Assembly: GCA_030271625.1 (NCBI GenBank)
Contig: JARXKN010000001.1
Location: 496,001-560,000 of the forward strand
Direction of reading: 5' to 3'
DNA: 64,000 bases
Source of the DNA: Patescibacteria group bacterium
GTDB lineage: Bacteria > Patescibacteriota > Saccharimonadia > Saccharimonadales > UBA4665
Under the pieces are notes generated by a model. The model was not told the origin of the DNA. It made no database searches and saw only the letters and a program-made list of their open reading frames with translations. Positions 1 to 64,000 of this stretch are shown one piece after another (the stretch's first letter is position 1; the number at the start of each line of letters is the position of its first letter). The translations under genes and the position numbers were made by a program.

Positions 1-2
1 AT

Positions 3-626
3 GAGGAAGCATATCTGACGTACGGAGCTGACAGCGAGATAATAGGAGAGCTAACACTTTCGCCTTACGCAGCCGCGCAGACTTCTTATTTTGCACACGT
101 ACAAAGTGGACGCGATCAGTTGGCAAGCCAGTTCGTTAAAGCACCATCAAAGGGCCTTATTGTTAGCAAAAGCCGGCCGCAAGTGCTGTTAAAAGTTGAG
201 CCGGACAAGCAGTTGACGCTTGCCGATGCTGTAGTTCATGAACTGGTACATGTAAAGCAGGGAATCGAACGGCCGGTGGAGCACGTGCGTTCACAAGAAC
301 ATGCCGATAATTTGAGTTTGCGAGTTGAGCTCGAAGCCTATCATCTAGGCGCCGTGGTGACCCTCCATACCGTTGTCATGGAAAGCCAGGCCGAGCCAAT
401 TAATGTTGAAGATCTAGCCAGAACATACCGCGGCATTCAGATTGTGATGCAGTTGCTGCGAGAAGAAGTCGGGTATCATCCCAGTGACCCTTATAACCCG
501 TCGAAGAAAATGATGGCTGCCATTAAGAACAAGCAGCTTGAGTACGCAATTCATGCAGACCTTAATTTTAGTGCTCTGCTTGAGGCCTGTCGACGTTCAA
601 AAGATATAAACTATCAAGATTTATAG
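3..626 (+). CDS. Metallopeptidase-like protein, 5' truncated by window edge
   Basis: The reading frame is open from base 3 with no stop before it, so the gene begins upstream of the window; a TTG at 120 is an internal codon, not a convincing start. The visible part contains a zincin-type HELVH motif (bases about 237-251, HExxH) followed about 30 residues later by an acidic ELEAY stretch that could supply a third zinc ligand. This suggests a zinc-dependent peptidase domain, but the family is not recognised and the N-terminus is missing. The stop (624-626) overlaps the stop region of the convergent small gene that follows. Function is inferred from the HExxH motif only. Confidence 0.6.
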   Translation, partial: EEAYLTYGADSEIIGELTLSPYAAAQTSYFAHVQSGRDQLASQFVKAPSKGLIVSKSRPQVLLKVEPDKQLTLADAVVHELVHVKQGIERPVEHVRSQEHADNLSLRVELEAYHLGAVVTLHTVVMESQAEPINVEDLARTYRGIQIVMQLLREEVGYHPSDPYNPSKKMMAAIKNKQLEYAIHADLNFSALLEACRRSKDINYQDL

Positions 627-818
627 TATAGCTTCATTGTCGGGTGGAGCTACGCGCCTCTGACTCGCGAGTGCCGATAATGCAATGTCTCGGGCTCTGC
701 GCTCATCGAGAGTTAAAACTGCATCCCCCGTTAGCACGACATCGACTTCTTTGTCTGTCGTAGGCGGTACCATTACACGAAGTGGTTTACGGCTAAACTG
801 GTCAGGTATATGTTCCAT
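621..818 (-). CDS. Small hypothetical protein (65 aa)
   Basis: The protein is a soluble-looking, charged 65-residue polypeptide with no recognised family. The ATG at 818 is chosen because a perfect TATAAT (825-830, minus strand) lies exactly six bases before it, the spacing seen before many other genes here. An upstream in-frame extension to 881 has no such support. It is convergent with the preceding metallopeptidase-like gene and the two stop codons abut. The central segment around VMVPPTTDKEVDVV and a basic ERRARD helix suggest a folded domain rather than random sequence. Function unknown. Confidence 0.55.
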   Translation of the reverse strand: MEHIPDQFSRKPLRVMVPPTTDKEVDVVLTGDAVLTLDERRARDIALSALASQRRVAPPDNEAIL

Positions 819-824
819 TGTCTC

Positions 825-830
825 ATTATA
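825..830 (-). promoter_or_regulatory. -10 box TATAAT, leaderless-type promoter
   Basis: A perfect TATAAT on the minus strand ends six bases before the ATG at 818, which places the predicted transcription start on or next to the start codon. No -35 box is obvious. Confidence 0.55.
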
Positions 831-960
831 TCCTCTTATTTGGGGATGCTCGTGAAACGTGCCGTAGGCAGGGAGGCGCACGTTAATCCAGCCGCCTGCT
901 GCGCTGGGGGCTGTGACTAACGACCGAACCGTTCTGTTAATTCGCTCTTCCCAAACAAAT

Positions 961-991
961 AAAAAGTACCTACTTTCGCAGGTACTTTTTA
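961..991. terminator. Intrinsic terminator, bidirectional
   Basis: The stem AAAAAGTACCT / AGGTACTTTTT is perfectly paired around a short loop. An A tract precedes it and a T tract follows, so it can stop transcription in both directions. Confidence 0.8.
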
Positions 992-1120
992 TTTGGCTGG
1001 GCGTGGTTGACGAGGTTAGAACCTTAATGTTGCAAAATCCAGCTAGTTCTATTGCTTAGATACAAACAACGGCGACGCCGTTAAACTGATTAAAACCATC
1101 ACTTACAGCTAATCATCTAG

Positions 1121-1126
1121 TACTAT
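1121..1126 (+). promoter_or_regulatory. -10 box TACTAT before PAP2 gene
   Basis: TACTAT ends exactly six bases before the ATG at 1133, and there is no Shine-Dalgarno sequence in the gap. This predicts a leaderless mRNA. Confidence 0.55.
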
Positions 1127-1132
1127 TAGTGC

Positions 1133-1804
1133 ATGAGCAATAAAAAAATACATCCCTTGGCTATATTACTATTTCTTACCTGTCTCGTTGGCTTTGCGCT
1201 TTTAACGAGAATGGCGTATCTACAACACTTATCAGGCTTTGATACAACCATAGCTCGAGATGTCCAACGGTACAACTTTGGTGTACTAAAACCAATCATG
1301 AAGGTCATCAGCCTGCCAGGGAAGACGGTTTTTGCTGCAGTAAGTATCTTGGCAGTTGCCGCTTTATTTTGGTGGAAGAAGTACCCTCGTGAAGCATTAT
1401 TCATTCTAGCAATTGGGGCTGTAGACGCTCTGAGCCTCATTATTAAACATGTCGTTAATCGTTCTGGCCCACAACACGTGGGTCTTGCCTTTACGAGTAC
1501 TCCAGAAGCTACCTTCCCAAGTAGCCATGTTGTGCATTATGTTGTTTTCTTTGGTTTACTAGCCTACTTTATGTTGGTACTGCATAAAGTACCTGGGAAA
1601 CTGCGTAGTGCTGTTTCCTTGATTAGTATTATGTTAATCATAGCCATACCATTTTCGAGAGTATTTTTAGGCGAACATTGGTTGAGTGACGTAGTAGGTG
1701 GATTGCTGCTAGGAATGATGGCTCTGATAGTTGTTATTTGGCTGTATTCTGCCCCATGGTTCTTGCCGCAAATAAAAAGTCAATCAATTACAGCCGATGG
1801 TTAA
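1133..1804 (+). CDS. PAP2-family membrane phosphatase
   Basis: A 223-residue integral membrane protein of the type 2 phosphatidic acid phosphatase family, which hydrolyses lipid phosphates such as phosphatidate or undecaprenyl pyrophosphate at the membrane. The three family motifs are visible: K105 to R110-S-G-P (a slight departure from KX6RP), P129-S-S-H132, and S175-R with H182 and D186 (SRX5HX3D). Five or six hydrophobic segments surround them. The start is set by TACTAT six bases upstream. The last eight bases overlap the next gene, an MFS transporter, so the two are probably one operon. The exact lipid substrate cannot be read from sequence. Confidence 0.88.
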   Translation: MSNKKIHPLAILLFLTCLVGFALLTRMAYLQHLSGFDTTIARDVQRYNFGVLKPIMKVISLPGKTVFAAVSILAVAALFWWKKYPREALFILAIGAVDALSLIIKHVVNRSGPQHVGLAFTSTPEATFPSSHVVHYVVFFGLLAYFMLVLHKVPGKLRSAVSLISIMLIIAIPFSRVFLGEHWLSDVVGGLLLGMMALIVVIWLYSAPWFLPQIKSQSITADG

Positions 1805-2984
1805 GCGCGTACCTGGCTCGGTATATATCTTAGGCGCCGTTAGCTTCTTCAATGATGTTGCTAGTGAAATGCTATACCCCGTGATGCCGATATTCCTAAC
1901 CCAGGTACTGGGTGCGCCTGTTGCCGTTGTCGGACTTATTGAAGGTGTCGCTGAAGGCAGCGCCGCAATATTTAAAACCATCTTTGGTCGGTGGTCTGAC
2001 CGGCTAGATAGACGTCGACCGTTTGTATTCAGTGGTTATCTAGCTTCGGCCGTTTCTAAAGTAGTCATTGCGCTATCAAATGTGTGGGGTGTGGTTTTTG
2101 TTGGACGTGTCATTGATAAGTTTGGTAAAGGCTTACGAACTGGCGCTCGTGATGCCTTGCTACTCGATGCGGCTAATGATAAGAACCGAGGTTTAATTTT
2201 TGGTGTACATCGTACTATGGACAGTGCCGGTGCGGTTGTTGGCCCATTGATTGCCCTTATTTTGCTCCAACTATTTAATAACAATATTCGAACCATCCTA
2301 TATATTGCGGTTATACCGTCTCTAATTGGGGTAATGCTCATTTCCTTTGTACGGGAAACCAAAAAACCGACCGAGAAGGCTCATCATACTACGGCGTTGC
2401 CTAAACTAAGCTTTAAGACATTGCCAAGAGAGTTAAAGATTTTTTTGGTAGCCAGCGGTCTGTTTGCACTAGGTAATAGTTCGGATAGTTTTTTGATACT
2501 ACGTTCTAAAAATCTCGGCCTGAGTCTTTCGTTAGTAGTGCTCGCTTATGTGGTATACAACGTTGTTTACACATTAGCCTCTACTCCTGCAGGTAGTATA
2601 GCTGACAAGATTGGACCAAAGCGGGTTTTTATCGCTGGAGTTATAGTTTACATTTTGGTTTATACAGGGTTCGCGCTGAATCAGACTACTACTGGAATAT
2701 GGGGCCTATTCGCTGTTTATGGTCTGTATATCGCCCTAACTGATGGGGTGTCTAAAGCACTGGTGGGACAGTACGTTACGAACAAAGAGGCTGCCGGCAT
2801 ATATGGATTACTGCAAACTATTACCAGTATTGGCGTTTTACTAGCCTCAATAATTGGTGGTCTACTATGGACTACCGTTGGGCCGTGGGCTACGTTTGCG
2901 TTCGGTGCTATTTTTGCGTCACTATCTTTGCTTGTATTCTTATTCGCCAAACCCACCAGTACAGATCTGGCTAATCTTAGATAA
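1797..2984 (+). CDS. MFS transporter
   Basis: A 395-residue polytopic membrane protein with about twelve hydrophobic segments. The cytoplasmic loop after the second segment carries the MFS signature (GRWSDRLDRRRP), and a GxxxGARDALL-type helix follows, as in MFS permeases of the drug/sugar-efflux type. The ATG at 1797 lies inside the 3' end of the PAP2 gene (8-base overlap), pointing to translational coupling. Substrate unknown; the pairing with a PAP2 phosphatase might mean lipid or cell-envelope work, but that is only inference. Confidence 0.88.
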   Translation: MVKRVPGSVYILGAVSFFNDVASEMLYPVMPIFLTQVLGAPVAVVGLIEGVAEGSAAIFKTIFGRWSDRLDRRRPFVFSGYLASAVSKVVIALSNVWGVVFVGRVIDKFGKGLRTGARDALLLDAANDKNRGLIFGVHRTMDSAGAVVGPLIALILLQLFNNNIRTILYIAVIPSLIGVMLISFVRETKKPTEKAHHTTALPKLSFKTLPRELKIFLVASGLFALGNSSDSFLILRSKNLGLSLSLVVLAYVVYNVVYTLASTPAGSIADKIGPKRVFIAGVIVYILVYTGFALNQTTTGIWGLFAVYGLYIALTDGVSKALVGQYVTNKEAAGIYGLLQTITSIGVLLASIIGGLLWTTVGPWATFAFGAIFASLSLLVFLFAKPTSTDLANLR

Positions 2985-3019
2985 GGTACTCTAGCGAACC
3001 CTCTTAAATACACTCGATG

Positions 3020-3025
3020 TATACT
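3020..3025 (+). promoter_or_regulatory. -10 box TATACT before CDF gene
   Basis: TATACT ends eight bases before the ATG at 3034, and no Shine-Dalgarno sequence is present. Confidence 0.45.
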
Positions 3026-3033
3026 AGTAAAAT

Positions 3034-3648
3034 ATGAGCCAACAAAGACGATTAACATACCTTCTACTCATCAATACAGTCATGATTATCGGATTACTGT
3101 TAGTGGGAGTGACCTCACATTCATTAAGTGTGCTGGCAGCCGGAGGAGACTTCGTGGCGGATTCTTTGGCAATCGCACTTGGCATTTTTGCCGTCCATAG
3201 ACGCGATAAACACGGCAACCAACAGGCCACTACGTACGTAGCGCTAGTAAATGGACTCATCCTGGTTGGAATTACAGCATTCGTAGGCTTTGAAGCCGTA
3301 CGTCGTTTAATCAACGGCACTCCTGAAATCCAGGGCTTACCCGTTCTTATAGTCGCTGCAATATCAGCTGGTGCCATGATGGCGGGAGTTTTTATCATTG
3401 GGCGTGGTGCTGGTAAAGAAGATTTACATATGCGGTCTGTGCTGCTTGATACGCTTTCCGACGGGTTATCAGCAGCGGCAGTTGCCGTGGTCGGGGGAAT
3501 AATCTTTCTTACCCATGGCTTATACTGGCTTGATGCTGTCGCTGCTCTTCTGATAAGTGCTGCTATCGCGTACGGTGCAGTTCGTCTTTTAATAGATGTG
3601 TCACACGCTCTCGTTCACGGTACTGTTCTAGATTTTAAAAACGATTGA
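3034..3648 (+). CDS. Cation diffusion facilitator, short form
   Basis: A 204-residue membrane protein with six hydrophobic segments, matching the transmembrane part of CDF metal/proton antiporters. The usual metal-site motifs are recognisable in TM2 (D39-F-V-A-D43) and TM5 (D139-T-L-S-D143). Both are DxxxD, where zinc CDFs usually carry at least one His; all-Asp sites are associated with Mn/Fe-type members, so manganese or iron export is a reasonable guess. Family members are usually near 300 residues; this one lacks the C-terminal cytoplasmic metallochaperone-like domain. It follows the MFS gene after a 49-bp gap with its own -10 box. Confidence 0.82.
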   Translation: MSQQRRLTYLLLINTVMIIGLLLVGVTSHSLSVLAAGGDFVADSLAIALGIFAVHRRDKHGNQQATTYVALVNGLILVGITAFVGFEAVRRLINGTPEIQGLPVLIVAAISAGAMMAGVFIIGRGAGKEDLHMRSVLLDTLSDGLSAAAVAVVGGIIFLTHGLYWLDAVAALLISAAIAYGAVRLLIDVSHALVHGTVLDFKND

Positions 3649-3791
3649 GTATTGTAAGAAGTTCTACCGTCTCACGTGGCTGAACTTTAATTATCAGTAT
3701 GGAGAAAATAAAATTAGCTGAGCATCCCGATCTACAAATATTTCGTTTTGTGTTCACTAATGTTAAATGAGACAAATGCTACACTTTTTCA

Positions 3792-4991
3792 CTAATATAC
3801 GATTCTTCCACCTTTACCGTCACCCATTCTAGTTTCATTCAGAGTATTGTCAACCTTATTACTTTTTTGCTTGTCCTTCAAATTTTTAGTTTTCATAACT
3901 AGCTCTTTCAACGCTTCTTCACCTTCATAGGCTTTTACACGCCCATTCAAGTACCCAAGCCTATATGAAATGCCGTCGCTCATCAGTCGCCAGTTGGTAT
4001 CGAGGAGGGCCTTATCGACTAGCTTCTTCAGCGTTTTTCTGCTGTCGTAATCTTCGCGCTCGGATTTATTATCCAAACAGCTGAAACCAACGTATACGTC
4101 ACGACCCATTTCCGGTTTATCAAGGTGGAACTCAATATAGCCAGCCTTTTCGAGTACCGGGGCGAGAATCGGCACCAGTTCGGCTATTTTTGGCTTCTTC
4201 ACTTCTTTCATGGCATCGTAGACGTGTTTATTATCTTCCTTCTCCTTCATCTCTTTGCCGAACCGCGCCATGTCTTCGAACCCGCGTCGAATTTCAAAAA
4301 GCCTGTCTCGAAATTCCTTATCGTCTAGGCAAAAATGAGCGCGGTCTTTATCGAAATCAGGATCTGGTTGTTTCTTTTTCTTTTCGGCGAGATCCATTCG
4401 GTCTTTGTAGCTGTGTTTGCATGATGGGCAGGTGTAAGTGAATAATAGGGCTTTTGGGGTCTTGGATGTCTTGTGACGCATTTCAGTCCGGCACTTAGGA
4501 CACAAGGTTGGTTTCGCTTTCCAAGCAGTGCCGTCTTCCCAAAAAGCGCTGTTCTTATCGCAGTGCGGGCATTTCAGCATAAATAGTACCTCTTCTGGCT
4601 CGTCTGGATCATTATGCTCCCCTCGGCACATAAGGTCTTTCGATGTAATGCGTAGTCCTGTCTTGCCGCAGTGTTGGCAGTAAGGCTCCTCAGTTAGCCG
4701 GGCATCGGCAATTTGCTCATCTTTTGCTTCGTCTTTGGCTATCCAATCTGTTATGTATTGTTCGCGGGTTTCGTACCGATGAAGTAATTCATTGCCAACA
4801 GTCTGCATATAGAACACATTGAGCAAGAGCGCGTTACCTGGCCGATCGATTTTATCGTCTTTGGGAAGCTTCTTTTCGAATTCGGCGTGGAATTTATCGT
4901 AGTGAACCATTCCTCGCCGGCCGTCTTCTATTGTGTGGCGATCGTAGATGTCTTCGTAGAATTTGCGCTCCTTGAGGTGGGTGTAGGTCAT
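3792..4991 (-). CDS. Zinc-ribbon-containing hypothetical protein (399 aa)
   Basis: A soluble, highly charged protein of unrecognised family. The middle third has a run of zinc-ribbon-like knuckles (CQHC, CPHC, CPKC, CPSC plus a single Cys near CRGE), enough for at least two metal sites. A lysine/glutamate-rich helical stretch (LAEKKKKQPD) and an alpha/beta C-terminal part follow. Such multi-ribbon proteins often bind nucleic acid, but nothing here proves that. A TATAAT lies seven bases before the ATG. It is the first gene of the A+T-rich accessory island and is divergent from the small gene at 5218. Confidence 0.6.
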   Translation of the reverse strand: MTYTHLKERKFYEDIYDRHTIEDGRRGMVHYDKFHAEFEKKLPKDDKIDRPGNALLLNVFYMQTVGNELLHRYETREQYITDWIAKDEAKDEQIADARLTEEPYCQHCGKTGLRITSKDLMCRGEHNDPDEPEEVLFMLKCPHCDKNSAFWEDGTAWKAKPTLCPKCRTEMRHKTSKTPKALLFTYTCPSCKHSYKDRMDLAEKKKKQPDPDFDKDRAHFCLDDKEFRDRLFEIRRGFEDMARFGKEMKEKEDNKHVYDAMKEVKKPKIAELVPILAPVLEKAGYIEFHLDKPEMGRDVYVGFSCLDNKSEREDYDSRKTLKKLVDKALLDTNWRLMSDGISYRLGYLNGRVKAYEGEEALKELVMKTKNLKDKQKSNKVDNTLNETRMGDGKGGRIVY

Positions 4992-4998
4992 GACTCCT

Positions 4999-5004
4999 AT
5001 TATA
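4999..5004 (-). promoter_or_regulatory. -10 box TATAAT before zinc-ribbon gene
   Basis: The TATAAT ends seven bases before the ATG at 4991. The AGGAG in the gap sits only two bases from the ATG, too close to act as a normal Shine-Dalgarno. Confidence 0.5.
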
Positions 5005-5217
5005 AGAGTGTTGTAACATTATTAACACGTGGAGCTATTGCAGAACGATTGCAAACGGTTCATAATACTAGTTACACAAACTATAAGGAATGTCGGTAAG
5101 ACTTCGGTCTCCAGGCATCCACTCTTACAAAAAGACAAATCATCGGGACTGAGACAATCGGAGTACGTTTCGGACCAACCCTCTTACAAGCAGATATATA
5201 AATTCGAGAGGACAAAC

Positions 5218-5634
5218 ATGTCCAAATCTTCAGCAGCTCCAGACTATGGGGCAAAAACTATCCTTAAAAACTATAAAAAAGATGATTTCAACGAGAAATT
5301 ACGTCAACATTTCGTAGACGTAAGCAAGAAAACCTGGGACGCAATAGGCGACTGGGAACAAGAACCAGAGCAAACCATGCTTCACAAGTGGTCGCTATCA
5401 TACCTATGTGTTGATCCAGAATTTGTAAAAAACATTCATTCGTTTAACTTGGCTCATCCATGGAAGGGATTCAGTGCAGTGCCTGGCATGAAAACAATTT
5501 TGGAAAATGCACCGCCAAAATTGATAAAAGATGGTTTAGAGATGCGTCTCATTGAGATTAAACACGTCGCGCATTTATATGACGAAGAAGGCAAAAAGCA
5601 CTCATCCGTCGACAAGCTAGTACTTACGTTCTAA
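5218..5634 (+). CDS. Hypothetical protein (138 aa)
   Basis: A soluble 138-residue protein of no family I recognise, mixed alpha/beta with several Trp and His residues (KTWDAIGDWEQEPEQ, HPWKGFSAV). The start is set at 5218, where AGAGGA stands seven bases before the ATG; an in-frame extension back to 5029 reads through low-complexity intergenic sequence and is not supported. It is followed by a strong inverted repeat. It lies between the zinc-ribbon gene and the ParB-methyltransferase gene in the island. Confidence 0.55.
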   Translation: MSKSSAAPDYGAKTILKNYKKDDFNEKLRQHFVDVSKKTWDAIGDWEQEPEQTMLHKWSLSYLCVDPEFVKNIHSFNLAHPWKGFSAVPGMKTILENAPPKLIKDGLEMRLIEIKHVAHLYDEEGKKHSSVDKLVLTF

Positions 5635-5653
5635 TACTACAAACCAAATAATC

Positions 5654-5715
5654 AAAATCCACGCGAAAGGATTAATCAGCTCATTGATAATGGGTAGACC
5701 TGACGCGTGGATTTT
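5654..5715 (+). terminator. Long-loop inverted repeat, probable terminator
   Basis: AAAATCCACGCG (5654-5665) pairs perfectly with CGCGTGGATTTT (5703-5714), and a T tract follows. The 37-base loop is longer than usual for an intrinsic terminator, so a small structured RNA is an alternative. Confidence 0.5.
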
Positions 5716-5736
5716 TAATTAAGTTAGGATTCCGCA

Positions 5737-7083
5737 ATGGATACAAACAAACTACAAGTACAGTACATAAATATAAAAAAGCTGAAGCCGACCGAGCATA
5801 ACCCACGGGTCTGGAGCGAGCAAGCGACAGCCGATTTACGGGATAGTATCACCCGATTCGGGCTAGTGGACCCAATTTTGGCCAATAACGCCGCAGGGCG
5901 CGAGAATATCGTGATAGGTGGTCATTTTCGACTAAAGATCGCCCAGGAACTAGGCATGACTGAAGTCCCAGTGGTTTATTTGTCCATAACAGATGCTGAC
6001 CGCGAGAAAGAGCTAGTTATCCGGCTCAATAAGAACACTGGTGAATGGGACTGGGATCTGCTAAAAGAATTTGATGAAAACCTGCTAACAGATATTGGCT
6101 TCAGCAGTGAAGAGCTCGACAATATTTTTGATATCGACGAGCTGATACCAGAACAGTTTGATCTTGAGAAGGAGCTCAAGAAGCTGGATATCGACAAAAT
6201 CAGTGTTAAAAAGGGTGACATCTATCAACTTGGCGATAGCCGTCTAATGTGCGGCGACTCAACAGTTCCTGAAGATTTTGGCCAACTGATGAACGGCGAA
6301 CAAGCTAATATGTGCATGACCGACCCTCCGTATATCCTTGATTACCTGCATGGCCAGCGTCATGGCAAACCAACCGAGGGCTTCGGCTCTAAGCGTAATC
6401 GTCGTTACCTTGAGACTGACGAGCTACCTGAAAACTTTACTGAGTTGTGGATGGAGAACGTTGCAAACCATGCCAAACCAGACTTCAGCATCATTTGTTA
6501 CGAAAACTGGAAGAATATACGAACAATCTGGGGAGATATGGAAAAGCACTGGAAAATAAAGAATATGATCGTCTGGCATTTGCCCAACCGTCACCAGGGG
6601 TTCGCGGCGAAGTATAAGTTCTTCAGTAAGCATGACATAGCACTTGTAGGAGCAAGTGGCACTGTTGAATATAACCACCAGGAAGAACCAGACGGCCTAC
6701 AGGAGGAATACGAGACGGCACTTTACGCAATAGCCGGTAAGCCTCAGTGGGAAGGCTATGAAGGTGGCAAGAAATATCAGCCTACAGACTTCATAGACTT
6801 TAACGCCAGTGACGAGAAGCATTCGGGCCAAGGTGTTATCTTTGGTACGAAACCGATTGAAATACTGATTCCATATATAAAGGTGCTAACTAAACGTGGT
6901 GATCTTGTCGTTGAACCGTTTTGTGGGAGCGGCAGCACGCTTATTGCTTCTACAAAGTTGAAGCGACGATGTAACATAATGGAAAAATCTCCTGTTTACG
7001 CCGAAGTTGCTTTAAAACGCTGGGAAAATCTAACTGGACTCAAGCGGGTCAAGCTAAATGGCCAAGGCAAAGGAACGAACTAA
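5737..7083 (+). CDS. ParB-domain DNA methyltransferase
   Basis: A 448-residue two-domain protein. Residues about 5-130 form a ParB-like nuclease domain with the GGHFR motif (61-65). The C-terminal part is an N4-cytosine/N6-adenine DNA methyltransferase with catalytic DPPY (196-199) placed before the AdoMet-binding FCGSG (about 395-399), the beta-class order. This architecture is common in prophages and mobile elements, where it modifies element or host DNA as an orphan enzyme. Its end overlaps the next gene by 26 bases, and that gene is terminase-small-subunit-like, which supports a phage-derived cassette. Target sequence unknown; no cognate restriction gene is adjacent. Confidence 0.85.
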   Translation: MDTNKLQVQYINIKKLKPTEHNPRVWSEQATADLRDSITRFGLVDPILANNAAGRENIVIGGHFRLKIAQELGMTEVPVVYLSITDADREKELVIRLNKNTGEWDWDLLKEFDENLLTDIGFSSEELDNIFDIDELIPEQFDLEKELKKLDIDKISVKKGDIYQLGDSRLMCGDSTVPEDFGQLMNGEQANMCMTDPPYILDYLHGQRHGKPTEGFGSKRNRRYLETDELPENFTELWMENVANHAKPDFSIICYENWKNIRTIWGDMEKHWKIKNMIVWHLPNRHQGFAAKYKFFSKHDIALVGASGTVEYNHQEEPDGLQEEYETALYAIAGKPQWEGYEGGKKYQPTDFIDFNASDEKHSGQGVIFGTKPIEILIPYIKVLTKRGDLVVEPFCGSGSTLIASTKLKRRCNIMEKSPVYAEVALKRWENLTGLKRVKLNGQGKGTN

Positions 7084-7462
7084 AGCTGCAATCGTCAAGC
7101 GGCTATCTGAAGTTCGTATAGTCGAGATTGCTTGTAAGTCGGTCGGGATTTCCCGATCGACTTATTACCGATGGCTACAGGAAGATAAAACCTTCTCTAT
7201 TTACTGTGAGGATGCCATTCGACTTGGCACTGACACTATCAGTGACCTTGCCGAGTCTCAGATAGTGTCCAAAATAAAGGCTGGAGACTTTCGTGCAGCA
7301 GTTTATTGGCTCGAGCATCACAGCCGGGACTACAAGCCTCGATCCAAATATCCTGCCGAAGAAGTCGATCACTTTAAAGAAATGTCGGACGAAGAATTTG
7401 AGCTAATAAGTCGCTCAGTCGAGGCATTACGAAAGGCGCGTGATGATACTAAAAAAGTTTAA
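7058..7462 (+). CDS. HTH protein resembling phage terminase small subunit
   Basis: A 134-residue soluble protein whose first half is a helix-turn-helix (VEIACKSVGISRSTYYRWLQ), followed by a helical segment and an AAVYWLEHHSRDYKPR stretch. This layout is typical of the phBC6A51-type HTH proteins annotated as terminase small subunits or transposase-like regulators. It starts inside the 3' end of the methyltransferase gene (26-base overlap). No large terminase subunit or portal gene is present nearby, so if phage-derived it is a remnant or a domesticated DNA-binding protein. Confidence 0.6.
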   Translation: MAKAKERTKAAIVKRLSEVRIVEIACKSVGISRSTYYRWLQEDKTFSIYCEDAIRLGTDTISDLAESQIVSKIKAGDFRAAVYWLEHHSRDYKPRSKYPAEEVDHFKEMSDEEFELISRSVEALRKARDDTKKV

Positions 7463-7466
7463 GGAC

Positions 7467-7706
7467 TTAAGATGTGGTCTTAATAGATCTCGGATTTGCG
7501 CCATCAGCGGGGCCGATTAGACCATCGGCTTCTAATTTATCAAGTATTTCTGCAGATTTTGCATAGCTTATTTTCAGATCTCTTTGTAATAAGGCGGCAG
7601 ATGCTTGACCCTTAAAACCAATTAACTCCTTAGCTCGACGATAGGTCTCTTCAGGGGAACATTTTGATTCGTCATGCCCACAATTGCTACATATGGATTT
7701 ATGCAT
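7467..7706 (-). CDS. Stand-alone FtsK-gamma-like winged-helix protein
   Basis: A 79-residue protein. Residues about 20-75 strongly resemble the C-terminal gamma domain of the FtsK/SpoIIIE DNA translocase, the winged helix that reads oriented KOPS/SRS sequences: ASAALLQRDLKISYAKSAE, then LEADGLIGPADGANPR. No ATPase motor is attached. The first 16 residues carry CSNC and a third Cys, a possible half zinc site. It lies directly downstream of hsdS on the same strand, separated by one base, so it is probably the last gene of the restriction-modification operon. A DNA-binding or regulatory role in that operon is inference. Confidence 0.7.
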   Translation of the reverse strand: MHKSICSNCGHDESKCSPEETYRRAKELIGFKGQASAALLQRDLKISYAKSAEILDKLEADGLIGPADGANPRSIKTTS

Positions 7707-7707
7707 A

Positions 7708-9033
7708 CTAATTTACTTTAACCTGTCCTGTCATAAGTAGTGGAAGAAGTAGGTCACGCAGTCTCTCGAGCTCTAGATTTTGCGTAAGGTGCAACTGTTT
7801 CTGCTGATCTATGGAACTAGAAAATTTGTAAAACTTTTCAATGAGCTGGTTATCTTTCGGAAGAGCAATATATACATCCTTAATTAGCTGATCAAACATT
7901 AGATTCTTAATACCACTAGTTTTTCCTTCGTGATTGAAAAAAACGCCCGATTCATATAAGCGCATCCAGTAATGATTTACCACGAATGATAAGCGAGGAT
8001 TCTTTAACGATATCGCCTTGCAAAAGTTCGAGCAGACGACACTACCTTCCAGCCTATCAATAACATATTCACTAATATGAGCCATTCTCCCTGTGGATTG
8101 AACCGGGCTTCCCCCAGAGATCTCCACAATAAGATCATTTTCTTTAAGTAATCGGTTGCCATTCTTTCGTTTTATGTATCGTAATGGTGGATCAAAAGCA
8201 GTCACTCCATTGAGGCCATCGATATCTGCACCTCTTATGCAGTGTGCCTTGATGCTATCTCCTCCCTGATCACTATTACCCCAGTCCCCATTTTTTGCCT
8301 TGTACACCAGTTCTTGGATTGAGGACGGTTGCCATGCTTCTGGGAGTTGAGTTTTAAGTTCAGGTGAGTAGATCATGGAGCCTCCAGAAGATCTATAAGG
8401 CTTGTTGTTTGCATCTGGAAAATCAAATTGCAAGAACCAATAATCAAAAGTTAGTCTTGCAACCTTCTCAAGCTCAGCATTCAATTTATTATTGAGAGCA
8501 ATTTTATCGTCTAGCTTAGTCAGTATCTGTGCAACAGCATTTTGTGTTCTTATGTCTGCTGCCTCAAAGCTCAGTCCTTCTAACTGGTCTTTTGTAATTG
8601 CTTCTCGTGATGAGCCACCTGAGGCGGACAAAAGTTTAGATTTAACATCAGGATGTATTAAATAATAGTGAAGGTAGTGTGGATTTAGAACAGACTTATC
8701 AGTTCTTATTATTGATACGTGTTGGTTTACCCTTGCAGGCAAGATCTCCTTTGGTACAACACAACATCTTGCAACTGATGCACCAGTAATATTGAATAGC
8801 ACATCATCTTCAATAACTGTTACATTTTTGAGTGATTCGGCCTGCTGAGCATTAATTTTTGCCAAACCTTCAATTTGAAATCCATGATCATAAACATTTA
8901 GACTTCGGATAAGCGATGTTTCGCCACCTAGGTATGCCGCTTTACCGCCTCTAGGGGTTGCGCCGCTACCGATTTTTGATGTAGCTTTTCCAAGATTTAG
9001 CAATGTCTTACTACTCATACTTAAGCTTTTCAT
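7708..9033 (-). CDS. hsdS: Type I restriction-modification specificity subunit
   Basis: A 441-residue protein with two target-recognition domains separated and followed by conserved helical regions, as expected of HsdS, which selects the DNA sequence for the HsdM/HsdR complex. The first TRD spans about residues 1-185 and ends in the LNKLNAELEKVARLTFDYWF helix; the second spans about 225-415 and ends in LELERLRDLLLPLLMTGQV, the typical C-terminal conserved helix. The start at 9033 overlaps the end of hsdM by 23 bases; an in-frame ATG at 9018 is an alternative. The target sequence cannot be predicted by eye. Confidence 0.93.
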   Translation of the reverse strand: MKSLSMSSKTLLNLGKATSKIGSGATPRGGKAAYLGGETSLIRSLNVYDHGFQIEGLAKINAQQAESLKNVTVIEDDVLFNITGASVARCCVVPKEILPARVNQHVSIIRTDKSVLNPHYLHYYLIHPDVKSKLLSASGGSSREAITKDQLEGLSFEAADIRTQNAVAQILTKLDDKIALNNKLNAELEKVARLTFDYWFLQFDFPDANNKPYRSSGGSMIYSPELKTQLPEAWQPSSIQELVYKAKNGDWGNSDQGGDSIKAHCIRGADIDGLNGVTAFDPPLRYIKRKNGNRLLKENDLIVEISGGSPVQSTGRMAHISEYVIDRLEGSVVCSNFCKAISLKNPRLSFVVNHYWMRLYESGVFFNHEGKTSGIKNLMFDQLIKDVYIALPKDNQLIEKFYKFSSSIDQQKQLHLTQNLELERLRDLLLPLLMTGQVKVN

Positions 9034-10624
9034 AGTTATCTGCTATTTCGTCTTCCAAGGTTTTACTTTGTTTAAATAGCTTGTCTAGTGAATTCTGATG
9101 TTTAGTTATTTGAAGCTGGAACTCTTCTGCCGTAATTGGCACATGTTTTATTTTGATATCGAAGTATTGGCCTGCGCTGAAACTATAGTTTTTCCGTGCA
9201 ATTTCTTCGTAATTGAGCACCACCGAAAAATCTTCAATCTGATCGGAAATAAAGGCTTTACTGATCTGTTTTTCTTCGTCACGACTTAAGAGTGTCTTTT
9301 GATTCTTGCCATCTTTTATCTTAGTTCCCAGTTTAGATGCATCAACCAACACAACCTTTCCGGTGTTTGTCTTGTCAATGAAGATCACCGATACACTAGT
9401 TCCGGTAGTGGCAAAAATATTAGGCGGCATAGATACCGCACCTTTAAGCCACTTACTATCGATAAGTTTTTGACGAATCAACTTTTCGATACCATTTTGG
9501 GCTGTGATAAAGCCAGTGGGTACTACAACTGCTGCTCGACCCGTGTCTGAAAGACTAAAGATAATGTGCTGTATAAAGAGGAGATAGATTGCCATTTTAT
9601 CTTTATCTTTTTTGGGGATATTCGGAATACCAGCAAAGAACCGCTCGCTAACATTTGGTAAGTTAGAAACTATATCGTAGTCATCGGAGAAATCTAGTTT
9701 AAATGGAGGATTGCTTACAATATAGTCAAATTTTTTAGCAATGTGCCTAGGCTCGGTTATTGTATTGCCTTGTACGATATTGTCAATCGAGTGGCTAAGC
9801 CCATTCATGATAAGGTTTAAACGAAGGAGATTCGATGATTTTTGGGACATATCCTGTGAGTAGATAGAGCATTTATCCTGACCTATTTCATGAGCAATGT
9901 TCATCAATAGAGTGCCTGAGCCAGCCGCAGGATCGTAAACTGTGACATTAGCTGGTTGCTCGTCACCAACCAGAATCTCAGCCATAATCTTTGCTATAGA
10001 GTGCGGTGTGTAATACTCGGCATATTTACCGCCGCCATCTTTGTTATAGTCCTTGATCATATATTCAAAGAGTGTTGAAAAGAAATCAAAACCAGCATTA
10101 AGAATTTCATCGAGCTCAAACTTGCTATTAGCAAGTTTATTGATAATCTTACGTGCCGTCACATCGTGTTGTGACTTATCATTTATCGCATCTGCAATAA
10201 GTTCTTCTTCGAACAAACGAATTTCAGTATTTCCAGCAGTATGAACTGAAAAAACGTCAGAGTTATCTACCGCAATGTCGTTAAGTGTATTGTCTAATAG
10301 TTTTGCAAAACCACCATCATTTGATCGACTGAATAGGTTCTCTAGTAGATGCTCGGGTTTGAGATGAGCCGTCTTTGTGCCGATCTTGATCATTAGAAGA
10401 TCATACTTGTCAGAATCTAATTTTTTGAGGTCTTCGTATGTTTTCAAACTTTGGTCAAGTTTTCCAACCTCATGCAGGAATTTATCGTTTAGGAATTTGT
10501 ATAAGAAACTCTGAGTTACAATTTTATATTCATTCGCATCTCCGCCAAGTCCAGCGCTAGCACAGATGCCCTTGAGGTCGTCAATAAGTTGCTTTGCCTT
10601 ATTTGAAAAGTCTGTGTGTTCCAT
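9011..10624 (-). CDS. hsdM: Type I restriction-modification DNA methylase subunit
   Basis: A 537-residue N6-adenine methyltransferase of the HsdM family. The N-terminal HsdM helical domain covers about 1-150. The AdoMet-binding motif DPAAGSGTLLMNIA and the catalytic NPPF (in DYIVSNPPFKLDF) follow in gamma-class order. It methylates host DNA and forms the M2S core of the complex. Its start codon directly abuts the hsdR stop (TAA-ATG with no gap), and its end overlaps hsdS, so the three genes form one leftward operon. Confidence 0.95.
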   Translation of the reverse strand: MEHTDFSNKAKQLIDDLKGICASAGLGGDANEYKIVTQSFLYKFLNDKFLHEVGKLDQSLKTYEDLKKLDSDKYDLLMIKIGTKTAHLKPEHLLENLFSRSNDGGFAKLLDNTLNDIAVDNSDVFSVHTAGNTEIRLFEEELIADAINDKSQHDVTARKIINKLANSKFELDEILNAGFDFFSTLFEYMIKDYNKDGGGKYAEYYTPHSIAKIMAEILVGDEQPANVTVYDPAAGSGTLLMNIAHEIGQDKCSIYSQDMSQKSSNLLRLNLIMNGLSHSIDNIVQGNTITEPRHIAKKFDYIVSNPPFKLDFSDDYDIVSNLPNVSERFFAGIPNIPKKDKDKMAIYLLFIQHIIFSLSDTGRAAVVVPTGFITAQNGIEKLIRQKLIDSKWLKGAVSMPPNIFATTGTSVSVIFIDKTNTGKVVLVDASKLGTKIKDGKNQKTLLSRDEEKQISKAFISDQIEDFSVVLNYEEIARKNYSFSAGQYFDIKIKHVPITAEEFQLQITKHQNSLDKLFKQSKTLEDEIADNYEKLKYE

Positions 10625-13600
10625 TTATTCCCCTTGGTATTCTGCCAGATATTCGTCGGCGGTGTTCGTAATTAAGTTTCTGACTAATCGAGCGTTTAGA
10701 TCGTAGCTTCCTTTATCAAAACTATCAAGGATATATTCACCTGTTGTTTGACGGAAATAACCTTGGTTTGAAAGAATATCCTGACTGTTGGTTAGTCGTG
10801 CGTCTATCTTTACTTTTGCATCGTTTAGCAGGTTATATAAGGGAATATTATCACTTACTTTACCGGTAGGTTGATGGTTTTTATATATAACTGCAAACTT
10901 GCGGTCACCATCAAATTTCGCAAGTAGCAGAGAGTTTTTTCGGTTCAGTTCTTTGATTTGATCAAAAATACGCTTTAGCTCTTCTGATTCAAACTTCATT
11001 GAATCTATACTTTCAGATTCGGGATCTATATTGTGCATACCAAGCAGTTTTACGAACGCCTCATAAAGCAAGAGCCACTCCGGGTCTTTTTTGTTGAAAT
11101 TCTTGTCTAGCTCGTGGCGCACTTTGCCAGCTGTATTGTGGAGATCTTCGGATAATAGCTTTAGCTCCTCTTCGCCAGTTTTAGTGAAGCTGAATACGAC
11201 ATCTTCAATAGCAGTATTCAATAGTTGCTTTGAATTAACATCGTTCATGGCATCTTTGAGGTTAAGTAGCTTCAAACGATCAGTTACCATTGTGAGAAGT
11301 TTAGCGAGCTTCTTAAAATCGAGTTTTTCGAGTATTTCTGTGTAACCGAGAAGTCGCGCCACATTGTAAATATCACGAGCAGATTCTAGCGCATGTTTCA
11401 GTTCGAGAATATGCTGCCTGTTTTCTACTTGGCTAATCTGTTGGCTAAATGTTTCAAGGTTCTCTGTGGTATAGTCAGAGATCGCTTCTTGAACTTCACT
11501 AATTTGCTGGTCGATCTCTTGTTTACTCATAAAGAGTGAACCAAAGATATTTGCTGGATCTTCGTCATCTAAGTTGTCGCTATATTCCGACTTTAGCTCT
11601 TTAAAGTACGCCTGGTTCGTGATCTCAAATTCTGCTGAAATGTCTGCAAAATCAACCACATAGCCAAGCCTGAAGTCTTTATATGGTCGATTTACACGAG
11701 TTAATGTTTGTAATAAGTTATGTGCCCTGATTTTGCGTCCCAGATATAGTTTTTTGAGGCGTGGAGCATCAAACCCAGTCAGCAGCATGGAGTAAACAAA
11801 TAATAGATCAATCTTTCCATCTTTGAAGTTTTTGGTTTTCGTTTTGCGAGTATCCTTGTCATCTTCATCGTGTAGAATAAGTGCTGCTGTTAAGCCGTGA
11901 TCATCTTTAGATATATTAAAAAGTTGGAACATCTCGCGCGCTTGATCCGAGCTATCACAAACAACCATGCCTCCAATCGACCGCTCTCCGAACCTGATCC
12001 TCGATTGCACAAAATCTTTAAGAATATAATCGAGCATTGGTGCCACGAATTTTATGTGTGCATATAGATCCTTTTTATTGATGTCGCCGGCTTGCATCTT
12101 AATATCACTTATAATTCCGCGTACTTTTTCCTTATAGCTCGTCTCAATCTCTTCACGTAGTAGTTTTAGCGTGTAGCCATCGCGTATAGAATCGTTGTAA
12201 TAGTACTTATGAATATAGTCACCAAAAATATTGCGAGTGGTCTTACTCTCTTCTTTTTGAGTGGGGTCGTTTATGTCACCTTGATCGTCATGATCTTTAT
12301 ATATGATTAGCGGGGTACCGGTGAGGGCGATTTTTATCGAATCTTGATCTGAGTTGTATAGGTTTGCCAAGAATGAGCCTCTCGGATCGTAGCTTCGGTG
12401 TGCTTCATCAATAAAGAAGACTCTTTGAACTTTAATGTCATACCCACTGTCATTTAATACGGCAGTATCTTCTCGGAACTTATGTATATTTAAGACTGTC
12501 ATGCCTTCATTTGAAGTATTGTTTTTAAAGTCCCGTATAAGTGCTTCTTTACTATCGATTGAATATACAGCTAACCCTCGCTTACTAAATTCATCTTTTG
12601 CCTGATTTGCTAAATCAATTCGATCTACTATGAAATAAAACTTAGGGATTATACCTTTCTGTGCAAAGTAGTCTTTTAGAGAACGAACGCTATAGAAAGC
12701 TAGTGCAGTTTTGCCGGAGCCTTGCGTGTGCCAAATTACCCCCTTTTTCGTTCCTTCATCAAGCTTGGATTTAATAGCTTTCGTAGCAAAAAACTGTGGA
12801 TAGCGCATGATATGTTTCTGGATCGTAACTATGCCAGTTTCTTTATCAACTTCATCTACATAACAAATGGCATACTTGAGTAAATCACGTAGACGATTCG
12901 GTGTATACAGACTTGAGAGAAGACGATTTGTAGGGCTATCTATATCTTTATTTGAATGAAATTCAGGAGCATGCTTAATGACCCTACAGTTGTTGTCAGC
13001 TAGTATGAAATCTTCGACTTTATCATCAGCATCTTTAATAAGATCAATGTACTCAGATTTTTTCTGCTCACGGAAATTATTAAATCTAGTCTCACTGTTT
13101 GTTGCGGTAGTGGCATAAAATGCACCGATGAGTTTGTTTGTGTCTGTGTCATCGTAATCCATATTGTTTGAAAATACGAGAAGCTGAGTGATGTTTATGA
13201 ATCGCCGGAATTTGTCGTTCTTGAAGCGAACTTGTATACGATCACGCTCGGACTTAATGCCTTCGAAGTTGTTAGGCTTTTTTAACTCTATAAATGAAAG
13301 CGGAAGGCCATTTATAAATACAGTAATGTCTGGGCGGAACTCGTCATCACCGTTCTTACATGTTAGTTCAGTTGTTACGTGTAGACTGTTATTACTAAAA
13401 TCATCCCAATCAATCAATTTTAAATCTGTATCGCCCAAGCCTATGAGCCGATTGTAGAATGCTCGACCAAGATCATCATAATTTAGTTCACTTGAAATAT
13501 TCTTTAACTCTTGATCAATAATTTGACTGTCTAGCTCGGGATTGAGCTGAGTCAGCTTATCAACAAAGATGTTTTCAATGATATTTGTTTCGGTGTCTAT

Positions 13601-13699
13601 CTTAAAACCAGTATCTTTAAGTGAAAAATACGTATACCCAAGTCGCGTTAGGTGAATTAGAGCAGGGATTTTTACGCGGGTATCTTCATTGAAAGCCAT
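10625..13699 (-). CDS. hsdR: Type I restriction endonuclease subunit R
   Basis: A 1024-residue HsdR protein: N-terminal PD-(D/E)XK nuclease region (GDDEFRPDITVFINGLPL then FIELKK), then the SF2 translocase with Walker A TQGSGKT, Walker B DEAHRS and motif III TGTPL, and a C-terminal helical domain. It translocates and cuts unmodified DNA. The ATG at 13699 (MAFNED) is preferred because a TACAAT box (13710-13715, minus) overlaps the further-upstream ATG at 13711 and would leave a near-leaderless message; neither ATG has a good Shine-Dalgarno. First gene of hsdR-hsdM-hsdS. All nuclease and helicase motifs look intact. Confidence 0.95.
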   Translation of the reverse strand: MAFNEDTRVKIPALIHLTRLGYTYFSLKDTGFKIDTETNIIENIFVDKLTQLNPELDSQIIDQELKNISSELNYDDLGRAFYNRLIGLGDTDLKLIDWDDFSNNSLHVTTELTCKNGDDEFRPDITVFINGLPLSFIELKKPNNFEGIKSERDRIQVRFKNDKFRRFINITQLLVFSNNMDYDDTDTNKLIGAFYATTATNSETRFNNFREQKKSEYIDLIKDADDKVEDFILADNNCRVIKHAPEFHSNKDIDSPTNRLLSSLYTPNRLRDLLKYAICYVDEVDKETGIVTIQKHIMRYPQFFATKAIKSKLDEGTKKGVIWHTQGSGKTALAFYSVRSLKDYFAQKGIIPKFYFIVDRIDLANQAKDEFSKRGLAVYSIDSKEALIRDFKNNTSNEGMTVLNIHKFREDTAVLNDSGYDIKVQRVFFIDEAHRSYDPRGSFLANLYNSDQDSIKIALTGTPLIIYKDHDDQGDINDPTQKEESKTTRNIFGDYIHKYYYNDSIRDGYTLKLLREEIETSYKEKVRGIISDIKMQAGDINKKDLYAHIKFVAPMLDYILKDFVQSRIRFGERSIGGMVVCDSSDQAREMFQLFNISKDDHGLTAALILHDEDDKDTRKTKTKNFKDGKIDLLFVYSMLLTGFDAPRLKKLYLGRKIRAHNLLQTLTRVNRPYKDFRLGYVVDFADISAEFEITNQAYFKELKSEYSDNLDDEDPANIFGSLFMSKQEIDQQISEVQEAISDYTTENLETFSQQISQVENRQHILELKHALESARDIYNVARLLGYTEILEKLDFKKLAKLLTMVTDRLKLLNLKDAMNDVNSKQLLNTAIEDVVFSFTKTGEEELKLLSEDLHNTAGKVRHELDKNFNKKDPEWLLLYEAFVKLLGMHNIDPESESIDSMKFESEELKRIFDQIKELNRKNSLLLAKFDGDRKFAVIYKNHQPTGKVSDNIPLYNLLNDAKVKIDARLTNSQDILSNQGYFRQTTGEYILDSFDKGSYDLNARLVRNLITNTADEYLAEYQGE

Positions 13700-13779
13700 A
13701 TTACATAACATTGTACTCTAATAACAGATGTAAGGCAGGCTAATCTTTAAGATTCTTTGTGCAACCCAAGTGTCAGATG

Positions 13780-13785
13780 TAGAAT
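13780..13785 (+). promoter_or_regulatory. -10 box TAGAAT before DUF4268 gene
   Basis: TAGAAT ends eight bases before the ATG at 13794. The hsdR promoter is divergent within the same 95-bp gap, so the two transcription units could share regulation. Confidence 0.45.
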
Positions 13786-13793
13786 AAGATGTA

Positions 13794-14714
13794 ATGGAGC
13801 TGAGTAAACTTACTAAATTGCCCTTGCGTAGCATATGGAAGCATGAGGCACTAGATTTCACGAATTGGCTAGCCAAAGAAGAGAATCTTGAGCTATTAAG
13901 CGACACCATAGGTGTAGGTTTATTGAACGCGCAAACTGAAGTTGGTGTGGGTCAATTCCATGTTGATATCTTAGCTGAAGATGACAATGGTCATAAAGTA
14001 GTGATCGAAAACCAAATTGAGCCAACAAATCACGACCACTTAGGAAAGCTCATAACTTACGCTTCTGGTCTGAATGCTGAAGTGGTTGTGTGGATTGTTT
14101 CCAGAGCCCGCGAAGAGCACGAGCAAGCGATCAATTGGCTTAACGAAAATACGACAGAAAGTGCTAACTTCTTTTTAATCGAAATTGAGGCTTGGAAAAT
14201 TGGTGATTCGTTACCGGCACCAAGATTCAATATAATTGCAAAACCAAACGACTGGGCAAAGACAGTTAAGCAAAGTGGTTCAGGTAATACGGTTAGTGAC
14301 CTGAAGCTTAAACAGCAATCTTTTTTTGAGCAGGTTCGAGAGTACGGTGAAGAAAATGCAAAGTATATACGAAGTTGGCGAAAGGCATCGCCTCAGCACT
14401 GGTATGATATTTCCGTTCGTTCATCTCTGGCCCATCTTAGCCTTACCGTAAACTCTCGTGAACAACAAGTGGCAGTTGAGCTATATATCTCTGACAACAA
14501 AGAGCTTTTTACTAAATTGTATGCTAGCAAGCAGGCTATTGAAGAAAAGCTTGGTCTACAACTTCAGTGGCAAGAACTCCCCAATAAGAAAGCTAGTCGA
14601 ATTATAGTCATCCATGGAGGAAATTTCCTTGATGAAACTCAGAATCCGACTATTATTCAGTGGCTAGTCGAAACAGCAGATATATTCTCAAAAGTCTTTC
14701 CTAAATACTTCTAA
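13794..14714 (+). CDS. DUF4268 protein with PD-(D/E)XK-like nuclease fold
   Basis: A 306-residue soluble protein. The N-terminal half looks like a PD-(D/E)XK-type nuclease core: VDILAED with D58, then VVIENQIE with E72 and Q74 (an ExQ variant of ExK). The C-terminal half, from about residue 160, carries the DUF4268 region (FFEQVREYGEENAKYIRSWRKASPQHWYDI). DUF4268 proteins are often found next to restriction-modification genes, and here it is divergent from hsdR. A nuclease or DNA-binding accessory role in defence is inferred; the target is unknown. Confidence 0.75.
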   Translation: MELSKLTKLPLRSIWKHEALDFTNWLAKEENLELLSDTIGVGLLNAQTEVGVGQFHVDILAEDDNGHKVVIENQIEPTNHDHLGKLITYASGLNAEVVVWIVSRAREEHEQAINWLNENTTESANFFLIEIEAWKIGDSLPAPRFNIIAKPNDWAKTVKQSGSGNTVSDLKLKQQSFFEQVREYGEENAKYIRSWRKASPQHWYDISVRSSLAHLSLTVNSREQQVAVELYISDNKELFTKLYASKQAIEEKLGLQLQWQELPNKKASRIIVIHGGNFLDETQNPTIIQWLVETADIFSKVFPKYF

Positions 14715-14758
14715 AACTAGCTAGACTTCCTGCGAACCTGGCGGTACTTTGTGCTTGT

Positions 14759-16030
14759 ATGGAAAAACAAGCAATAAAATACTGCCTATATGCCCGCAAG
14801 TCAACAGAGAGTGATGAACGACAGGCGATGTCTATAGATTCACAAATCAAAGAAATGACTGACATGGCACAACGCGAGGGCTTGAATGTCATAGAAATCA
14901 AACAGGAAAGCCACTCCGCCAAACAATCAGGCCAAAGACCTATCTTCTTAGAACTTATAGAAGATCTTCGGAATGATAAATATCAAGGAATACTAACGTG
15001 GGCTCCGGACAGATTATCACGTAATGCCGGAGATCTGGGATCGCTAGTGGACTTAATGGATTCCAATCATCTCGTTCACATTCGAACTTTCGGTCAAAGC
15101 TTTAGTAACACCCCAAACGAGAAGTTCCTGCTGATGATCTTATGCTCCCAAGCCAAGTTAGAAAACGATAACAGAGGAGTTAATGTCAAACGTGGCATTA
15201 GAGCCAAATGTGAGATGGGCTGGCGACCTTGTATGCCGCCAATCGGCTACTATAACCGAGCCTTTAATGGTGTAAAAGACATTGTTGTAGATCCAGAGCG
15301 CGCGCCTTATATCAAGGAAATGTACGAGCGCGTAGCACTCAAGCAACATAGCGGCAGAACAATTAAGCGATGGTTGGACGAAAATGGTTTTACGACTAGG
15401 GCCGGTAAAAAAGCTACCATCAGTCAGATCTATTTAATGCTCAAGAATCCGTTTTATTACGGTACGTTTGAATACCCTAAGAAGAGTGGTACTTGGTATG
15501 AAGGCTCACACCCTAAGCTTGTGAGCGAAGAGCTGTTCGGTTTGGTTCAGAAACAGCTCGCTGTACCGCAAAAATCTAAATGGGGCGCTAAAGAATTTCC
15601 GTTCCGCAGGTTTTTAGTATGTGCGAGCTGTGGATCTCAAATTGTCGGCGAGGAGAAGTTTAAGCAAAGAGCTGATGGGGGCAGGAACAGGCATGTATAT
15701 TATCACTGCTCACGACAAATCGATTATAGCTGTCCAGAACCATATGTGAAAGAAGAGAGATTAATAGAAACTTTACTTGGCAAAGTAGATATGCTGATGC
15801 TTGACAATCGAGATGCTGAACAAGGCCTAATAAATGCCATTAGTAAATTTACTGCAATGATGAAGACTACAAATAAGTCCTTCGATTCCACTGAATCATT
15901 TCATATCTATGCTAGGTACGTTCTCGAATCGGGATCTGCCTTCGAAAAGACAAGGTTGATCAGGAATGTCAGCTGCAAGCTAGCTATCCACAACCGAACA
16001 ATTATTGAGCTTGAAGATAGTGCGGCTTAG
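14759..16030 (+). CDS. Large serine recombinase / resolvase-family integrase
   Basis: A 423-residue site-specific recombinase. The N-terminal resolvase domain (about 1-150) has the catalytic serine in YARKSTESDERQ. The recombinase domain (about 165-270) includes NPFYYGTFEYPKKSG. A zinc ribbon follows (CASC, later CSRQIDYSC), then a C-terminal helical tail. Such enzymes integrate and excise mobile elements by recombining short att sites. It lies inside the defence island and is the best candidate for its mobility gene. Start supported by TACTTT eight bases upstream. No recombination directionality factor is recognised. Confidence 0.9.
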   Translation: MEKQAIKYCLYARKSTESDERQAMSIDSQIKEMTDMAQREGLNVIEIKQESHSAKQSGQRPIFLELIEDLRNDKYQGILTWAPDRLSRNAGDLGSLVDLMDSNHLVHIRTFGQSFSNTPNEKFLLMILCSQAKLENDNRGVNVKRGIRAKCEMGWRPCMPPIGYYNRAFNGVKDIVVDPERAPYIKEMYERVALKQHSGRTIKRWLDENGFTTRAGKKATISQIYLMLKNPFYYGTFEYPKKSGTWYEGSHPKLVSEELFGLVQKQLAVPQKSKWGAKEFPFRRFLVCASCGSQIVGEEKFKQRADGGRNRHVYYHCSRQIDYSCPEPYVKEERLIETLLGKVDMLMLDNRDAEQGLINAISKFTAMMKTTNKSFDSTESFHIYARYVLESGSAFEKTRLIRNVSCKLAIHNRTIIELEDSAA

Positions 16031-17205
16031 ACATCTTCGCCGGACTCTAGTAGCTCAAGACCTTTAATCTTAGGCATCGAGGATTGGCCTACGTGCCCTT
16101 GCATACTTCCGATAATGTTCGCAGTTCCAAGTAATAGGCGCTGAGCTTGAGCATCGCGTTCCGCCCAGAATTTAGCATAGTACGTACGTTCTTTAGTGAT
16201 CTGTTGTGTCATTTCTTGATAAGTCTCAACCATAGCTTCTATCTGTTGGACGAACTCATGACTAGTTACGAAGTTATATAGTGCGTCAGCTTTGGTGCCT
16301 CTATTTTCCGCAAGTGCCTTTTGAAGGCCGGCATCGAGCAGGCTCTTTCTTAAAAGTGCAGCCAATACGACTGCAGTATTCGGTTTGCAGATCCAGACGC
16401 CATTAAACGTGCCGATATCATCAGATATGGATTTAGGCATTACTTCCGTGACTATAATCGGTATATTAGCTTTCTCATTGCGTAAATCTTCTTTGAGTTT
16501 TGGGATCCAGCCGTCAACCCAGTTCTTTGTACGCTTGATTTCCCAGAGCATTACGCCACAGACAGTACCGCGTGGGCTTTTTACGACTTGACGTATGTCA
16601 CCGCCTTTAGTCCCTTTAGCAATAGGCTCGATGTCATCGTCTCGAAATGCTTTAACCATAGTGGTTTCAAGGTCAAGTTCCATTATCTCGCCCTGGAGCT
16701 GCTGTGACCCTTGTGCAGCTTTACGCTGGGCTTCATCGAGAGATTTCTGCAGGTCAGCTATTGTTTTGTCACGAGCAGCAAGGTTAAGGCGCTGTTTTTC
16801 GTCTGCTGTCTTCTCGGCTGCATCACGAATCTTTGCCTCCTCTACGACCAGCTTCTTCTGCATTTCAATCTCTGCATTCTCTTTTGCCTTGTTCGACTCG
16901 CGCAATTGCTGCATAAGTAACTTAAGCTGGTCTCGGAGCTCTTGGTTATCTTTTTTGTCAGCTGCAGCCTCGTCTTGCATGTCTTTCATCTTAATTTCGA
17001 GTCTTGATTGTGCTTGCTCTGCTGCTTTTACTTTTGCTTCTTCAACTTGCTTCTGAGCCTCAAGTGCCGATTCCTTTTTAACTTCGTCGAGGTCCGCAAG
17101 ATGCTTTTTATGTTCAGCTTCAAGAACACTAGATTCGATATCTTTTGTAAGAGCTTCCGATAATTCTATGTTTTTACCACAGTGGGTGCATTTGATTGTA
17201 TTCAT
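16027..17205 (-). CDS. DUF2130 protein (island copy)
   Basis: A 392-residue soluble protein: N-terminal CTHC motif (possible half zinc site), a long Ala/Glu/Lys-rich coiled coil (about 25-165), then the DUF2130 core. The core has GGDIRQVV followed by GVMLWEIKRTKNW, a D...ExK arrangement that fits a PD-(D/E)XK nuclease active site. DUF2130 has no established activity that I know of. It starts four bases after the OLD-family gene, with GGAGAG inside the OLD 3' end as its ribosome-binding site, so the pair is one translationally coupled operon. Its stop overlaps the convergent recombinase stop by four bases. A paralogue lies at 48660. Confidence 0.82.
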   Translation of the reverse strand: MNTIKCTHCGKNIELSEALTKDIESSVLEAEHKKHLADLDEVKKESALEAQKQVEEAKVKAAEQAQSRLEIKMKDMQDEAAADKKDNQELRDQLKLLMQQLRESNKAKENAEIEMQKKLVVEEAKIRDAAEKTADEKQRLNLAARDKTIADLQKSLDEAQRKAAQGSQQLQGEIMELDLETTMVKAFRDDDIEPIAKGTKGGDIRQVVKSPRGTVCGVMLWEIKRTKNWVDGWIPKLKEDLRNEKANIPIIVTEVMPKSISDDIGTFNGVWICKPNTAVVLAALLRKSLLDAGLQKALAENRGTKADALYNFVTSHEFVQQIEAMVETYQEMTQQITKERTYYAKFWAERDAQAQRLLLGTANIIGSMQGHVGQSSMPKIKGLELLESGEDV

Positions 17206-17209
17206 AATA

Positions 17210-18850
17210 TTAGCTCTCCATAAACGTTACGATGTTTTCAAATTTAGAGCAGAAGTCTTTATATTCGCTACTGGCTGATTTTGTCATGCCACTTTCATCA
17301 AAACAGCCAGACTTATACTGAATTTTACTCCCGCACTCTTTATACCTACCTGCAGTGCATTTTGTGCAGCTATTGCAGGGGCGATACTTATCCCTTATGT
17401 CATTGGCGTCTAATTGACAAAGCATATAGTCAGATTGAATATTAGCATCACCGGCCATCTTTAATGTCTCAGCGGCACCGTTGTCATATATGGCGGCAAC
17501 TTTTAGCAGACCAAGATCCTTGGCCAGTCTAAGATAAGCGGCGTAATTTCCAAACCCACCAACTCCATATCCGAACAGATCAAATTTAATGTCTTTATCT
17601 GTTTCCAGTAGCCATTTTCTTATTAGGCCAACATCTTCTTGCCCCTCTAAAAACAGTACTTTCTCGGCGAATAGAAGTTCTTTAGCGGCTACGTCAAGTA
17701 TATAAGGCTTTTGCCAGTCCTTTACGTCACCAGAAATCAATGAGGAATAATCTGTTGAGGGATCGAGGCAGTTGATCACAGTAGAATCGGAAAGTTTCTT
17801 GGCTCGTCCAACTTTTGCCCCAGAATTGTAGTCAGCCCAGTCTATGAAATATGGGGAATGCGTAACAATAAATACTTGTTCATTTGCTGCAATTTTTCTT
17901 AAAGATCGTAGTAAAATTTTTTGCGATTGGGGGTTAAGGTAAAGTTCGGGTTCATCAATAAATAAGAAGAATGGTTTCTTTGCCTTTCCTTTGTTTAAAG
18001 ACTTAGCATAGACTTGGATTAAAGCGATCATTATAGCTCTTTGGAGACCATTGCCTTTGTCTGTAATCTCAGTCTCGTCACCGTCGTGAACCATTGTTTT
18101 TATTTGTTTTATATATTGATCAATTTTTGGTGGTTCGGCTTGAAATTTAATGCCTACATCAGCAAACTGATCATGTATTAGCGAAGAGACCTCATCTGAT
18201 ATGGTTAGTGTTTTGCTGCCTAAAACAGACTTGTTTCCACCGCCGAATATTTTGTCGAATTGTTTATGAAGTTCTTTGTAGTCTTCATCGTTCTGTATTT
18301 CTTCCACAATTTTTCCGAGTAGTTTGTTTATAATACTTTTCGCACTATAGCTAGCCACCTCCTCGGTGCTTGTATTTGCCCATAGGGGAAGGAAGGTTAG
18401 CCAAGCATCTAGAGGGGCGTCAATACCTGAGACATTCTTAAATTTAGCTTCCTTTTCGTGCCATATCTCTATGCTCTGAGCCTTGGTATCTGCTATACGC
18501 TGGATCGAAAAGCTAGGTCTATTGTCTTTATCGTAAACAAGAGACTTAAAAGTTGCTTTTTTGTTATCTTGAACGTATTCATCAATGGAACTATCAATGT
18601 CGTCGTCCTGCATCTCTAGTTGCACAACACAAGAATCATCTAACCGCTGTTTATGCTTAATGTTATCAGTACCTGATTTGTTAAAGACGAAATCCATAGC
18701 GTGGAATAAATTTGACTTGCCTACGTTATTGGGTCCAACAATAACCGTTAGTCCACTCCCGGGCTTACCATTTGGAATCGCAAAGTCCACTATATAATCG
18801 TCCTGTTTAAGAGAACGGTAATTACTAACCTTTATTGCTTTAATAAACAT
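17210..18850 (-). CDS. OLD-family ATPase/TOPRIM nuclease-like protein
   Basis: A 546-residue protein with an SMC/RecF-like ATPase: Walker A GPNNVGKSN (about 40-48) and Walker B FLFIDEPELYLNP, then a TOPRIM domain with the acidic glutamate in LFLEGQEDVG and a YDNG in place of the usual DxD. OLD-family proteins are ATP-regulated nucleases and include anti-phage effectors (P2 Old, GajA). Unusually, the C-terminus adds a cysteine cluster (CNSCTKC, then two more Cys) that could bind zinc or an Fe-S centre. AGGAG lies 11 bases before the ATG. It leads an operon with the DUF2130 gene; no UvrD-like GajB partner is present, so it is not standard Gabija. Confidence 0.85.
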   Translation of the reverse strand: MFIKAIKVSNYRSLKQDDYIVDFAIPNGKPGSGLTVIVGPNNVGKSNLFHAMDFVFNKSGTDNIKHKQRLDDSCVVQLEMQDDDIDSSIDEYVQDNKKATFKSLVYDKDNRPSFSIQRIADTKAQSIEIWHEKEAKFKNVSGIDAPLDAWLTFLPLWANTSTEEVASYSAKSIINKLLGKIVEEIQNDEDYKELHKQFDKIFGGGNKSVLGSKTLTISDEVSSLIHDQFADVGIKFQAEPPKIDQYIKQIKTMVHDGDETEITDKGNGLQRAIMIALIQVYAKSLNKGKAKKPFFLFIDEPELYLNPQSQKILLRSLRKIAANEQVFIVTHSPYFIDWADYNSGAKVGRAKKLSDSTVINCLDPSTDYSSLISGDVKDWQKPYILDVAAKELLFAEKVLFLEGQEDVGLIRKWLLETDKDIKFDLFGYGVGGFGNYAAYLRLAKDLGLLKVAAIYDNGAAETLKMAGDANIQSDYMLCQLDANDIRDKYRPCNSCTKCTAGRYKECGSKIQYKSGCFDESGMTKSASSEYKDFCSKFENIVTFMES

Positions 18851-18914
18851 TGATGCGGGAACTCCTATATGTTGTTGTAAGTTTACTCCTTTTTCTAGAT
18901 GGTGTCAGGGGTAT

Positions 18915-18943
18915 AAGAAAAAAGGCGACCATTACGGTCACCT
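18915..18943 (-). terminator. Intrinsic terminator of tRNA-Gln
   Basis: On the minus strand AAAGGTGACC pairs with GGTCGCCTTT (one G-U pair) around GTAAT, followed by a T-rich run. It lies about 15 bases downstream of the tRNA 3' end. Confidence 0.8.
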
Positions 18944-18956
18944 TTGGTGCATATCT

Positions 18957-19030
18957 TGGCTGGGGATGAGGGATTCGAACCCCCGATCGTGGAACCAGAA
19001 TCCACTGCCTTACCACTTGGCCAATCCCCA
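18957..19030 (-). tRNA. tRNA-Gln (CTG anticodon)
   Basis: A cloverleaf can be drawn on the minus strand: acceptor TGGGGAT / ATCCCCA, D-arm with AAGTGGTAAGG, anticodon stem GTGGA / TCCAC enclosing loop TTCTGGT with anticodon CTG, and the T-loop GGTTCGAATCC. The discriminator is G and CCA is encoded. It marks the right border of the A+T-rich island, and tRNA 3' ends are common insertion points, but no duplicated 3' end was found at the other side of the island. Confidence 0.92.
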
Positions 19031-19094
19031 TTGACGCCGCACTAGCGACCACAAGGGGTGATTGTAGCAGAATCTGACTCGTAAATCTACATAT

Positions 19095-19901
19095 TTAGCG
19101 GCGTCGGCTCAGGAAAAAGCGGGGGGCGCTTAACGAGCCCAGAACTACTAATGACTGCGGCCAAGAGAGCAAGTGTTTTTCGGAGCTAGCGGGCTTGGCT
19201 GGTGCGGCGGCGTGAGCGTGCACGGAAGTTTTTACGGCACTAGGTACAGCTACTGGCGCTGCAGCGTTGGCGGCAGGCGTAGGAGAAGCTGCTACCGGTT
19301 CGCTAGCTAGCTCGGCTACAACAGCCTTCTGGGTTGCTGCTGGCGCAGCTTGTGGAGCAGCTGTTTCAGCTTGCGCTGCCGGCGCTGGAGCTGGGGCCGG
19401 TGCATCGGTAGGTAGACCGAACTCGGCAACCACGATTGTCTGTGGTCCTGAACCCTGATAATTGGTGGCGGTGTAGAAACCAAAACCAACATCGACGTAA
19501 TTGCCAAGCATATTAGCGCGGTGCTCTGGTGAGTTCATCCAGCCAGTTATGACTTCCGACAAAGTGCTATAACCGTAGGCTAGATTCTCACCGGCGCCGT
19601 GGTAGTTGTAACCACTTTGGCTTATGAAGTCCCAGGGCTGCACACCACTCGGGGAAACGTGGGCCCAGTAGTCGTTAGCGGCCATGTCGGCAGCTTTGGC
19701 CTGGGCGGCACTGGTTAGGCGGTAATTAAAGTACAAATCACCAAGGCCATTCTGCTCCCGCTGAAGATTGGTGGCTTGGAGCATAGTCGAACTTGAAGCG
19801 TCGGGAATAGTGGCTGCGGTGGCAGTTAGGGCGGGAGAGCCAAGCAAGAAGCTGGCAAGAAATGCTATCGAGAGAAAAGCATATAACACTCGTCGTTTCA
19901 T
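19095..19901 (-). CDS. Secreted CAP/SCP-domain protein
   Basis: A 268-residue exported protein: signal peptide (KRR then a hydrophobic run ending near ATAATIP), a CAP/SCP (PF00188-type) domain at about 35-165 with family landmarks (NLQREQNGL, HVSPSG, GENLAYGY, EHRANMLG, VAEFG), then a long Pro/Ala-rich linker and a short hydrophobic tail with a terminal RRR. CAP proteins are secreted and variously bind lipids or the cell surface. The ATG at 19901 is chosen because AGGAGG stands six bases before it; a longer form from 19919 would begin upstream of that site. A Crp-type operator and an SD-covering hairpin lie upstream. Confidence 0.88.
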   Translation of the reverse strand: MKRRVLYAFLSIAFLASFLLGSPALTATAATIPDASSSTMLQATNLQREQNGLGDLYFNYRLTSAAQAKAADMAANDYWAHVSPSGVQPWDFISQSGYNYHGAGENLAYGYSTLSEVITGWMNSPEHRANMLGNYVDVGFGFYTATNYQGSGPQTIVVAEFGLPTDAPAPAPAPAAQAETAAPQAAPAATQKAVVAELASEPVAASPTPAANAAAPVAVPSAVKTSVHAHAAAPAKPASSEKHLLSWPQSLVVLGSLSAPRFFLSRRR

Positions 19902-19908
19902 CGTAGAC

Positions 19909-19939
19909 CTCCTAATCATCTGTACTTCCAGATTAGGAG
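19909..19939 (-). promoter_or_regulatory. Hairpin covering the CAP-gene ribosome-binding site
   Basis: On the minus strand CTCCTAATC (19939-19931) pairs perfectly with GATTAGGAG (19917-19909). The 3' arm contains most of the AGGAGG Shine-Dalgarno for the ATG at 19901, so the hairpin would block translation when formed. Confidence 0.5.
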
Positions 19940-19978
19940 AAAGGGCGTTTCAAATCAGTGACGGCTACGGTAACATTT

Positions 19979-19994
19979 TGTGACGCTAATCACA
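19979..19994. promoter_or_regulatory. Perfect CRP-type operator TGTGA-N6-TCACA
   Basis: The sequence reads TGTGACGCTAATCACA, both half-sites matching the CRP consensus. It lies eight bases beyond the stop of the Crp/Fnr-family gene and about 85 bases upstream of the CAP-protein start, so the regulator probably controls the CAP gene. Confidence 0.7.
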
Positions 19995-20002
19995 GACAAG
20001 AA

Positions 20003-20668
20003 CTAGCTGTAAAGTTCTTTGAGCGTATCGATGTTAGGGATGATAATATGTTGCCCGGCAATAATCAGCTTCTTCTCTCGCAAATTTGATAACGATCGAG
20101 ACACGGTTTCGCGGCTAACGTTAAGGATATCGGCCAAGTCTTGGTGGGTCAGAGGCAGCTGGATCCGTATCCCCTCATCAGTAGTCTCGCCAAACTGATC
20201 GGCCAAAAACAGTAGTTGATGCGCTACCCGCCAGGTGCTGCTGCTGAGCGAGGAATCTTCCAGCCGGTGAATGTACGAGTTAAGGCGGGTGCCAGCGATA
20301 AACAATAAGTCTTTATAAATCGAACTATCGCTGGCCAGCGCCTGCTCCAGGGTGTCTAAATTTACGGAGTGGACGACGATATCGGTCATAGATTCGTAGT
20401 AGTAGGTTTCCGGCCCGCGGTAGATGTCCATCTCGAAAATAGTCTTAAGCACCGGTGGTAACGGAAAAAAATTCCCCGGTCCATAAATGACCTGAATACT
20501 TTCGTTACCCTCGTTGGTAATCATGTACCGTTTAATGTAGCCGGAGACGATGAGATTAAATTTACTGCGGTCATCCAGAGCGTGTACGACCTGACCTTTG
20601 GCAAGACGGTAAGGCGGACTATTTTTTACAAGGGCGTACAGTGATGAGTCGGCGCTAGCATAAGCCAT
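20003..20668 (-). CDS. Crp/Fnr-family transcription regulator
   Basis: A 221-residue protein with an N-terminal cyclic-nucleotide-binding-type beta-roll (about 15-130), a dimer helix, and a C-terminal winged helix (about 150-220) whose recognition helix reads SRETVSRSLSNL. The R-E-x-x-x-R positions are those E. coli CRP uses to contact TGTGA, and a perfect TGTGA palindrome lies next to the gene. The phosphate-binding cassette of true cAMP-binding CRPs (GELxL...RxA) is not recognisable, nor are the Fnr iron-sulphur cysteines, so the effector is unknown. The ATG at 20668 is preferred over 20710, which would add an atypical hydrophobic stretch. Divergent from the methyltransferase gene. Confidence 0.88.
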   Translation of the reverse strand: MAYASADSSLYALVKNSPPYRLAKGQVVHALDDRSKFNLIVSGYIKRYMITNEGNESIQVIYGPGNFFPLPPVLKTIFEMDIYRGPETYYYESMTDIVVHSVNLDTLEQALASDSSIYKDLLFIAGTRLNSYIHRLEDSSLSSSTWRVAHQLLFLADQFGETTDEGIRIQLPLTHQDLADILNVSRETVSRSLSNLREKKLIIAGQHIIIPNIDTLKELYS

Positions 20669-20749
20669 AATACTTAAATATAACAGTATAGTTGCCAAAT
20701 AAGCAATCATCTAGTATAAACTAGCAAAATATTGTACTATAACGCTATT

Positions 20750-21769
20750 ATGACACCAGAACAGCCACCCACTTTTGGGGGCATCGATGATTGGCGCGGT
20801 CAGTACAATACCGTTAGCGGTCCAGAGAAGATTGAAGCCCGCCAAAGGGTCTACTGGTTAGCAGTCGAAACCGACGAAACGGTCGATGGATTAAAGCGGG
20901 TAGATCTTGAACTGGAAACGTTAATAGCCTTGCAACAAGCCGGTGTAAGCAACAAAGCAACTATCGTTGACATTGGTTGCTCGTTTCCAAATTTTTTACA
21001 GCTCTGGAAACTCCATAATCATCATGGCCGTCTGATCGGTATTGAACCAAATTCTAAACAGTTGGGCAGCTTGGCTTTTTGGCAGCCGTCTGAAGCAGGA
21101 GCGGGTGATAAAGAGTCCTATGTGCTCAAGCCAGGCGTCACCAAGAAAGGCTTTGAGGGCATTGAACTTTATGAGGCATGGGCGGATTCCTTACCACTAT
21201 CAAGCGGAGAAGCTGATGTTACTACCATGATGTTCATGATGTATCACGTCCCCAAAGACTTACAACTTAAGGCTTTGCAAGAAGCAAAACGAATCCAAAA
21301 ACCGCAACACGGCATCTTTGCCTTGGCAACGCGAGGCAAAAATAATAAAGCCGAATTACGGCAGGTGGAAACGGCTATTAGCGAGGAACTGTCGCGTTTG
21401 CGGGGAGAAACGGTGGTTGCGCCTCCGCCGGTAAACTCAGGCTTTACGTCTGAAAATGCAGCAGTTATTTTGCCCGAGGTCTACGAGTATGTGTATGCCT
21501 ATCAGCATCGGGCCGACCTAGTCATGAACAGCCCTGTGGGGGCGGCTATAATTAACCGAGCTGTTTGGTCGTTACTTGATAAGTACGTAACTATTGACGG
21601 TCAGCCGCCCACGGAAGAGCAATTCAGTTCAGCCGTTATGCATGTTTTAAGGCGACGGTTTTTGGCAGCCAGCGCTGGCCAAGTGGCTTTAAAAGATGTG
21701 TTAGACGAAAGTTTATTTGTTGCTAGCGACAGTCCACTCGACTTGCCATCAAAATTCGTGCAATTGTAG
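20750..21769 (+). CDS. Class I SAM-dependent methyltransferase
   Basis: A 339-residue soluble protein with the AdoMet-binding motif I IVDIGCSFPNF (about residue 75) and GRLIGIEPN at motif II, the Rossmann core of class I methyltransferases. The C-terminal third (about 210-330) is helical and not recognised. The substrate is unknown. The ATG at 20750 is chosen because TATAAC/TACTAT boxes lie 6-9 bases upstream and no Shine-Dalgarno is present; an upstream ATG at 20732 would sit before the -10. It is divergent from the Crp/Fnr gene, with about 80 bp between the two starts. Confidence 0.75.
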   Translation: MTPEQPPTFGGIDDWRGQYNTVSGPEKIEARQRVYWLAVETDETVDGLKRVDLELETLIALQQAGVSNKATIVDIGCSFPNFLQLWKLHNHHGRLIGIEPNSKQLGSLAFWQPSEAGAGDKESYVLKPGVTKKGFEGIELYEAWADSLPLSSGEADVTTMMFMMYHVPKDLQLKALQEAKRIQKPQHGIFALATRGKNNKAELRQVETAISEELSRLRGETVVAPPPVNSGFTSENAAVILPEVYEYVYAYQHRADLVMNSPVGAAIINRAVWSLLDKYVTIDGQPPTEEQFSSAVMHVLRRRFLAASAGQVALKDVLDESLFVASDSPLDLPSKFVQL

Positions 21770-21770
21770 C

Positions 21771-21884
21771 TTAGCGCAGCGTTTGGAGTGCCTGGTGTTC
21801 ATAGCCGGTGCGCAGATAGACCAGAAAACTGATGGCGGCTACTAACAGCACCAGTAAGATTATGGTGCGCTGCCATTCTTTCAT
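21771..21884 (-). CDS. 37-residue membrane peptide coupled to sortase
   Basis: A short gene read as ATG at 21884 to TAA at 21771. The product has a basic/aromatic start (MKEWQRT), one hydrophobic helix (IILLVLLVAAISFLVYL) and a short polar tail. Its ATG overlaps the sortase TGA as ATGA, a strong sign of translational coupling and that it is a real gene. A single-pass membrane peptide made with the sortase could stabilise or localise it, but that is inference. No family recognised. Confidence 0.6.
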   Translation of the reverse strand: MKEWQRTIILLVLLVAAISFLVYLRTGYEHQALQTLR

Positions 21885-22489
21885 GACGCTACCAACTCGC
21901 TGACGACCACTAGCCGTTCCTTAAGTGACCATAGGGGAGTGCAGGTATAGAGCGTTAATCGGCTGCTTGGGGTTGGTGCCTCCACCGCGCCATCGGTTGG
22001 ATCGACGACACTAATCTTGGTAGTGACGTACCGGTAAGCTTTACTGTGCCAGTAGACGGTTATAACGTCGCCAAGTTTGATCTTATCTAAGAAATAAAAG
22101 ACGCCCCGTGGGTTGGTGTAGGTAAACCGGTGGCCGACGAGGACGGTGTTACTGCCGTTATCCGGCGTACTCGCGTTCGGACGGATCCAAATGCCTTTGT
22201 TGACGGTGTAGATGCTGTCGCCGCTAAAAATAGGTTCGTTTAGACCGAGGGCCGCAATCGACAGTCGGTTATCCAGAGGAATCGCCGGACCACTGGCCGG
22301 GGCGGCTTGGGCAACCTGGGCAGCGTGATGAGCCGGCCGCGATAGCACCGGCGCCGAGTGGTGTAACCACCAGCCAATTTGTGGCAGCACCGGCAGCATA
22401 AATATATAGATTGCCAGTATGACAATCATGGCACTGAGGGCGTCATTGAGGCGTCGTAGCTTGAAGTGAAACGGGAGTGTGGTGGCCAT
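21881..22489 (-). CDS. Sortase
   Basis: A 202-residue transpeptidase of the sortase family, which links secreted proteins to the cell surface after cutting a C-terminal sorting signal. One N-terminal membrane helix (about 18-38) and an Ala/His/Pro-rich linker precede the catalytic beta-barrel. The active-site triad is visible: His in VLVGHRFTY, Cys in LTLYTCTPL and Arg in KERLVV. The class is not certain (D/E-like). TATAAT lies exactly six bases before the ATG, so the mRNA is probably leaderless. It is divergent from the giant surface protein gene, a likely substrate. The downstream 37-aa membrane peptide overlaps it. Confidence 0.9.
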   Translation of the reverse strand: MATTLPFHFKLRRLNDALSAMIVILAIYIFMLPVLPQIGWWLHHSAPVLSRPAHHAAQVAQAAPASGPAIPLDNRLSIAALGLNEPIFSGDSIYTVNKGIWIRPNASTPDNGSNTVLVGHRFTYTNPRGVFYFLDKIKLGDVITVYWHSKAYRYVTTKISVVDPTDGAVEAPTPSSRLTLYTCTPLWSLKERLVVVSELVAS

Positions 22490-22495
22490 AGGCTT

Positions 22496-22501
22496 ATTAT
22501 A
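22496..22501 (-). promoter_or_regulatory. -10 box TATAAT before sortase gene
   Basis: A perfect TATAAT on the minus strand ends exactly six bases before the sortase ATG at 22489. Confidence 0.55.
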
Positions 22502-22716
22502 GCGCCGACACTTAATTTAGATAATATATATTGGTTATCTAGAAACTATGATATTTATTACATTTCGGCCCAAACTAGTTGTATTACTTAACTAAATGGA
22601 GTATTACTAAAGTAAAATAAATATTAAATCGAGTGATGTGTAAGGCCACGAAGTAATTCCTGTATTTGGTCGCTTGGGAATTATTGAGCCAATAGCGAAA
22701 CCGGTAGTATGTCTCT

Positions 22717-22732
22717 CTTGTTATTTAACAAG
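22717..22732 (+). promoter_or_regulatory. Hairpin immediately before adhesin ribosome-binding site
   Basis: CTTGTT-ATTT-AACAAG is a perfect six-pair stem with a tetraloop. It ends two bases before the palindrome AGGAGCTCCT (22735-22744), which contains the Shine-Dalgarno for the ATG at 22745. It may affect translation or mRNA stability. Confidence 0.35.
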
Positions 22733-22744
22733 CAAGGAGCTCCT

Positions 22745-25700
22745 ATGTACCGCAACCGCCTGTCGCGCCACATGTCCCGAATTAAAAACTCTTTAATTGC
22801 ATTATTATTTATTGGCACGCAGGTGGTTGCCCCTCTGGGCGTTTCAGGTATCTTCTTAGGCCACGCTGCGGCGGTTCCTGCCACAGGCTGCGTGAATGAT
22901 ACAGCCGGAGCCAATGACGTACCGGGACAAAAAGATTTAACCAAATTATGCGTTAATAACAATTCTGCTACGCAGATTTCTACAACATGGAACTGGGATG
23001 ATACCGGTACTAACGGAAGTAATACCTTAGATGCTTGTAATCTTTTTGATACTAATGGAAACGGACAAGCTGACTATGCTGTCTGTGTAACAACATCCGG
23101 AGATCCCGCACAGCTTCAGGCCACTACTGTTTATTCCTGTGGTGACAGCCGCGATGATCGCTGTACCTCACCCATCACTACACTTATAGTTCCGGCCGGG
23201 ACCGTGAGCTGTGCTGTCAGTCAGTCGCAGACAAACCCTTTCGATGCTTCGTTTGATACCCAAGGATCGTGCACAATCGCACTAAGTATCTTCGGCGCCA
23301 CCGCCGCTAACCTGATTGATGTGTGTTCTTATCCGTCTCAACAACCAAATTCTGACCCTTCGGACTGTGTGATTACGCAACCTAAATCGGGAAAGGTAGA
23401 AGTGGTAAAACATTTGGTACCCGCAACTGATAGTGGCTTCTTTAATCTACAGGTTGACGGAACAACCAAAGCAGCCAACGTACAAGACGGGGGCACTACA
23501 GGAGAGCAAGTTTTAGCCGCCGGAACGCACAGTGTTGGTGAAACTGCGGGCACAAACACTTCACTAGCAGCCTATGACTCAGCTATCTCATGTCGTGGTT
23601 TGAACGGTAATGGCGCCGTAATTGCTAATGGGACGGGTACTTCACTGGCGGGTGTACCGGTAGTAGATGGAAGCGATATTGTTTGTACTATTACTAACAC
23701 TCGTCAAACCGGCACAATCACCTTAGTTAAAAGCGTCACCGAAAACAATGGCGGCACAGCAGGGGTAAATGAATTTGGACTAACAATTGGCGGAACGGCA
23801 GTTAGTTCTGGCCAAGCAGTGCCACTCAATCCAGGTTCGTACGCCATTAACGAAGCTGGTAAAGCCGGCTACGCATTTGTAAGTATCACTGGTATTGGTT
23901 GTCCAAGTACGCTCGGCGCTAGTGTAACGCTCGCCGCAAATCAGAATATAACCTGTACTATTACCAACGACGATATTGCCCCATCGCTTACAGTCGTAAA
24001 GAACGTCACAAACGATAATGGCGGCACAGCTACGGCCGATAACTTCACTTTAAGAGTCAATAATACTCAGCTAAGCGGCGGCACGCTTTCTAATAACAAT
24101 CTTACCGATACCTATACTTACACCAACCCGTCTGCCAATGTAGCCTACGCCGCCAGTGAAGATAGCTTCAGCGGCTACAGCCCTGGAACTTGGAGCTGTA
24201 CCGATAACACCACGCATCAAAGTGTTGGCAACCCGGTTATGCTGGCTCTCGGTCAAAATGTAACTTGTAGCGTCACCAATAACGATAATGCACCGACCCT
24301 AACCTTGGTTAAGCACGTCACAAATGATAATGGTGGCGCCAATACTGCCGACCAGTGGACACTTAAAGCCCAGCACAACGCCGATACACCTGTTATAAAT
24401 GCAGCTGGAGCGCCCAGCAATAGCGGCACCGTTGCCACGACGACTACGACTCCAGTAACTGCCAACACAGCCTACGCCTTGACCGAGTCAGGACCAACCG
24501 GCTACGCACCGAGTAGTTGGGGTTGTACTGGAGGCGTATTAACAAATGGCGTCGTCACCTTAGGCGTCGGCCAAAATGTTACCTGTACGATAACCAACGA
24601 CGATATTGCACCTAAACTAACGGTAACCAAAGTCGTCAACAACGACAACGGCGGTACTCTAGATGCCAGCAACTTCCCGCTGTCTGTTATGGGCACCTCA
24701 GGCACAGTTCAGGTTACCAGTGGGACGCAGTACACCTTTAATGCTGGACAGTACACCGTCAGCGAAACCCAACAATCAGGCTACACACTACATTCGATTA
24801 CTGGCTGCTTAGCAAACGGATCAATCACGATGGTCGTCGGCGGCGTCTATAGCTGTACGCTCACCAATAACGATATCCCGGCAACCATCACCGTAACCAA
24901 AGTCGTCAATAACAACCACGGCGGCAGCGCCAAGGTAAACGACTTCACTCTTAAGGTCGGTAGTACGGCGGTCACTAGTGGCGTCAGTAATACCTTCGCC
25001 GCTAACCAACAGTACACCGTCTCTGAATTGGCCCAAGTGAATGGCTATCACCAAGACAGCCTCGTCTGCATAGACAATGCCACAAAAGCCGATCTTGGGG
25101 CTACATTCACCCCAACACTCGCCGAAAACATCAGCTGTACAATCACCAACAGCGATATCGCGCCGCAACTCACAGTCATTAAGCACGTTGTAAATGACAA
25201 TGGCGGCACAGCCAGCGCCAGTGCCTTCACCATGAACGTAACGGGCACAAACGTTTCAAGCGCTTCATTTAGTGGCGCCGAAGATCCGGGCACGACGGTG
25301 ACGCTGAATGCTGCCAGCTACAGCGTTAATGAGACAGATTTTGCGGGCTATGCTAAATCACTCGGCCAAAACTGTAGCGGCAATATAGCCGTTGGCGAAC
25401 AAAAGACATGTGTGGTTACTAATAACGATGTAGCCCCAAGCCTTACGGTTGTAAAAAAGGTTATCAACAATAATGGCGGTAACAACACTTCCGATTCGTT
25501 CGTAGTGAAAGTGAACGGCACCCAACTAACTGGTGGTACCCTCACGAATAGCAACCTGACTGATACGTATAGCAACCCAGGAACCACAGCTAACACCGCT
25601 TACACCGTCAGCGAAGACTCACCGACACCTAGCTACACCCAGACCAGTTTAGTCTGCAAAGACAATACTTCGAACAGTGTGGTTGCAAACCCAGTGTCGT

Positions 25701-28700
25701 TAGCTTCGGGACAAAATGTTACCTGTACTATCACCAACGATGACGTTGCGCCGACGCTTACCGTCGTTAAAAATGTCACCAACAATGATGGTGGATCTGC
25801 CAAAGCTGATGCCTTCAGTATTAATGTAAACGGCACCAAACTTACCGGCGGTACACTTTCTAACAGCAATCAAACTGACACCTATACCTACAGCAATGCC
25901 CAGGCCAACACCAGCTATGCTGTCACTGAAGATACGTTTACCGGCTACACCCGCACTAGTACTATTTGTACCGACAATGACACGCAGAGCACTGTTACAC
26001 AACCAGTCTCCCTCAATGAAGGCCAGCATGTTACCTGTGTCGTTGCCAACAATGATCAGACACCTCATCTCAACTTACATAAGAACGTTACCAATAATGA
26101 CGGCGGTCAAGCCCTCGCTACAGCATGGACCCTAAGCGCTACGCCAAGTGATGCCGCCTTTGCAACCATTTCCGGCAATGGCGATGCCAGCGGCGCCGCA
26201 CGCGCTAATCTGGTGTACACACTGAGCGAATCAAATGGGCCCAGTGGTTATGCTGCCAGTGGCTGGGTCTGTGATGCCGGTAGCTTAGTGGGCAATCAGT
26301 TGACGCTTAGCCTGGGCGTATCGGCTAGTTGTAGCATTACCAACGACGATATTGCACCCAAACTAACCATTATTAAACACGTAATCAACGATAACAGTGG
26401 GAGTGCAGATGCCAGTTCATTCACAATGAATGTCTCAGGCACAAGTGTGAAAACACCAGTCTCGTTGCCAGGTAACGAAGCGGGCACTACCATTAACGTT
26501 AATGCCGGTAGCTATGTGATAGACGAGGGCGCACACGCCGGCTATACCAAGACGTTGTCGGCAGACTGCAGCGGTACAATCTCAATTGCAGAAGAGAAGA
26601 CCTGTACCATTACTAATGACGACATTGCCCACCCGGGTATTCACGTAGTAAAGTCAGGGCCCGCTACGGCCCATGAGGGCGATACAGTTACCTACACCTT
26701 CACGGTGACAAATACTGGCGACACGGCACTCTCCGGTATTACTGTGAACGATGACATTGCTGGGGCAGGCGTTTACCAGTCTGGCGACAGTAACAATGAC
26801 CATGTCCTCCAAAAAAATGAAATATGGATCTATACTGCTAGCTACACAATTCCATTAACTCAAACGGCGGATGTGGTTAACAAAGTCACTGTCTGCGCAA
26901 CTGATCCAGCTAATACGCAGGTTTGCGGCAATGATAATCACCAGCTTGACGTACTCCACCCAGCAATTACCGTAAAAAAGAGCGGCCCACTATACGGATA
27001 CGAAGGACAGTTAATCGGTTATAGCTTCGTCGTTACCAATACTGGTGACACCACGCTAACTGGCGTTAAAATTGATGATAATATAGCTAACCTGGAAAAG
27101 TGCGACAGTTCAACGCTCGCACCGACTGAGGTTACGAACTGTACTGCCAGCTTCTTAATCCCAACGCCACAAACAGATAATGTCGTCAACGTAGTCGTGG
27201 CGAGCGGAACTGATTCATTAGGAAAGACAGTTACGGATACTGATAACCACACGCTTGATGTACTGCACCCCGCCATTCACGTCGTAAAGTCAGGGCCCGC
27301 TACTGCCCATGAGGGCGATACAGTTACCTACACCTTCACGGTGACAAATACTGGTGACACCCCACTTAGTGGTCTGACAGTAAGTGACAATGTTGCCACT
27401 GGTGCAGCCTACAAGTCTGGTGATGCTAATGACAACGCTAAACTCGACCTGCAGGAAACGTGGATTTACACTGTCCAGTACACAATTCCTGCCAACCACC
27501 CAGCAAATGTAGTGAACACGGTAACCGCCTGTGGTCTTGACCCAATACAAGTAGTCTCTGAAAGTCCTAACGCCACCTGCGGCACCAGTGAGCACACGCT
27601 TGATGTACTGCACCCCGCCATTCACGTCGTAAAAACTGGCCCGCCTAATGCCTATCAAGGCGATACAGTTACCTACACCTTCACCGTGACAAATACTGGT
27701 GACACCCCACTTAGTGGTCTGACGGTAAGCGACAACGTCGCGCCAAATGTAACATACCAATCTGGCGACACCAACAATGACGCAATTCTGCAAAATAACG
27801 AAACCTGGGTCTACACTAGCCTTTATACTGTACCTGTAACCAGCGCCACCAGTATCGTTAATACTGTTAACACGTGTGGCACAGACTCTTTGCAAGCCAA
27901 GGTTTGCAGCACTGATACACATAACCTTCATATCTACCACCCGCAGATTACGGTAACAAAACAAATAGTTAACAGTAGCAACAATGACGAAGGCTTGTTT
28001 AACCTCCTCATTGACGGCGCAGTTGCAGGTAGCGGAGCCAGTGTCGGTAACGGAGGTACGACAGGTGCCGTTGAAGTTACTCCTGGCATACACAGCGTTG
28101 GTGAATCAGCCGCTGGCGAAACCAACCTAGCAGATTACCAACGCAGCTTTTCGATCTCCTGCGCCAACGGCTCGGTTACGGTTACTGGCGATGAACATGC
28201 TGATTGCACAATCACCAACACCCGCCTTGGAAGCATTACTGTCATAAAGTCTGCCAATCCTCAGTCACTCCAAGGATTTACATTCACCGGCAATCTTCAA
28301 GGTAGTGACACGCCTAACTTCGTACTCGTTGATAATAGTATAAATGACCCTAATTATGTCGCAGGTTCAAATAAAAAAATATTCGATCACCTAGCGCCCA
28401 GCGGTGGCTCATACACGTTTGGCGAGCCTGGTAATGTAAACCACCTTGGCTGGTCGCTCGACCAAATACTGTGTAGCGGTGACATTAATGGAAGTATTAA
28501 TAATCGTAATGTCAGTCTAAAACTTGCAGCTGGTCAAAATATAATTTGTACTTTCTATAACTCTCGAGATCACGCTAACGTAACAGTACACAAAGTAACA
28601 CTACCGACTGGAGCACCTGACAGCTTTACGCTTAATCTCCGACAGGGGGAAACGCTTACCCACTCTTCAAGTATTAAGGGCGGTGGCTCTGACACGTATC

Positions 28701-29839
28701 AGGTTGATACCGATACCTATAACATGTCAGAGGATAATCTGCCGCCAAACTGGGACTTAGTGGACGCGACCTGCACTATCACGAATGGTGAACGTCAAAC
28801 TAGTCTTGACCCCCGTAATGATACCATCACTTTGCTCAAGAATGACAATCTGGACTGCACCTACACTAACCAAAAGCGGGCAACAGTAATCGTTACCAAA
28901 TATAATGACTTGAATCGAAATGGAACCCAGGACACGGCAGCTACAAGTAACTTGGGTGTCAATGAACCATCATTATCCGGCTGGGATATAACCCTCGGTA
29001 AGCTACCGACTCAAACCACTGGCAGTGACGGCACTACCACCTTTAGTGGCGTCATTCCTGGTCCCTTTACTCTGGCTGAGACCCTACAAGCCGGCTGGAC
29101 CCAGAGTGCTGTTACGTGTGACGGCGAAGGGGTAAGTGAAGGGGTGCAAGTAACACCCGGCAGTACCGTTCAATGCTCCATCGGTAACTACCAAGCTGCG
29201 GTTATTAATCTAGCTAAGACTAATAATCGGCCGAACCCAACTATCGTTGGTGATACCGTTACCTACAGTCTTGTCGTCACCGTTCCAGATAACGGCGGCG
29301 CCGTCTTTGACACCACCGTAACCGACCTGCCTCCAAATAACTTCATCTACGTACCGGGGAGCTGGACCGCCCAGTCGTCAGTCCGCGGTGATCTGAAAGC
29401 CGCTGGTATTACCACCGAGCCAACCTATGGATCGCCGGGTGTCTGGCAACTCAAGAATATGCTGCCTGGCGAAAAGGTCACGCTGACCTACCGCGCCAAG
29501 ATTGGCAGCGCCGTTTCTGATGGTACCTACCCAGACATCGCCTTCGTAAAGGGAAGCAGCGTACCGCGCAGTAACCTCGTAAATCTGGCCGCAGTCACTA
29601 ACACAACTGTGTATGGCAACTTGTCGTTCACTACCACGCCGTTCGTAGCAACCAAGGTGACAATCCTTACCCCAGCAGCAACCCCAGTCTTCACGGCCGG
29701 CCGAGTCCTGGGGGCAGCGATACTCATTAACACTGGAACCAGTATCCTGGCTATGCAATTCGCGCTCCCACTGCTGTTGACCGCACTGGTAGTTATTACG
29801 CGGCGAGCTACGCACTACAAAGAAATGGGAGGCAAATAA
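22745..29839 (+). CDS. Giant repeat surface protein (adhesin-like, 2364 aa)
   Basis: An exported stalk-like protein: signal peptide (about 1-45), unique N-domain (about 45-215), then one related and ten clear repeats of about 80-95 residues ending near residue 1297. Each repeat begins like LTVVKNVTNDNGG, has an E in a VxE...GY segment and ends like TCTITNDD, which matches CnaB/SpaA-type isopeptide-forming domains. Four DUF11-type repeats follow (HVVKSGP...GDTVTYTFTVTNTGDT), then mixed beta-domains including an SdrD-B-like stretch and another DUF11-like domain. The tail is LINTG, a hydrophobic segment and RR, resembling a sorting signal. The ATG at 22745 has AAGGAG five bases upstream. It is followed after one base by a second surface gene. 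Confidence 0.88.
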   Translation: MYRNRLSRHMSRIKNSLIALLFIGTQVVAPLGVSGIFLGHAAAVPATGCVNDTAGANDVPGQKDLTKLCVNNNSATQISTTWNWDDTGTNGSNTLDACNLFDTNGNGQADYAVCVTTSGDPAQLQATTVYSCGDSRDDRCTSPITTLIVPAGTVSCAVSQSQTNPFDASFDTQGSCTIALSIFGATAANLIDVCSYPSQQPNSDPSDCVITQPKSGKVEVVKHLVPATDSGFFNLQVDGTTKAANVQDGGTTGEQVLAAGTHSVGETAGTNTSLAAYDSAISCRGLNGNGAVIANGTGTSLAGVPVVDGSDIVCTITNTRQTGTITLVKSVTENNGGTAGVNEFGLTIGGTAVSSGQAVPLNPGSYAINEAGKAGYAFVSITGIGCPSTLGASVTLAANQNITCTITNDDIAPSLTVVKNVTNDNGGTATADNFTLRVNNTQLSGGTLSNNNLTDTYTYTNPSANVAYAASEDSFSGYSPGTWSCTDNTTHQSVGNPVMLALGQNVTCSVTNNDNAPTLTLVKHVTNDNGGANTADQWTLKAQHNADTPVINAAGAPSNSGTVATTTTTPVTANTAYALTESGPTGYAPSSWGCTGGVLTNGVVTLGVGQNVTCTITNDDIAPKLTVTKVVNNDNGGTLDASNFPLSVMGTSGTVQVTSGTQYTFNAGQYTVSETQQSGYTLHSITGCLANGSITMVVGGVYSCTLTNNDIPATITVTKVVNNNHGGSAKVNDFTLKVGSTAVTSGVSNTFAANQQYTVSELAQVNGYHQDSLVCIDNATKADLGATFTPTLAENISCTITNSDIAPQLTVIKHVVNDNGGTASASAFTMNVTGTNVSSASFSGAEDPGTTVTLNAASYSVNETDFAGYAKSLGQNCSGNIAVGEQKTCVVTNNDVAPSLTVVKKVINNNGGNNTSDSFVVKVNGTQLTGGTLTNSNLTDTYSNPGTTANTAYTVSEDSPTPSYTQTSLVCKDNTSNSVVANPVSLASGQNVTCTITNDDVAPTLTVVKNVTNNDGGSAKADAFSINVNGTKLTGGTLSNSNQTDTYTYSNAQANTSYAVTEDTFTGYTRTSTICTDNDTQSTVTQPVSLNEGQHVTCVVANNDQTPHLNLHKNVTNNDGGQALATAWTLSATPSDAAFATISGNGDASGAARANLVYTLSESNGPSGYAASGWVCDAGSLVGNQLTLSLGVSASCSITNDDIAPKLTIIKHVINDNSGSADASSFTMNVSGTSVKTPVSLPGNEAGTTINVNAGSYVIDEGAHAGYTKTLSADCSGTISIAEEKTCTITNDDIAHPGIHVVKSGPATAHEGDTVTYTFTVTNTGDTALSGITVNDDIAGAGVYQSGDSNNDHVLQKNEIWIYTASYTIPLTQTADVVNKVTVCATDPANTQVCGNDNHQLDVLHPAITVKKSGPLYGYEGQLIGYSFVVTNTGDTTLTGVKIDDNIANLEKCDSSTLAPTEVTNCTASFLIPTPQTDNVVNVVVASGTDSLGKTVTDTDNHTLDVLHPAIHVVKSGPATAHEGDTVTYTFTVTNTGDTPLSGLTVSDNVATGAAYKSGDANDNAKLDLQETWIYTVQYTIPANHPANVVNTVTACGLDPIQVVSESPNATCGTSEHTLDVLHPAIHVVKTGPPNAYQGDTVTYTFTVTNTGDTPLSGLTVSDNVAPNVTYQSGDTNNDAILQNNETWVYTSLYTVPVTSATSIVNTVNTCGTDSLQAKVCSTDTHNLHIYHPQITVTKQIVNSSNNDEGLFNLLIDGAVAGSGASVGNGGTTGAVEVTPGIHSVGESAAGETNLADYQRSFSISCANGSVTVTGDEHADCTITNTRLGSITVIKSANPQSLQGFTFTGNLQGSDTPNFVLVDNSINDPNYVAGSNKKIFDHLAPSGGSYTFGEPGNVNHLGWSLDQILCSGDINGSINNRNVSLKLAAGQNIICTFYNSRDHANVTVHKVTLPTGAPDSFTLNLRQGETLTHSSSIKGGGSDTYQVDTDTYNMSEDNLPPNWDLVDATCTITNGERQTSLDPRNDTITLLKNDNLDCTYTNQKRATVIVTKYNDLNRNGTQDTAATSNLGVNEPSLSGWDITLGKLPTQTTGSDGTTTFSGVIPGPFTLAETLQAGWTQSAVTCDGEGVSEGVQVTPGSTVQCSIGNYQAAVINLAKTNNRPNPTIVGDTVTYSLVVTVPDNGGAVFDTTVTDLPPNNFIYVPGSWTAQSSVRGDLKAAGITTEPTYGSPGVWQLKNMLPGEKVTLTYRAKIGSAVSDGTYPDIAFVKGSSVPRSNLVNLAAVTNTTVYGNLSFTTTPFVATKVTILTPAATPVFTAGRVLGAAILINTGTSILAMQFALPLLLTALVVITRRATHYKEMGGK

Positions 29840-29840
29840 T

Positions 29841-30848
29841 ATGAAACGTTTACTATCAGTCTTAAGTATTCTTGCCAGCACCGCTAGCTTGCTGCTAGCT
29901 CCCGGTATCAGTTTTGCTGACACCCCATTCTGGCAGGCTGACATCTCAACGCCAGCTACCCAAAATAGCCGTACCTTTGGCGTGGCCTATACGGTGCTTT
30001 CAACGCAAGCCGATAGTTTTACTGCGCAGCTTTACCAAGATGGAAACGACAGCGCCTTGCAAACCCAAGACACCAGTACTGACCCGAATGCCGTCAACGG
30101 CAACTCCGGCACCTTTACTGTGACCGTACCGGGTGACGGTGATTACGGCTATCATGTCGTACTGCACCGTGATGCCGATCCAAGTGACACCAAAACAACA
30201 GCTTCCAAAACGGTACATGTTGATGCTACGGCACCAGACGCACCGTTCTATGCTGGCAAAACACGATCGGGAAATACCTACAACTTAACCTTTACGGCAC
30301 CTAACAGCCCTGATGTCACATTGGTTCAAATCTTTGCTAGCACGAGCACCAGCTACGCCGCCAGTAGTAACACTCGGGTCGGCAGCATTAGCGTCACCCC
30401 TGGCCAGACTGCCAGCTTCAGTTACACCGCTCCCGATGGTGCTACGCGTTACTTTGCACTCCAGGCCTTCGATAGTGCCGGCAACGGTTCAGCGCCAGTT
30501 GGTGACGCCGGCGTCACGGTTACGCCAATTCAGTTTGTAACTACTGGCGGTGCCACCCAAGCGGCCAACACCACAACCGCCGCTGCTGTACTAGGAGCAA
30601 ACACTACAACTGAAAATACTGCACCAGCCGTCGCAACAACAGCGCCAGCAGGGCAAGTTGAGGCTACTGGCAACAACACCACCGCTACGACCCCAAAGAA
30701 GACAACTAATGGTAAGGTCCTCGGTAGCGAAATTACCAAGCCGAATGCTAGTCATGCTGGCTGGTGGTACGGCCTGGGCGGCCTGGTAGTATTGTTAGCG
30801 CTGGCCTATTACTTCTTAGTCCACCGCTCCAAGCGCGCGGTGCGCTAA
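29841..30848 (+). CDS. Surface-anchored protein with beta-sandwich domains
   Basis: A 335-residue exported protein: signal peptide (1-27, ending at SFADTP), two beta-sandwich regions of fibronectin-III/Big-like character (about 30-130 and 130-230), a Thr/Ala-rich low-complexity linker, and a C-terminal membrane helix followed by HRSKRAVR. It starts one base after the giant surface gene's stop, so the two form an operon and may be displayed together. The pre-anchor NGKVLGSE resembles AGRVLGAA in the giant protein. Host or cell attachment is a reasonable guess for this pair but is not shown. Confidence 0.7.
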   Translation: MKRLLSVLSILASTASLLLAPGISFADTPFWQADISTPATQNSRTFGVAYTVLSTQADSFTAQLYQDGNDSALQTQDTSTDPNAVNGNSGTFTVTVPGDGDYGYHVVLHRDADPSDTKTTASKTVHVDATAPDAPFYAGKTRSGNTYNLTFTAPNSPDVTLVQIFASTSTSYAASSNTRVGSISVTPGQTASFSYTAPDGATRYFALQAFDSAGNGSAPVGDAGVTVTPIQFVTTGGATQAANTTTAAAVLGANTTTENTAPAVATTAPAGQVEATGNNTTATTPKKTTNGKVLGSEITKPNASHAGWWYGLGGLVVLLALAYYFLVHRSKRAVR

Positions 30849-30906
30849 ACCTCCCAATGACGATCGTTTGTAGAAACACCAATGAACTGTGTACACTGCT
30901 AAGAGT

Positions 30907-31533
30907 ATGCGTTTAGCTAGTATTACCAAATCTGAAATTAATGAACCGGTCTGGCATGTGGTTGGCGCCATCATTATCGCCATTGGTCTGCAGTTGTTGC
31001 TTAAAAAAGAACTAGTCTTTAGTTCTAAATATGCCGTTGCTGGACTAGAAGTTATCCTGCTGGCTGTCGTGGCTATCCCAGCCATTGGTGCTCGGCTAAA
31101 GCGATTGTTCGCCTTCGGCCTAATTGGCCTGGTCACACTGGCAAATTTAGTCTCACTCGGTTTAGTCGTTAAGGCCTTACTGTCCAGTGGTAGTCAAGCC
31201 GATGGCCATCAACTATTGCTATCGAGTGTCGCTATTTATCTGACCAACATTATTGTCTTCGGCGTGCTGTACTGGGAGCTTGACGGTACCAGTGCCGATG
31301 AACCGGATTTTCAGTTCACCCAGTTTTCTAGTGATGACGCCAAGGACAAGCGCTGGCGGCCAACTTTTTTTGATTACGTCTACGTCTCGATTACTAATGC
31401 CACCGCCTTTAGCCCAACCGATACCATGCCGCTGACCCACCGGGCCAAATTACTGATGAGCCTGCAATCGCTCATTGCCCTGGTGACAGTGGCGTTGGTG
31501 GCTGCTCGGGCAGTCAATATTCTCGGCTCTTAG
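30907..31533 (+). CDS. Multi-pass membrane protein, unknown function
   Basis: A 208-residue integral membrane protein with about six hydrophobic segments. The C-terminal part (FFDYVYVSITNATAFSPTDTMPLTHRAKLL) resembles the pore-loop end of two-TM ion-channel-like or DUF1345-type proteins, but the family is not certain. The ATG at 30907 is chosen with TACACT nine bases upstream; the further ATG at 30889 lies before this box. It follows the surface-protein operon after 58 bp. Confidence 0.6.
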   Translation: MRLASITKSEINEPVWHVVGAIIIAIGLQLLLKKELVFSSKYAVAGLEVILLAVVAIPAIGARLKRLFAFGLIGLVTLANLVSLGLVVKALLSSGSQADGHQLLLSSVAIYLTNIIVFGVLYWELDGTSADEPDFQFTQFSSDDAKDKRWRPTFFDYVYVSITNATAFSPTDTMPLTHRAKLLMSLQSLIALVTVALVAARAVNILGS

Positions 31534-31539
31534 GCGCTG

Positions 31540-31548
31540 TGCTACAAT
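31540..31548 (+). promoter_or_regulatory. Extended -10 promoter of metK
   Basis: TGCTACAAT is an extended -10 element (TG-n-TANNNT). It predicts a start near 31555 and so a leader of about 160 bases before metK. Confidence 0.5.
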
Positions 31549-31554
31549 AGACAA

Positions 31555-31717
31555 GCTTTAACAATTTAAATATAAAGAGTGCGGTTAGAGATCTAGCTCA
31601 GTGATCCGCCAGCAGCCTGCAGCAATGTGTGGTGCTCCATCTAGTCCCGAAACCAGGGAAAGATATTTGAGTATTCTCTTATCCTTTCCCATGGCAACAC
31701 GGGGGAAGGATATTTTT
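31555..31717 (+). promoter_or_regulatory. metK leader, probable SAM-sensing riboswitch
   Basis: The leader contains mutually exclusive helices. The strand GGGAAAGATA (31656-31665) can pair upstream with ATCT and TCCC (31639-31648) or downstream with TATCCTTTCCC (31680-31690). If the upstream pairing holds, ATCCTTTCCC (31681-31690) is free to pair with GGGGAAGGAT (31702-31711), hiding the GGAAGGA ribosome-binding site and leaving a T tract. Upstream elements include a GCGG/CCGC helix (31581-31609) and an AGCA/TGCT hairpin (31621-31636). No SAM-I box was recognised; the AGTCCC...GAAA...GGGA core is loosely like SAM-III/SAM-VI. Class unassigned. Confidence 0.65.
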
Positions 31718-32842
31718 ATGTCAGACTTAAATAACGTACGACTTTTCACTAGCGAGAGCGTCTGTGCTGGTCATCCAGACAAAATTTGTGACGCCATTAG
31801 CGATGCCATTTTAGACGCTGCCTTAGCCCAAGACCCTAATGCCCGCACCGGTATCGAAACCGTCGCCGGCGCAAACAAAATTGCCCTATTTGGCGAAATT
31901 AAAACCTCGGCCGACTTAAACTACGAAAAGATTGTTCGTGCCAAAGTGGCCGAACTGGGGTACACCGAACCGGCGTGGGGCTTTAGTGGCGAATCCGAAT
32001 TTAGTAATGATATCCACCGACAATCACCAGAAATTGCTATTGGCGTTGACGCTGATGGCGCTGGCGACCAAGGTATGATGTTTGGCTATGCCTGTACCGA
32101 AACGCCAGAGTTAATGCCGCTGCCAATCGCCTTGGCTCATGCTCTCACCCGTAAAATTGATGCCGTCCGCGAGAGCGGGGAACTGGCCTGGTTACGACCT
32201 GATGGTAAGGCACAGGTTACCATTCGGTACGAAGACGATAAGCCGGTAGCAGTCGAAAAACTGGTAGCAGCCGTGGCCCACGACGAGACAGTTGCGGCCG
32301 ATCAAGTCCGCAGCGAGCTACTTGAGACCGTTGTGAAGCCGGTTCTGGCTCACTATCAGTTTGCCGTGCCGGCCGATACCGACATCATTATTAATGGCAC
32401 CGGTTTATGGCACATTCCCGGCCCCGAAAGTGACGCTGGCTTAACTGGCCGTAAAATTGTTGTCGATACTTACGGCGGTTATGCCCGGGTAGGCGGCGGC
32501 GCCTTTAGCGGCAAAGATCCGAGTAAGGTCGATCGTAGCGGTGCTTACGCCGCCCGCTATATTGCCAAAAATATCGTCGCTGCTGGTTTGGCAACTAAAT
32601 GTGAGGTGGGCCTAGCCTATGTTATTGGACAGCCATTACCGCTGATGCAAACGATTGAAACCTTTGGAACGGCGACCGTCAGTGAAACCGAGCTACATGC
32701 CTACAAAGACCGGCTGATAGACACTAGCGTTAAGGGTATTGTGACGAAGCTTGATTTGAAGCGACCTATCTATGGTCAAACGAGTGCTTATGGTCATTTC
32801 GGTAAAGCCGATTTGCCATGGGAAACGGTCGTCGCTATCTAG
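31718..32842 (+). CDS. metK: S-adenosylmethionine synthetase
   Basis: A 374-residue enzyme making S-adenosylmethionine from methionine and ATP. Family motifs are clear: GHPDKICDAISDAIL near the N-terminus, GAGDQGMMFGYA, and the GGGAFSGKDPSKVDRSGAY loop. Length and motif order fit complete MetK. The ATG at 31718 is chosen because GGAAGGA lies seven bases upstream and the conserved SESVCAGHPDK follows at once; an in-frame extension to 31601 runs through the structured leader. The leader suggests feedback by SAM. Several methyltransferases in the window (HsdM, ParB-MTase, 20750) need its product. Confidence 0.95.
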   Translation: MSDLNNVRLFTSESVCAGHPDKICDAISDAILDAALAQDPNARTGIETVAGANKIALFGEIKTSADLNYEKIVRAKVAELGYTEPAWGFSGESEFSNDIHRQSPEIAIGVDADGAGDQGMMFGYACTETPELMPLPIALAHALTRKIDAVRESGELAWLRPDGKAQVTIRYEDDKPVAVEKLVAAVAHDETVAADQVRSELLETVVKPVLAHYQFAVPADTDIIINGTGLWHIPGPESDAGLTGRKIVVDTYGGYARVGGGAFSGKDPSKVDRSGAYAARYIAKNIVAAGLATKCEVGLAYVIGQPLPLMQTIETFGTATVSETELHAYKDRLIDTSVKGIVTKLDLKRPIYGQTSAYGHFGKADLPWETVVAI

Positions 32843-32844
32843 CA

Positions 32845-32863
32845 GCAAGCATAAAAGGCTTGC
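32845..32863 (+). terminator. Weak hairpin after metK
   Basis: GCAAGC and GCTTGC pair around a 7-base A-rich loop, followed only by AATTT. It may be a weak terminator or a stability element. Confidence 0.3.
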
Positions 32864-32912
32864 AATTTCGTCCAGTAGGAATACCATAAGAGTAGTAAAT
32901 AAGGAAATAAAC

Positions 32913-33620
32913 ATGCGATCTATTTTACAAAAGTCTAACGCCATCTTTTCGGCCGCTGCTTTAGCTGTGCTACTAGCAGCTGGCACGCCAGCAGTGGCCT
33001 TTGCCCGTGGTAGTGAAGTCGAAAGCTCAACCTCGGGCACCAGAGTTGCCGAAACAGGCAGTACCGAAACCGAAACTAGCACTGAAGTTCACGCCACCAG
33101 CGAAACCGAAGCTACCACTACCGAAACCAACCACTCTCGGGGTGAAAGAGAAGTCAAAGCGCTACGAGCCGAGAAAAAGGTCGCTAAAACTGATACTGAA
33201 CGCCAAAAAACTTGTGAAGCCCGCAAGTCTGGCCTAGAGATGAAGTTCACTAGCATTGCCCGTAACAGCTCGGCGTACCAAACTCGTATCAACGACATCT
33301 ACGCCAAGACGCTGGCCTACCAGGTAAAAAGTAACTTAAATCCGACTGGATTTAGCAGCTTAGTTGCTGCCGCGGACGCCGCAAAAGCTAAGGCTGAAAC
33401 TTCGGTTGCCGCTCTAGCTGCTGCTAAGCCGACAGTTGAGTGTACTCACAAGACCGTTGCCACTGATGTCGCCACCTTTAAGGTAACTGCTGCCACCGCC
33501 CGCACTGATTTAAAGGCTTACAAGCAAGCCATCAAGGCAGTCGTTAAGAGTCTGCGCGATGCTAAAAACGCCGCCACCAGTACTTCAACTGAAACTAAGC
33601 CTACGGAAGGAACGAACTAA
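32913..33620 (+). CDS. Secreted helical protein, unknown function
   Basis: A 235-residue exported protein with a signal peptide (about 1-33, ending AVAFARG). A Ser/Thr/Glu-rich low-complexity stretch (about 34-75) precedes a Lys/Ala-rich helical region with two Cys (about 90 and 178), probably disulfide-linked. No family recognised. AAGGAA lies seven bases before the ATG at 32913; an in-frame extension would overlap metK. The stop overlaps the next ATG as TAATG, making a coupled cassette with the pilin-like and DUF998 genes. Confidence 0.65.
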   Translation: MRSILQKSNAIFSAAALAVLLAAGTPAVAFARGSEVESSTSGTRVAETGSTETETSTEVHATSETEATTTETNHSRGEREVKALRAEKKVAKTDTERQKTCEARKSGLEMKFTSIARNSSAYQTRINDIYAKTLAYQVKSNLNPTGFSSLVAAADAAKAKAETSVAALAAAKPTVECTHKTVATDVATFKVTAATARTDLKAYKQAIKAVVKSLRDAKNAATSTSTETKPTEGTN

Positions 33621-33892
33621 TGAAGAAAACTAATCAACACGGTTTTGGCTTTGTAGTAGTTCTGCTAGCAATTGTCGTCATTGGTGTGGTTGCTTTTGGG
33701 ACCGTCCGGGTTATGGGCAACAATAAGACTTCGTTAGCTGACGGTACAACGGTGCTTAGCAAAGCTAAAGTACCAGCCAAAGTTACCAACGCTGCCGAAT
33801 TACAGAAAGCTTCTCAAGCTTTGGACGAAACGCCCGTCGACAGCGGCGTCAACCCCGACCAACTAGACAATGACCTTAACGCGCTCCTCTAA
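33620..33892 (+). CDS. Small pilin-like membrane protein (90 aa)
   Basis: A 90-residue protein whose N-terminus (KKTNQHGFGFVVVLLAIVV) has the basic leader, G-F pair and hydrophobic helix layout of type IV prepilin-like proteins. The conserved Glu at +5 is missing, so processing by a prepilin peptidase is uncertain; a plain single-pass membrane protein is the alternative. A short soluble tail follows. TAATG overlap upstream, and the next gene starts inside its end, so it is the middle of a three-gene coupled set. Confidence 0.55.
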   Translation: MKKTNQHGFGFVVVLLAIVVIGVVAFGTVRVMGNNKTSLADGTTVLSKAKVPAKVTNAAELQKASQALDETPVDSGVNPDQLDNDLNALL

Positions 33893-34613
33893 ACGGAGAC
33901 AAAACCATTTAGAGTTAGTAGTGTTGGCCGGATTATCCGGCCTTCTCTACAGTTCATGGCCTTTGGGGTATGTGCTTAATCCGGCTGCTAATCGCGGGCT
34001 GGCTAGTAATTTAGAAGGCCTCCGCCAGCCCTATAACTGGCTGTTTATCACGCTTGATGTGGCCAGTGGTGTACTGGTAGTCATTATTGCTTGGCTACTC
34101 TTGGTTGGACGGAAAAAAGCGATGTCACGACTGGCCCAGTTTGCAATCTATGCCTATGGTGGCTTCGGGCTACTGACGGCGATCGATGCGCTCTTACCGG
34201 AAGATTGTCTAGCCGATCAGCATCAGTGCGGTTCATTATTTCAACATCCAATGGTTCTGCTGCACGGTCTGGCCAGTCTGGCTTCAATTGGCTGCCTCAC
34301 CTTGAGTCTCCTCGCCATTTGGTGGTTAGTTGCCCGCCGACCAACCGCAGCGAGCTGGCTCCGTCGAACGCTGCACGTCGTGTTAGCAATCTGGTTTATC
34401 TTTGGATTTAATACCGCCCTCTTGCTGTTACAAGACCAGTCCAGTGCCTTGTCGCAGCATATCTTTATTATTGCCTGTAGTTTATGGACTGGCGCGTTAC
34501 CGCTGGTGGTCCATCGACTGGAGTTAAGTTCAGGTGTGATTACTGGGGCTAAGCTGGCCCGAAAAAATCGGCATCGCCCAGTTCCGGTGGCAAAAACCCG
34601 TTGGGGTGCTTGA
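33870..34613 (+). CDS. DUF998-like membrane protein
   Basis: A 247-residue integral membrane protein with about six to seven hydrophobic segments. The pattern (YSSWPLGYVLNP, YNWLFITLDV, AIDALLPEDC, HPMVLLHGLAS) fits DUF998-type proteins. Function unknown. The ATG at 33870 overlaps the pilin-like gene by 23 bases. Its 3' end overlaps the convergent rarA gene by 65 bases, an unusually long antisense overlap, so the two messages could interfere. Confidence 0.65.
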   Translation: MTLTRSSKRRQNHLELVVLAGLSGLLYSSWPLGYVLNPAANRGLASNLEGLRQPYNWLFITLDVASGVLVVIIAWLLLVGRKKAMSRLAQFAIYAYGGFGLLTAIDALLPEDCLADQHQCGSLFQHPMVLLHGLASLASIGCLTLSLLAIWWLVARRPTAASWLRRTLHVVLAIWFIFGFNTALLLLQDQSSALSQHIFIIACSLWTGALPLVVHRLELSSGVITGAKLARKNRHRPVPVAKTRWGA

Positions 34614-35751
34614 ACCCAGCTTGCCATTTGGCACCTTTGCCGTAGCCTAAGTTCTTCATGAGTTTGGTTGGCGCATTCCTAATCCCCAGCGGCACTGGTA
34701 AATCGGGGTAGGCTTTTGCTGCCGCCTGGGCCGCTTGCATAGCATCGGCTACTACTCGGGATTTCTGCGCCTTGGCCAATACCGACGCGCAGTGATACAA
34801 ATTATAGTTGGCTTCCGGCAGGCCGATCCGCTCAACCGCCAGGAAAGTCGAGACGGCCAGATTAAGCGCAGCTGGAGCGGCCAGGCCAATATCTTCGGAA
34901 GCAAAAATAACCAGGCGCCGGGCGATAAACTTCGGATCTTCACCGGCTTGCAGCATCCGGGCTAAGTAGTACAGCGTAGCCGTGGCATCCGAGCCACGCA
35001 TACTCTTAATAAAGGCACTAATAACGTTATAGTGCGTCTCACCCTTTTTATCATAGCCGGGAAGCTTGGTGCCGGCGGCGGTTTCGATGGTTTGCGCAGT
35101 AATTGTTTTGCCGGCTGAAAGTTGCAGCGCCAGCTCTAAACTCCCCAGCGCCACCCGGGCGTCGCCACCCGATAGAGCCGCTAATAGCGATATACTGGCA
35201 GTCGGTAGTCGTTTAGCCGTCAGATGCAGCTGCTTGGCAGCGCGTGTAATAATCGCCGAAATATCGTCCTGACTGAGTGGCTCAAGTACGACCACGCGGG
35301 CTCGGCTCAGCAGGGGATTGATAACCTCAAAACTAGGATTTTCCGTCGTGGCGCCAATTAAGCTAATGGTCCCGGCTTCGACATGCGGCAGGAAGGCGTC
35401 CTGCTGGGCTTTATTAAAGCGGTGGATTTCATCGATAAATAAAATAGTCTGCATACCGAGGCGTTTGTTTTGCTCGGCGCGGTCAATCACCTTTACGACA
35501 TCGGGCTTACCAGCCGTGACGGCGCTCAGCTCAATAAACTCCGCTTCGGTGGCCTGAGCTAAAATTCTAGCTAACGTGGTCTTGCCACTGCCCGGCGGAC
35601 CCCAGAGAATCAGGCTGGTCGGCGTCTTACTGGCAATAATCTCGTGGACTATTTTGCCATCGCCGACAATGTGTAGCTGCCCGACAACTTCGCTGAGCTG
35701 GTTGGGCCGCATCCGTTCGGCGAGTGGCCGATTACCGTTACTGTTTTCCAT
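34549..35751 (-). CDS. rarA: Replication-associated recombination protein A (RarA/MgsA)
   Basis: A 400-residue AAA+ ATPase of the RarA/MgsA/WHIP family, which acts at stalled replication forks. Walker A GPPGSGKTTLA and Walker B LFIDEIHRFNKAQQDAFLP are intact, sensor 1 is GATTENPSFEV, and the C-terminal tetramerisation region follows (LPVPLGIRNAPTKLMKNLGYGKG). Length fits the family. TATACT lies nine bases before the ATG. It is convergent with the DUF998-like gene and overlaps it by 65 bases. Function is well supported by motif order. Confidence 0.93.
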   Translation of the reverse strand: MENSNGNRPLAERMRPNQLSEVVGQLHIVGDGKIVHEIIASKTPTSLILWGPPGSGKTTLARILAQATEAEFIELSAVTAGKPDVVKVIDRAEQNKRLGMQTILFIDEIHRFNKAQQDAFLPHVEAGTISLIGATTENPSFEVINPLLSRARVVVLEPLSQDDISAIITRAAKQLHLTAKRLPTASISLLAALSGGDARVALGSLELALQLSAGKTITAQTIETAAGTKLPGYDKKGETHYNVISAFIKSMRGSDATATLYYLARMLQAGEDPKFIARRLVIFASEDIGLAAPAALNLAVSTFLAVERIGLPEANYNLYHCASVLAKAQKSRVVADAMQAAQAAAKAYPDLPVPLGIRNAPTKLMKNLGYGKGAKWQAGFKHPNGFLPPELGDADFFGPA

Positions 35752-35812
35752 AGTAGTTTAAGTATACGACGAAATGGCAATCGGTCGGCTAGTGTAAGCG
35801 CAAGCATATCCT

Positions 35813-35841
35813 TTGACACAGCCGCCATATCCTGCTACTAT
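35813..35841 (+). promoter_or_regulatory. Consensus promoter of DEAD-box helicase gene
   Basis: TTGACA (35813-35818), a 17-base spacer and TACTAT (35836-35841) make the clearest full promoter in the window. It predicts a start near 35848 and a leader of about 115 bases. Confidence 0.8.
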
Positions 35842-35855
35842 AGAGGTATTGTTCT

Positions 35856-35959
35856 AAATGAATCCGGGTTTGTTAGTTGGTAAAAGATAGATTTACTCGA
35901 TTTTCATTATGTAGCAATCGAGCTATCAATTTAAACTAATTAAACAAAGGGATTCATTT
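35856..35959 (+). promoter_or_regulatory. Structured leader of DEAD-box helicase gene
   Basis: AAATGAATCC (35856-35865) is perfectly complementary to GGATTCATTT (35950-35959), which overlaps the AAAGGG ribosome-binding site of the ATG at 35963. A nested hairpin CTCGATT / AATCGAG (35896-35902 with 35916-35922) lies inside. The closed form would hide the ribosome-binding site, suggesting temperature- or helicase-dependent control. Confidence 0.55.
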
Positions 35960-35962
35960 TTT

Positions 35963-37171
35963 ATGCCTTCATATAAGTATTCTGTCTATTCATCAGCTAA
36001 GCGCAACGTTGGCGGCCGCCGTTCCGGTGGTGGCGGCGGTGGTCGTTCCGGCGGCAAACGCCGTGGCGATTATATCGACCCCAGCCGTCTTATCCGAGTG
36101 GCTACACCATCACAAGCTGTTGATTACACACCTAATCACAAATTCGAAGACTTTGCTGTCGACGAAGTTCTTAAGAACAACCTAGCCGCCAAAGGCTACA
36201 CCGTACCTTCTCCTATTCAAGACCAAACTATTCCCTTGGGATTAGCCGGCCGCGATGTTATTGGTATTGCTAATACTGGTACCGGTAAGACCGCATCATT
36301 TGCCGTGCCGGTTATGCAACGCTTAATTCACGAGCCAAAATCTCGGGCACTTATTGTGGCCCCTACTCGCGAGCTGGCCCAGCAGATTGAAGAAGAGTGT
36401 CGGAGTATTGCCAAGGGTAGTGGCCTAACGGGCGCTATCCTCATTGGTGGTTCTGGCATGGGGCCACAATTGCGTGATCTTCGTAACAACCCTCGTATCG
36501 TCATTGGTACGCCCGGTCGTATAAAAGACCACTTAGATCGTGGCACATTAAAGCTGCACGACGTTAATATGGTGGTACTCGACGAAGTTGACCGCATGCT
36601 TGACATGGGCTTTGTGGCCGATGTCACCGAGCTGTTACGTGAGTTAGCCCCTGAACGCCAGTCATTCTTCTTTTCAGCCACTATGGACCCTCGGGTGCAA
36701 GGTTTGATTCGCACTTTTGCGACTGATCCAGAAACGGTTTCCGTTAAGACTGGTGAAAGTTCCGATCACGTTAACCAAGATGTTGTCTACTACGGTGGCA
36801 CCAGCGAAAAGATGGCTAAACTACATGACATCTTACTCGACCCAGCGGTCTCGAAGGTTATCGTCTTTGATGAAACGCAGCGTAGCGTTGAACGCCTTGG
36901 CCAGGAATTAGTTATCCGCGGTTTCAAAGCCGACACTATTCACGGTGGTAAAAGTCAGGGACAACGTATTCGCGCCCTAGACAACTTTAAAGCTAGCAAA
37001 ACTACTGTGTTAGTAGCGACTGATGTTGCTGCTCGTGGTATTGATGTTTCTGACATTACCCATGTCGTTAACTTCTCGATGCCTCAAACCTACCAGGACT
37101 ACACGCACCGTATCGGCCGTGCTGGTCGTGCCGGTAAAGTTGGCCACGCCATCACTTTCGTAAATAAATAG
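35963..37171 (+). CDS. DEAD-box RNA helicase
   Basis: A 402-residue RNA helicase. A Gly/Arg-rich basic N-terminus (RRSGGGGGGRSGGKRRG) precedes the core: Q motif with F-E-D-F and PIQ, motif I ANTGTGKT, PTRELA, TPGR, motif II DEVD (not DEAD), SAT, and in the second RecA domain ATDVAARGID and HRIGRAGR. It lacks a long C-terminal extension. Such proteins unwind RNA duplexes in ribosome assembly, decay or cold adaptation. It has a full promoter and a leader that can mask its ribosome-binding site, which would fit auto- or cold regulation. Subfamily (RhlE/CshA-like) is not certain. Confidence 0.93.
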   Translation: MPSYKYSVYSSAKRNVGGRRSGGGGGGRSGGKRRGDYIDPSRLIRVATPSQAVDYTPNHKFEDFAVDEVLKNNLAAKGYTVPSPIQDQTIPLGLAGRDVIGIANTGTGKTASFAVPVMQRLIHEPKSRALIVAPTRELAQQIEEECRSIAKGSGLTGAILIGGSGMGPQLRDLRNNPRIVIGTPGRIKDHLDRGTLKLHDVNMVVLDEVDRMLDMGFVADVTELLRELAPERQSFFFSATMDPRVQGLIRTFATDPETVSVKTGESSDHVNQDVVYYGGTSEKMAKLHDILLDPAVSKVIVFDETQRSVERLGQELVIRGFKADTIHGGKSQGQRIRALDNFKASKTTVLVATDVAARGIDVSDITHVVNFSMPQTYQDYTHRIGRAGRAGKVGHAITFVNK

Positions 37172-37179
37172 CAACTTCG

Positions 37180-37210
37180 GCCCGTTCAGGAATACTGAGC
37201 GGGCTTTATT
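37180..37210 (+). terminator. Intrinsic terminator after DEAD-box helicase
   Basis: GCCCGTTCAG (37180-37189) pairs with CTGAGCGGGC (37195-37204), one G-U pair, around GAATA, followed by TTTATTAT. It lies between the helicase stop and the typA start. Confidence 0.8.
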
Positions 37211-37224
37211 ATAAGGAACCCCTC

Positions 37225-39054
37225 ATGGCCACACTGCAAGACCCAACTAAGATCCGTAATATCGCTATCATCGCCCATGTTGACCACGGCAAGACTACGC
37301 TGGTCGATGGCTTATTAAAGCAATCGCAAACCTTCCGTGACAACCAGGCCGAAATGAGCCAGGACTTGATTATGGACAGTGGTGATCAAGAAAAAGAGCG
37401 GGGCATTACAATTACCGCCAAAATTACGGCCGTCCAACATAACGACTACCGGATTAACATTATCGATACCCCTGGGCACGCCGATTTCTCTGGTGAGGTG
37501 GAACGCACGCTTAACATGGCCGACGGCTGTTTGTTGATTGTTGACGCCCAAGAAGGCCCAATGCCACAGACTAAGTTTGTGCTTGGTAAAGCGCTAGCGG
37601 CTGAGCTACGACCAATCGTTATTATTAACAAAATCGACAAGCCCGGTCGCCGGATTGCCGAAGTCGAAAATGAACTGGCGGATCTATTCCTTGAATTAGC
37701 GGTTCACGAAGACCAGCTACACTACCCGGTCTACTATGCTATCGGCCGCGCCGGTAAAGCTTGGACCAGTGTCCCCGACGATGCCGAACTTCCCGGCGAC
37801 CTCGAAACTGTCTTTGACGCCATTATCGAAAAGGTTCCAGCACCGACAATTGAGCTCGACAAGCCCTTCCAAATGTTAGTTACCGCCTTAGCGCACGACA
37901 CCTTCAAAGGTAAATACGCTATCGGTCGGATTACCCGCGGCACCGTCAAAACCGGTGACCAAGTCACCCTCTGTAAAAAAGACGGTAGCTTCAGCAAAGC
38001 TAAGGTCGACAATATCTTTATGAGTCACGGTGTTTCCAAGAGCGAAGTCCCCGGCGGTGTAGCCGGTGATATCGTCCAGCTAACCGGTATTGCCGATGCC
38101 CAAATTGGCGAAACGATTGCCGATGCTAACGAGCCCGAAGCCTTACCAGTGATTGAAGTCGAAGCCCCAACGCTGCGGATTTATCTCGGCCCGAACACTA
38201 GTCCGTTTAAGGGACAAGAAGGTGAATTTAGTACCTCACGCCAAATTGCTGACCGTTTAGATAAAGAACTAGAAACCAACGTTGGTCTAAAAGTCGAACC
38301 GGCCGATGGTATTGGCTTTACGGTTTCCGGCCGTGGCGAACTCCACCTCGGTGTGTTGATCGAAACCATGCGCCGTGAAGGCTACGAATTCGAAGTTGGT
38401 CGCCCCCAAGTTGTCACTAAAGTTGATGACGGCAAGACTATGGAGCCAATCGAAGAAGTCTTGATTGAAGTCCCCGCCGAACACGTCGGTGCCGTCCAGA
38501 TGGAGCTCGGCCAACGCCGCGCCGTCTTGAAAGAACAGTTTGCCAGCCCGAAGGGTGTCACCAAATTAGTTTACGAAATGCCAACCCGAGCCTTACTTGG
38601 TATGCGTAACATTTTGCTGACCAACACCAAGGGCACGATTGTCATGAACAGCTTGACTATCGGCTACGAAGAAGAGGGCAGTGCCCTCCAGCAACTCCGT
38701 AACGGTGTCATTATTTCGTTTGAAGCCGGTGTCACGACGCCGTATGCTCTCCAAAGCGTCGAAGCTCGTGGTACTACCTTCGTCAACCCCGCCGAAAAGG
38801 TCTACGCCGGTCAAATTGTCGGCCTTAACACTCGCCAAGAAGACATGGAAATGAATGTTTGCCGCGCGAAGCACTTAACCAACATGCGTTCCAGCTCGAG
38901 TGATGGCGTGGTCCAGTTAGTGCCGCCAACAATCTTCAGCCTCGAACAATGTTTAGACTTCTTAGAAAATGATGAGCTACTTGAAGTAACTCCTAAGAAT
39001 TTGCGCCTCCGTAAGCGCGAACTCGACCCCAACAAGCGCAAGCGCCAGAAGTAA
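37225..39054 (+). CDS. typA: Translational GTPase TypA/BipA
   Basis: A 609-residue ribosome-binding GTPase. G1 AHVDHGKTT, the switch-region motif EKERGITI, G3 DTPGHADF and G4 NKID are all present. The domain order that follows (GTP-binding, beta-barrel, two EF-G III/V-like domains and the BipA C-terminal domain) matches the family and its length. BipA supports ribosome assembly and stress growth. AAGGAA precedes the ATG at 37225, just after the helicase terminator, so it probably has its own promoter or is read through. The adjacent RNA-biology genes (DEAD helicase, and the RRM protein further on) are consistent with a translation-related role. Confidence 0.95.
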
Positions 39055-39066
39055 ACAGTAATAGGC

Positions 39067-39072
39067 TATACT
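39067..39072 (+). promoter_or_regulatory. -10 box TATACT, leaderless-type promoter
   Basis: TATACT ends six bases before the ATG at 39079. Confidence 0.5.
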
Positions 39073-39078
39073 AGGGCT

Positions 39079-40113
39079 ATGAAACGCCCTGTCTTTTACC
39101 GCAGTGTCGACGCTCGTGATAATTTAGAGTTATTTTTAGTCTCGGCTGTCAGCAGTCTATTACTTGTCCGGTTTTATCTGTACCTAACCGGCTACCCGCA
39201 AGTTGGCTCGGGTTCGCTGCATATCGCCCACGTCCTGTTTGGCGGCTTATTTATGTTGGCGGCGATTGTTATTGGCTTATCGTTCCTGGGTCGTCGGACG
39301 CAACGACTGGTAGCCATTCTGGGCGGTATTGGCTTTGGGGTATTCATTGACGAGCTGGGAAAATTTGTTACCCGTGATAATAACTATTTCTTTCGGCCCA
39401 CTATCGGCATTATCTACGCTATTTTTATATCGTTATACCTGCTGTTTAACTTCATTAGTAAAGCCAGTAAGCTAACCAGTATCGAATATCAATTAAACGC
39501 CATGCTCCAGCTAGAAGAAGCTGTCCGTGAAGATCTAGACCCCCGCGAAAAGCGACACATCAAGCAGCTACTAGCTAAAGCCGACCAATCGAGTATTATT
39601 ACCCAGGAACTGCAGGCCTTACTTGCCAGACTAGAAACCGTCCCAGCCCCAACACCACGCATTATCCGCAAGTTTGTATCCAAACTAGATCGTGGTTATC
39701 GACATTTCTGGCAACGTCGGAACTCGAGCCAACTGATTGGAGTGTTATTTATTGTCGAGGCCTTTATATTTTTATTGGTGGTTCTAGCTAGTATCGTGAA
39801 TAACTTTGATACCGTCCGAGATTTTTTAAAAGGCAACAACAGCTATGGTCAGGAGCTGATTATTGGCCAGTTAGTATCATCGGCGTTCGTGGCTGGCTAC
39901 GCCATAGTTGGGGCCGTGCGCTTACGCAGCTCGCGGGCCGAGGCTTTCGAGCAATTCCGGCGGGCGACGCTGGTTAACCTGTTCCTAACCGAGTTCTTTA
40001 TATTCTCGCGTATCCAATTTGGGGCGATTCCTAGCTTCCTGGTAAATCTAGTTTTGTTGATTGCCTTGCGCTACGCCCTCCACCAAGAGAACCACGGACG
40101 CCTAAGCTCCTAA
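39079..40113 (+). CDS. Membrane protein, unknown function (344 aa)
   Basis: An integral membrane protein with about eight hydrophobic segments in two groups separated by a helical, charged cytoplasmic middle (about 135-215). The N-terminal group contains a conserved-looking GFGVFIDELGKFVTRDNNYF stretch with acidic and basic residues inside or next to membrane, as in transporters or enzymes. I do not recognise the family. TATACT lies six bases before the ATG. It is followed after 57 bp by the 1376-residue gene. Confidence 0.6.
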   Translation: MKRPVFYRSVDARDNLELFLVSAVSSLLLVRFYLYLTGYPQVGSGSLHIAHVLFGGLFMLAAIVIGLSFLGRRTQRLVAILGGIGFGVFIDELGKFVTRDNNYFFRPTIGIIYAIFISLYLLFNFISKASKLTSIEYQLNAMLQLEEAVREDLDPREKRHIKQLLAKADQSSIITQELQALLARLETVPAPTPRIIRKFVSKLDRGYRHFWQRRNSSQLIGVLFIVEAFIFLLVVLASIVNNFDTVRDFLKGNNSYGQELIIGQLVSSAFVAGYAIVGAVRLRSSRAEAFEQFRRATLVNLFLTEFFIFSRIQFGAIPSFLVNLVLLIALRYALHQENHGRLSS

Positions 40114-40156
40114 TTATCGGCAATATTTGCTACACTTAAGCTTATACGTAGATAGT

Positions 40157-40162
40157 TATAAA
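40157..40162 (+). promoter_or_regulatory. -10 box TATAAA before the 1376-aa gene
   Basis: TATAAA ends eight bases before the ATG at 40171. A second candidate, TACACT at 40131-40136, would give a short A-rich leader. Confidence 0.35.
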
Positions 40163-40170
40163 ATAAAAAT

Positions 40171-43100
40171 ATGCCAGCAGCTTACAGTGAGTCATTACCG
40201 TATCTTCCCGAGTTACAACACGTCGGCGCGACGAGTGTGGCCGAAATTGGCGCGTTAGCGCTGCAACAAGAGCAACTCCACCACGCGGTATCGCCCGAAC
40301 AACAGTCGATTGCGAAAGACCAAGAGGCCATGATTGGCACCTATTTTATGCGCGCCACCCAGGAACTGCCCGCAGCCAGCTCCGAAACCGCCGTTTGGGA
40401 TAAGATATTTGATTTACAGGCCCAAGAATTAGTGAGCGCTACAACCGAAACCGAAAAAGACCGGATTGCGCTTAGTATGCTGGTGGGTAATCAGCTGTCG
40501 CAGTACGGCATATTCAATACCGATGCTGAAAAATTGCGAGTTAATAGAGCTTGGAAGATGGCGCAGACCGGCGAAGGAGCTCGGATCAATAAGGCTGCCG
40601 AAGAAAATATTGGTCTTTGTGTTGTAACCGGTCAGCCCACTCGTCCCTATCAATCTGTTAGCGAGCAGCTAGCGCCGCTGGTTGCAGGGGCCCCCTCTTC
40701 AGGTTTCAGTGAACTTTTGAAAGTAACTGACAAAAATTTTCAAGGCCGGACGGCAGTTCACGAGGTCATAATGGGATCTGCCAATGAAGAGCAGGCGACT
40801 TGGCTGATAAATAAAGCAGTCGAAGTAGGCGACATGTTAAGTGTCGGCTACAACGTGGTTGATGTGCAACCCACTTTCCGTGAGCCGTTAATTCGTAAGC
40901 TGCTAGCAGATGGTAACAAGATCCACCAAACCTTATTGCGTCCTGAGCCACCCTTTTCCGAAGCCTTGCCGCGGGAAGAAGTTGTGGCTGATGCTTTGCG
41001 CTACAACCCAGAGGCTCTGACCACCCAGAACTTTACAGACCAGCCACCCGAGCAGCGGGCCGAAATGATTACTGAGGTACTATCGAAGGTCAGCGTTGAC
41101 AGTGCCGAGAGCTGGCTGAAGTATCACCTCACTGACGTAGACGCCAATTTATTGCCACTCTTCGCCGACAAGCTCGGTGCCGAATTAAACAATACGGCAC
41201 TGGAAAAGTTTAATTCATTTCCCGCCAATGCCCTACGAACCCTTACTGACCAGGGCGTTAATCTGTATTGCTTAGGCGATAGCCTAGGTAAATTTGATAT
41301 GGCCGATCAGGCAGTTATTTTAAAAGAAGCCGAACTAGGGGAGTTTACCTGGCGGGACGCCATTTACAGTACACCGGAAGCGTTTAAACTACTGTCTAAG
41401 GACGAGCTCCTGGAACACGCCCGGAAGCATGATAGTCTGTGGTATATCGCTAACAATATCGATGTCTATACCGATGGTAGTGACCAAGGTCTAATGCTAG
41501 AATTGATTAACCTAGACCGAAACTTTGCGAACCAGATAACCTCTAAAATTACTGCCCTGCCGAACTTGGATAAACAATGGCTGGTCGATACGTTTAGACA
41601 GCAGGATATGGAAGAATTACTGAGCCGCTCACTACGTGAGTTAGCTGGCTACGTTGACCCAAAACAATTCCTGCTTGATCGGCTAGAGGCGGAGGATTTC
41701 TCAAGCGTAGGCTACATTGTGCAACAGATTGCTAAGGGGAGCCAACCCGGTTGGGGAGCCGAAGCAACAGCTGGAGTGCCGGCCGATTATGGCGTTGAAC
41801 CGGCCGAGCTGTATGAATTGTTGGAACAACATGGCGCCTACAATGCTATCTTGCAAAATGTCAGCTGGGGTGGTCCCTTCGAAGCTATTAAGGAAAAAGT
41901 GATTGACCAGCTTATGGTCTTGCCTGGTGGCCCAGAAGCATTAGTTAAGAATATACATGCCTTAGGAAAAGACGCCAATGTCGTACCGCTGTATGAGCAC
42001 GCCGTAGAACTCAAATTGGATAGTATACTAGCCTACAACTATGAGCAGTTTGTAGAGGGCGGGGTTGCACTAGAGGCCATTGTGCCGCAGCTCATGACCT
42101 CATCGGCTGGGGTCGGCGTACTCATTAGAGACTTCTCTGAAAAACCAGCTATCCAGCAACTATGTAACTTTGAGGCCCTGATAGAAACGGCTTACAGTAA
42201 TGGTTATACGACGGCGCTATTCTCGAACTTAAAAGTATTACCAGCCGACATGCACGATAAACTGGTTGATCTGGCCTTTGCACATGATGATACCTTCGGT
42301 CTTAATGCAGCCATTGACCAATTGGCCGTTGATCGGCGAGCAGTGGCGCGACGGCTGCTGGCTGAAGGCCAGAGCTGGGCCGTCTACACCAACCCCCTTG
42401 GGTATTATGGCAAAGGCTTTGGCGGCCTCGGCGCCAACGATTTACTATCAGATGGTGCAGCCAGTGTCGTCATACGCTGGCGCGACCGGTTTGAAGATTA
42501 TGATGAAGCAGCGGTTGTAAGAAGCTTTATCGAACAAGGTCAAACCAGAGATTTTATCAAAAACTGCGGACGTCTGGCGCAGCCACTTGATAACGAGGCA
42601 CGCTTATATCTAGCCCGTGAGGGCGGGGCACTACTAGCTCAGAAATACCCAGACATCTATGGGCCGATAACGGCTGATATTGTCGCCGCCGCGCTAGAAG
42701 GTGATGATCCCAATTTCTTGCGCGTTTATGAACTAAGCACCGAAAAACTGCCGTGGCTCGATGTCGGTATTAAATTACTCGGGCCGGATACAGCCGCCCG
42801 CATCTTGGCTGCCAGTCAGTATGTGGCCGAAGGCAGTAGCTTAGAGATTCCAGCTGATTTGCAGGCGCTGGGCGTAAAGAGTCGTGGTCAACAGGGCTAT
42901 GAAGAACTACGGGCCTTGCCCGGACTAATGCGCCAGAAATTGTTAGAACAGGGTGATAATCCAGCCGCTTTGCCAGGTTTGATAGCGCTCATGACCGACA
43001 ATGCCTACGCTGCCAGTGCTGCCCGCCAGACGGTTCGTTTTAATGAAGCCGAATGGGGTAATAAGGGCAATGCCGAGTGGGCGAAACTAATTACCGGCCA

Positions 43101-44301
43101 TATGGCTCGTCGCGCCGAACACGCTACCTTGCCAGCTGGTTTTGAAGTATCAGCGCCGATTACGATTAGCCAAATTGATGCCAAAGAATTTGACCCTTCA
43201 AAGATTGATCAGGATGCTCAAGATCGTTATGGAGTCTTGCACGCTGACGTGGTGCAGGCTTTAACTATATCGCGGCGCAGCGGTGCCGATAAATATGCTG
43301 ATATCTTGGCTCAGGGCAGTGCATTGCTCGAGCAAGATTTGGTACGTTTAGAAACCGTTCGCGCTGGCTTAGTCGAACAGGGCAATGATAAAGCCCTCGT
43401 TAATATAGACGGACAGCTCGGTGCCATCCGAACAATTTTAGAAGCTGATCCAAAAGCCTTTAAAGAGCTACTCCAGAACTCATTTGAAACTGTCGGCAAT
43501 CTTAAAGTTAAGGGCTTAGATTCGGTGGTGCGTACTATTGCCTTGGCGCGGGCCTTCACCAAGTCTTCTAATGCTAGTGACTTAGCTCAAAAAGTGGCCG
43601 TGGCCGAGTTGTCACATGACGCGTTGGGTAGTATGGACACACTAATTTCTTATCTGGTAAATGATGAGGTTTATCGTGATTACTTTAAGACTGACCAGTC
43701 TCGAAAATCATTTACTAAATTGTCTGACACCACCTCACTCCGGGCCCAGCTGACGAAACTCCAACAAGGTGCCGCCACCGGCAAGAGCACTATTCAATTT
43801 GTACCATCGCGTGGTTTGCTGATGGAAATGTCTGGCCACATTGCTGACGCCTGCTGGGCCTCCAAGTACGACTCGATTGCCGAGGCCTTCCCCAATATTT
43901 CCAGCCTAACTTTTGTGCGCGATAGAGGCACTAAAAACGAACGCTTAGTCGGCAGCTGTTTGCTGATTGATACCATTGACGAAAACACGAAAGAACCCGT
44001 GCTAATAGTGCGGGGTATAAACCCGATCGAGAACTACATCAATAAAGTTAAAGTCGATGAATTTGCCGGTGCTTTATTCGAGTATGTCCGCTCAATTGCT
44101 GGCGATCGTAAAGTGGCAGCTGTCTTCGACGCCAAGCCGGGCCGGGCGGCGACTAATCGGCCTATCTTGCACCAGTACCTTATGAAGGACTTTGCTGCCG
44201 GCCACAAGCAGGGTGAAGCTTTGCAGCTACCAGCCGATACAACCTTTAACGGCTACGAACTAACAATAGCCAATGGTGAACCGGCATTTGAAATCGCTTA
44301 G
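40171..44301 (+). CDS. Very large cytoplasmic protein, unknown function (1376 aa)
   Basis: A soluble protein with no signal peptide and no membrane segment. Most of it (about 50-1000) is Leu/Ala-rich and helical with a HEAT/ARM-like rhythm (for example DQAVILKEAELGEFTWRD). The last about 180 residues change character to mixed alpha/beta (LLMEMSGHIADACWA, then ERLVGSCLLIDTID, VLIVRGINP), which could be a separate catalytic domain, possibly GNAT-like, though this is a guess. No family recognised. Its stop overlaps the convergent mscS-type gene by four bases. Codon use looks like the neighbours', so there is no clear sign of recent transfer. Confidence 0.6.
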   Translation: MPAAYSESLPYLPELQHVGATSVAEIGALALQQEQLHHAVSPEQQSIAKDQEAMIGTYFMRATQELPAASSETAVWDKIFDLQAQELVSATTETEKDRIALSMLVGNQLSQYGIFNTDAEKLRVNRAWKMAQTGEGARINKAAEENIGLCVVTGQPTRPYQSVSEQLAPLVAGAPSSGFSELLKVTDKNFQGRTAVHEVIMGSANEEQATWLINKAVEVGDMLSVGYNVVDVQPTFREPLIRKLLADGNKIHQTLLRPEPPFSEALPREEVVADALRYNPEALTTQNFTDQPPEQRAEMITEVLSKVSVDSAESWLKYHLTDVDANLLPLFADKLGAELNNTALEKFNSFPANALRTLTDQGVNLYCLGDSLGKFDMADQAVILKEAELGEFTWRDAIYSTPEAFKLLSKDELLEHARKHDSLWYIANNIDVYTDGSDQGLMLELINLDRNFANQITSKITALPNLDKQWLVDTFRQQDMEELLSRSLRELAGYVDPKQFLLDRLEAEDFSSVGYIVQQIAKGSQPGWGAEATAGVPADYGVEPAELYELLEQHGAYNAILQNVSWGGPFEAIKEKVIDQLMVLPGGPEALVKNIHALGKDANVVPLYEHAVELKLDSILAYNYEQFVEGGVALEAIVPQLMTSSAGVGVLIRDFSEKPAIQQLCNFEALIETAYSNGYTTALFSNLKVLPADMHDKLVDLAFAHDDTFGLNAAIDQLAVDRRAVARRLLAEGQSWAVYTNPLGYYGKGFGGLGANDLLSDGAASVVIRWRDRFEDYDEAAVVRSFIEQGQTRDFIKNCGRLAQPLDNEARLYLAREGGALLAQKYPDIYGPITADIVAAALEGDDPNFLRVYELSTEKLPWLDVGIKLLGPDTAARILAASQYVAEGSSLEIPADLQALGVKSRGQQGYEELRALPGLMRQKLLEQGDNPAALPGLIALMTDNAYAASAARQTVRFNEAEWGNKGNAEWAKLITGHMARRAEHATLPAGFEVSAPITISQIDAKEFDPSKIDQDAQDRYGVLHADVVQALTISRRSGADKYADILAQGSALLEQDLVRLETVRAGLVEQGNDKALVNIDGQLGAIRTILEADPKAFKELLQNSFETVGNLKVKGLDSVVRTIALARAFTKSSNASDLAQKVAVAELSHDALGSMDTLISYLVNDEVYRDYFKTDQSRKSFTKLSDTTSLRAQLTKLQQGAATGKSTIQFVPSRGLLMEMSGHIADACWASKYDSIAEAFPNISSLTFVRDRGTKNERLVGSCLLIDTIDENTKEPVLIVRGINPIENYINKVKVDEFAGALFEYVRSIAGDRKVAAVFDAKPGRAATNRPILHQYLMKDFAAGHKQGEALQLPADTTFNGYELTIANGEPAFEIA

Positions 44302-45278
44302 GTCAATTTTTTAGGGCGGGTAACTGGCCGACGCTTCGGAGCCGGCCGTTTTCGAGCATTATGGATAGTGCGATTAAAGCGACGCTCGGCATCACTGTCG
44401 GCATAGCGGGCTAACGGGCCATGAGCAATAATAGGGGTTTTACTCTGGGAATCCATCAACTTTATGAGGTCGACGGCTGAGGTTTCCAGTAGCCACTCAC
44501 GGCCAGGTGCAGTTTCGCCAATGGCCGTAATCTGCCATAGCTTTTCGCCCACCTCTTCGCTACTAGTTATTTGTAAAGGGGTGGTAACTAGCAGCGGGCC
44601 AATTGGCAAACGTTTATTTGTTTTATCAATCATTCTTTCGCCGGCGGCGAGATCCGTCACGAATAGCTCAAGCCCAATAGTACGAATCCCACGCGGGGCT
44701 AAGCGAACTCCCATAATGTGTTGATTGCCTACCCACACGACTTCACCATTTAGTCCCCTAATTCGTGTCGAACGCAAAGTAACCCGCTCAACAACTCCCT
44801 GTAAATCGGCAAACGGCTCTAACCGTATGTGGTCGCCAACGCCGTACCATTGTTCGGCCATCATCACGCTGCCAGCGGCTATATCGCGCAGTACTGGGCT
44901 AAGGGCGCCACTAATCACGATGACTACTAAAGCGCTGGCGCCAATGATTGCCGTTGGCCGGCCGCTAGGATGGACAAACAACCACCAGAAATACAGTGCC
45001 ATTAACACTAAACTGGTTCGTAGTAGCGCAATGCTCAATACGATAAACGTTTCATAGCGTCGGAGCCGATTAACGGTGTGTAAATTCTGGCTCTTATCAG
45101 CTTGAGCACCAATAATGACCACTGCTCGCCGCAAAACAGCTGCCAGCAGCCGTCCAATGATCAGCGAAATCGCTACTGATACAATCAGAACGAGCAGTGA
45201 CTGGGCATTTAAAAAGCTGTGCGCCAGTTGATTAACTGCACTATGGATGGTGTGAGTAGTTTCGCTGCTAGTCTGCAT
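44298..45278 (-). CDS. MscS-family mechanosensitive channel
   Basis: A 326-residue membrane protein: three to four hydrophobic segments (about 20-140), the pore-lining TM3 with alternating Gly/Ala (VVIVISGALSPVLRDIAAG), and the beta-domain GVGDHIRLEPFADLQGVVERV characteristic of MscS. A basic tail follows (RKRPAPKRRPVTRPKK). It opens to release solutes upon osmotic downshock. The ATG at 45278 has AAAGGAGG about nine bases upstream; an extension to 45305 is not supported. It follows a terminator for the HNH-like gene and is convergent with the 1376-aa gene. Confidence 0.85.
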   Translation of the reverse strand: MQTSSETTHTIHSAVNQLAHSFLNAQSLLVLIVSVAISLIIGRLLAAVLRRAVVIIGAQADKSQNLHTVNRLRRYETFIVLSIALLRTSLVLMALYFWWLFVHPSGRPTAIIGASALVVIVISGALSPVLRDIAAGSVMMAEQWYGVGDHIRLEPFADLQGVVERVTLRSTRIRGLNGEVVWVGNQHIMGVRLAPRGIRTIGLELFVTDLAAGERMIDKTNKRLPIGPLLVTTPLQITSSEEVGEKLWQITAIGETAPGREWLLETSAVDLIKLMDSQSKTPIIAHGPLARYADSDAERRFNRTIHNARKRPAPKRRPVTRPKKLT

Positions 45279-45311
45279 ACTGTGTCGCCTCCTTTCGTTT
45301 GCCAAATAAAA

Positions 45312-45333
45312 AGCGCTGACAGCAAACAGCGCT
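45312..45333 (-). terminator. Intrinsic terminator of the HNH-like gene
   Basis: On the minus strand AGCGCTG and CAGCGCT pair perfectly around an 8-base loop, followed by TTTTTATTT. It lies downstream of the gene at 45391. Confidence 0.8.
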
Positions 45334-45390
45334 AACTGGGTCTAATTATAGGGTAAAGCATCGCTAGATAGTTTTCAAACCGATACTCGA

Positions 45391-45987
45391 TTAGTGCGTC
45401 AGGCCGGCTTCGGCCGTGGTCCAATCGGTAGCAATGCGGTGTTGGGCGTCGCTAAGGCTAATGCGGCCAGCACAAACGGCGGCACGCATGAAATTTTCGA
45501 TACGATCTTTATCATTTGGTGAGGCCTGAGGTTCGGGCCAGAGATTGGTCGGGTCAGCCGCCGCCCCGCCTAATTCTAAGGAGATTAAATGGTCTTCTTC
45601 GTGGTCACGGATACTATCGGTAAAGCCATACTCCGCCATTTGTTGGCGTTTGAGGCGGCTGGTGTAGCTGCTAGCAGGTCTAATTGAGGCCGTATAGCCA
45701 CTTTTACAAATAGTAGTAGCCACATTCTGATCGGTCACTGCTGGGTCAATCGAGCCGGGGGTGCAGATAGGATCAGGTAACAAGCCACGCATGTGACACT
45801 TGGCGTTACCTACCTCAGATACTGGTGAGGTGGCGGTCTGACTGGGTGCACTCGGCTGATAGTTTGGGCTGGCCGGATGACGGGACTGGTTATAGGCCGC
45901 TAGGGCAACAGCGCCGATAATTACAGCGCCAATTAGTAGTTTAGGTGCCAAGTTATGGTGGTGCGAGCGGCCGGGTGTATAAGTCAT
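45391..45987 (-). CDS. Membrane-anchored HNH-nuclease-like protein
   Basis: A 198-residue protein: N-terminal membrane anchor (LIGAVIIGAVALAAY at about 18-32), a Ser/Pro-rich spacer, then an extracellular domain with four Cys (probable disulfides) and the HNH-like core RDHEEDHLISLELGGAAAD followed by NLWPEP and NDKDRIENFM. The His/Glu/Asp arrangement resembles HNH-type nucleases, so cell-surface DNA degradation is a plausible role; organisms of this lineage often lack nucleotide synthesis, but that is inference. TATAAT exactly six bases before the ATG at 45987 fixes the start. Confidence 0.65.
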   Translation of the reverse strand: MTYTPGRSHHHNLAPKLLIGAVIIGAVALAAYNQSRHPASPNYQPSAPSQTATSPVSEVGNAKCHMRGLLPDPICTPGSIDPAVTDQNVATTICKSGYTASIRPASSYTSRLKRQQMAEYGFTDSIRDHEEDHLISLELGGAAADPTNLWPEPQASPNDKDRIENFMRAAVCAGRISLSDAQHRIATDWTTAEAGLTH

Positions 45988-45993
45988 TACCAA

Positions 45994-45999
45994 ATTATA
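45994..45999 (-). promoter_or_regulatory. -10 box TATAAT, leaderless-type promoter
   Basis: A perfect TATAAT on the minus strand ends six bases before the ATG at 45987. Confidence 0.55.
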
Positions 46000-46034
46000 A
46001 CCTGCCTAAGCCATAAGCACATTACCTATCAGTA

Positions 46035-46063
46035 CTGACAAAACATAAAAATTATGATAGAAT
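46035..46063 (+). promoter_or_regulatory. Promoter of RRM-protein gene
   Basis: CTGACA, a 17-base spacer and TAGAAT give a good promoter with a predicted start near 46070 and a leader of about 110 bases. Confidence 0.55.
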
Positions 46064-46118
46064 TACTGCAAGCAAGTAGTTTATCTCCTTTCCGTTCTGA
46101 CATTCGTTCTAACAAAAC

Positions 46119-46164
46119 TTACTATCATCGGTTCAAAAAGTGATGCGTGTGATAGTAAATAACC
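46119..46164 (+). promoter_or_regulatory. Structured leader of RRM-protein gene
   Basis: TTACTATCA (46119-46127) pairs perfectly with TGATAGTAA (46150-46158). CGGTT (46129-46133) also pairs with AACCG (46160-46164), just before the AGGA ribosome-binding site. The two helices cross, so they are alternatives or an unusual pseudoknot. Confidence 0.5.
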
Positions 46165-46179
46165 GTTAGGAATAACACC

Positions 46180-46467
46180 ATGGCATCAAAATTATACGTC
46201 GGCGGCCTCGCCTATAGCGTTGCAGATAAAGAACTCGAAGCATTTTTTGCCGAAATCGGTAAAGTTGTTAGTGCAGTCGTCATTAAAGACCGCGATAGCG
46301 GCCAATCTAAGGGCTTCGGCTTCGTAGAGATGGAAAACGATGCAGACGCCAAAAAGGCTATTGCCGAATTAAACGGTAAGGACCTTAGTGGTCGTTCAAT
46401 CATGGTTTCCGAGGCTCGTCCTCAAGAAGACCGCAGTAGCGGTGGCGGCTTCCGCAAGTCTTACTAA
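46180..46467 (+). CDS. RRM-domain RNA-binding protein
   Basis: A 95-residue protein that is almost entirely one RNA-recognition motif: RNP2 LYVGGL near the start and RNP1 KGFGFVEM (about 47-54). A short Arg/Ser/Gly-rich tail (DRSSGGGFRKSY) follows. Small bacterial RRM proteins bind RNA and are often cold-induced. It has its own promoter, a structured leader of about 110 bases and a strong terminator, so it is a single-gene transcription unit. The leader could be a target of autoregulation by the protein. Confidence 0.93.
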   Translation: MASKLYVGGLAYSVADKELEAFFAEIGKVVSAVVIKDRDSGQSKGFGFVEMENDADAKKAIAELNGKDLSGRSIMVSEARPQEDRSSGGGFRKSY

Positions 46468-46492
46468 TAGACTAAATCCTGTTTAAAATTAT

Positions 46493-46531
46493 CCGGCCGC
46501 TACGCAAGTAGCGAGCCGGTTTTTTATTTTT
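46493..46531 (+). terminator. Intrinsic terminator of RRM-protein gene
   Basis: CCGGCCGCTAC pairs with GTAGCGAGCCGG (one bulged A) around GCAA, followed by TTTTTTATTTTT. Confidence 0.85.
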
Positions 46532-46565
46532 CCTCAACGCCGTTCTAACAGAGGTAATACTGTGT

Positions 46566-46571
46566 TACTAT
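46566..46571 (+). promoter_or_regulatory. -10 box TACTAT, leaderless-type promoter
   Basis: TACTAT ends six bases before the ATG at 46578. Confidence 0.5.
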
Positions 46572-46577
46572 GGCGAT

Positions 46578-47537
46578 ATGAAAAAAGACTATGTTATAGA
46601 GGCATCAGGCTTAGTTAAAGCCTACGGTTCAAATCAGGTGCTGAAAGGTATTGATTTGCGGGTTGAACGAGGTACGATGCTGGCTCTACTCGGCCCTAAC
46701 GGCGCTGGTAAAACTACTACGGTGCGCATTCTCAGCACGCTACTAAAGCCAGATGCCGGTAGCGTGACTATCGAAGGCTATGATATTGCTACTGAGGCCG
46801 ACAAAGTGCGGACCGTCATTGGCCTGACTGGACAGTCAGCTGCCGTTGATGAGCTGTTAACCGGCCGCGAGAACCTAATTATGATGGGCCGCTTATACCG
46901 ACTGACTAAGTCTAGTGCGGTGGCCCGAGCCGCCGAGCTACTGGCTGAGTTTGACCTGATAGAAGCCGCCGATCGACCGGCTAAAACCTATAGTGGTGGT
47001 ATGCGCCGCCGCCTTGACCTGGCGGTGAGCTTAATTGCCACGCCACCAGTAATATTTTTGGACGAGCCGACGACCGGACTTGATCCGCGGTCCCGCTTAA
47101 GCATGTGGGAGATTATAAAAAAACTACTGGCCGCCGGCACAACCATCCTGCTAACTACGCAGTACCTCGAAGAAGCCGACCAGTTGGCCGACCAAATCGT
47201 GGTTATAGATGGGGGCAAAGTTATTGCCCACGGCACCAGTGCCGAACTGAAGAGTAAAGTTGGTAAAGACCGCCTAGAACTAGTCTTTAAAGACGGCAAA
47301 ACCCTACAGGCAGCTCAGCAAGCCCTGGGCAAGGCGGTCGTGTCTACTAACAGTAAAGACTATTCGGCGACACTCATCATTACCGATACCAATACCGACG
47401 TTAAGCGGGTGCTTGATACCTTAGTTGCCGCCAAGCTGTCGGTTCAATCGATGGCAGTTCACCAGCCAACCCTGGATGATGTGTTCTTAAGTCTGACCGG
47501 CAAAGTCAATCAAGCAATTACGGAGGAGGAAAGCTAA
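46578..47537 (+). CDS. ABC transporter ATP-binding protein, DrrA-like
   Basis: A 319-residue nucleotide-binding subunit. Walker A GPNGAGKTT (about 39-47), the ABC signature YSGGMRRRLDLA, Walker B VIFLDEPTTGLDP and the H-loop region are in order, and the C-terminal extension fits the DrrA/DUF4162 type used by drug-export ABC-2 systems. It powers the permease that follows. TACTAT lies six bases before the ATG. The stop overlaps the next ATG as TAATG, so the pair is translationally coupled. Substrate unknown. Confidence 0.92.
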   Translation: MKKDYVIEASGLVKAYGSNQVLKGIDLRVERGTMLALLGPNGAGKTTTVRILSTLLKPDAGSVTIEGYDIATEADKVRTVIGLTGQSAAVDELLTGRENLIMMGRLYRLTKSSAVARAAELLAEFDLIEAADRPAKTYSGGMRRRLDLAVSLIATPPVIFLDEPTTGLDPRSRLSMWEIIKKLLAAGTTILLTTQYLEEADQLADQIVVIDGGKVIAHGTSAELKSKVGKDRLELVFKDGKTLQAAQQALGKAVVSTNSKDYSATLIITDTNTDVKRVLDTLVAAKLSVQSMAVHQPTLDDVFLSLTGKVNQAITEEES

Positions 47538-48343
47538 TGGCTACTGAACTTGTTTTTGAACGTCGTCCGCGAGCCGTTATGGCGCTAATTGATTCGTGGC
47601 TAATGATTAAGCGTTCATCGACCCACATTCTTCGTAATACCGATCAGCTTTTAGGCACCTTTTTCCAGCCCATCATGTTCTTAGTGCTGTTCGCAACCGT
47701 TTTTGGGGGCGCTATTTCGAAAGCTTTGCCAAAAGGCATAAGTTACCTTGATTTCTTAATGGCCGGCATCATTATCCAAACCGTCGCCTTTGGCTCGACC
47801 ACGACGGCCATCGCTGTCTGTAATGACTTGCAAAAAGGGATTGTCGATCGCTTCCGGTCCTTGCCGATGAATAACCTGGCAGTCTTGAACGGTCATGTAG
47901 TGTCCGATTTACTCCGTAATAGTATCTCGACCATAGTTATGCTGCTGACCGGTTTGTTGCTCGGTTTTCGTTCACATGCTACAGCCCTCAGCTGGCTGGC
48001 TATCGTCGGACTAATTTTGCTCTTCACCTTAGCCTTTTCCTGGCTAGCGGCCATAGTCGGCGTGATTGCCAAGAGTGTCGAAGCCGTGCAGTGGCTAACC
48101 TTCATAATCATTTTCCCGCTTACGTTTGCCAGTAGTGTCTTTGTGCCGACCGAAAGCATGAACAGTGTCCTACGGGTATTTGCTGTTAATCAGCCGATCA
48201 CTCAAGTTGTGGAGGCTGTACGAGCTTTAATCCTGGGAACCCCAATCGGGAATCACGGCTGGCTAGCAGTCAGCTGGTGCTTGGGCATTCTCGTTGTAGC
48301 CGTGCCAGTAGCCTCGTGGCTCTTCAAGCGCAAAAGTGCCTAA
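47537..48343 (+). CDS. ABC-2 type permease, DrrB-like
   Basis: A 268-residue integral membrane protein with about six hydrophobic segments and an ABC-2 permease layout (LLGTFFQPIMFLVLFATVFGG, then FPLTFASSVFVP). It pairs with the preceding ATP-binding protein, and its ATG overlaps that gene's stop. DrrAB-type exporters move hydrophobic compounds such as antibiotics or lipids out of the cell. The actual substrate cannot be read from sequence. Confidence 0.88.
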   Translation: MATELVFERRPRAVMALIDSWLMIKRSSTHILRNTDQLLGTFFQPIMFLVLFATVFGGAISKALPKGISYLDFLMAGIIIQTVAFGSTTTAIAVCNDLQKGIVDRFRSLPMNNLAVLNGHVVSDLLRNSISTIVMLLTGLLLGFRSHATALSWLAIVGLILLFTLAFSWLAAIVGVIAKSVEAVQWLTFIIIFPLTFASSVFVPTESMNSVLRVFAVNQPITQVVEAVRALILGTPIGNHGWLAVSWCLGILVVAVPVASWLFKRKSA

Positions 48344-48358
48344 GCTAGCTGTTGGCAC

Positions 48359-48613
48359 TTACAATTCGCGATTGGTGTGGTTACGAATCGTCTCTTCTAT
48401 CGACGCTTGGAGGTTTTTAAGATCTTGTAAATCACCCATCCGCACCGAGGCTACGACATCGGCAAAGACTTTATCGCCTTGTTGGCGCCGCATCTGGAAA
48501 AACGTTATCGTCGGTATATCACCATCATTGCTAATAAAGACACCGTTGCCGTCCGACGCGACAGTTGGGACGAGGTAATTTAGTTCTAAGTTGCCTTGGT
48601 TTGGTGGTTGCAT
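48359..48613 (-). CDS. Small hypothetical protein (84 aa), DUF3467-like
   Basis: A soluble 84-residue alpha/beta protein. The layout (NLELNYLVPTVASD, FFQMRRQ, FADVVASVRMGDLQDLKNLQ) loosely resembles DUF3467-type proteins, but this is weak. The ATG at 48613 is chosen because TATACT lies seven bases before it; an in-frame extension to 48709 would overlap the divergent DUF2130 gene. Its promoter faces that of the DUF2130 gene, with only 21 bp between their -10 boxes. Confidence 0.5.
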   Translation of the reverse strand: MQPPNQGNLELNYLVPTVASDGNGVFISNDGDIPTITFFQMRRQQGDKVFADVVASVRMGDLQDLKNLQASIEETIRNHTNREL

Positions 48614-48620
48614 GACTATA

Positions 48621-48653
48621 AGTATACGCTTATCGCCGAGCAGCCTGTAAACT
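48621..48653. promoter_or_regulatory. Overlapping divergent promoters
   Basis: The minus-strand TATACT (48621-48626) lies seven bases before the ATG at 48613, and the plus-strand TAAACT (48648-48653) lies six bases before the ATG at 48660. Their -35 regions must overlap, so the two genes may compete or be co-regulated. Confidence 0.45.
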
Positions 48654-48659
48654 AGTGAT

Positions 48660-49973
48660 ATGAACACGATTGTCTGTACGGGGTGCGGGATTGAAATTGA
48701 AGTCGACAAAGCCTTAGAGGGGCAAATTGAAGCCCGGGTAGTAGCGGCTGAACACGCTCGTCATCAGGCAGAGCTGACAAAGTTGCAGGCTGAAGCTGAA
48801 GCGGCCGCGAAACAGGAGCGCCAAGCTTTTGAGGACCGTAGTAAAAAGCTACTCGCAGCCGAGCGAGAACTGTTACAGCAGGCCGCCGCCGATGAACTAG
48901 CGCTGGCTCAAAAAAAGTTAGCCTTGGCAGCCGAAACAGCCCGCAAGCAAGCCGCTGCTGAGCAAGCTAATACCGTTAATCAATTACAGGCCGATGCAGC
49001 CAGTGAAAAGCAATCCAACAAAGAGCTGCGAACGCAACTCGGTGAACTTATGCAAACCGTGCGGGAGGAGCGTAAAGCTCGCGAGAACGCCGAACTCGAG
49101 GCCGCCCGTAAACTAGCCGCCAGTGAAGACAAGATTCGTGATGAAGTTTTAAAAAGCGCCGATGAAAAGTATCGCCTTAAAATAGCCGAACAAGAAAAGA
49201 AGCTGACTGATACTCAGAAGGCCTTAGAGGATGCCCAGCGTAAAGCACATCAAGGCTCGCAGCAGAATCAGGGCGAAGTGTTGGAGTTGGATCTAGAAAA
49301 CCGCCTCCGTGAAGAATTTCCCTACGACACGATTACCGAAGTTAAAAAAGGCCAACGGGGGGCTGACATTAAACAGACCGTATGTAATCAAACTGGCCAG
49401 GCCTGCGGCGTGTTGTTATGGGAAACCAAAAATGGTAAATGGCAGCCGGCCTGGGTGCCAAAGTTTAAGGCCGATATCCGGGAAGCTAATGCCAGTATTG
49501 GCGTCATCGTGTCGCAAGAAATTCCTACTGAGCTGGGCGAGATGAAGCACCTCGAAAATAATGTCTGGGTCGTTAGTCCGCGCTTGGCGGCCCGCTTGGC
49601 AGCCGCCTTGCGAGTCACCATTTTGCAGGTTGCCGCCGCCAACACTATGAGTGCCGGTAAAGATAGCAAGATGGAAGCCCTGTATCAGTTCTTAGTCGGG
49701 CCTGAATTCCGTCACCGCGTGGAGGCAATTGTTGAAAACTACACCGTCTTGCAGGACGAGATTGAACGCGAGAAGCGAGCCAGTGCCCTCAAATGGGCGC
49801 GCCAAGAAAAAGCCATACGAGCAGTTATTGACAACACAATCGGGATGTACGGCGACTTACAGGGCATCACTAATAGTGCTTTGCCGACTATCAAGTCCCT
49901 CGAACTCGATAGCGGCGAACTGGATGACGCCGAGTTGCCCACCTCGCCAGCCAGTCAAAGTAGCTTATTGTAG
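48660..49973 (+). CDS. DUF2130 protein (chromosomal copy)
   Basis: A 437-residue soluble protein, paralogue of the island protein at 16027. It has the same CTGC start, a long Ala/Glu/Lys-rich coiled coil (about 20-195), GSQQNQGEVLELDLE, and a core with GADIKQTV followed by GVLLWETKNGKW: the D...ExK pattern of a PD-(D/E)XK nuclease-type site. Its function is not established. TAAACT lies six bases before the ATG. It is a solitary gene here without an OLD partner and with base composition like its chromosomal neighbours, so it is probably the resident copy. Confidence 0.85.
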   Translation: MNTIVCTGCGIEIEVDKALEGQIEARVVAAEHARHQAELTKLQAEAEAAAKQERQAFEDRSKKLLAAERELLQQAAADELALAQKKLALAAETARKQAAAEQANTVNQLQADAASEKQSNKELRTQLGELMQTVREERKARENAELEAARKLAASEDKIRDEVLKSADEKYRLKIAEQEKKLTDTQKALEDAQRKAHQGSQQNQGEVLELDLENRLREEFPYDTITEVKKGQRGADIKQTVCNQTGQACGVLLWETKNGKWQPAWVPKFKADIREANASIGVIVSQEIPTELGEMKHLENNVWVVSPRLAARLAAALRVTILQVAAANTMSAGKDSKMEALYQFLVGPEFRHRVEAIVENYTVLQDEIEREKRASALKWARQEKAIRAVIDNTIGMYGDLQGITNSALPTIKSLELDSGELDDAELPTSPASQSSLL

Positions 49974-50105
49974 CTCTCCCGCAGCCAATTATTTAAGTAA
50001 AATTTAAGCTTTGACCGTTATCATTAGCGTACTGAGAAAAAGCTTACAGTCATACTGAAGAGCCAGGCTATATGATTGGCAGGTAAACACATAAAGGGGG
50101 CAGTG

Positions 50106-50462
50106 ATGGCAGGCAACACAAACACCGGTAATATTGATGGGGCTGAGCTATTTAGTGACTGTTTAGCCCAAGCGACCCTAATAGTGAAGCAGGTTTTGCC
50201 AAGCCATTTTACAAACGCAACACCTGATGCCGAGTGGGACGTGCGCGACTTAACGAGCCACATGATGAGTGTGCTCGAAGCTGTTCCCGCAGCCTTAACT
50301 GAGTCGGCCCAACAGACCGACGATGACCTGTTAGACGAAGATATCCTGGAGCCAGTTACGACTGATTTAAGTCTGCAGTGGCAGCAAGCCGCCGACCGAG
50401 CCGAAATGCTGATTGCTGATCTGGATACGGAAGACACCCTCCGCATAATGGCGCTCAGATGA
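50106..50462 (+). CDS. DinB/maleylpyruvate-isomerase-like, N-terminal fragment
   Basis: A 118-residue product matching the N-terminal helical half of the DinB/YfiT-like superfamily (TIGR03086/mycothiol-dependent maleylpyruvate isomerase type): WDVRDLTSHMMSVLEAVP carries the usual metal-ligand His region. AAAGGGGG lies five bases before the ATG. The frame stops at 50462 in ATGA, where the next frame starts. The two halves look like one protein broken by a frameshift near 50435-50455. Enzymatic activity would require both halves. Confidence 0.6.
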   Translation: MAGNTNTGNIDGAELFSDCLAQATLIVKQVLPSHFTNATPDAEWDVRDLTSHMMSVLEAVPAALTESAQQTDDDLLDEDILEPVTTDLSLQWQQAADRAEMLIADLDTEDTLRIMALR

Positions 50463-50722
50463 CGATAGAAGATTTCCTGATAGAATTAGCTGGTGATTTA
50501 TTAATCCATGCTTGGGACTTGGGTGAAGCTATCGGTATGCCGGTTCGGTTTGCTCCCGAGGTGGCGGCAGCGGTTATGGAAACTACCGTGGCGCCCAATA
50601 AGTTCATGCTTAGTAATCACCCGCTCTTTACTGAGCCCATTGATCCTCCAGCTAATGCTGACCTGCAAGCCCGGCTGTTGGCGCTCTTTGGCCGCAGCTA
50701 TGCTTGGCGTACGGCTAGCTAG
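50459..50722 (+). CDS. DinB/maleylpyruvate-isomerase-like, C-terminal fragment
   Basis: An 87-residue product with the C-terminal half of the same superfamily: DFLIELAGDLLIHAWDLGEAIG carries the conserved HxWDL. It lies in the -1 frame relative to the preceding fragment, and that frame remains protein-like just upstream of its ATG (HNGAQMTIEDF), which fits a continuous original gene. Either a pseudogene/frameshift, a programmed -1 shift, a sequencing error, or two coupled half-proteins. Confidence 0.55.
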   Translation: MTIEDFLIELAGDLLIHAWDLGEAIGMPVRFAPEVAAAVMETTVAPNKFMLSNHPLFTEPIDPPANADLQARLLALFGRSYAWRTAS

Positions 50723-50735
50723 CTAATTGGCATGG

Positions 50736-50741
50736 TACTAT
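50736..50741 (+). promoter_or_regulatory. -10 box TACTAT before DUF475 gene
   Basis: TACTAT ends seven bases before the ATG at 50749. It overlaps an earlier in-frame ATG at 50740, which therefore cannot be the start from this promoter. Confidence 0.45.
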
Positions 50742-50748
50742 GAGTACT

Positions 50749-51756
50749 ATGTTACGTCAGTTCGCCGCCTCACTTATCCTCACTATTCTAGCGACGCTGG
50801 GCGTCGGGATTGTACTCGGTCCAGGTGCGGCTGTTACGACGCTTATCCTGATAGCTATCGAAGTGGCTTTTAGTTTTGATAACGCGGTGATTAACGCCAA
50901 AATTCTGGAGCGTATGTCTAATGTGTGGCGCCGATTATTCCTCACCCTTGGTATGCTGATTGCCATTGTCGGCATGCGACTCATCTTTCCAATTCTCATA
51001 GTATCGGTAACTGCCAAGTTAGGTTGGCAACGGGTGGTCGATTTAGCGCTAAATAAACCCGACCAGTATGCTCATTTTCTAGAGGCCGCTCATGTAACTA
51101 TTTCGGCATTTGGTGGTGGTTTTCTGCTGGTGTTAGTATTATTTTTCTTTCTGGATCACGAACGTGAACTGGTCTGGCTTGATAAAATTGAACGCCCTTT
51201 GCAGCGACTTGGTGGCGCTATCTGGCTGGCGCCCGCGATTGCAGCAGTACTTATTGGCCTGACCGCGGCGCTCAGTAAGCAACCGGGACCCGTCCTCAAA
51301 GCTGGTCTGGCCGGCGTGCTGCTATACACCATTATCCATGCCGTTATAGAAACTTTAGGGCGGTTGACGGGTAATGATAAAGTCGGGACGTACACTGGCT
51401 GGGGAGCTGCGACCGCCTTTATATATTTGGAAGTTCTCGATGCCAGTTTTAGCTTTGACGGTGTGCTGGGGGCCTTTGCCATCACCAATATTGTGCCGAT
51501 TATCGCCATTGGCTTGGGCGTTGGGGCATTATGGGTGCGTAGTCTCACGCTGTATATGGTTAAAAACGGTACGCTGGCCGCCTATCGCTACCTAGAGCAT
51601 GGCGCCCACTACGCCATTTTAGTCCTGGTTCTCGCCTTGCTGGTGAGTATTTTTGTAAATATTCCGGACGCTGTTACGGGTATTGCGGGGTTAGGCGTTA
51701 TTGGTGCCTCACTAATTGCGTCGCGGGAAGCCAACGCACATCGTGGCAAGGCTTGA
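50749..51756 (+). CDS. DUF475 / TerC-like membrane protein
   Basis: A 335-residue integral membrane protein with about nine hydrophobic segments. It matches the DUF475 branch of the TerC group: LIAIEVAFSFDNAVINAKIL near residue 35 and LEVLDASFSFDGVLGAFAIT in the second half, each with the SFDN/SFDG acidic signature. TerC-like proteins are linked to metal (often manganese) export and exoenzyme metalation; which applies here is unknown. The ATG at 50749 is chosen with TACTAT seven bases upstream. Its end overlaps the glycosylase gene. Confidence 0.85.
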   Translation: MLRQFAASLILTILATLGVGIVLGPGAAVTTLILIAIEVAFSFDNAVINAKILERMSNVWRRLFLTLGMLIAIVGMRLIFPILIVSVTAKLGWQRVVDLALNKPDQYAHFLEAAHVTISAFGGGFLLVLVLFFFLDHERELVWLDKIERPLQRLGGAIWLAPAIAAVLIGLTAALSKQPGPVLKAGLAGVLLYTIIHAVIETLGRLTGNDKVGTYTGWGAATAFIYLEVLDASFSFDGVLGAFAITNIVPIIAIGLGVGALWVRSLTLYMVKNGTLAAYRYLEHGAHYAILVLVLALLVSIFVNIPDAVTGIAGLGVIGASLIASREANAHRGKA

Positions 51757-52315
51757 GTCGGCGCTGAGCCTGAGTGCCCCCGATGCCGCTAGGCGTCTAT
51801 TGGGTGCGGAATTAACAAGAGAAATTAACGGCCAAACTTGTCGCGTGCGCATCGTCGAAACCGAAGCCTACGACGTAACTGATGCTGCCAGCCATAGTAG
51901 TAACGGCCTGACGGCCCGGACAGCAGTGATGTTTGGCGCGGCCGGTCGAGCCTACGTCTACTTCACTTACGGCATGCACTACTGTTTTAATATCGTGACG
52001 GGCAAGGTAGGGGAGGGCTCAGCCGTGTTAATCCGGGCCGTTGAGCCGTTGGCTGGTGAAGCTGTCATGAGTACTAACCGCGGCAACCTGACTGGCGTGG
52101 CACTATCCAATGGTCCAGCCAAACTGTGCCAGTCGCTACAAATTGATAAAACGTTCTATGGGCATAATCTAGAACTGCCGCCGTTTAGCCTGACGCTCAG
52201 ACCGGCTTTGCCCGACAGCGCTGTCACCCAGACCACTAGAATTGGTATCAGCAAAGCGGTTGATACTCCCTGGAGATTCTACGAAACTGGTAACCCTTAT
52301 GTGTCTAAGCTGTAA
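51743..52315 (+). CDS. 3-methyladenine DNA glycosylase (AAG/MPG type)
   Basis: A 190-residue base-excision repair enzyme that removes alkylated purines. Family landmarks are present: LARRLLGAEL-like start, the catalytic Glu in VETEAYD, AHSS-like ASHSSNGLT, the FGAAGRAYVYFTYGMHYCFN strand and AVLIRAVEP. The start is uncertain: GTG at 51743 fits the family N-terminus; TTG at 51716 would overlap the DUF475 gene more deeply. The overlap with the DUF475 3' end suggests co-transcription. A terminator follows. Confidence 0.9.
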   Translation: MARLESALSLSAPDAARRLLGAELTREINGQTCRVRIVETEAYDVTDAASHSSNGLTARTAVMFGAAGRAYVYFTYGMHYCFNIVTGKVGEGSAVLIRAVEPLAGEAVMSTNRGNLTGVALSNGPAKLCQSLQIDKTFYGHNLELPPFSLTLRPALPDSAVTQTTRIGISKAVDTPWRFYETGNPYVSKL

Positions 52316-52380
52316 TATATATTACAAAGAGCGGGCCCTAGAAAGACTATAGTTGGGAGTAGGAAGTGTGAGGCTTCCCT

Positions 52381-52412
52381 AGAACCGAGAATATTTTTCT
52401 CGGTTCTTTTTT
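52381..52412 (+). terminator. Intrinsic terminator
   Basis: AGAACCGAGA pairs perfectly with TCTCGGTTCT around a T-rich loop, followed by a T tract. It closes the DUF475-glycosylase unit. Confidence 0.85.
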
Positions 52413-52424
52413 GTAACAATACAG

Positions 52425-52430
52425 TACTAT
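52425..52430 (+). promoter_or_regulatory. -10 box TACTAT, leaderless-type promoter
   Basis: TACTAT abuts an ATG at 52431 and ends six bases before the in-frame ATG at 52437, so the latter is the more likely start. Confidence 0.5.
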
Positions 52431-52436
52431 ATGAGT

Positions 52437-53162
52437 ATGATTCCGGTACTACTTTCCATCGCCACCTTTGTTTCGACTATGGCTGGCGGCATTACGGCCA
52501 TCAAAAACTTAAAACGGCTCCATTATGTGCTGGGCTTTACCGCCGGTGTAATTTTAGGGGTTATTGCCTTTGATTTACTGCCAGAAATATTTAGGTTGGT
52601 GGCGGAACATCACTTCGATCCAACCAAGCCAATGATAGCCCTGGTGATTGGCTTCCTCGTCTTTCACATCTTCGAAAAAGGCTTACTAATTCACCATGCC
52701 CATGAGCACGAGTATGGCGATCATAAGCACCCACAGGTCGGCGTCTTATCGGCCTTAGCCTTATCGGGCCATAGCTTCTTAGACGGAGTTGGTATTGGAC
52801 TGGGCTTTCAGGTTAATACTGCTGTTGGCGTCGCCGTCGCCATTGCGGTTATCGGCCACGATTTTGCTGATGGCCTTAATACGGTCAGCCTGATGCTAAC
52901 CCATAAAAATAGCATCCGGAAGGCATCGAAGTTACTGTTACTCGATGCGATTGCACCTGTCCTCGGCGTCGGTTCCACCTTTTTATTCCAGCTAGCCGAT
53001 AGTCAACTGGTTATTTACCTGGGCTTCTTTACCGGCTTCTTACTCTATATTGGCGCCAGCGACATCTTGCCCCAAGCCCACGAAGAGAACTCATCACGCT
53101 GGACGATTGCCTTAACGGTGCTTGGTGCCTCCCTAATGTTCGTCGTCACCCGGTTTGCCTAA
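52437..53162 (+). CDS. ZIP-family metal transporter
   Basis: A 241-residue membrane protein with about eight hydrophobic segments. The conserved helices 4 and 5 carry the metal path: HSFLDGVGIGLGFQ and GHDFADGLNTVSL. A His-rich cytoplasmic loop (IHHAHEHEYGDHKHP) lies between TM3 and TM4, as in ZIP zinc/iron importers. TACTAT six bases before the ATG at 52437 supports that start. The stop overlaps the next ATG as TAATG. Confidence 0.88.
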   Translation: MIPVLLSIATFVSTMAGGITAIKNLKRLHYVLGFTAGVILGVIAFDLLPEIFRLVAEHHFDPTKPMIALVIGFLVFHIFEKGLLIHHAHEHEYGDHKHPQVGVLSALALSGHSFLDGVGIGLGFQVNTAVGVAVAIAVIGHDFADGLNTVSLMLTHKNSIRKASKLLLLDAIAPVLGVGSTFLFQLADSQLVIYLGFFTGFLLYIGASDILPQAHEENSSRWTIALTVLGASLMFVVTRFA

Positions 53163-53368
53163 TGAGCAAAGCGCTTAAGATCATTCTCATCGTTGGTATT
53201 GGCACTACAGCAGTAGTTTTCGGACAAGCCTATCTGAAAGCGCACCAGCCCAGTCCGCATGAAGCGGCCTGTCGGCGTGCCGCCAAATACCATCTGTTAC
53301 ATAAGGGTCCGCTCGATGAATTAACGGCCGATGATGTGACTTGCTCCCTAGCGATTCAGGAAAAGTAA
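53162..53368 (+). CDS. Small single-pass membrane protein (68 aa)
   Basis: A 68-residue protein with one N-terminal hydrophobic helix (ILIVGIGTTAVVFGQAYL) and a short polar domain with two Cys (about 37 and 62) that could form a disulfide outside the cell. No family recognised. Coupled to the ZIP transporter by a TAATG overlap, so it may act with it. Confidence 0.5.
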   Translation: MSKALKIILIVGIGTTAVVFGQAYLKAHQPSPHEAACRRAAKYHLLHKGPLDELTADDVTCSLAIQEK

Positions 53369-53373
53369 TCTGT

Positions 53374-53379
53374 TAGAAT
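53374..53379 (+). promoter_or_regulatory. -10 box TAGAAT, leaderless-type promoter
   Basis: TAGAAT ends six bases before the ATG at 53386. Confidence 0.5.
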
Positions 53380-53385
53380 AAGGTT

Positions 53386-54480
53386 ATGATTATAGCGGTG
53401 ATTATTTTGGGTGTGGCGGTAGTCGTCTTGCTGGCAATAATCCTGCGCCGTCCCACCGCCGGCCCAGACCTACAGAGCGCCCTGCTGCTCAAGCAGGATT
53501 TGACCAAGCTGAGTGACGACATAAGCAGTCTTAAGAGTGGCTTACAGACCCAATTGGGGGATCGTTTCGAGAAGAACCAGGCCATGATGATGGGCAGCCT
53601 ACAGCGCCAGTTCAGCGAAAGCACCAAACTTATTACTGAGGTGACTCAAAACTTAACCGAACTCAAAGAGTCCAACAAGCAGGTGCTCGGCATCACCGAT
53701 GAATTAAAGACCTTACAAAACGTCCTGCAAAACCCTAAACAGCGCGGGGTGCTCGGTGAGTACCACCTGCAATCCGTGCTCGAGAACGTTTTACCACCAG
53801 AACGCTTTAAGCTGCAATTCAAAATCGGTAAGGATGATGACTCCAAAGATCTGATTTGTGATGCAGTCGTCCTGCTCGATAAGGGCATTATGTTGCCGGT
53901 GGATAGCAAGTTCAGTTTGGAAAACTATAACCGGTTAGTCAGCTCCAAAGACAAGCTCGAACGCGAAACGCTAATTAAGCTCTTCAAGAATGACTTAAAG
54001 AATCGAATTGATGAAACGGCGAAATACATCCGACCAAAAGATGGCACGATGGACTTCGCCTTTATGTTTATCCCGTCCGAAGCAATTTACTACGACCTGC
54101 TAATAAATAAGATTGGTACTACCGGCACTAGTGCCCGCGATATGATTGAGTATGCCTTCCGCGAAAAGAACGTTATTATTGTTAGCCCAACTAGTTTCAT
54201 GGCCTATTTACAGACCGTTTTGCAGGGACTGCGGAGCTTGCAGATAGAAGAAACTGCCAAGGAGATTCAGCAACGAGTTGGCGAACTTGGCCGCCATATT
54301 GCGAGCTATGAAACCTTTATGCAAAAAGTTGGCAACTCACTGGGTGTTACGGTCGGCCATTACAACACGGCCCACAAAGAACTAAGAAAGATTGATAAAG
54401 ACGTTATAAAGATTGCCAAAACCGCACCCAGTGTCGAGCCGCTGATTTTAGACCGTCCTAACACCGACGACGAAGACTAA
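53386..54480 (+). CDS. rmuC: DNA recombination protein RmuC
   Basis: A 364-residue protein: N-terminal membrane helix (IIAVIILGVAVVVLLAIIL), a coiled coil (about 30-110), then the RmuC core with KQRGVLGEYHLQSVL, CDAVVLLDKGIMLPVDSKF and a C-terminal helical region. RmuC proteins limit inversions at short repeats and have a PD-(D/E)XK-like core. TAGAAT lies six bases before the ATG. Its stop abuts the convergent hydrolase gene. Confidence 0.92.
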   Translation: MIIAVIILGVAVVVLLAIILRRPTAGPDLQSALLLKQDLTKLSDDISSLKSGLQTQLGDRFEKNQAMMMGSLQRQFSESTKLITEVTQNLTELKESNKQVLGITDELKTLQNVLQNPKQRGVLGEYHLQSVLENVLPPERFKLQFKIGKDDDSKDLICDAVVLLDKGIMLPVDSKFSLENYNRLVSSKDKLERETLIKLFKNDLKNRIDETAKYIRPKDGTMDFAFMFIPSEAIYYDLLINKIGTTGTSARDMIEYAFREKNVIIVSPTSFMAYLQTVLQGLRSLQIEETAKEIQQRVGELGRHIASYETFMQKVGNSLGVTVGHYNTAHKELRKIDKDVIKIAKTAPSVEPLILDRPNTDDED

Positions 54481-55806
54481 TTAGTTTTGGGTTTTAAATA
54501 GATCAATTGCTAGGGCGGCCGTCCACGAGAAATTAGCGGCACCAGCACCGGTCCCGTCGCGTGGATCGAAATACTCATAGCTTCCAGCTCGCTCGACCAT
54601 TTCCAGGGTTGACTCAGTCAAGGCGGCGGCGTGATCTTTATAGCCGTAGCGTTTTAAGCCATCAATAATGAGCCAGTTCATGTTTACCCAGGCCGGTCCT
54701 TGCCAGTACAGCCGCGGGTTATACCAGAACGAATTGAGGGGCACACTCGGAATCGGGAAGGCTGGACCAAAGGCATGCTCATTCTCTAACAAGCGGACTA
54801 ATTGCGCCGCCCGGTCTTCAGTAATAGTGCCGGCGTATAGGGGTAAGAGGGTGGCAATCGTCGGTGACTTAAGCAGCCGATGGGTTACAAAGTCCCGAGA
54901 GAAATACTGATTAGCGTAGGGGTCCCAGAGCTCCTCGAGGGCTTTTTCGGTGCGCTTCATATTGGTAACAAGCTCCGGTGGCAGCGTTTGCTTGAGGCTG
55001 GTGGCTATCTGTTGCAGGTGGCTGTTAGCTCGGATAAAGATGCTGTTAAAGGATAAATCCTCAATAGTCAGTAAGGAGTGGTCCAGAATCTTATTAGCGT
55101 CATACGATTTGCGTCGTAGCCGGCGTTGGATATCGAACAGAGTAAGTGCTTCGATAGTTGAAAAGCGTTCATCCATGGGCACGCTTTTAGTATCGCGCCG
55201 GAACAGGTTAATAACCTTATCCAGCCGGGTAACCCTGATAGCTGAAATCCAAAGCGGGAGTTGGTGCTCGTGCATCTCGGCTATCCAGGGTGGCGTGTTG
55301 TCCAAGCCGGTTTCCCAGGGGTGAATTTGTAGCACTAAGCCTTCATGGTGAGGATCTCGGTCATTGTAAAGCCACTCGTGATACTTCACTAGAGCCGGGT
55401 ACATAATGGCATACCAAGAACGGCGCTCTGGCCAAGCCATTTTGGCCCCAACTTGGACAACGGCCTCAGCCAACATGGGCGGTTGAGTAATACCAGTAGT
55501 GGTGACATCGTTAGGGGCATAGGGGTTCACCCAGCTGCGCCAGATATTACGATCGGTTCGGTACTGCGGGTCATCGCGGAAGATAATGTTGGGTAGCATG
55601 CCATTGTGCCATTGGCCACGAAGTAAACTCAGCAACTCGGCCTTGGCGCGTTCGACGTCAAGGTGTCGCAGACCAATAGCTACGAAGCAGCTATCCCAGA
55701 GCCATTGATGCGGGTACAGACCATGCGCCGGCTGCGTATAGCTGCCACGGTCATTCATATCTAAAACGGCGGTCGCGGCGGTAAGAAGATCGGGCGCATC
55801 CTGCAT
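54481..55806 (-). CDS. GH63/MGH1-like glycoside hydrolase
   Basis: A 441-residue soluble (alpha/alpha)6-barrel-type hydrolase. Landmarks HQWLWDSCFVAIGL (about 33), GPAWVNMNWLIIDGLKRYGY and YEYFDPRDGTGAGAANFSWTAA match the mannosylglycerate/glucosylglycerate hydrolase and GH63-like group, which cleave terminal alpha-linked sugars. No signal peptide, so the substrate is intracellular, possibly a compatible solute or storage sugar. TATACT lies nine bases before the ATG. The exact linkage and substrate are not predictable here. Confidence 0.85.
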   Translation of the reverse strand: MQDAPDLLTAATAVLDMNDRGSYTQPAHGLYPHQWLWDSCFVAIGLRHLDVERAKAELLSLLRGQWHNGMLPNIIFRDDPQYRTDRNIWRSWVNPYAPNDVTTTGITQPPMLAEAVVQVGAKMAWPERRSWYAIMYPALVKYHEWLYNDRDPHHEGLVLQIHPWETGLDNTPPWIAEMHEHQLPLWISAIRVTRLDKVINLFRRDTKSVPMDERFSTIEALTLFDIQRRLRRKSYDANKILDHSLLTIEDLSFNSIFIRANSHLQQIATSLKQTLPPELVTNMKRTEKALEELWDPYANQYFSRDFVTHRLLKSPTIATLLPLYAGTITEDRAAQLVRLLENEHAFGPAFPIPSVPLNSFWYNPRLYWQGPAWVNMNWLIIDGLKRYGYKDHAAALTESTLEMVERAGSYEYFDPRDGTGAGAANFSWTAALAIDLFKTQN

Positions 55807-55832
55807 ATGCTTACCAGTATAGCGCAGATGGC

Positions 55833-56330
55833 CTAGCGATAGTTATTGAAACTAACTGGAAAGTCAAAATCAGCACCACGGAGTAATTGCATAACCTGTT
55901 GCAAATCATCTTTGCTGGTACTCATGACACGGACGGTATCGCCCTGAATCTGTGGTTTTACTTTCGGGAACTGCTCACGAATTAGGGCAGTGATCTTTTT
56001 GGCTTTTTCTTGATCGAGACCCTGTTTGAGCGGTACTTCCTTAGTAGTTTTTAAGTTACTTTCGGTGACGTCTTTTGAAGTGTCGAGAAATTTTTGGCTT
56101 TGTTCGCGGGCCGCCATTTTCTTACGGACAATATCAAGGATGGCATCAATCTGCCACTCACCATTACCGATAATTTTGAAGCCCGACTTATCACCGTCTA
56201 GCCAATCAATTTCAGCCGGTGTGCCTTTAAAGTCGTAGCGGCTGGTTATTTCGCGCTGCGCTTGGTCGAAGACGTTGTTCATCTCGGCCTTATCGTATTC
56301 ACTAACAATATCGAAGGAAAAGTTTGCCAT
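55833..56330 (-). CDS. YajQ family nucleotide-binding protein
   Basis: A 165-residue protein of the YajQ/UPF0234 family, with two RRM-like ferredoxin folds; some members bind cyclic di-GMP. Family signatures are ANFSFDIVSEYDKAEMNNVFDQ at the N-terminus, SRYDFKG, and KITALIREQFPKVKPQIQGD. The ATG at 56330 is preferred because the family starts there and TATACT lies nine bases upstream; a longer form from 56384 adds unrelated residues. It could be linked to RNA or nucleotide sensing. Confidence 0.93.
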   Translation of the reverse strand: MANFSFDIVSEYDKAEMNNVFDQAQREITSRYDFKGTPAEIDWLDGDKSGFKIIGNGEWQIDAILDIVRKKMAAREQSQKFLDTSKDVTESNLKTTKEVPLKQGLDQEKAKKITALIREQFPKVKPQIQGDTVRVMSTSKDDLQQVMQLLRGADFDFPVSFNNYR

Positions 56331-56394
56331 ATAACTACCAGTATAACGTAACAAAGCAATAATATCTTTCTTACGAAACAGCAAGCTCTAGGTG

Positions 56395-56400
56395 TATGCT
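56395..56400 (+). promoter_or_regulatory. -10 box TATGCT, leaderless-type promoter
   Basis: TATGCT ends six bases before the ATG at 56407. Confidence 0.45.
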
Positions 56401-56406
56401 TAGCAT

Positions 56407-57198
56407 ATGGTACTGATTGCCATTTGCTTGACCCTACTATTACTGACCGCCACGGTATCGTTGTACAGCGGCTTCGTTTTTCTAACCCGACATCATATGA
56501 GCCACTACAGCTGGCTAGCGGTCGGGCTGCTCCTGCTGATTGCCATAGTTGAAATCAGCCTGTTGCTGCGTTTACGCATGTCGGTAGCGATACGGGCTAG
56601 TTATTGGAATAAACTAGCGCTTACTGATACGGGCCAGCTAACCTATGTAGCCTTAGGAGATTCGGCTGCCCAAGGTATTGGGGCCTCCAAAGCCAGCCTC
56701 GGTTATGTCGCGTTGGTGGCAAAAACTATTGAGCAGAGCAGCGGTAAATCGGTCAGAGTGATAAACATTAGTCAGAGTGGTGCCAAATTACAAGATGTAA
56801 TACATGACCAGTTGCCGCAGTTACAAAAACTTCATCCTAATATAATTACCGTCGATATTGGCGCCAACGACATAGCCGACGGCACCCCGACGGTACAAAT
56901 GCTAGCTGAATACCAGCAAATTACTACTAGCTTAGCTGGTTATAAGGTGGTGTTTGCCAGCCTTCCCGATTTTATGTGGGGCACCCAACAAGCTGAAACT
57001 TTGAAACTTAATAAAACTATCAAGTTGTTATGTGAGCAATCTGGCCTACAGTATGCCGATTTGTACACTGCCACCCATGCAAAAATGTGGAGCTGGAATG
57101 AGTTTGCGGCTGATGGCTTTCACCCTAGTAACGCCGGCCACCTTACCTGGGCCAGCTCGTTTAAGCCTGGTGTGGAAAAAATTCTAAGTAAATCTTAG
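56407..57198 (+). CDS. SGNH/GDSL hydrolase, membrane-anchored
   Basis: A 263-residue protein with two N-terminal hydrophobic helices (about 1-28 and 36-56), then an SGNH-hydrolase domain: block I GDSAAQGIG with nucleophile Ser, block III DIGANDIADG, and block V DGFHPSNAGH with the catalytic Asp/His. Such enzymes are esterases or lipases; the anchor puts the catalytic domain at the cell surface. TATGCT lies six bases before the ATG. Convergent with the small gene at 57200. Confidence 0.88.
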   Translation: MVLIAICLTLLLLTATVSLYSGFVFLTRHHMSHYSWLAVGLLLLIAIVEISLLLRLRMSVAIRASYWNKLALTDTGQLTYVALGDSAAQGIGASKASLGYVALVAKTIEQSSGKSVRVINISQSGAKLQDVIHDQLPQLQKLHPNIITVDIGANDIADGTPTVQMLAEYQQITTSLAGYKVVFASLPDFMWGTQQAETLKLNKTIKLLCEQSGLQYADLYTATHAKMWSWNEFAADGFHPSNAGHLTWASSFKPGVEKILSKS

Positions 57199-57199
57199 C

Positions 57200-57586
57200 C
57201 TAGAGTGCTGCTGGAATAATAGCTTCTACAGCGGTAATCTTGTATTGGTCAGATGCTGGGTCAAATACTAAATCGGCTGGATGAACGTCAAATTCGATAG
57301 TTTGCAGTTCGCCGAATTCATCAATATGTCTTTGGACTATGCTTTGACTGATAGTTGCAATGGTGTAGGTTTGAGCAACGGTTAATATTCGCTCACCGCC
57401 GTACTTGTTGCAAATAACCGTCAGCTTAGCTTTATCTTCTGGCCTGGCCGCGATTAAACCCAGATAGGTTGTAACTCGGTCGCTGATGGGGCTGGTGTAG
57501 ACTACTTCTACTAATTGATCAAGGTAATACCCTAGTGTTGCCGGTACAGTTAAATCAATTGACTCAGAGTGTACTTTGTTCGGCAT
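57200..57586 (-). CDS. Hypothetical protein (128 aa)
   Basis: A soluble 128-residue alpha/beta protein (VPATLGYYLDQLVEVVYTS, TVAQTYTIATISQSIVQ). No family recognised. AAGGGAA precedes the ATG by six bases. It is convergent with the SGNH hydrolase and divergent from pheS; about 128 bp separate it from pheS. Confidence 0.5.
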   Translation of the reverse strand: MPNKVHSESIDLTVPATLGYYLDQLVEVVYTSPISDRVTTYLGLIAARPEDKAKLTVICNKYGGERILTVAQTYTIATISQSIVQRHIDEFGELQTIEFDVHPADLVFDPASDQYKITAVEAIIPAAL

Positions 57587-57698
57587 GGCGGTTTCCCTTA
57601 TTGTTTGTTAACTGACTTTAAACGTAGTGTAGCTGTATTGCCTGATTTTACCTAGCCGCAGACAGTTGTTTTATTATCGTCAAAAATAACACTGCTGT

Positions 57699-57704
57699 TA
57701 TACT
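57699..57704 (+). promoter_or_regulatory. -10 box TATACT before pheS
   Basis: TATACT ends ten bases before the ATG at 57715, giving at most a few leader bases. No T-box or attenuator is seen. Confidence 0.4.
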
Positions 57705-57714
57705 TATTGCTATC

Positions 57715-58767
57715 ATGCAGTATCAAAACGAACAGATAGCCGCGGCCGCCGAAATTCTAAAAAATCGACTCCCCGACCTAGCCGTAAAAAGTGAAATCTT
57801 GAAAGCCGTCGAACTAAAGGCCTTGTATGACCAACTCCGTTTGTTACCTAACGACCAAAAGGCGGCCTTTGGCGCCGAAGTAAACAGTCTCCGCCAGGAA
57901 CTCTCCGCCTTGGTAACTGACCAAGCTGTGGCTGGCACTGCTTTGCCGGCCATCGACATTACGGCGCCCTTTGACGTTAATGTCGCTCCAGAACGCCGGC
58001 CACGATTGTTGCCCAGTGAACAGGGTAGTTTACACCCGCTGATGACAGAGCTTTCGACGGTCCTCGATATATTCTATCGAATGGGTTTCACCGCGGTAGA
58101 GTCACGAGAGATTGACGATGACTTTCATATGTTTGGATCACTGAACTTTCCAGAGAATCATCCGGCCCGTGATGATTACGATACCTTTATGACTGAACAG
58201 ACTGATGCTGCTGGTAAATCGTTCATCGCCCCCGCCCACACTAGCACCATGCAACACCGAGTTTTAAAACAGCATAAACAGCTGCTTGAACAAGGTGAAG
58301 CCATTGCCGCCGTTATTCCCGGTCGGGTATTTCGTAACGAAGACCTCGATGCCCGTCATGAGCACACTTTTTACCAGCTAGAAGGTGTCTATGTTAGCCA
58401 AGGCGTGCATGTTGGTAACCTGATAGCCACGCTCAAAACGTTTTTACAAACCTACTACGGCAAAACGCTGGAAGTTAAAACCCAACCATTTTACTTTCCA
58501 TTTACCGAGCCGAGCTTCGAATTTGCCCTCAGCTGTCCGTTCTGTGACCAAGCCGGCTGTAGTGTCTGTAGTCAGGCGGGCTGGATCGAATTATTAGGCT
58601 GCGGCATGATCCACCCTAACGTTCTCCGGGAGGCTGGCATTGACCCCGAAGTCTACACCGGTTTTGCTTGGGGCTTTGGCATCGAGCGGTTAGTGATGAT
58701 GAAGTACGGCATAGAAGATATCCGGCATTTTGAAGCCGCTAAATTAGATTTTCTGAGGCAATTTTAA
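57715..58767 (+). CDS. pheS: Phenylalanyl-tRNA synthetase alpha subunit
   Basis: A 350-residue class II synthetase subunit that charges tRNA-Phe with its partner PheT. An N-terminal coiled coil (about 5-75) leads to the catalytic core with motif 2-like GRVFRNEDLDARHEHTFYQ (about 201-219), FPFTEPSFEF and motif 3 GFAWGFGIERLVM. Four Cys (CPFCDQAGCSVC) form a zinc-ribbon-like insert seen in some bacteria. The stop overlaps pheT as TAATG, so the subunits are translationally coupled. Confidence 0.95.
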   Translation: MQYQNEQIAAAAEILKNRLPDLAVKSEILKAVELKALYDQLRLLPNDQKAAFGAEVNSLRQELSALVTDQAVAGTALPAIDITAPFDVNVAPERRPRLLPSEQGSLHPLMTELSTVLDIFYRMGFTAVESREIDDDFHMFGSLNFPENHPARDDYDTFMTEQTDAAGKSFIAPAHTSTMQHRVLKQHKQLLEQGEAIAAVIPGRVFRNEDLDARHEHTFYQLEGVYVSQGVHVGNLIATLKTFLQTYYGKTLEVKTQPFYFPFTEPSFEFALSCPFCDQAGCSVCSQAGWIELLGCGMIHPNVLREAGIDPEVYTGFAWGFGIERLVMMKYGIEDIRHFEAAKLDFLRQF

Positions 58768-61306
58768 TGAAGATTAGTTACAACTGGATTCAAGAATATT
58801 TAGATTTCCCATTACCGCCGGTTGCTGACTTAGTGCAAACCATTGGGGCGCAGCTGGGCGCAGTCGAAGACGTTATTGACCTTGAGTCGGTCTATAAAGA
58901 CGTCGTGATTGTTAAGATTGTCAGCTGCCAACCAGTAGCCGACTCGGATCATTTACAAGTTTGCTTGATAGATGATGGTGGCGCGGCAACAGCTGTTGAG
59001 CGCAATGAACATGGCTTGGTCCAGGTTGTCTGCGGCGCCCCAAATGCTCGGGAAGGCCTGACAGTCGCTTGGTTGCCGCCAGGTGCGACAGTTCCGAGTA
59101 GCGTCGGCAAAGATCCGTTCGTACTGGGCTCTCGTCAGCTACGAGGGGTGATGAGCAACGGTATGTTGGCTAGCCCTCAAGAGCTGGCGATTGGCGACAG
59201 TCATGACGGCATCTTAGAGCTAGACGAACAAGCTCCGGGCACCAGCTTTGCGGTAGCCTACGGCTTAAACGATCAGATTATTGATATTGAAAACAAGATG
59301 TTCACCCATCGCCCCGACTGTTTCGGTATTCTTGGCGTGGCTCGCGAAATAGCCGGTATTTTAGGCCACAAATTTAACGAGCCCGATTGGTTTCAGACCT
59401 ACCATAAACAGCTTGATTCACCAGCCACCAGCTTGCCGCTAACGGTTCGCAGTGATGCTCCTGAAGCGGTACCGCGCTTCATGGCCGTCGCCCTCAGTGG
59501 TATTACCATCAAACCAAGTAGCCTGCAATTACAGACCTATCTCAGCCGTGTTGGTATACGACCAATCAATAACATTGTTGATGCCACTAACTACTTCATG
59601 TTCCTCACCGGTCAGCCATTGCACGCCTACGACTACGATAAAGTAGCTGCCTTGAGTGACGCTGACGGTGCTGTCTTGGTTGCCCGCTTAGCGGCGCCAG
59701 GCGAGGAACTTACCTTGCTCAGTGGCAAAACAGTCACACCGCGTGACGGTGCGGTTGTGATAGCCACCGACCGTCAAGCCATCGGACTGGGCGGGGTTAT
59801 GGGCGGTGCGAACACTGAAGTTGATGCCAATACTAAAAATATCATTTTGGAATGCGCGACCTTTGAAATGTATGGTATCCGCCGCACCAGTATGACGCAT
59901 GGCTTGTTTAGCGAAGCCGTTACCCGCTTTAATAAGGGCCAAAGCCCGCTCCAAAATGACCGTGTGTTGCTAGCGGCAGCCCAACATATCTGCCAACACG
60001 ATGGGGCTATGGTGGCGAGTGTAGTTTTTGACGCCGTGGCGCCTGGCCTGGTTATTGATCGGCCGACAACCAATAGCGTGCAGTTGTCGTTAGGCTTCAT
60101 AAACGCGCGCTTAGGCCACAGCTTTACACCCGATGCAGTGGTTAGTCTGCTGTCGAATGTTGGATTTATTGTCCAAGCGACTGCCGATAATACTACGGAG
60201 TTGCAAATTGCCGTGCCGTTTTGGCGAACTGATATTGCCCTTAAAGAAGACATTGTTGAAGAAGTTGGTCGCCTGTACGGCTTCGATAAGTTGCCGCTCG
60301 AACTAGCGGTTCGTCATCTATCACCGGCGGCAAAGAATCCATTGCTGGAATTTAAAACTGCCATTCGGACTGCCTTACTCCGATCGGGGGCAAATGAAGT
60401 GTTAACCTACAGTTTTGTACACGGTAATCTATTAGCTAAAGTCGGCCAAGATGAGCGACACGCCTACCGTATCAAGAACGCCCTTAGTCCGGATTTGCAG
60501 TATTATCGATTGAGTCTGACGCCGAGTCTATTGGAAAAAGTAAATTCAAATATCCGAGCCGGCTATAATCAGTTCGCTCTGTTTGAACTTGGTAAGACGC
60601 ATAGCCTAGGCGGCCCTGACAGCCTGACTGCCGAAGGCGTACCAGTCGAGGACGAAAAGTTAGCCTTGGTAGTGACGGCTGACGCCAAAGCCGCCAAGCA
60701 GTATGAGGGCGCGGCTTACTATCAAGCGCGAACTTTCTTGGCAACACTGCTAACTGAGCTGCAATGCAACCAGGCCATTAGCCTGCGCCCGTTGGCCGAT
60801 GAACCAGAGCTAAATGTCTACACTAGCAGCTACTATGCTCCGGGCAGGGCGGCCGCAGTCTACGTGGCTGAAGCCTTCGTCGGGGCAATTGGCGAGTACA
60901 ATGAAGCGACTCGAAAATCCCTTAAACTACCGGCCTTTAGTGCTGGCTTTGAACTGGATGTCGTGGCTTTGCAGGCTGTCCAAGCCACCGGCTCAAGCTA
61001 CAAGCCGTTGCCAAAATATCCGAAGCTAGAACAAGATATTTGCTTACGGGTCCCAACTCAAGTCACCCACGGCCAAGTAATGCATGTAGCCTACAACAGC
61101 TTGGCAGCGTTCGAGGACAAGCACATCGCAGCCAGCGTGACGCCAATTGATATTTTTCAACGACCGGAAGAACCAGACTTTAAACAAATAACGATTCGCA
61201 TCAGTTTAGCTAGCCATGACCGGACGCTGACTGAAGCCGAAGTCTCAAAGTTTATGACCGACTTAGCCGACCAAGCTCACCAAGCGCTACAGGCAGAACG
61301 AGTGTA

Positions 61307-61307
<1 letters not shown>
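58767..61307 (+). CDS. pheT: Phenylalanyl-tRNA synthetase beta subunit
   Basis: An 846-residue PheT: N-terminal tRNA-binding OB fold (VIVKIVSCQPVADSDHLQVC), the B3/B4 editing domain (about 215-395), B5 domain with FWRTDIALKEDIVEEVGRL, and a C-terminal ferredoxin-like anticodon-binding domain (PKYPKLEQDICLRVP). Length and order are those of a complete beta subunit. ATG overlaps the pheS stop; its own stop overlaps the next ATG, so pheST and the DUF2207 gene form one run. Confidence 0.96.
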
Positions 61308-63073
<1,766 letters not shown>

Positions 63074-63105
63074 AACAGTTGCTTGGTCGGCGGTTGCCGG
63101 CTTGC

Positions 63106-63111
63106 TACACT
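63106..63111 (+). promoter_or_regulatory. -10 box TACACT before ABC exporter gene
   Basis: TACACT ends seven bases before the ATG at 63119. Confidence 0.45.
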
Positions 63112-63118
63112 TAAAGCA

Positions 63119-64000
63119 ATGAAAAACATCTGGCGCATTGTTCGCTTCACTAGCCAGTTATGGCCGTTCTACATTGCTATCAGCTTCTTTACAGTGCTGT
63201 TGGCGCTCATGGGAGTACTACAACCATTGCTTACCGGTTGGGCAATTGATCAATTACGACAGGGAACCCACGCTAATTTACACAACCTGATAGTAATTGC
63301 TGTTGCCATCTTCCTGCTCGATTTCTTTTCAAATATTTTCTCTAACATTAGTGGCTACATTGGCGACCAACTCAATGCCCGGCTTAGCTACTACCTCAGC
63401 CACCGCTACTATGAGCATCTGCTTAGCCTCCAGCAGCAATTTTATGATACTGAGCTGACCGGTAAAATTATCAATCGACTCAACCGCTCCATCAGCCAAA
63501 TCACCAACTTCTTTCAATTCGTTACTAACAACTTCTTACAGCTGATATTCACCACCATCTTTACACTGACGGTGGCGTTTCATTACAGCTGGCAAGTCGG
63601 CTTGCTTCTGGCGTCGCTGTACCCGATTTATATCTTGCTAACTATCCGCAGCAGCCCTAAATGGCAGCACTACCAAACTGAAAAAAATGATAATCTGGAC
63701 ATCGCTAATGGGCGGTTTGCAGAGGTTATCAATCAGGTAAAAGTCGTTAAAACCTATCTCCAAGAAAAACGAGAACTCAACCTCTTTGACCACCATTACA
63801 AAAAAGTTATCGACATTAACAAACCCCAGTCCAAGCACTGGCATGTTAATGACTTCTATCGACGAATTGTCTTAAATGTTATTTTCTTCGCGGTCTACTT
63901 GTTTATATTTGTGCAAGCGGTGCATGGTCAATTATCACCCGGTAATGTCGTGACCTTAATTCTATTTAGCGCTCAAATTCGGATACCAATCTTTACCATC
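63119..64000 (+). CDS. ABC exporter, membrane-domain part (3' truncated by window edge)
   Basis: The frame runs open from ATG 63119 to the window end (294 codons). It encodes the N-terminal transmembrane domain of an ABC exporter: about five hydrophobic segments visible, an IGDQLNARLSYYLSHR coupling region, the FYDTELTGKIINRLNRSI stretch and GRFAEVINQVKVVKTYLQE, all typical of half-transporters. The ATP-binding domain lies beyond the window. TACACT seven bases upstream supports the start. Substrate unknown (lipid, peptide or drug). Confidence 0.85.
   Translation, partial: MKNIWRIVRFTSQLWPFYIAISFFTVLLALMGVLQPLLTGWAIDQLRQGTHANLHNLIVIAVAIFLLDFFSNIFSNISGYIGDQLNARLSYYLSHRYYEHLLSLQQQFYDTELTGKIINRLNRSISQITNFFQFVTNNFLQLIFTTIFTLTVAFHYSWQVGLLLASLYPIYILLTIRSSPKWQHYQTEKNDNLDIANGRFAEVINQVKVVKTYLQEKRELNLFDHHYKKVIDINKPQSKHWHVNDFYRRIVLNVIFFAVYLFIFVQAVHGQLSPGNVVTLILFSAQIRIPIFTI

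Follow-up and report, generated by a model that had tools for sequence, protein, structure and literature searches.

The metK leader of a Saccharimonadales bacterium belongs to the SAM-I riboswitch class

The SAM-I riboswitch is the described system closest to the metK leader analyzed here, sharing with it the helices P1 to P4, a pseudoknot between L2 and J3/4, conserved contact bases, a context of metK and methionine genes, and P1 as the switching helix. Two further classes, SAM-III (SMK box) and SAM-VI, also regulate metK translation in other bacteria; their folds differ from that of our leader, and neither matched it in an Rfam scan with E-values up to 10. With regard to expression platforms, Barrick and Breaker (2007, PMC2258182) described dual platforms of transcription and translation attenuation, as well as SAM-I switches whose P1 contains, and directly occludes, the ribosome-binding site. 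Our leader resembles the dual platforms in that a terminator-like hairpin adjoining the open reading frame holds the ribosome-binding site in its 3′ half, and differs from them in the weak A-U base of the stem and in a terminator activity that is only putative. From the SAM-I family in Rfam (RF00162) it departs in its CUAG:CUAG pseudoknot, a G at position 46, a score 0.8 bit below the gathering score, and a Shine-Dalgarno sequestor followed by a U5 tract. We found no open-access literature on SAM riboswitches in Patescibacteria, which gives the cataloguing of this leader a modest value.

The window, i.e. the whole analyzed stretch of 64,000 nucleotides, encodes at 31718-32842 (plus strand, as all features below) an S-adenosylmethionine synthetase (MetK) of 374 amino acids, with the Pfam domains PF00438, PF02772 and PF02773 all scoring far above cut-off and a Daviesbacteria protein as nearest named MetK (57%). 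The ATG (31718-31720) directly follows a run of T. A permissive Rfam scan assigned positions 31567-31669 of the leader to SAM-I (RF00162, 43.6 bits, E = 1e-8), in an alignment that spans model positions 1-108 of 108 and covers the full aptamer. Since the score lies just below the gathering score of 44.4, default Rfam annotation misses the leader. A family model (R1) scores it with 98.6 bits, the window sequence being among the 66 training rows of that model. The genome of 1.15 Mb carries one SAM-I copy; at 9991-10089, the family model has a low-scoring hit (15.9 bits, E 0.05) that is probably due to chance. The window further contains a c-di-GMP-II riboswitch (22633-22715, 56.5 bits, above cut-off) just 5′ of a gene for a surface protein of 2.4 kaa with SpaA/DUF11 repeats and a probable ATG at 22745. 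This riboswitch occurred in only five of the 93 family genomes, and the genome of the window encodes one GGDEF protein.

All parts of a SAM-I (S-box) aptamer could be located by the RF00162 alignment and an alignment of 66 relatives that includes the window sequence. The 5′ strand of P1 (31567-31573) pairs with 31663-31669; in aptamer numbering, the inner P1 pairs are A6-U98 and U7-A97, both invariant in the 66 sequences, and the outer ones are loosely conserved. The P2a/P2b arm (31579-31610) consists of P2a (31579 and 31581-31584 with 31606-31610; 99.7% pairing, two-sided changes at four of five pairs), P2b (31588-31590 with 31597-31599; two of three pairs) and an internal loop that carries G/A bases of a putative kink-turn. 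There, the UGA in the 3′ half of the loop and the opposite A are conserved, and the base before this A is U in the window versus G in most relatives. P3 with the ligand-contacting core GCAGCC...GGUGC (31611-31636) and the P4 hairpin UCCC-GAAACCA-GGGA (31645-31659) are likewise backed by conservation and covariation. The pseudoknot pairs CUAG at 31593-31596 with CUAG at 31641-31644 in 66 of 66 family sequences and, because it never varies there, is silent on covariation inside the family; sister families carry CUGG:CCAG or CCGG:CCGG, a compensatory exchange, and CUAG:CUAG is also found outside the family. Folding energy alone lends the aptamer no support, its sequence folding no better than shuffles (z = -0.4); what supports it is homology together with covariation. 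In the alignment, 94% of cells are paired as in SAM-I compared to 34-41% in slid controls, two-sided changes occur at 12 pairs compared to 7.3 in shuffles, and the covariation score was reached by none of 500 shuffles. A covariation test on related leaders had been proposed in the first-pass annotation, and the two-sided changes are spread over P1, P2a, P2b, P3 and P4. With the conserved positions that contact or surround SAM taken from PMC3764141 and their numbering assigned by hand onto the leader, A6, U7, G11, C44, A45, C47, U57, G58, C59, A87 and U88 are invariant in the 66 sequences. At position 46 (T. tengcongensis numbering; 31615 in the window), the window and four relatives have G, and the other 61 of 66 have A.

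From the 3′ part of the aptamer onwards, the leader can form two mutually exclusive helices, as had been proposed from the sequence. The switching strand (31656-31664, GGGAAAGAU), which belongs to P4 and the 3′ strand of P1, is complementary to 31681-31690 with one bulged base (31683) and would act as antisequestor; the earlier pairing of 31656-31665 with 31680-31690 holds with these slightly shifted limits. The helix thought to hide the metK ribosome-binding site, previously drawn as 31681-31690 with 31702-31711, was verified as a sequestor hairpin (31680-31712) in which 31680-31690 (UAUCCUUUCCC) and 31702-31712 form 11 pairs including one G-U, with the Shine-Dalgarno region in the 3′ arm (31702-31711). 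The sequestor reaches -17.9 kcal/mol (z = -4.9, 0 of 200 shuffles as good) and the antisequestor pairing -15.6 kcal/mol (z = -2.8, 3 of 200). When strands were swapped among the 66 relatives, both pairings became weaker, from -14.4 to -11.7 kcal/mol for the antisequestor and from -14.2 to -12.6 kcal/mol for the sequestor (0 of 2000 permutations as good in either case), which indicates that the two co-evolve, as the switching model requires. Nearly all family members carry AUCCUUUC...GAAAGGAU-(A)UUUUU-AUG 3′ of the aptamer. The upstream partner suggested for the switching strand, 31639-31648, stands in one half only: its CCC/GGG pairing is P4, whereas AUCU/AGAU, which does occur in the free-energy minimum of the leader, clashes with the SAM-I fold, which uses CUAG (31641-31644) as a pseudoknot strand and AUAUUU as the 3′ strand of P1.

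The best reading of these features is a SAM-I OFF switch for the feedback control of metK. When SAM is scarce, 31656-31664 would pair with 31681-31690, leaving the Shine-Dalgarno sequence free for MetK to be made. Upon SAM binding to the four-way-junction aptamer, P1 and P4 would hold the switching strand, and the freed 31680-31690 would enclose the Shine-Dalgarno sequence by pairing with 31702-31712, so that metK would no longer be translated. Since the hairpin is adjoined by U5, transcription may also stop just 5′ of the start codon, as in a dual platform. We infer SAM binding, the direction of control and its translational or transcriptional mode from the sequence. The minimum free energy of the leader (-47.9 kcal/mol) contains the sequestor hairpin without ligand, compared to -43.8 kcal/mol with the antisequestor forced; folding energies thus favor the hairpin in both states, and the choice would have to be co-transcriptional.

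This thermodynamic preference for the sequestor even without ligand speaks against the SAM-I reading, as do the G instead of A at position 46 and the score 0.8 bit below the gathering score. Nonetheless, the metK leader is almost certainly a SAM-I riboswitch that would shut off metK when SAM is plentiful, and it belongs to a long-known class and is not new in kind. The first-pass annotation had recognized a riboswitch in the metK leader, which the RF00162 match, the covariation and the MetK Pfam domains support, and had named SAM as probable ligand, a prediction with which the SAM-I match and the conserved contact positions agree. It did not recognize SAM-I, left the class unassigned and considered it loosely like SAM-III/SAM-VI or possibly new or divergent. 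A score somewhat below the Rfam cut-off and a short GGGA/TCCC core that can be spotted by eye might indeed suggest a new class or a relative of SAM-III or SAM-VI. The AGTCCC...GAAA...GGGA core is real, but represents P4 and its loop in SAM-I; the covariance-model search that the annotation itself recommended returned SAM-I along its full length, the SAM-I helices and pseudoknot were all found to be present and covarying, and SAM-III and SAM-VI gave no match at E up to 10, so that we rejected this explanation as extremely improbable. We give just as little credit to a plain sequestor or attenuator that works independently of a ligand, or to chance complementarity. Simple hairpins covering a Shine-Dalgarno sequence are common; the aptamer, however, with its contact bases invariant, is kept by all family genomes with metK that could be tested, and chance was rejected given a fold better than shuffles and member-specific pairing.

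Whether the platform acts mainly by termination, with hairpin 31680-31712 and U5 as an intrinsic terminator and Shine-Dalgarno occlusion as a secondary effect, is a more serious question. The T run that had been noted behind the helix corresponds to a U5 tract (31713-31717) between the Shine-Dalgarno sequence and AUG. Such a tract of at least five U is present in 58 of 66 riboswitch members (U5-7), whereas the 53 other genes of the window's own genome that have a Shine-Dalgarno sequence all lack it, a small control sample from simple ORF calling over about 364 kb. It is therefore not the usual spacer of this genome, as the only one of 54 Shine-Dalgarno genes to carry it is metK itself. Together with the strong hairpin (z = -4.9), this suggests that the sequestor may double as a terminator. 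A consensus terminator scan did not list the hairpin, owing to its A-U stem base and to its 11-nt loop, which exceeds the 3-8 nt allowed. These two features also argue against a mainly terminating platform, as do the Shine-Dalgarno sequence in the 3′ arm of nearly all members and sister genera that have the start codon in P1 without a terminator, and we regard this alternative as rather unlikely.

In genera of the same order, metK starts within or adjacent to the P1 3′ strand (AGAAAGGAAAGAUAUG) at 19 of 40 sampled loci; occlusion of the ribosome-binding site would there fall to the SAM-I aptamer itself, and no separate expression platform is present. Loci of this type belong to genus g46 (L214, L222-L225, L227-L230, L232-L235, L237, L238, L240, L244), g54 (L226) and g104 (L218), and also include L187, L191 and L192; in g46 members the conserved P3 pair G43-C59 is seemingly swapped to C-G. 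One might tentatively picture an evolutionary series of platforms within one class, in which a single hairpin of this lineage serves as Shine-Dalgarno sequestor and intrinsic terminator with the U tract directly before AUG, and a sister genus dropped the platform and placed the metK start in P1; we consider this possible, if on the doubtful side.

The SAM-I leader was found in six of six genomes of the genus and, at family level, in 65 or more of 93 genomes, 52 of them above the Rfam cut-off and 13 with sub-threshold matches only, and 207 of 393 genomes of the class have a SAM-I match. Among the 72 family matches, 57 sit 43-157 nt 5′ of metK. Five of six scanned matches located elsewhere precede methionine-pathway genes (Cys/Met metabolism PLP enzymes, homocysteine S-methyltransferase, cobalamin-independent methionine synthase), and the gene behind one had no Pfam match; a weak match of 26 bits on contig 2 of genome G035 looks like chance. 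Genera g20, g24 and g37 (e.g. G051, G062, G083) encode a MetK that is divergent (43-48% identity) and shorter (about 320 aa), and nonetheless retain the same SAM-I leader. We detected metK in 68 of the 93 family genomes, 63 of them with a listed SAM-I match. Four of the remaining five show the aptamer with the family-specific model (50-100 bits), and the contig of the fifth breaks off some 12 bases ahead of the metK match; apparent metK genomes lacking the riboswitch were thus an artefact of strict filtering in four cases and of a contig end in one. Default Rfam thresholds accordingly overlook part of the distribution, namely the 13 of 65 sub-threshold genomes and the four recovered by the family-specific model only. 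The SAM-I assignment removes the false lead of a new SAM riboswitch class; in this family of small genomes, the predicted feedback control of metK by SAM-I is close to universal.
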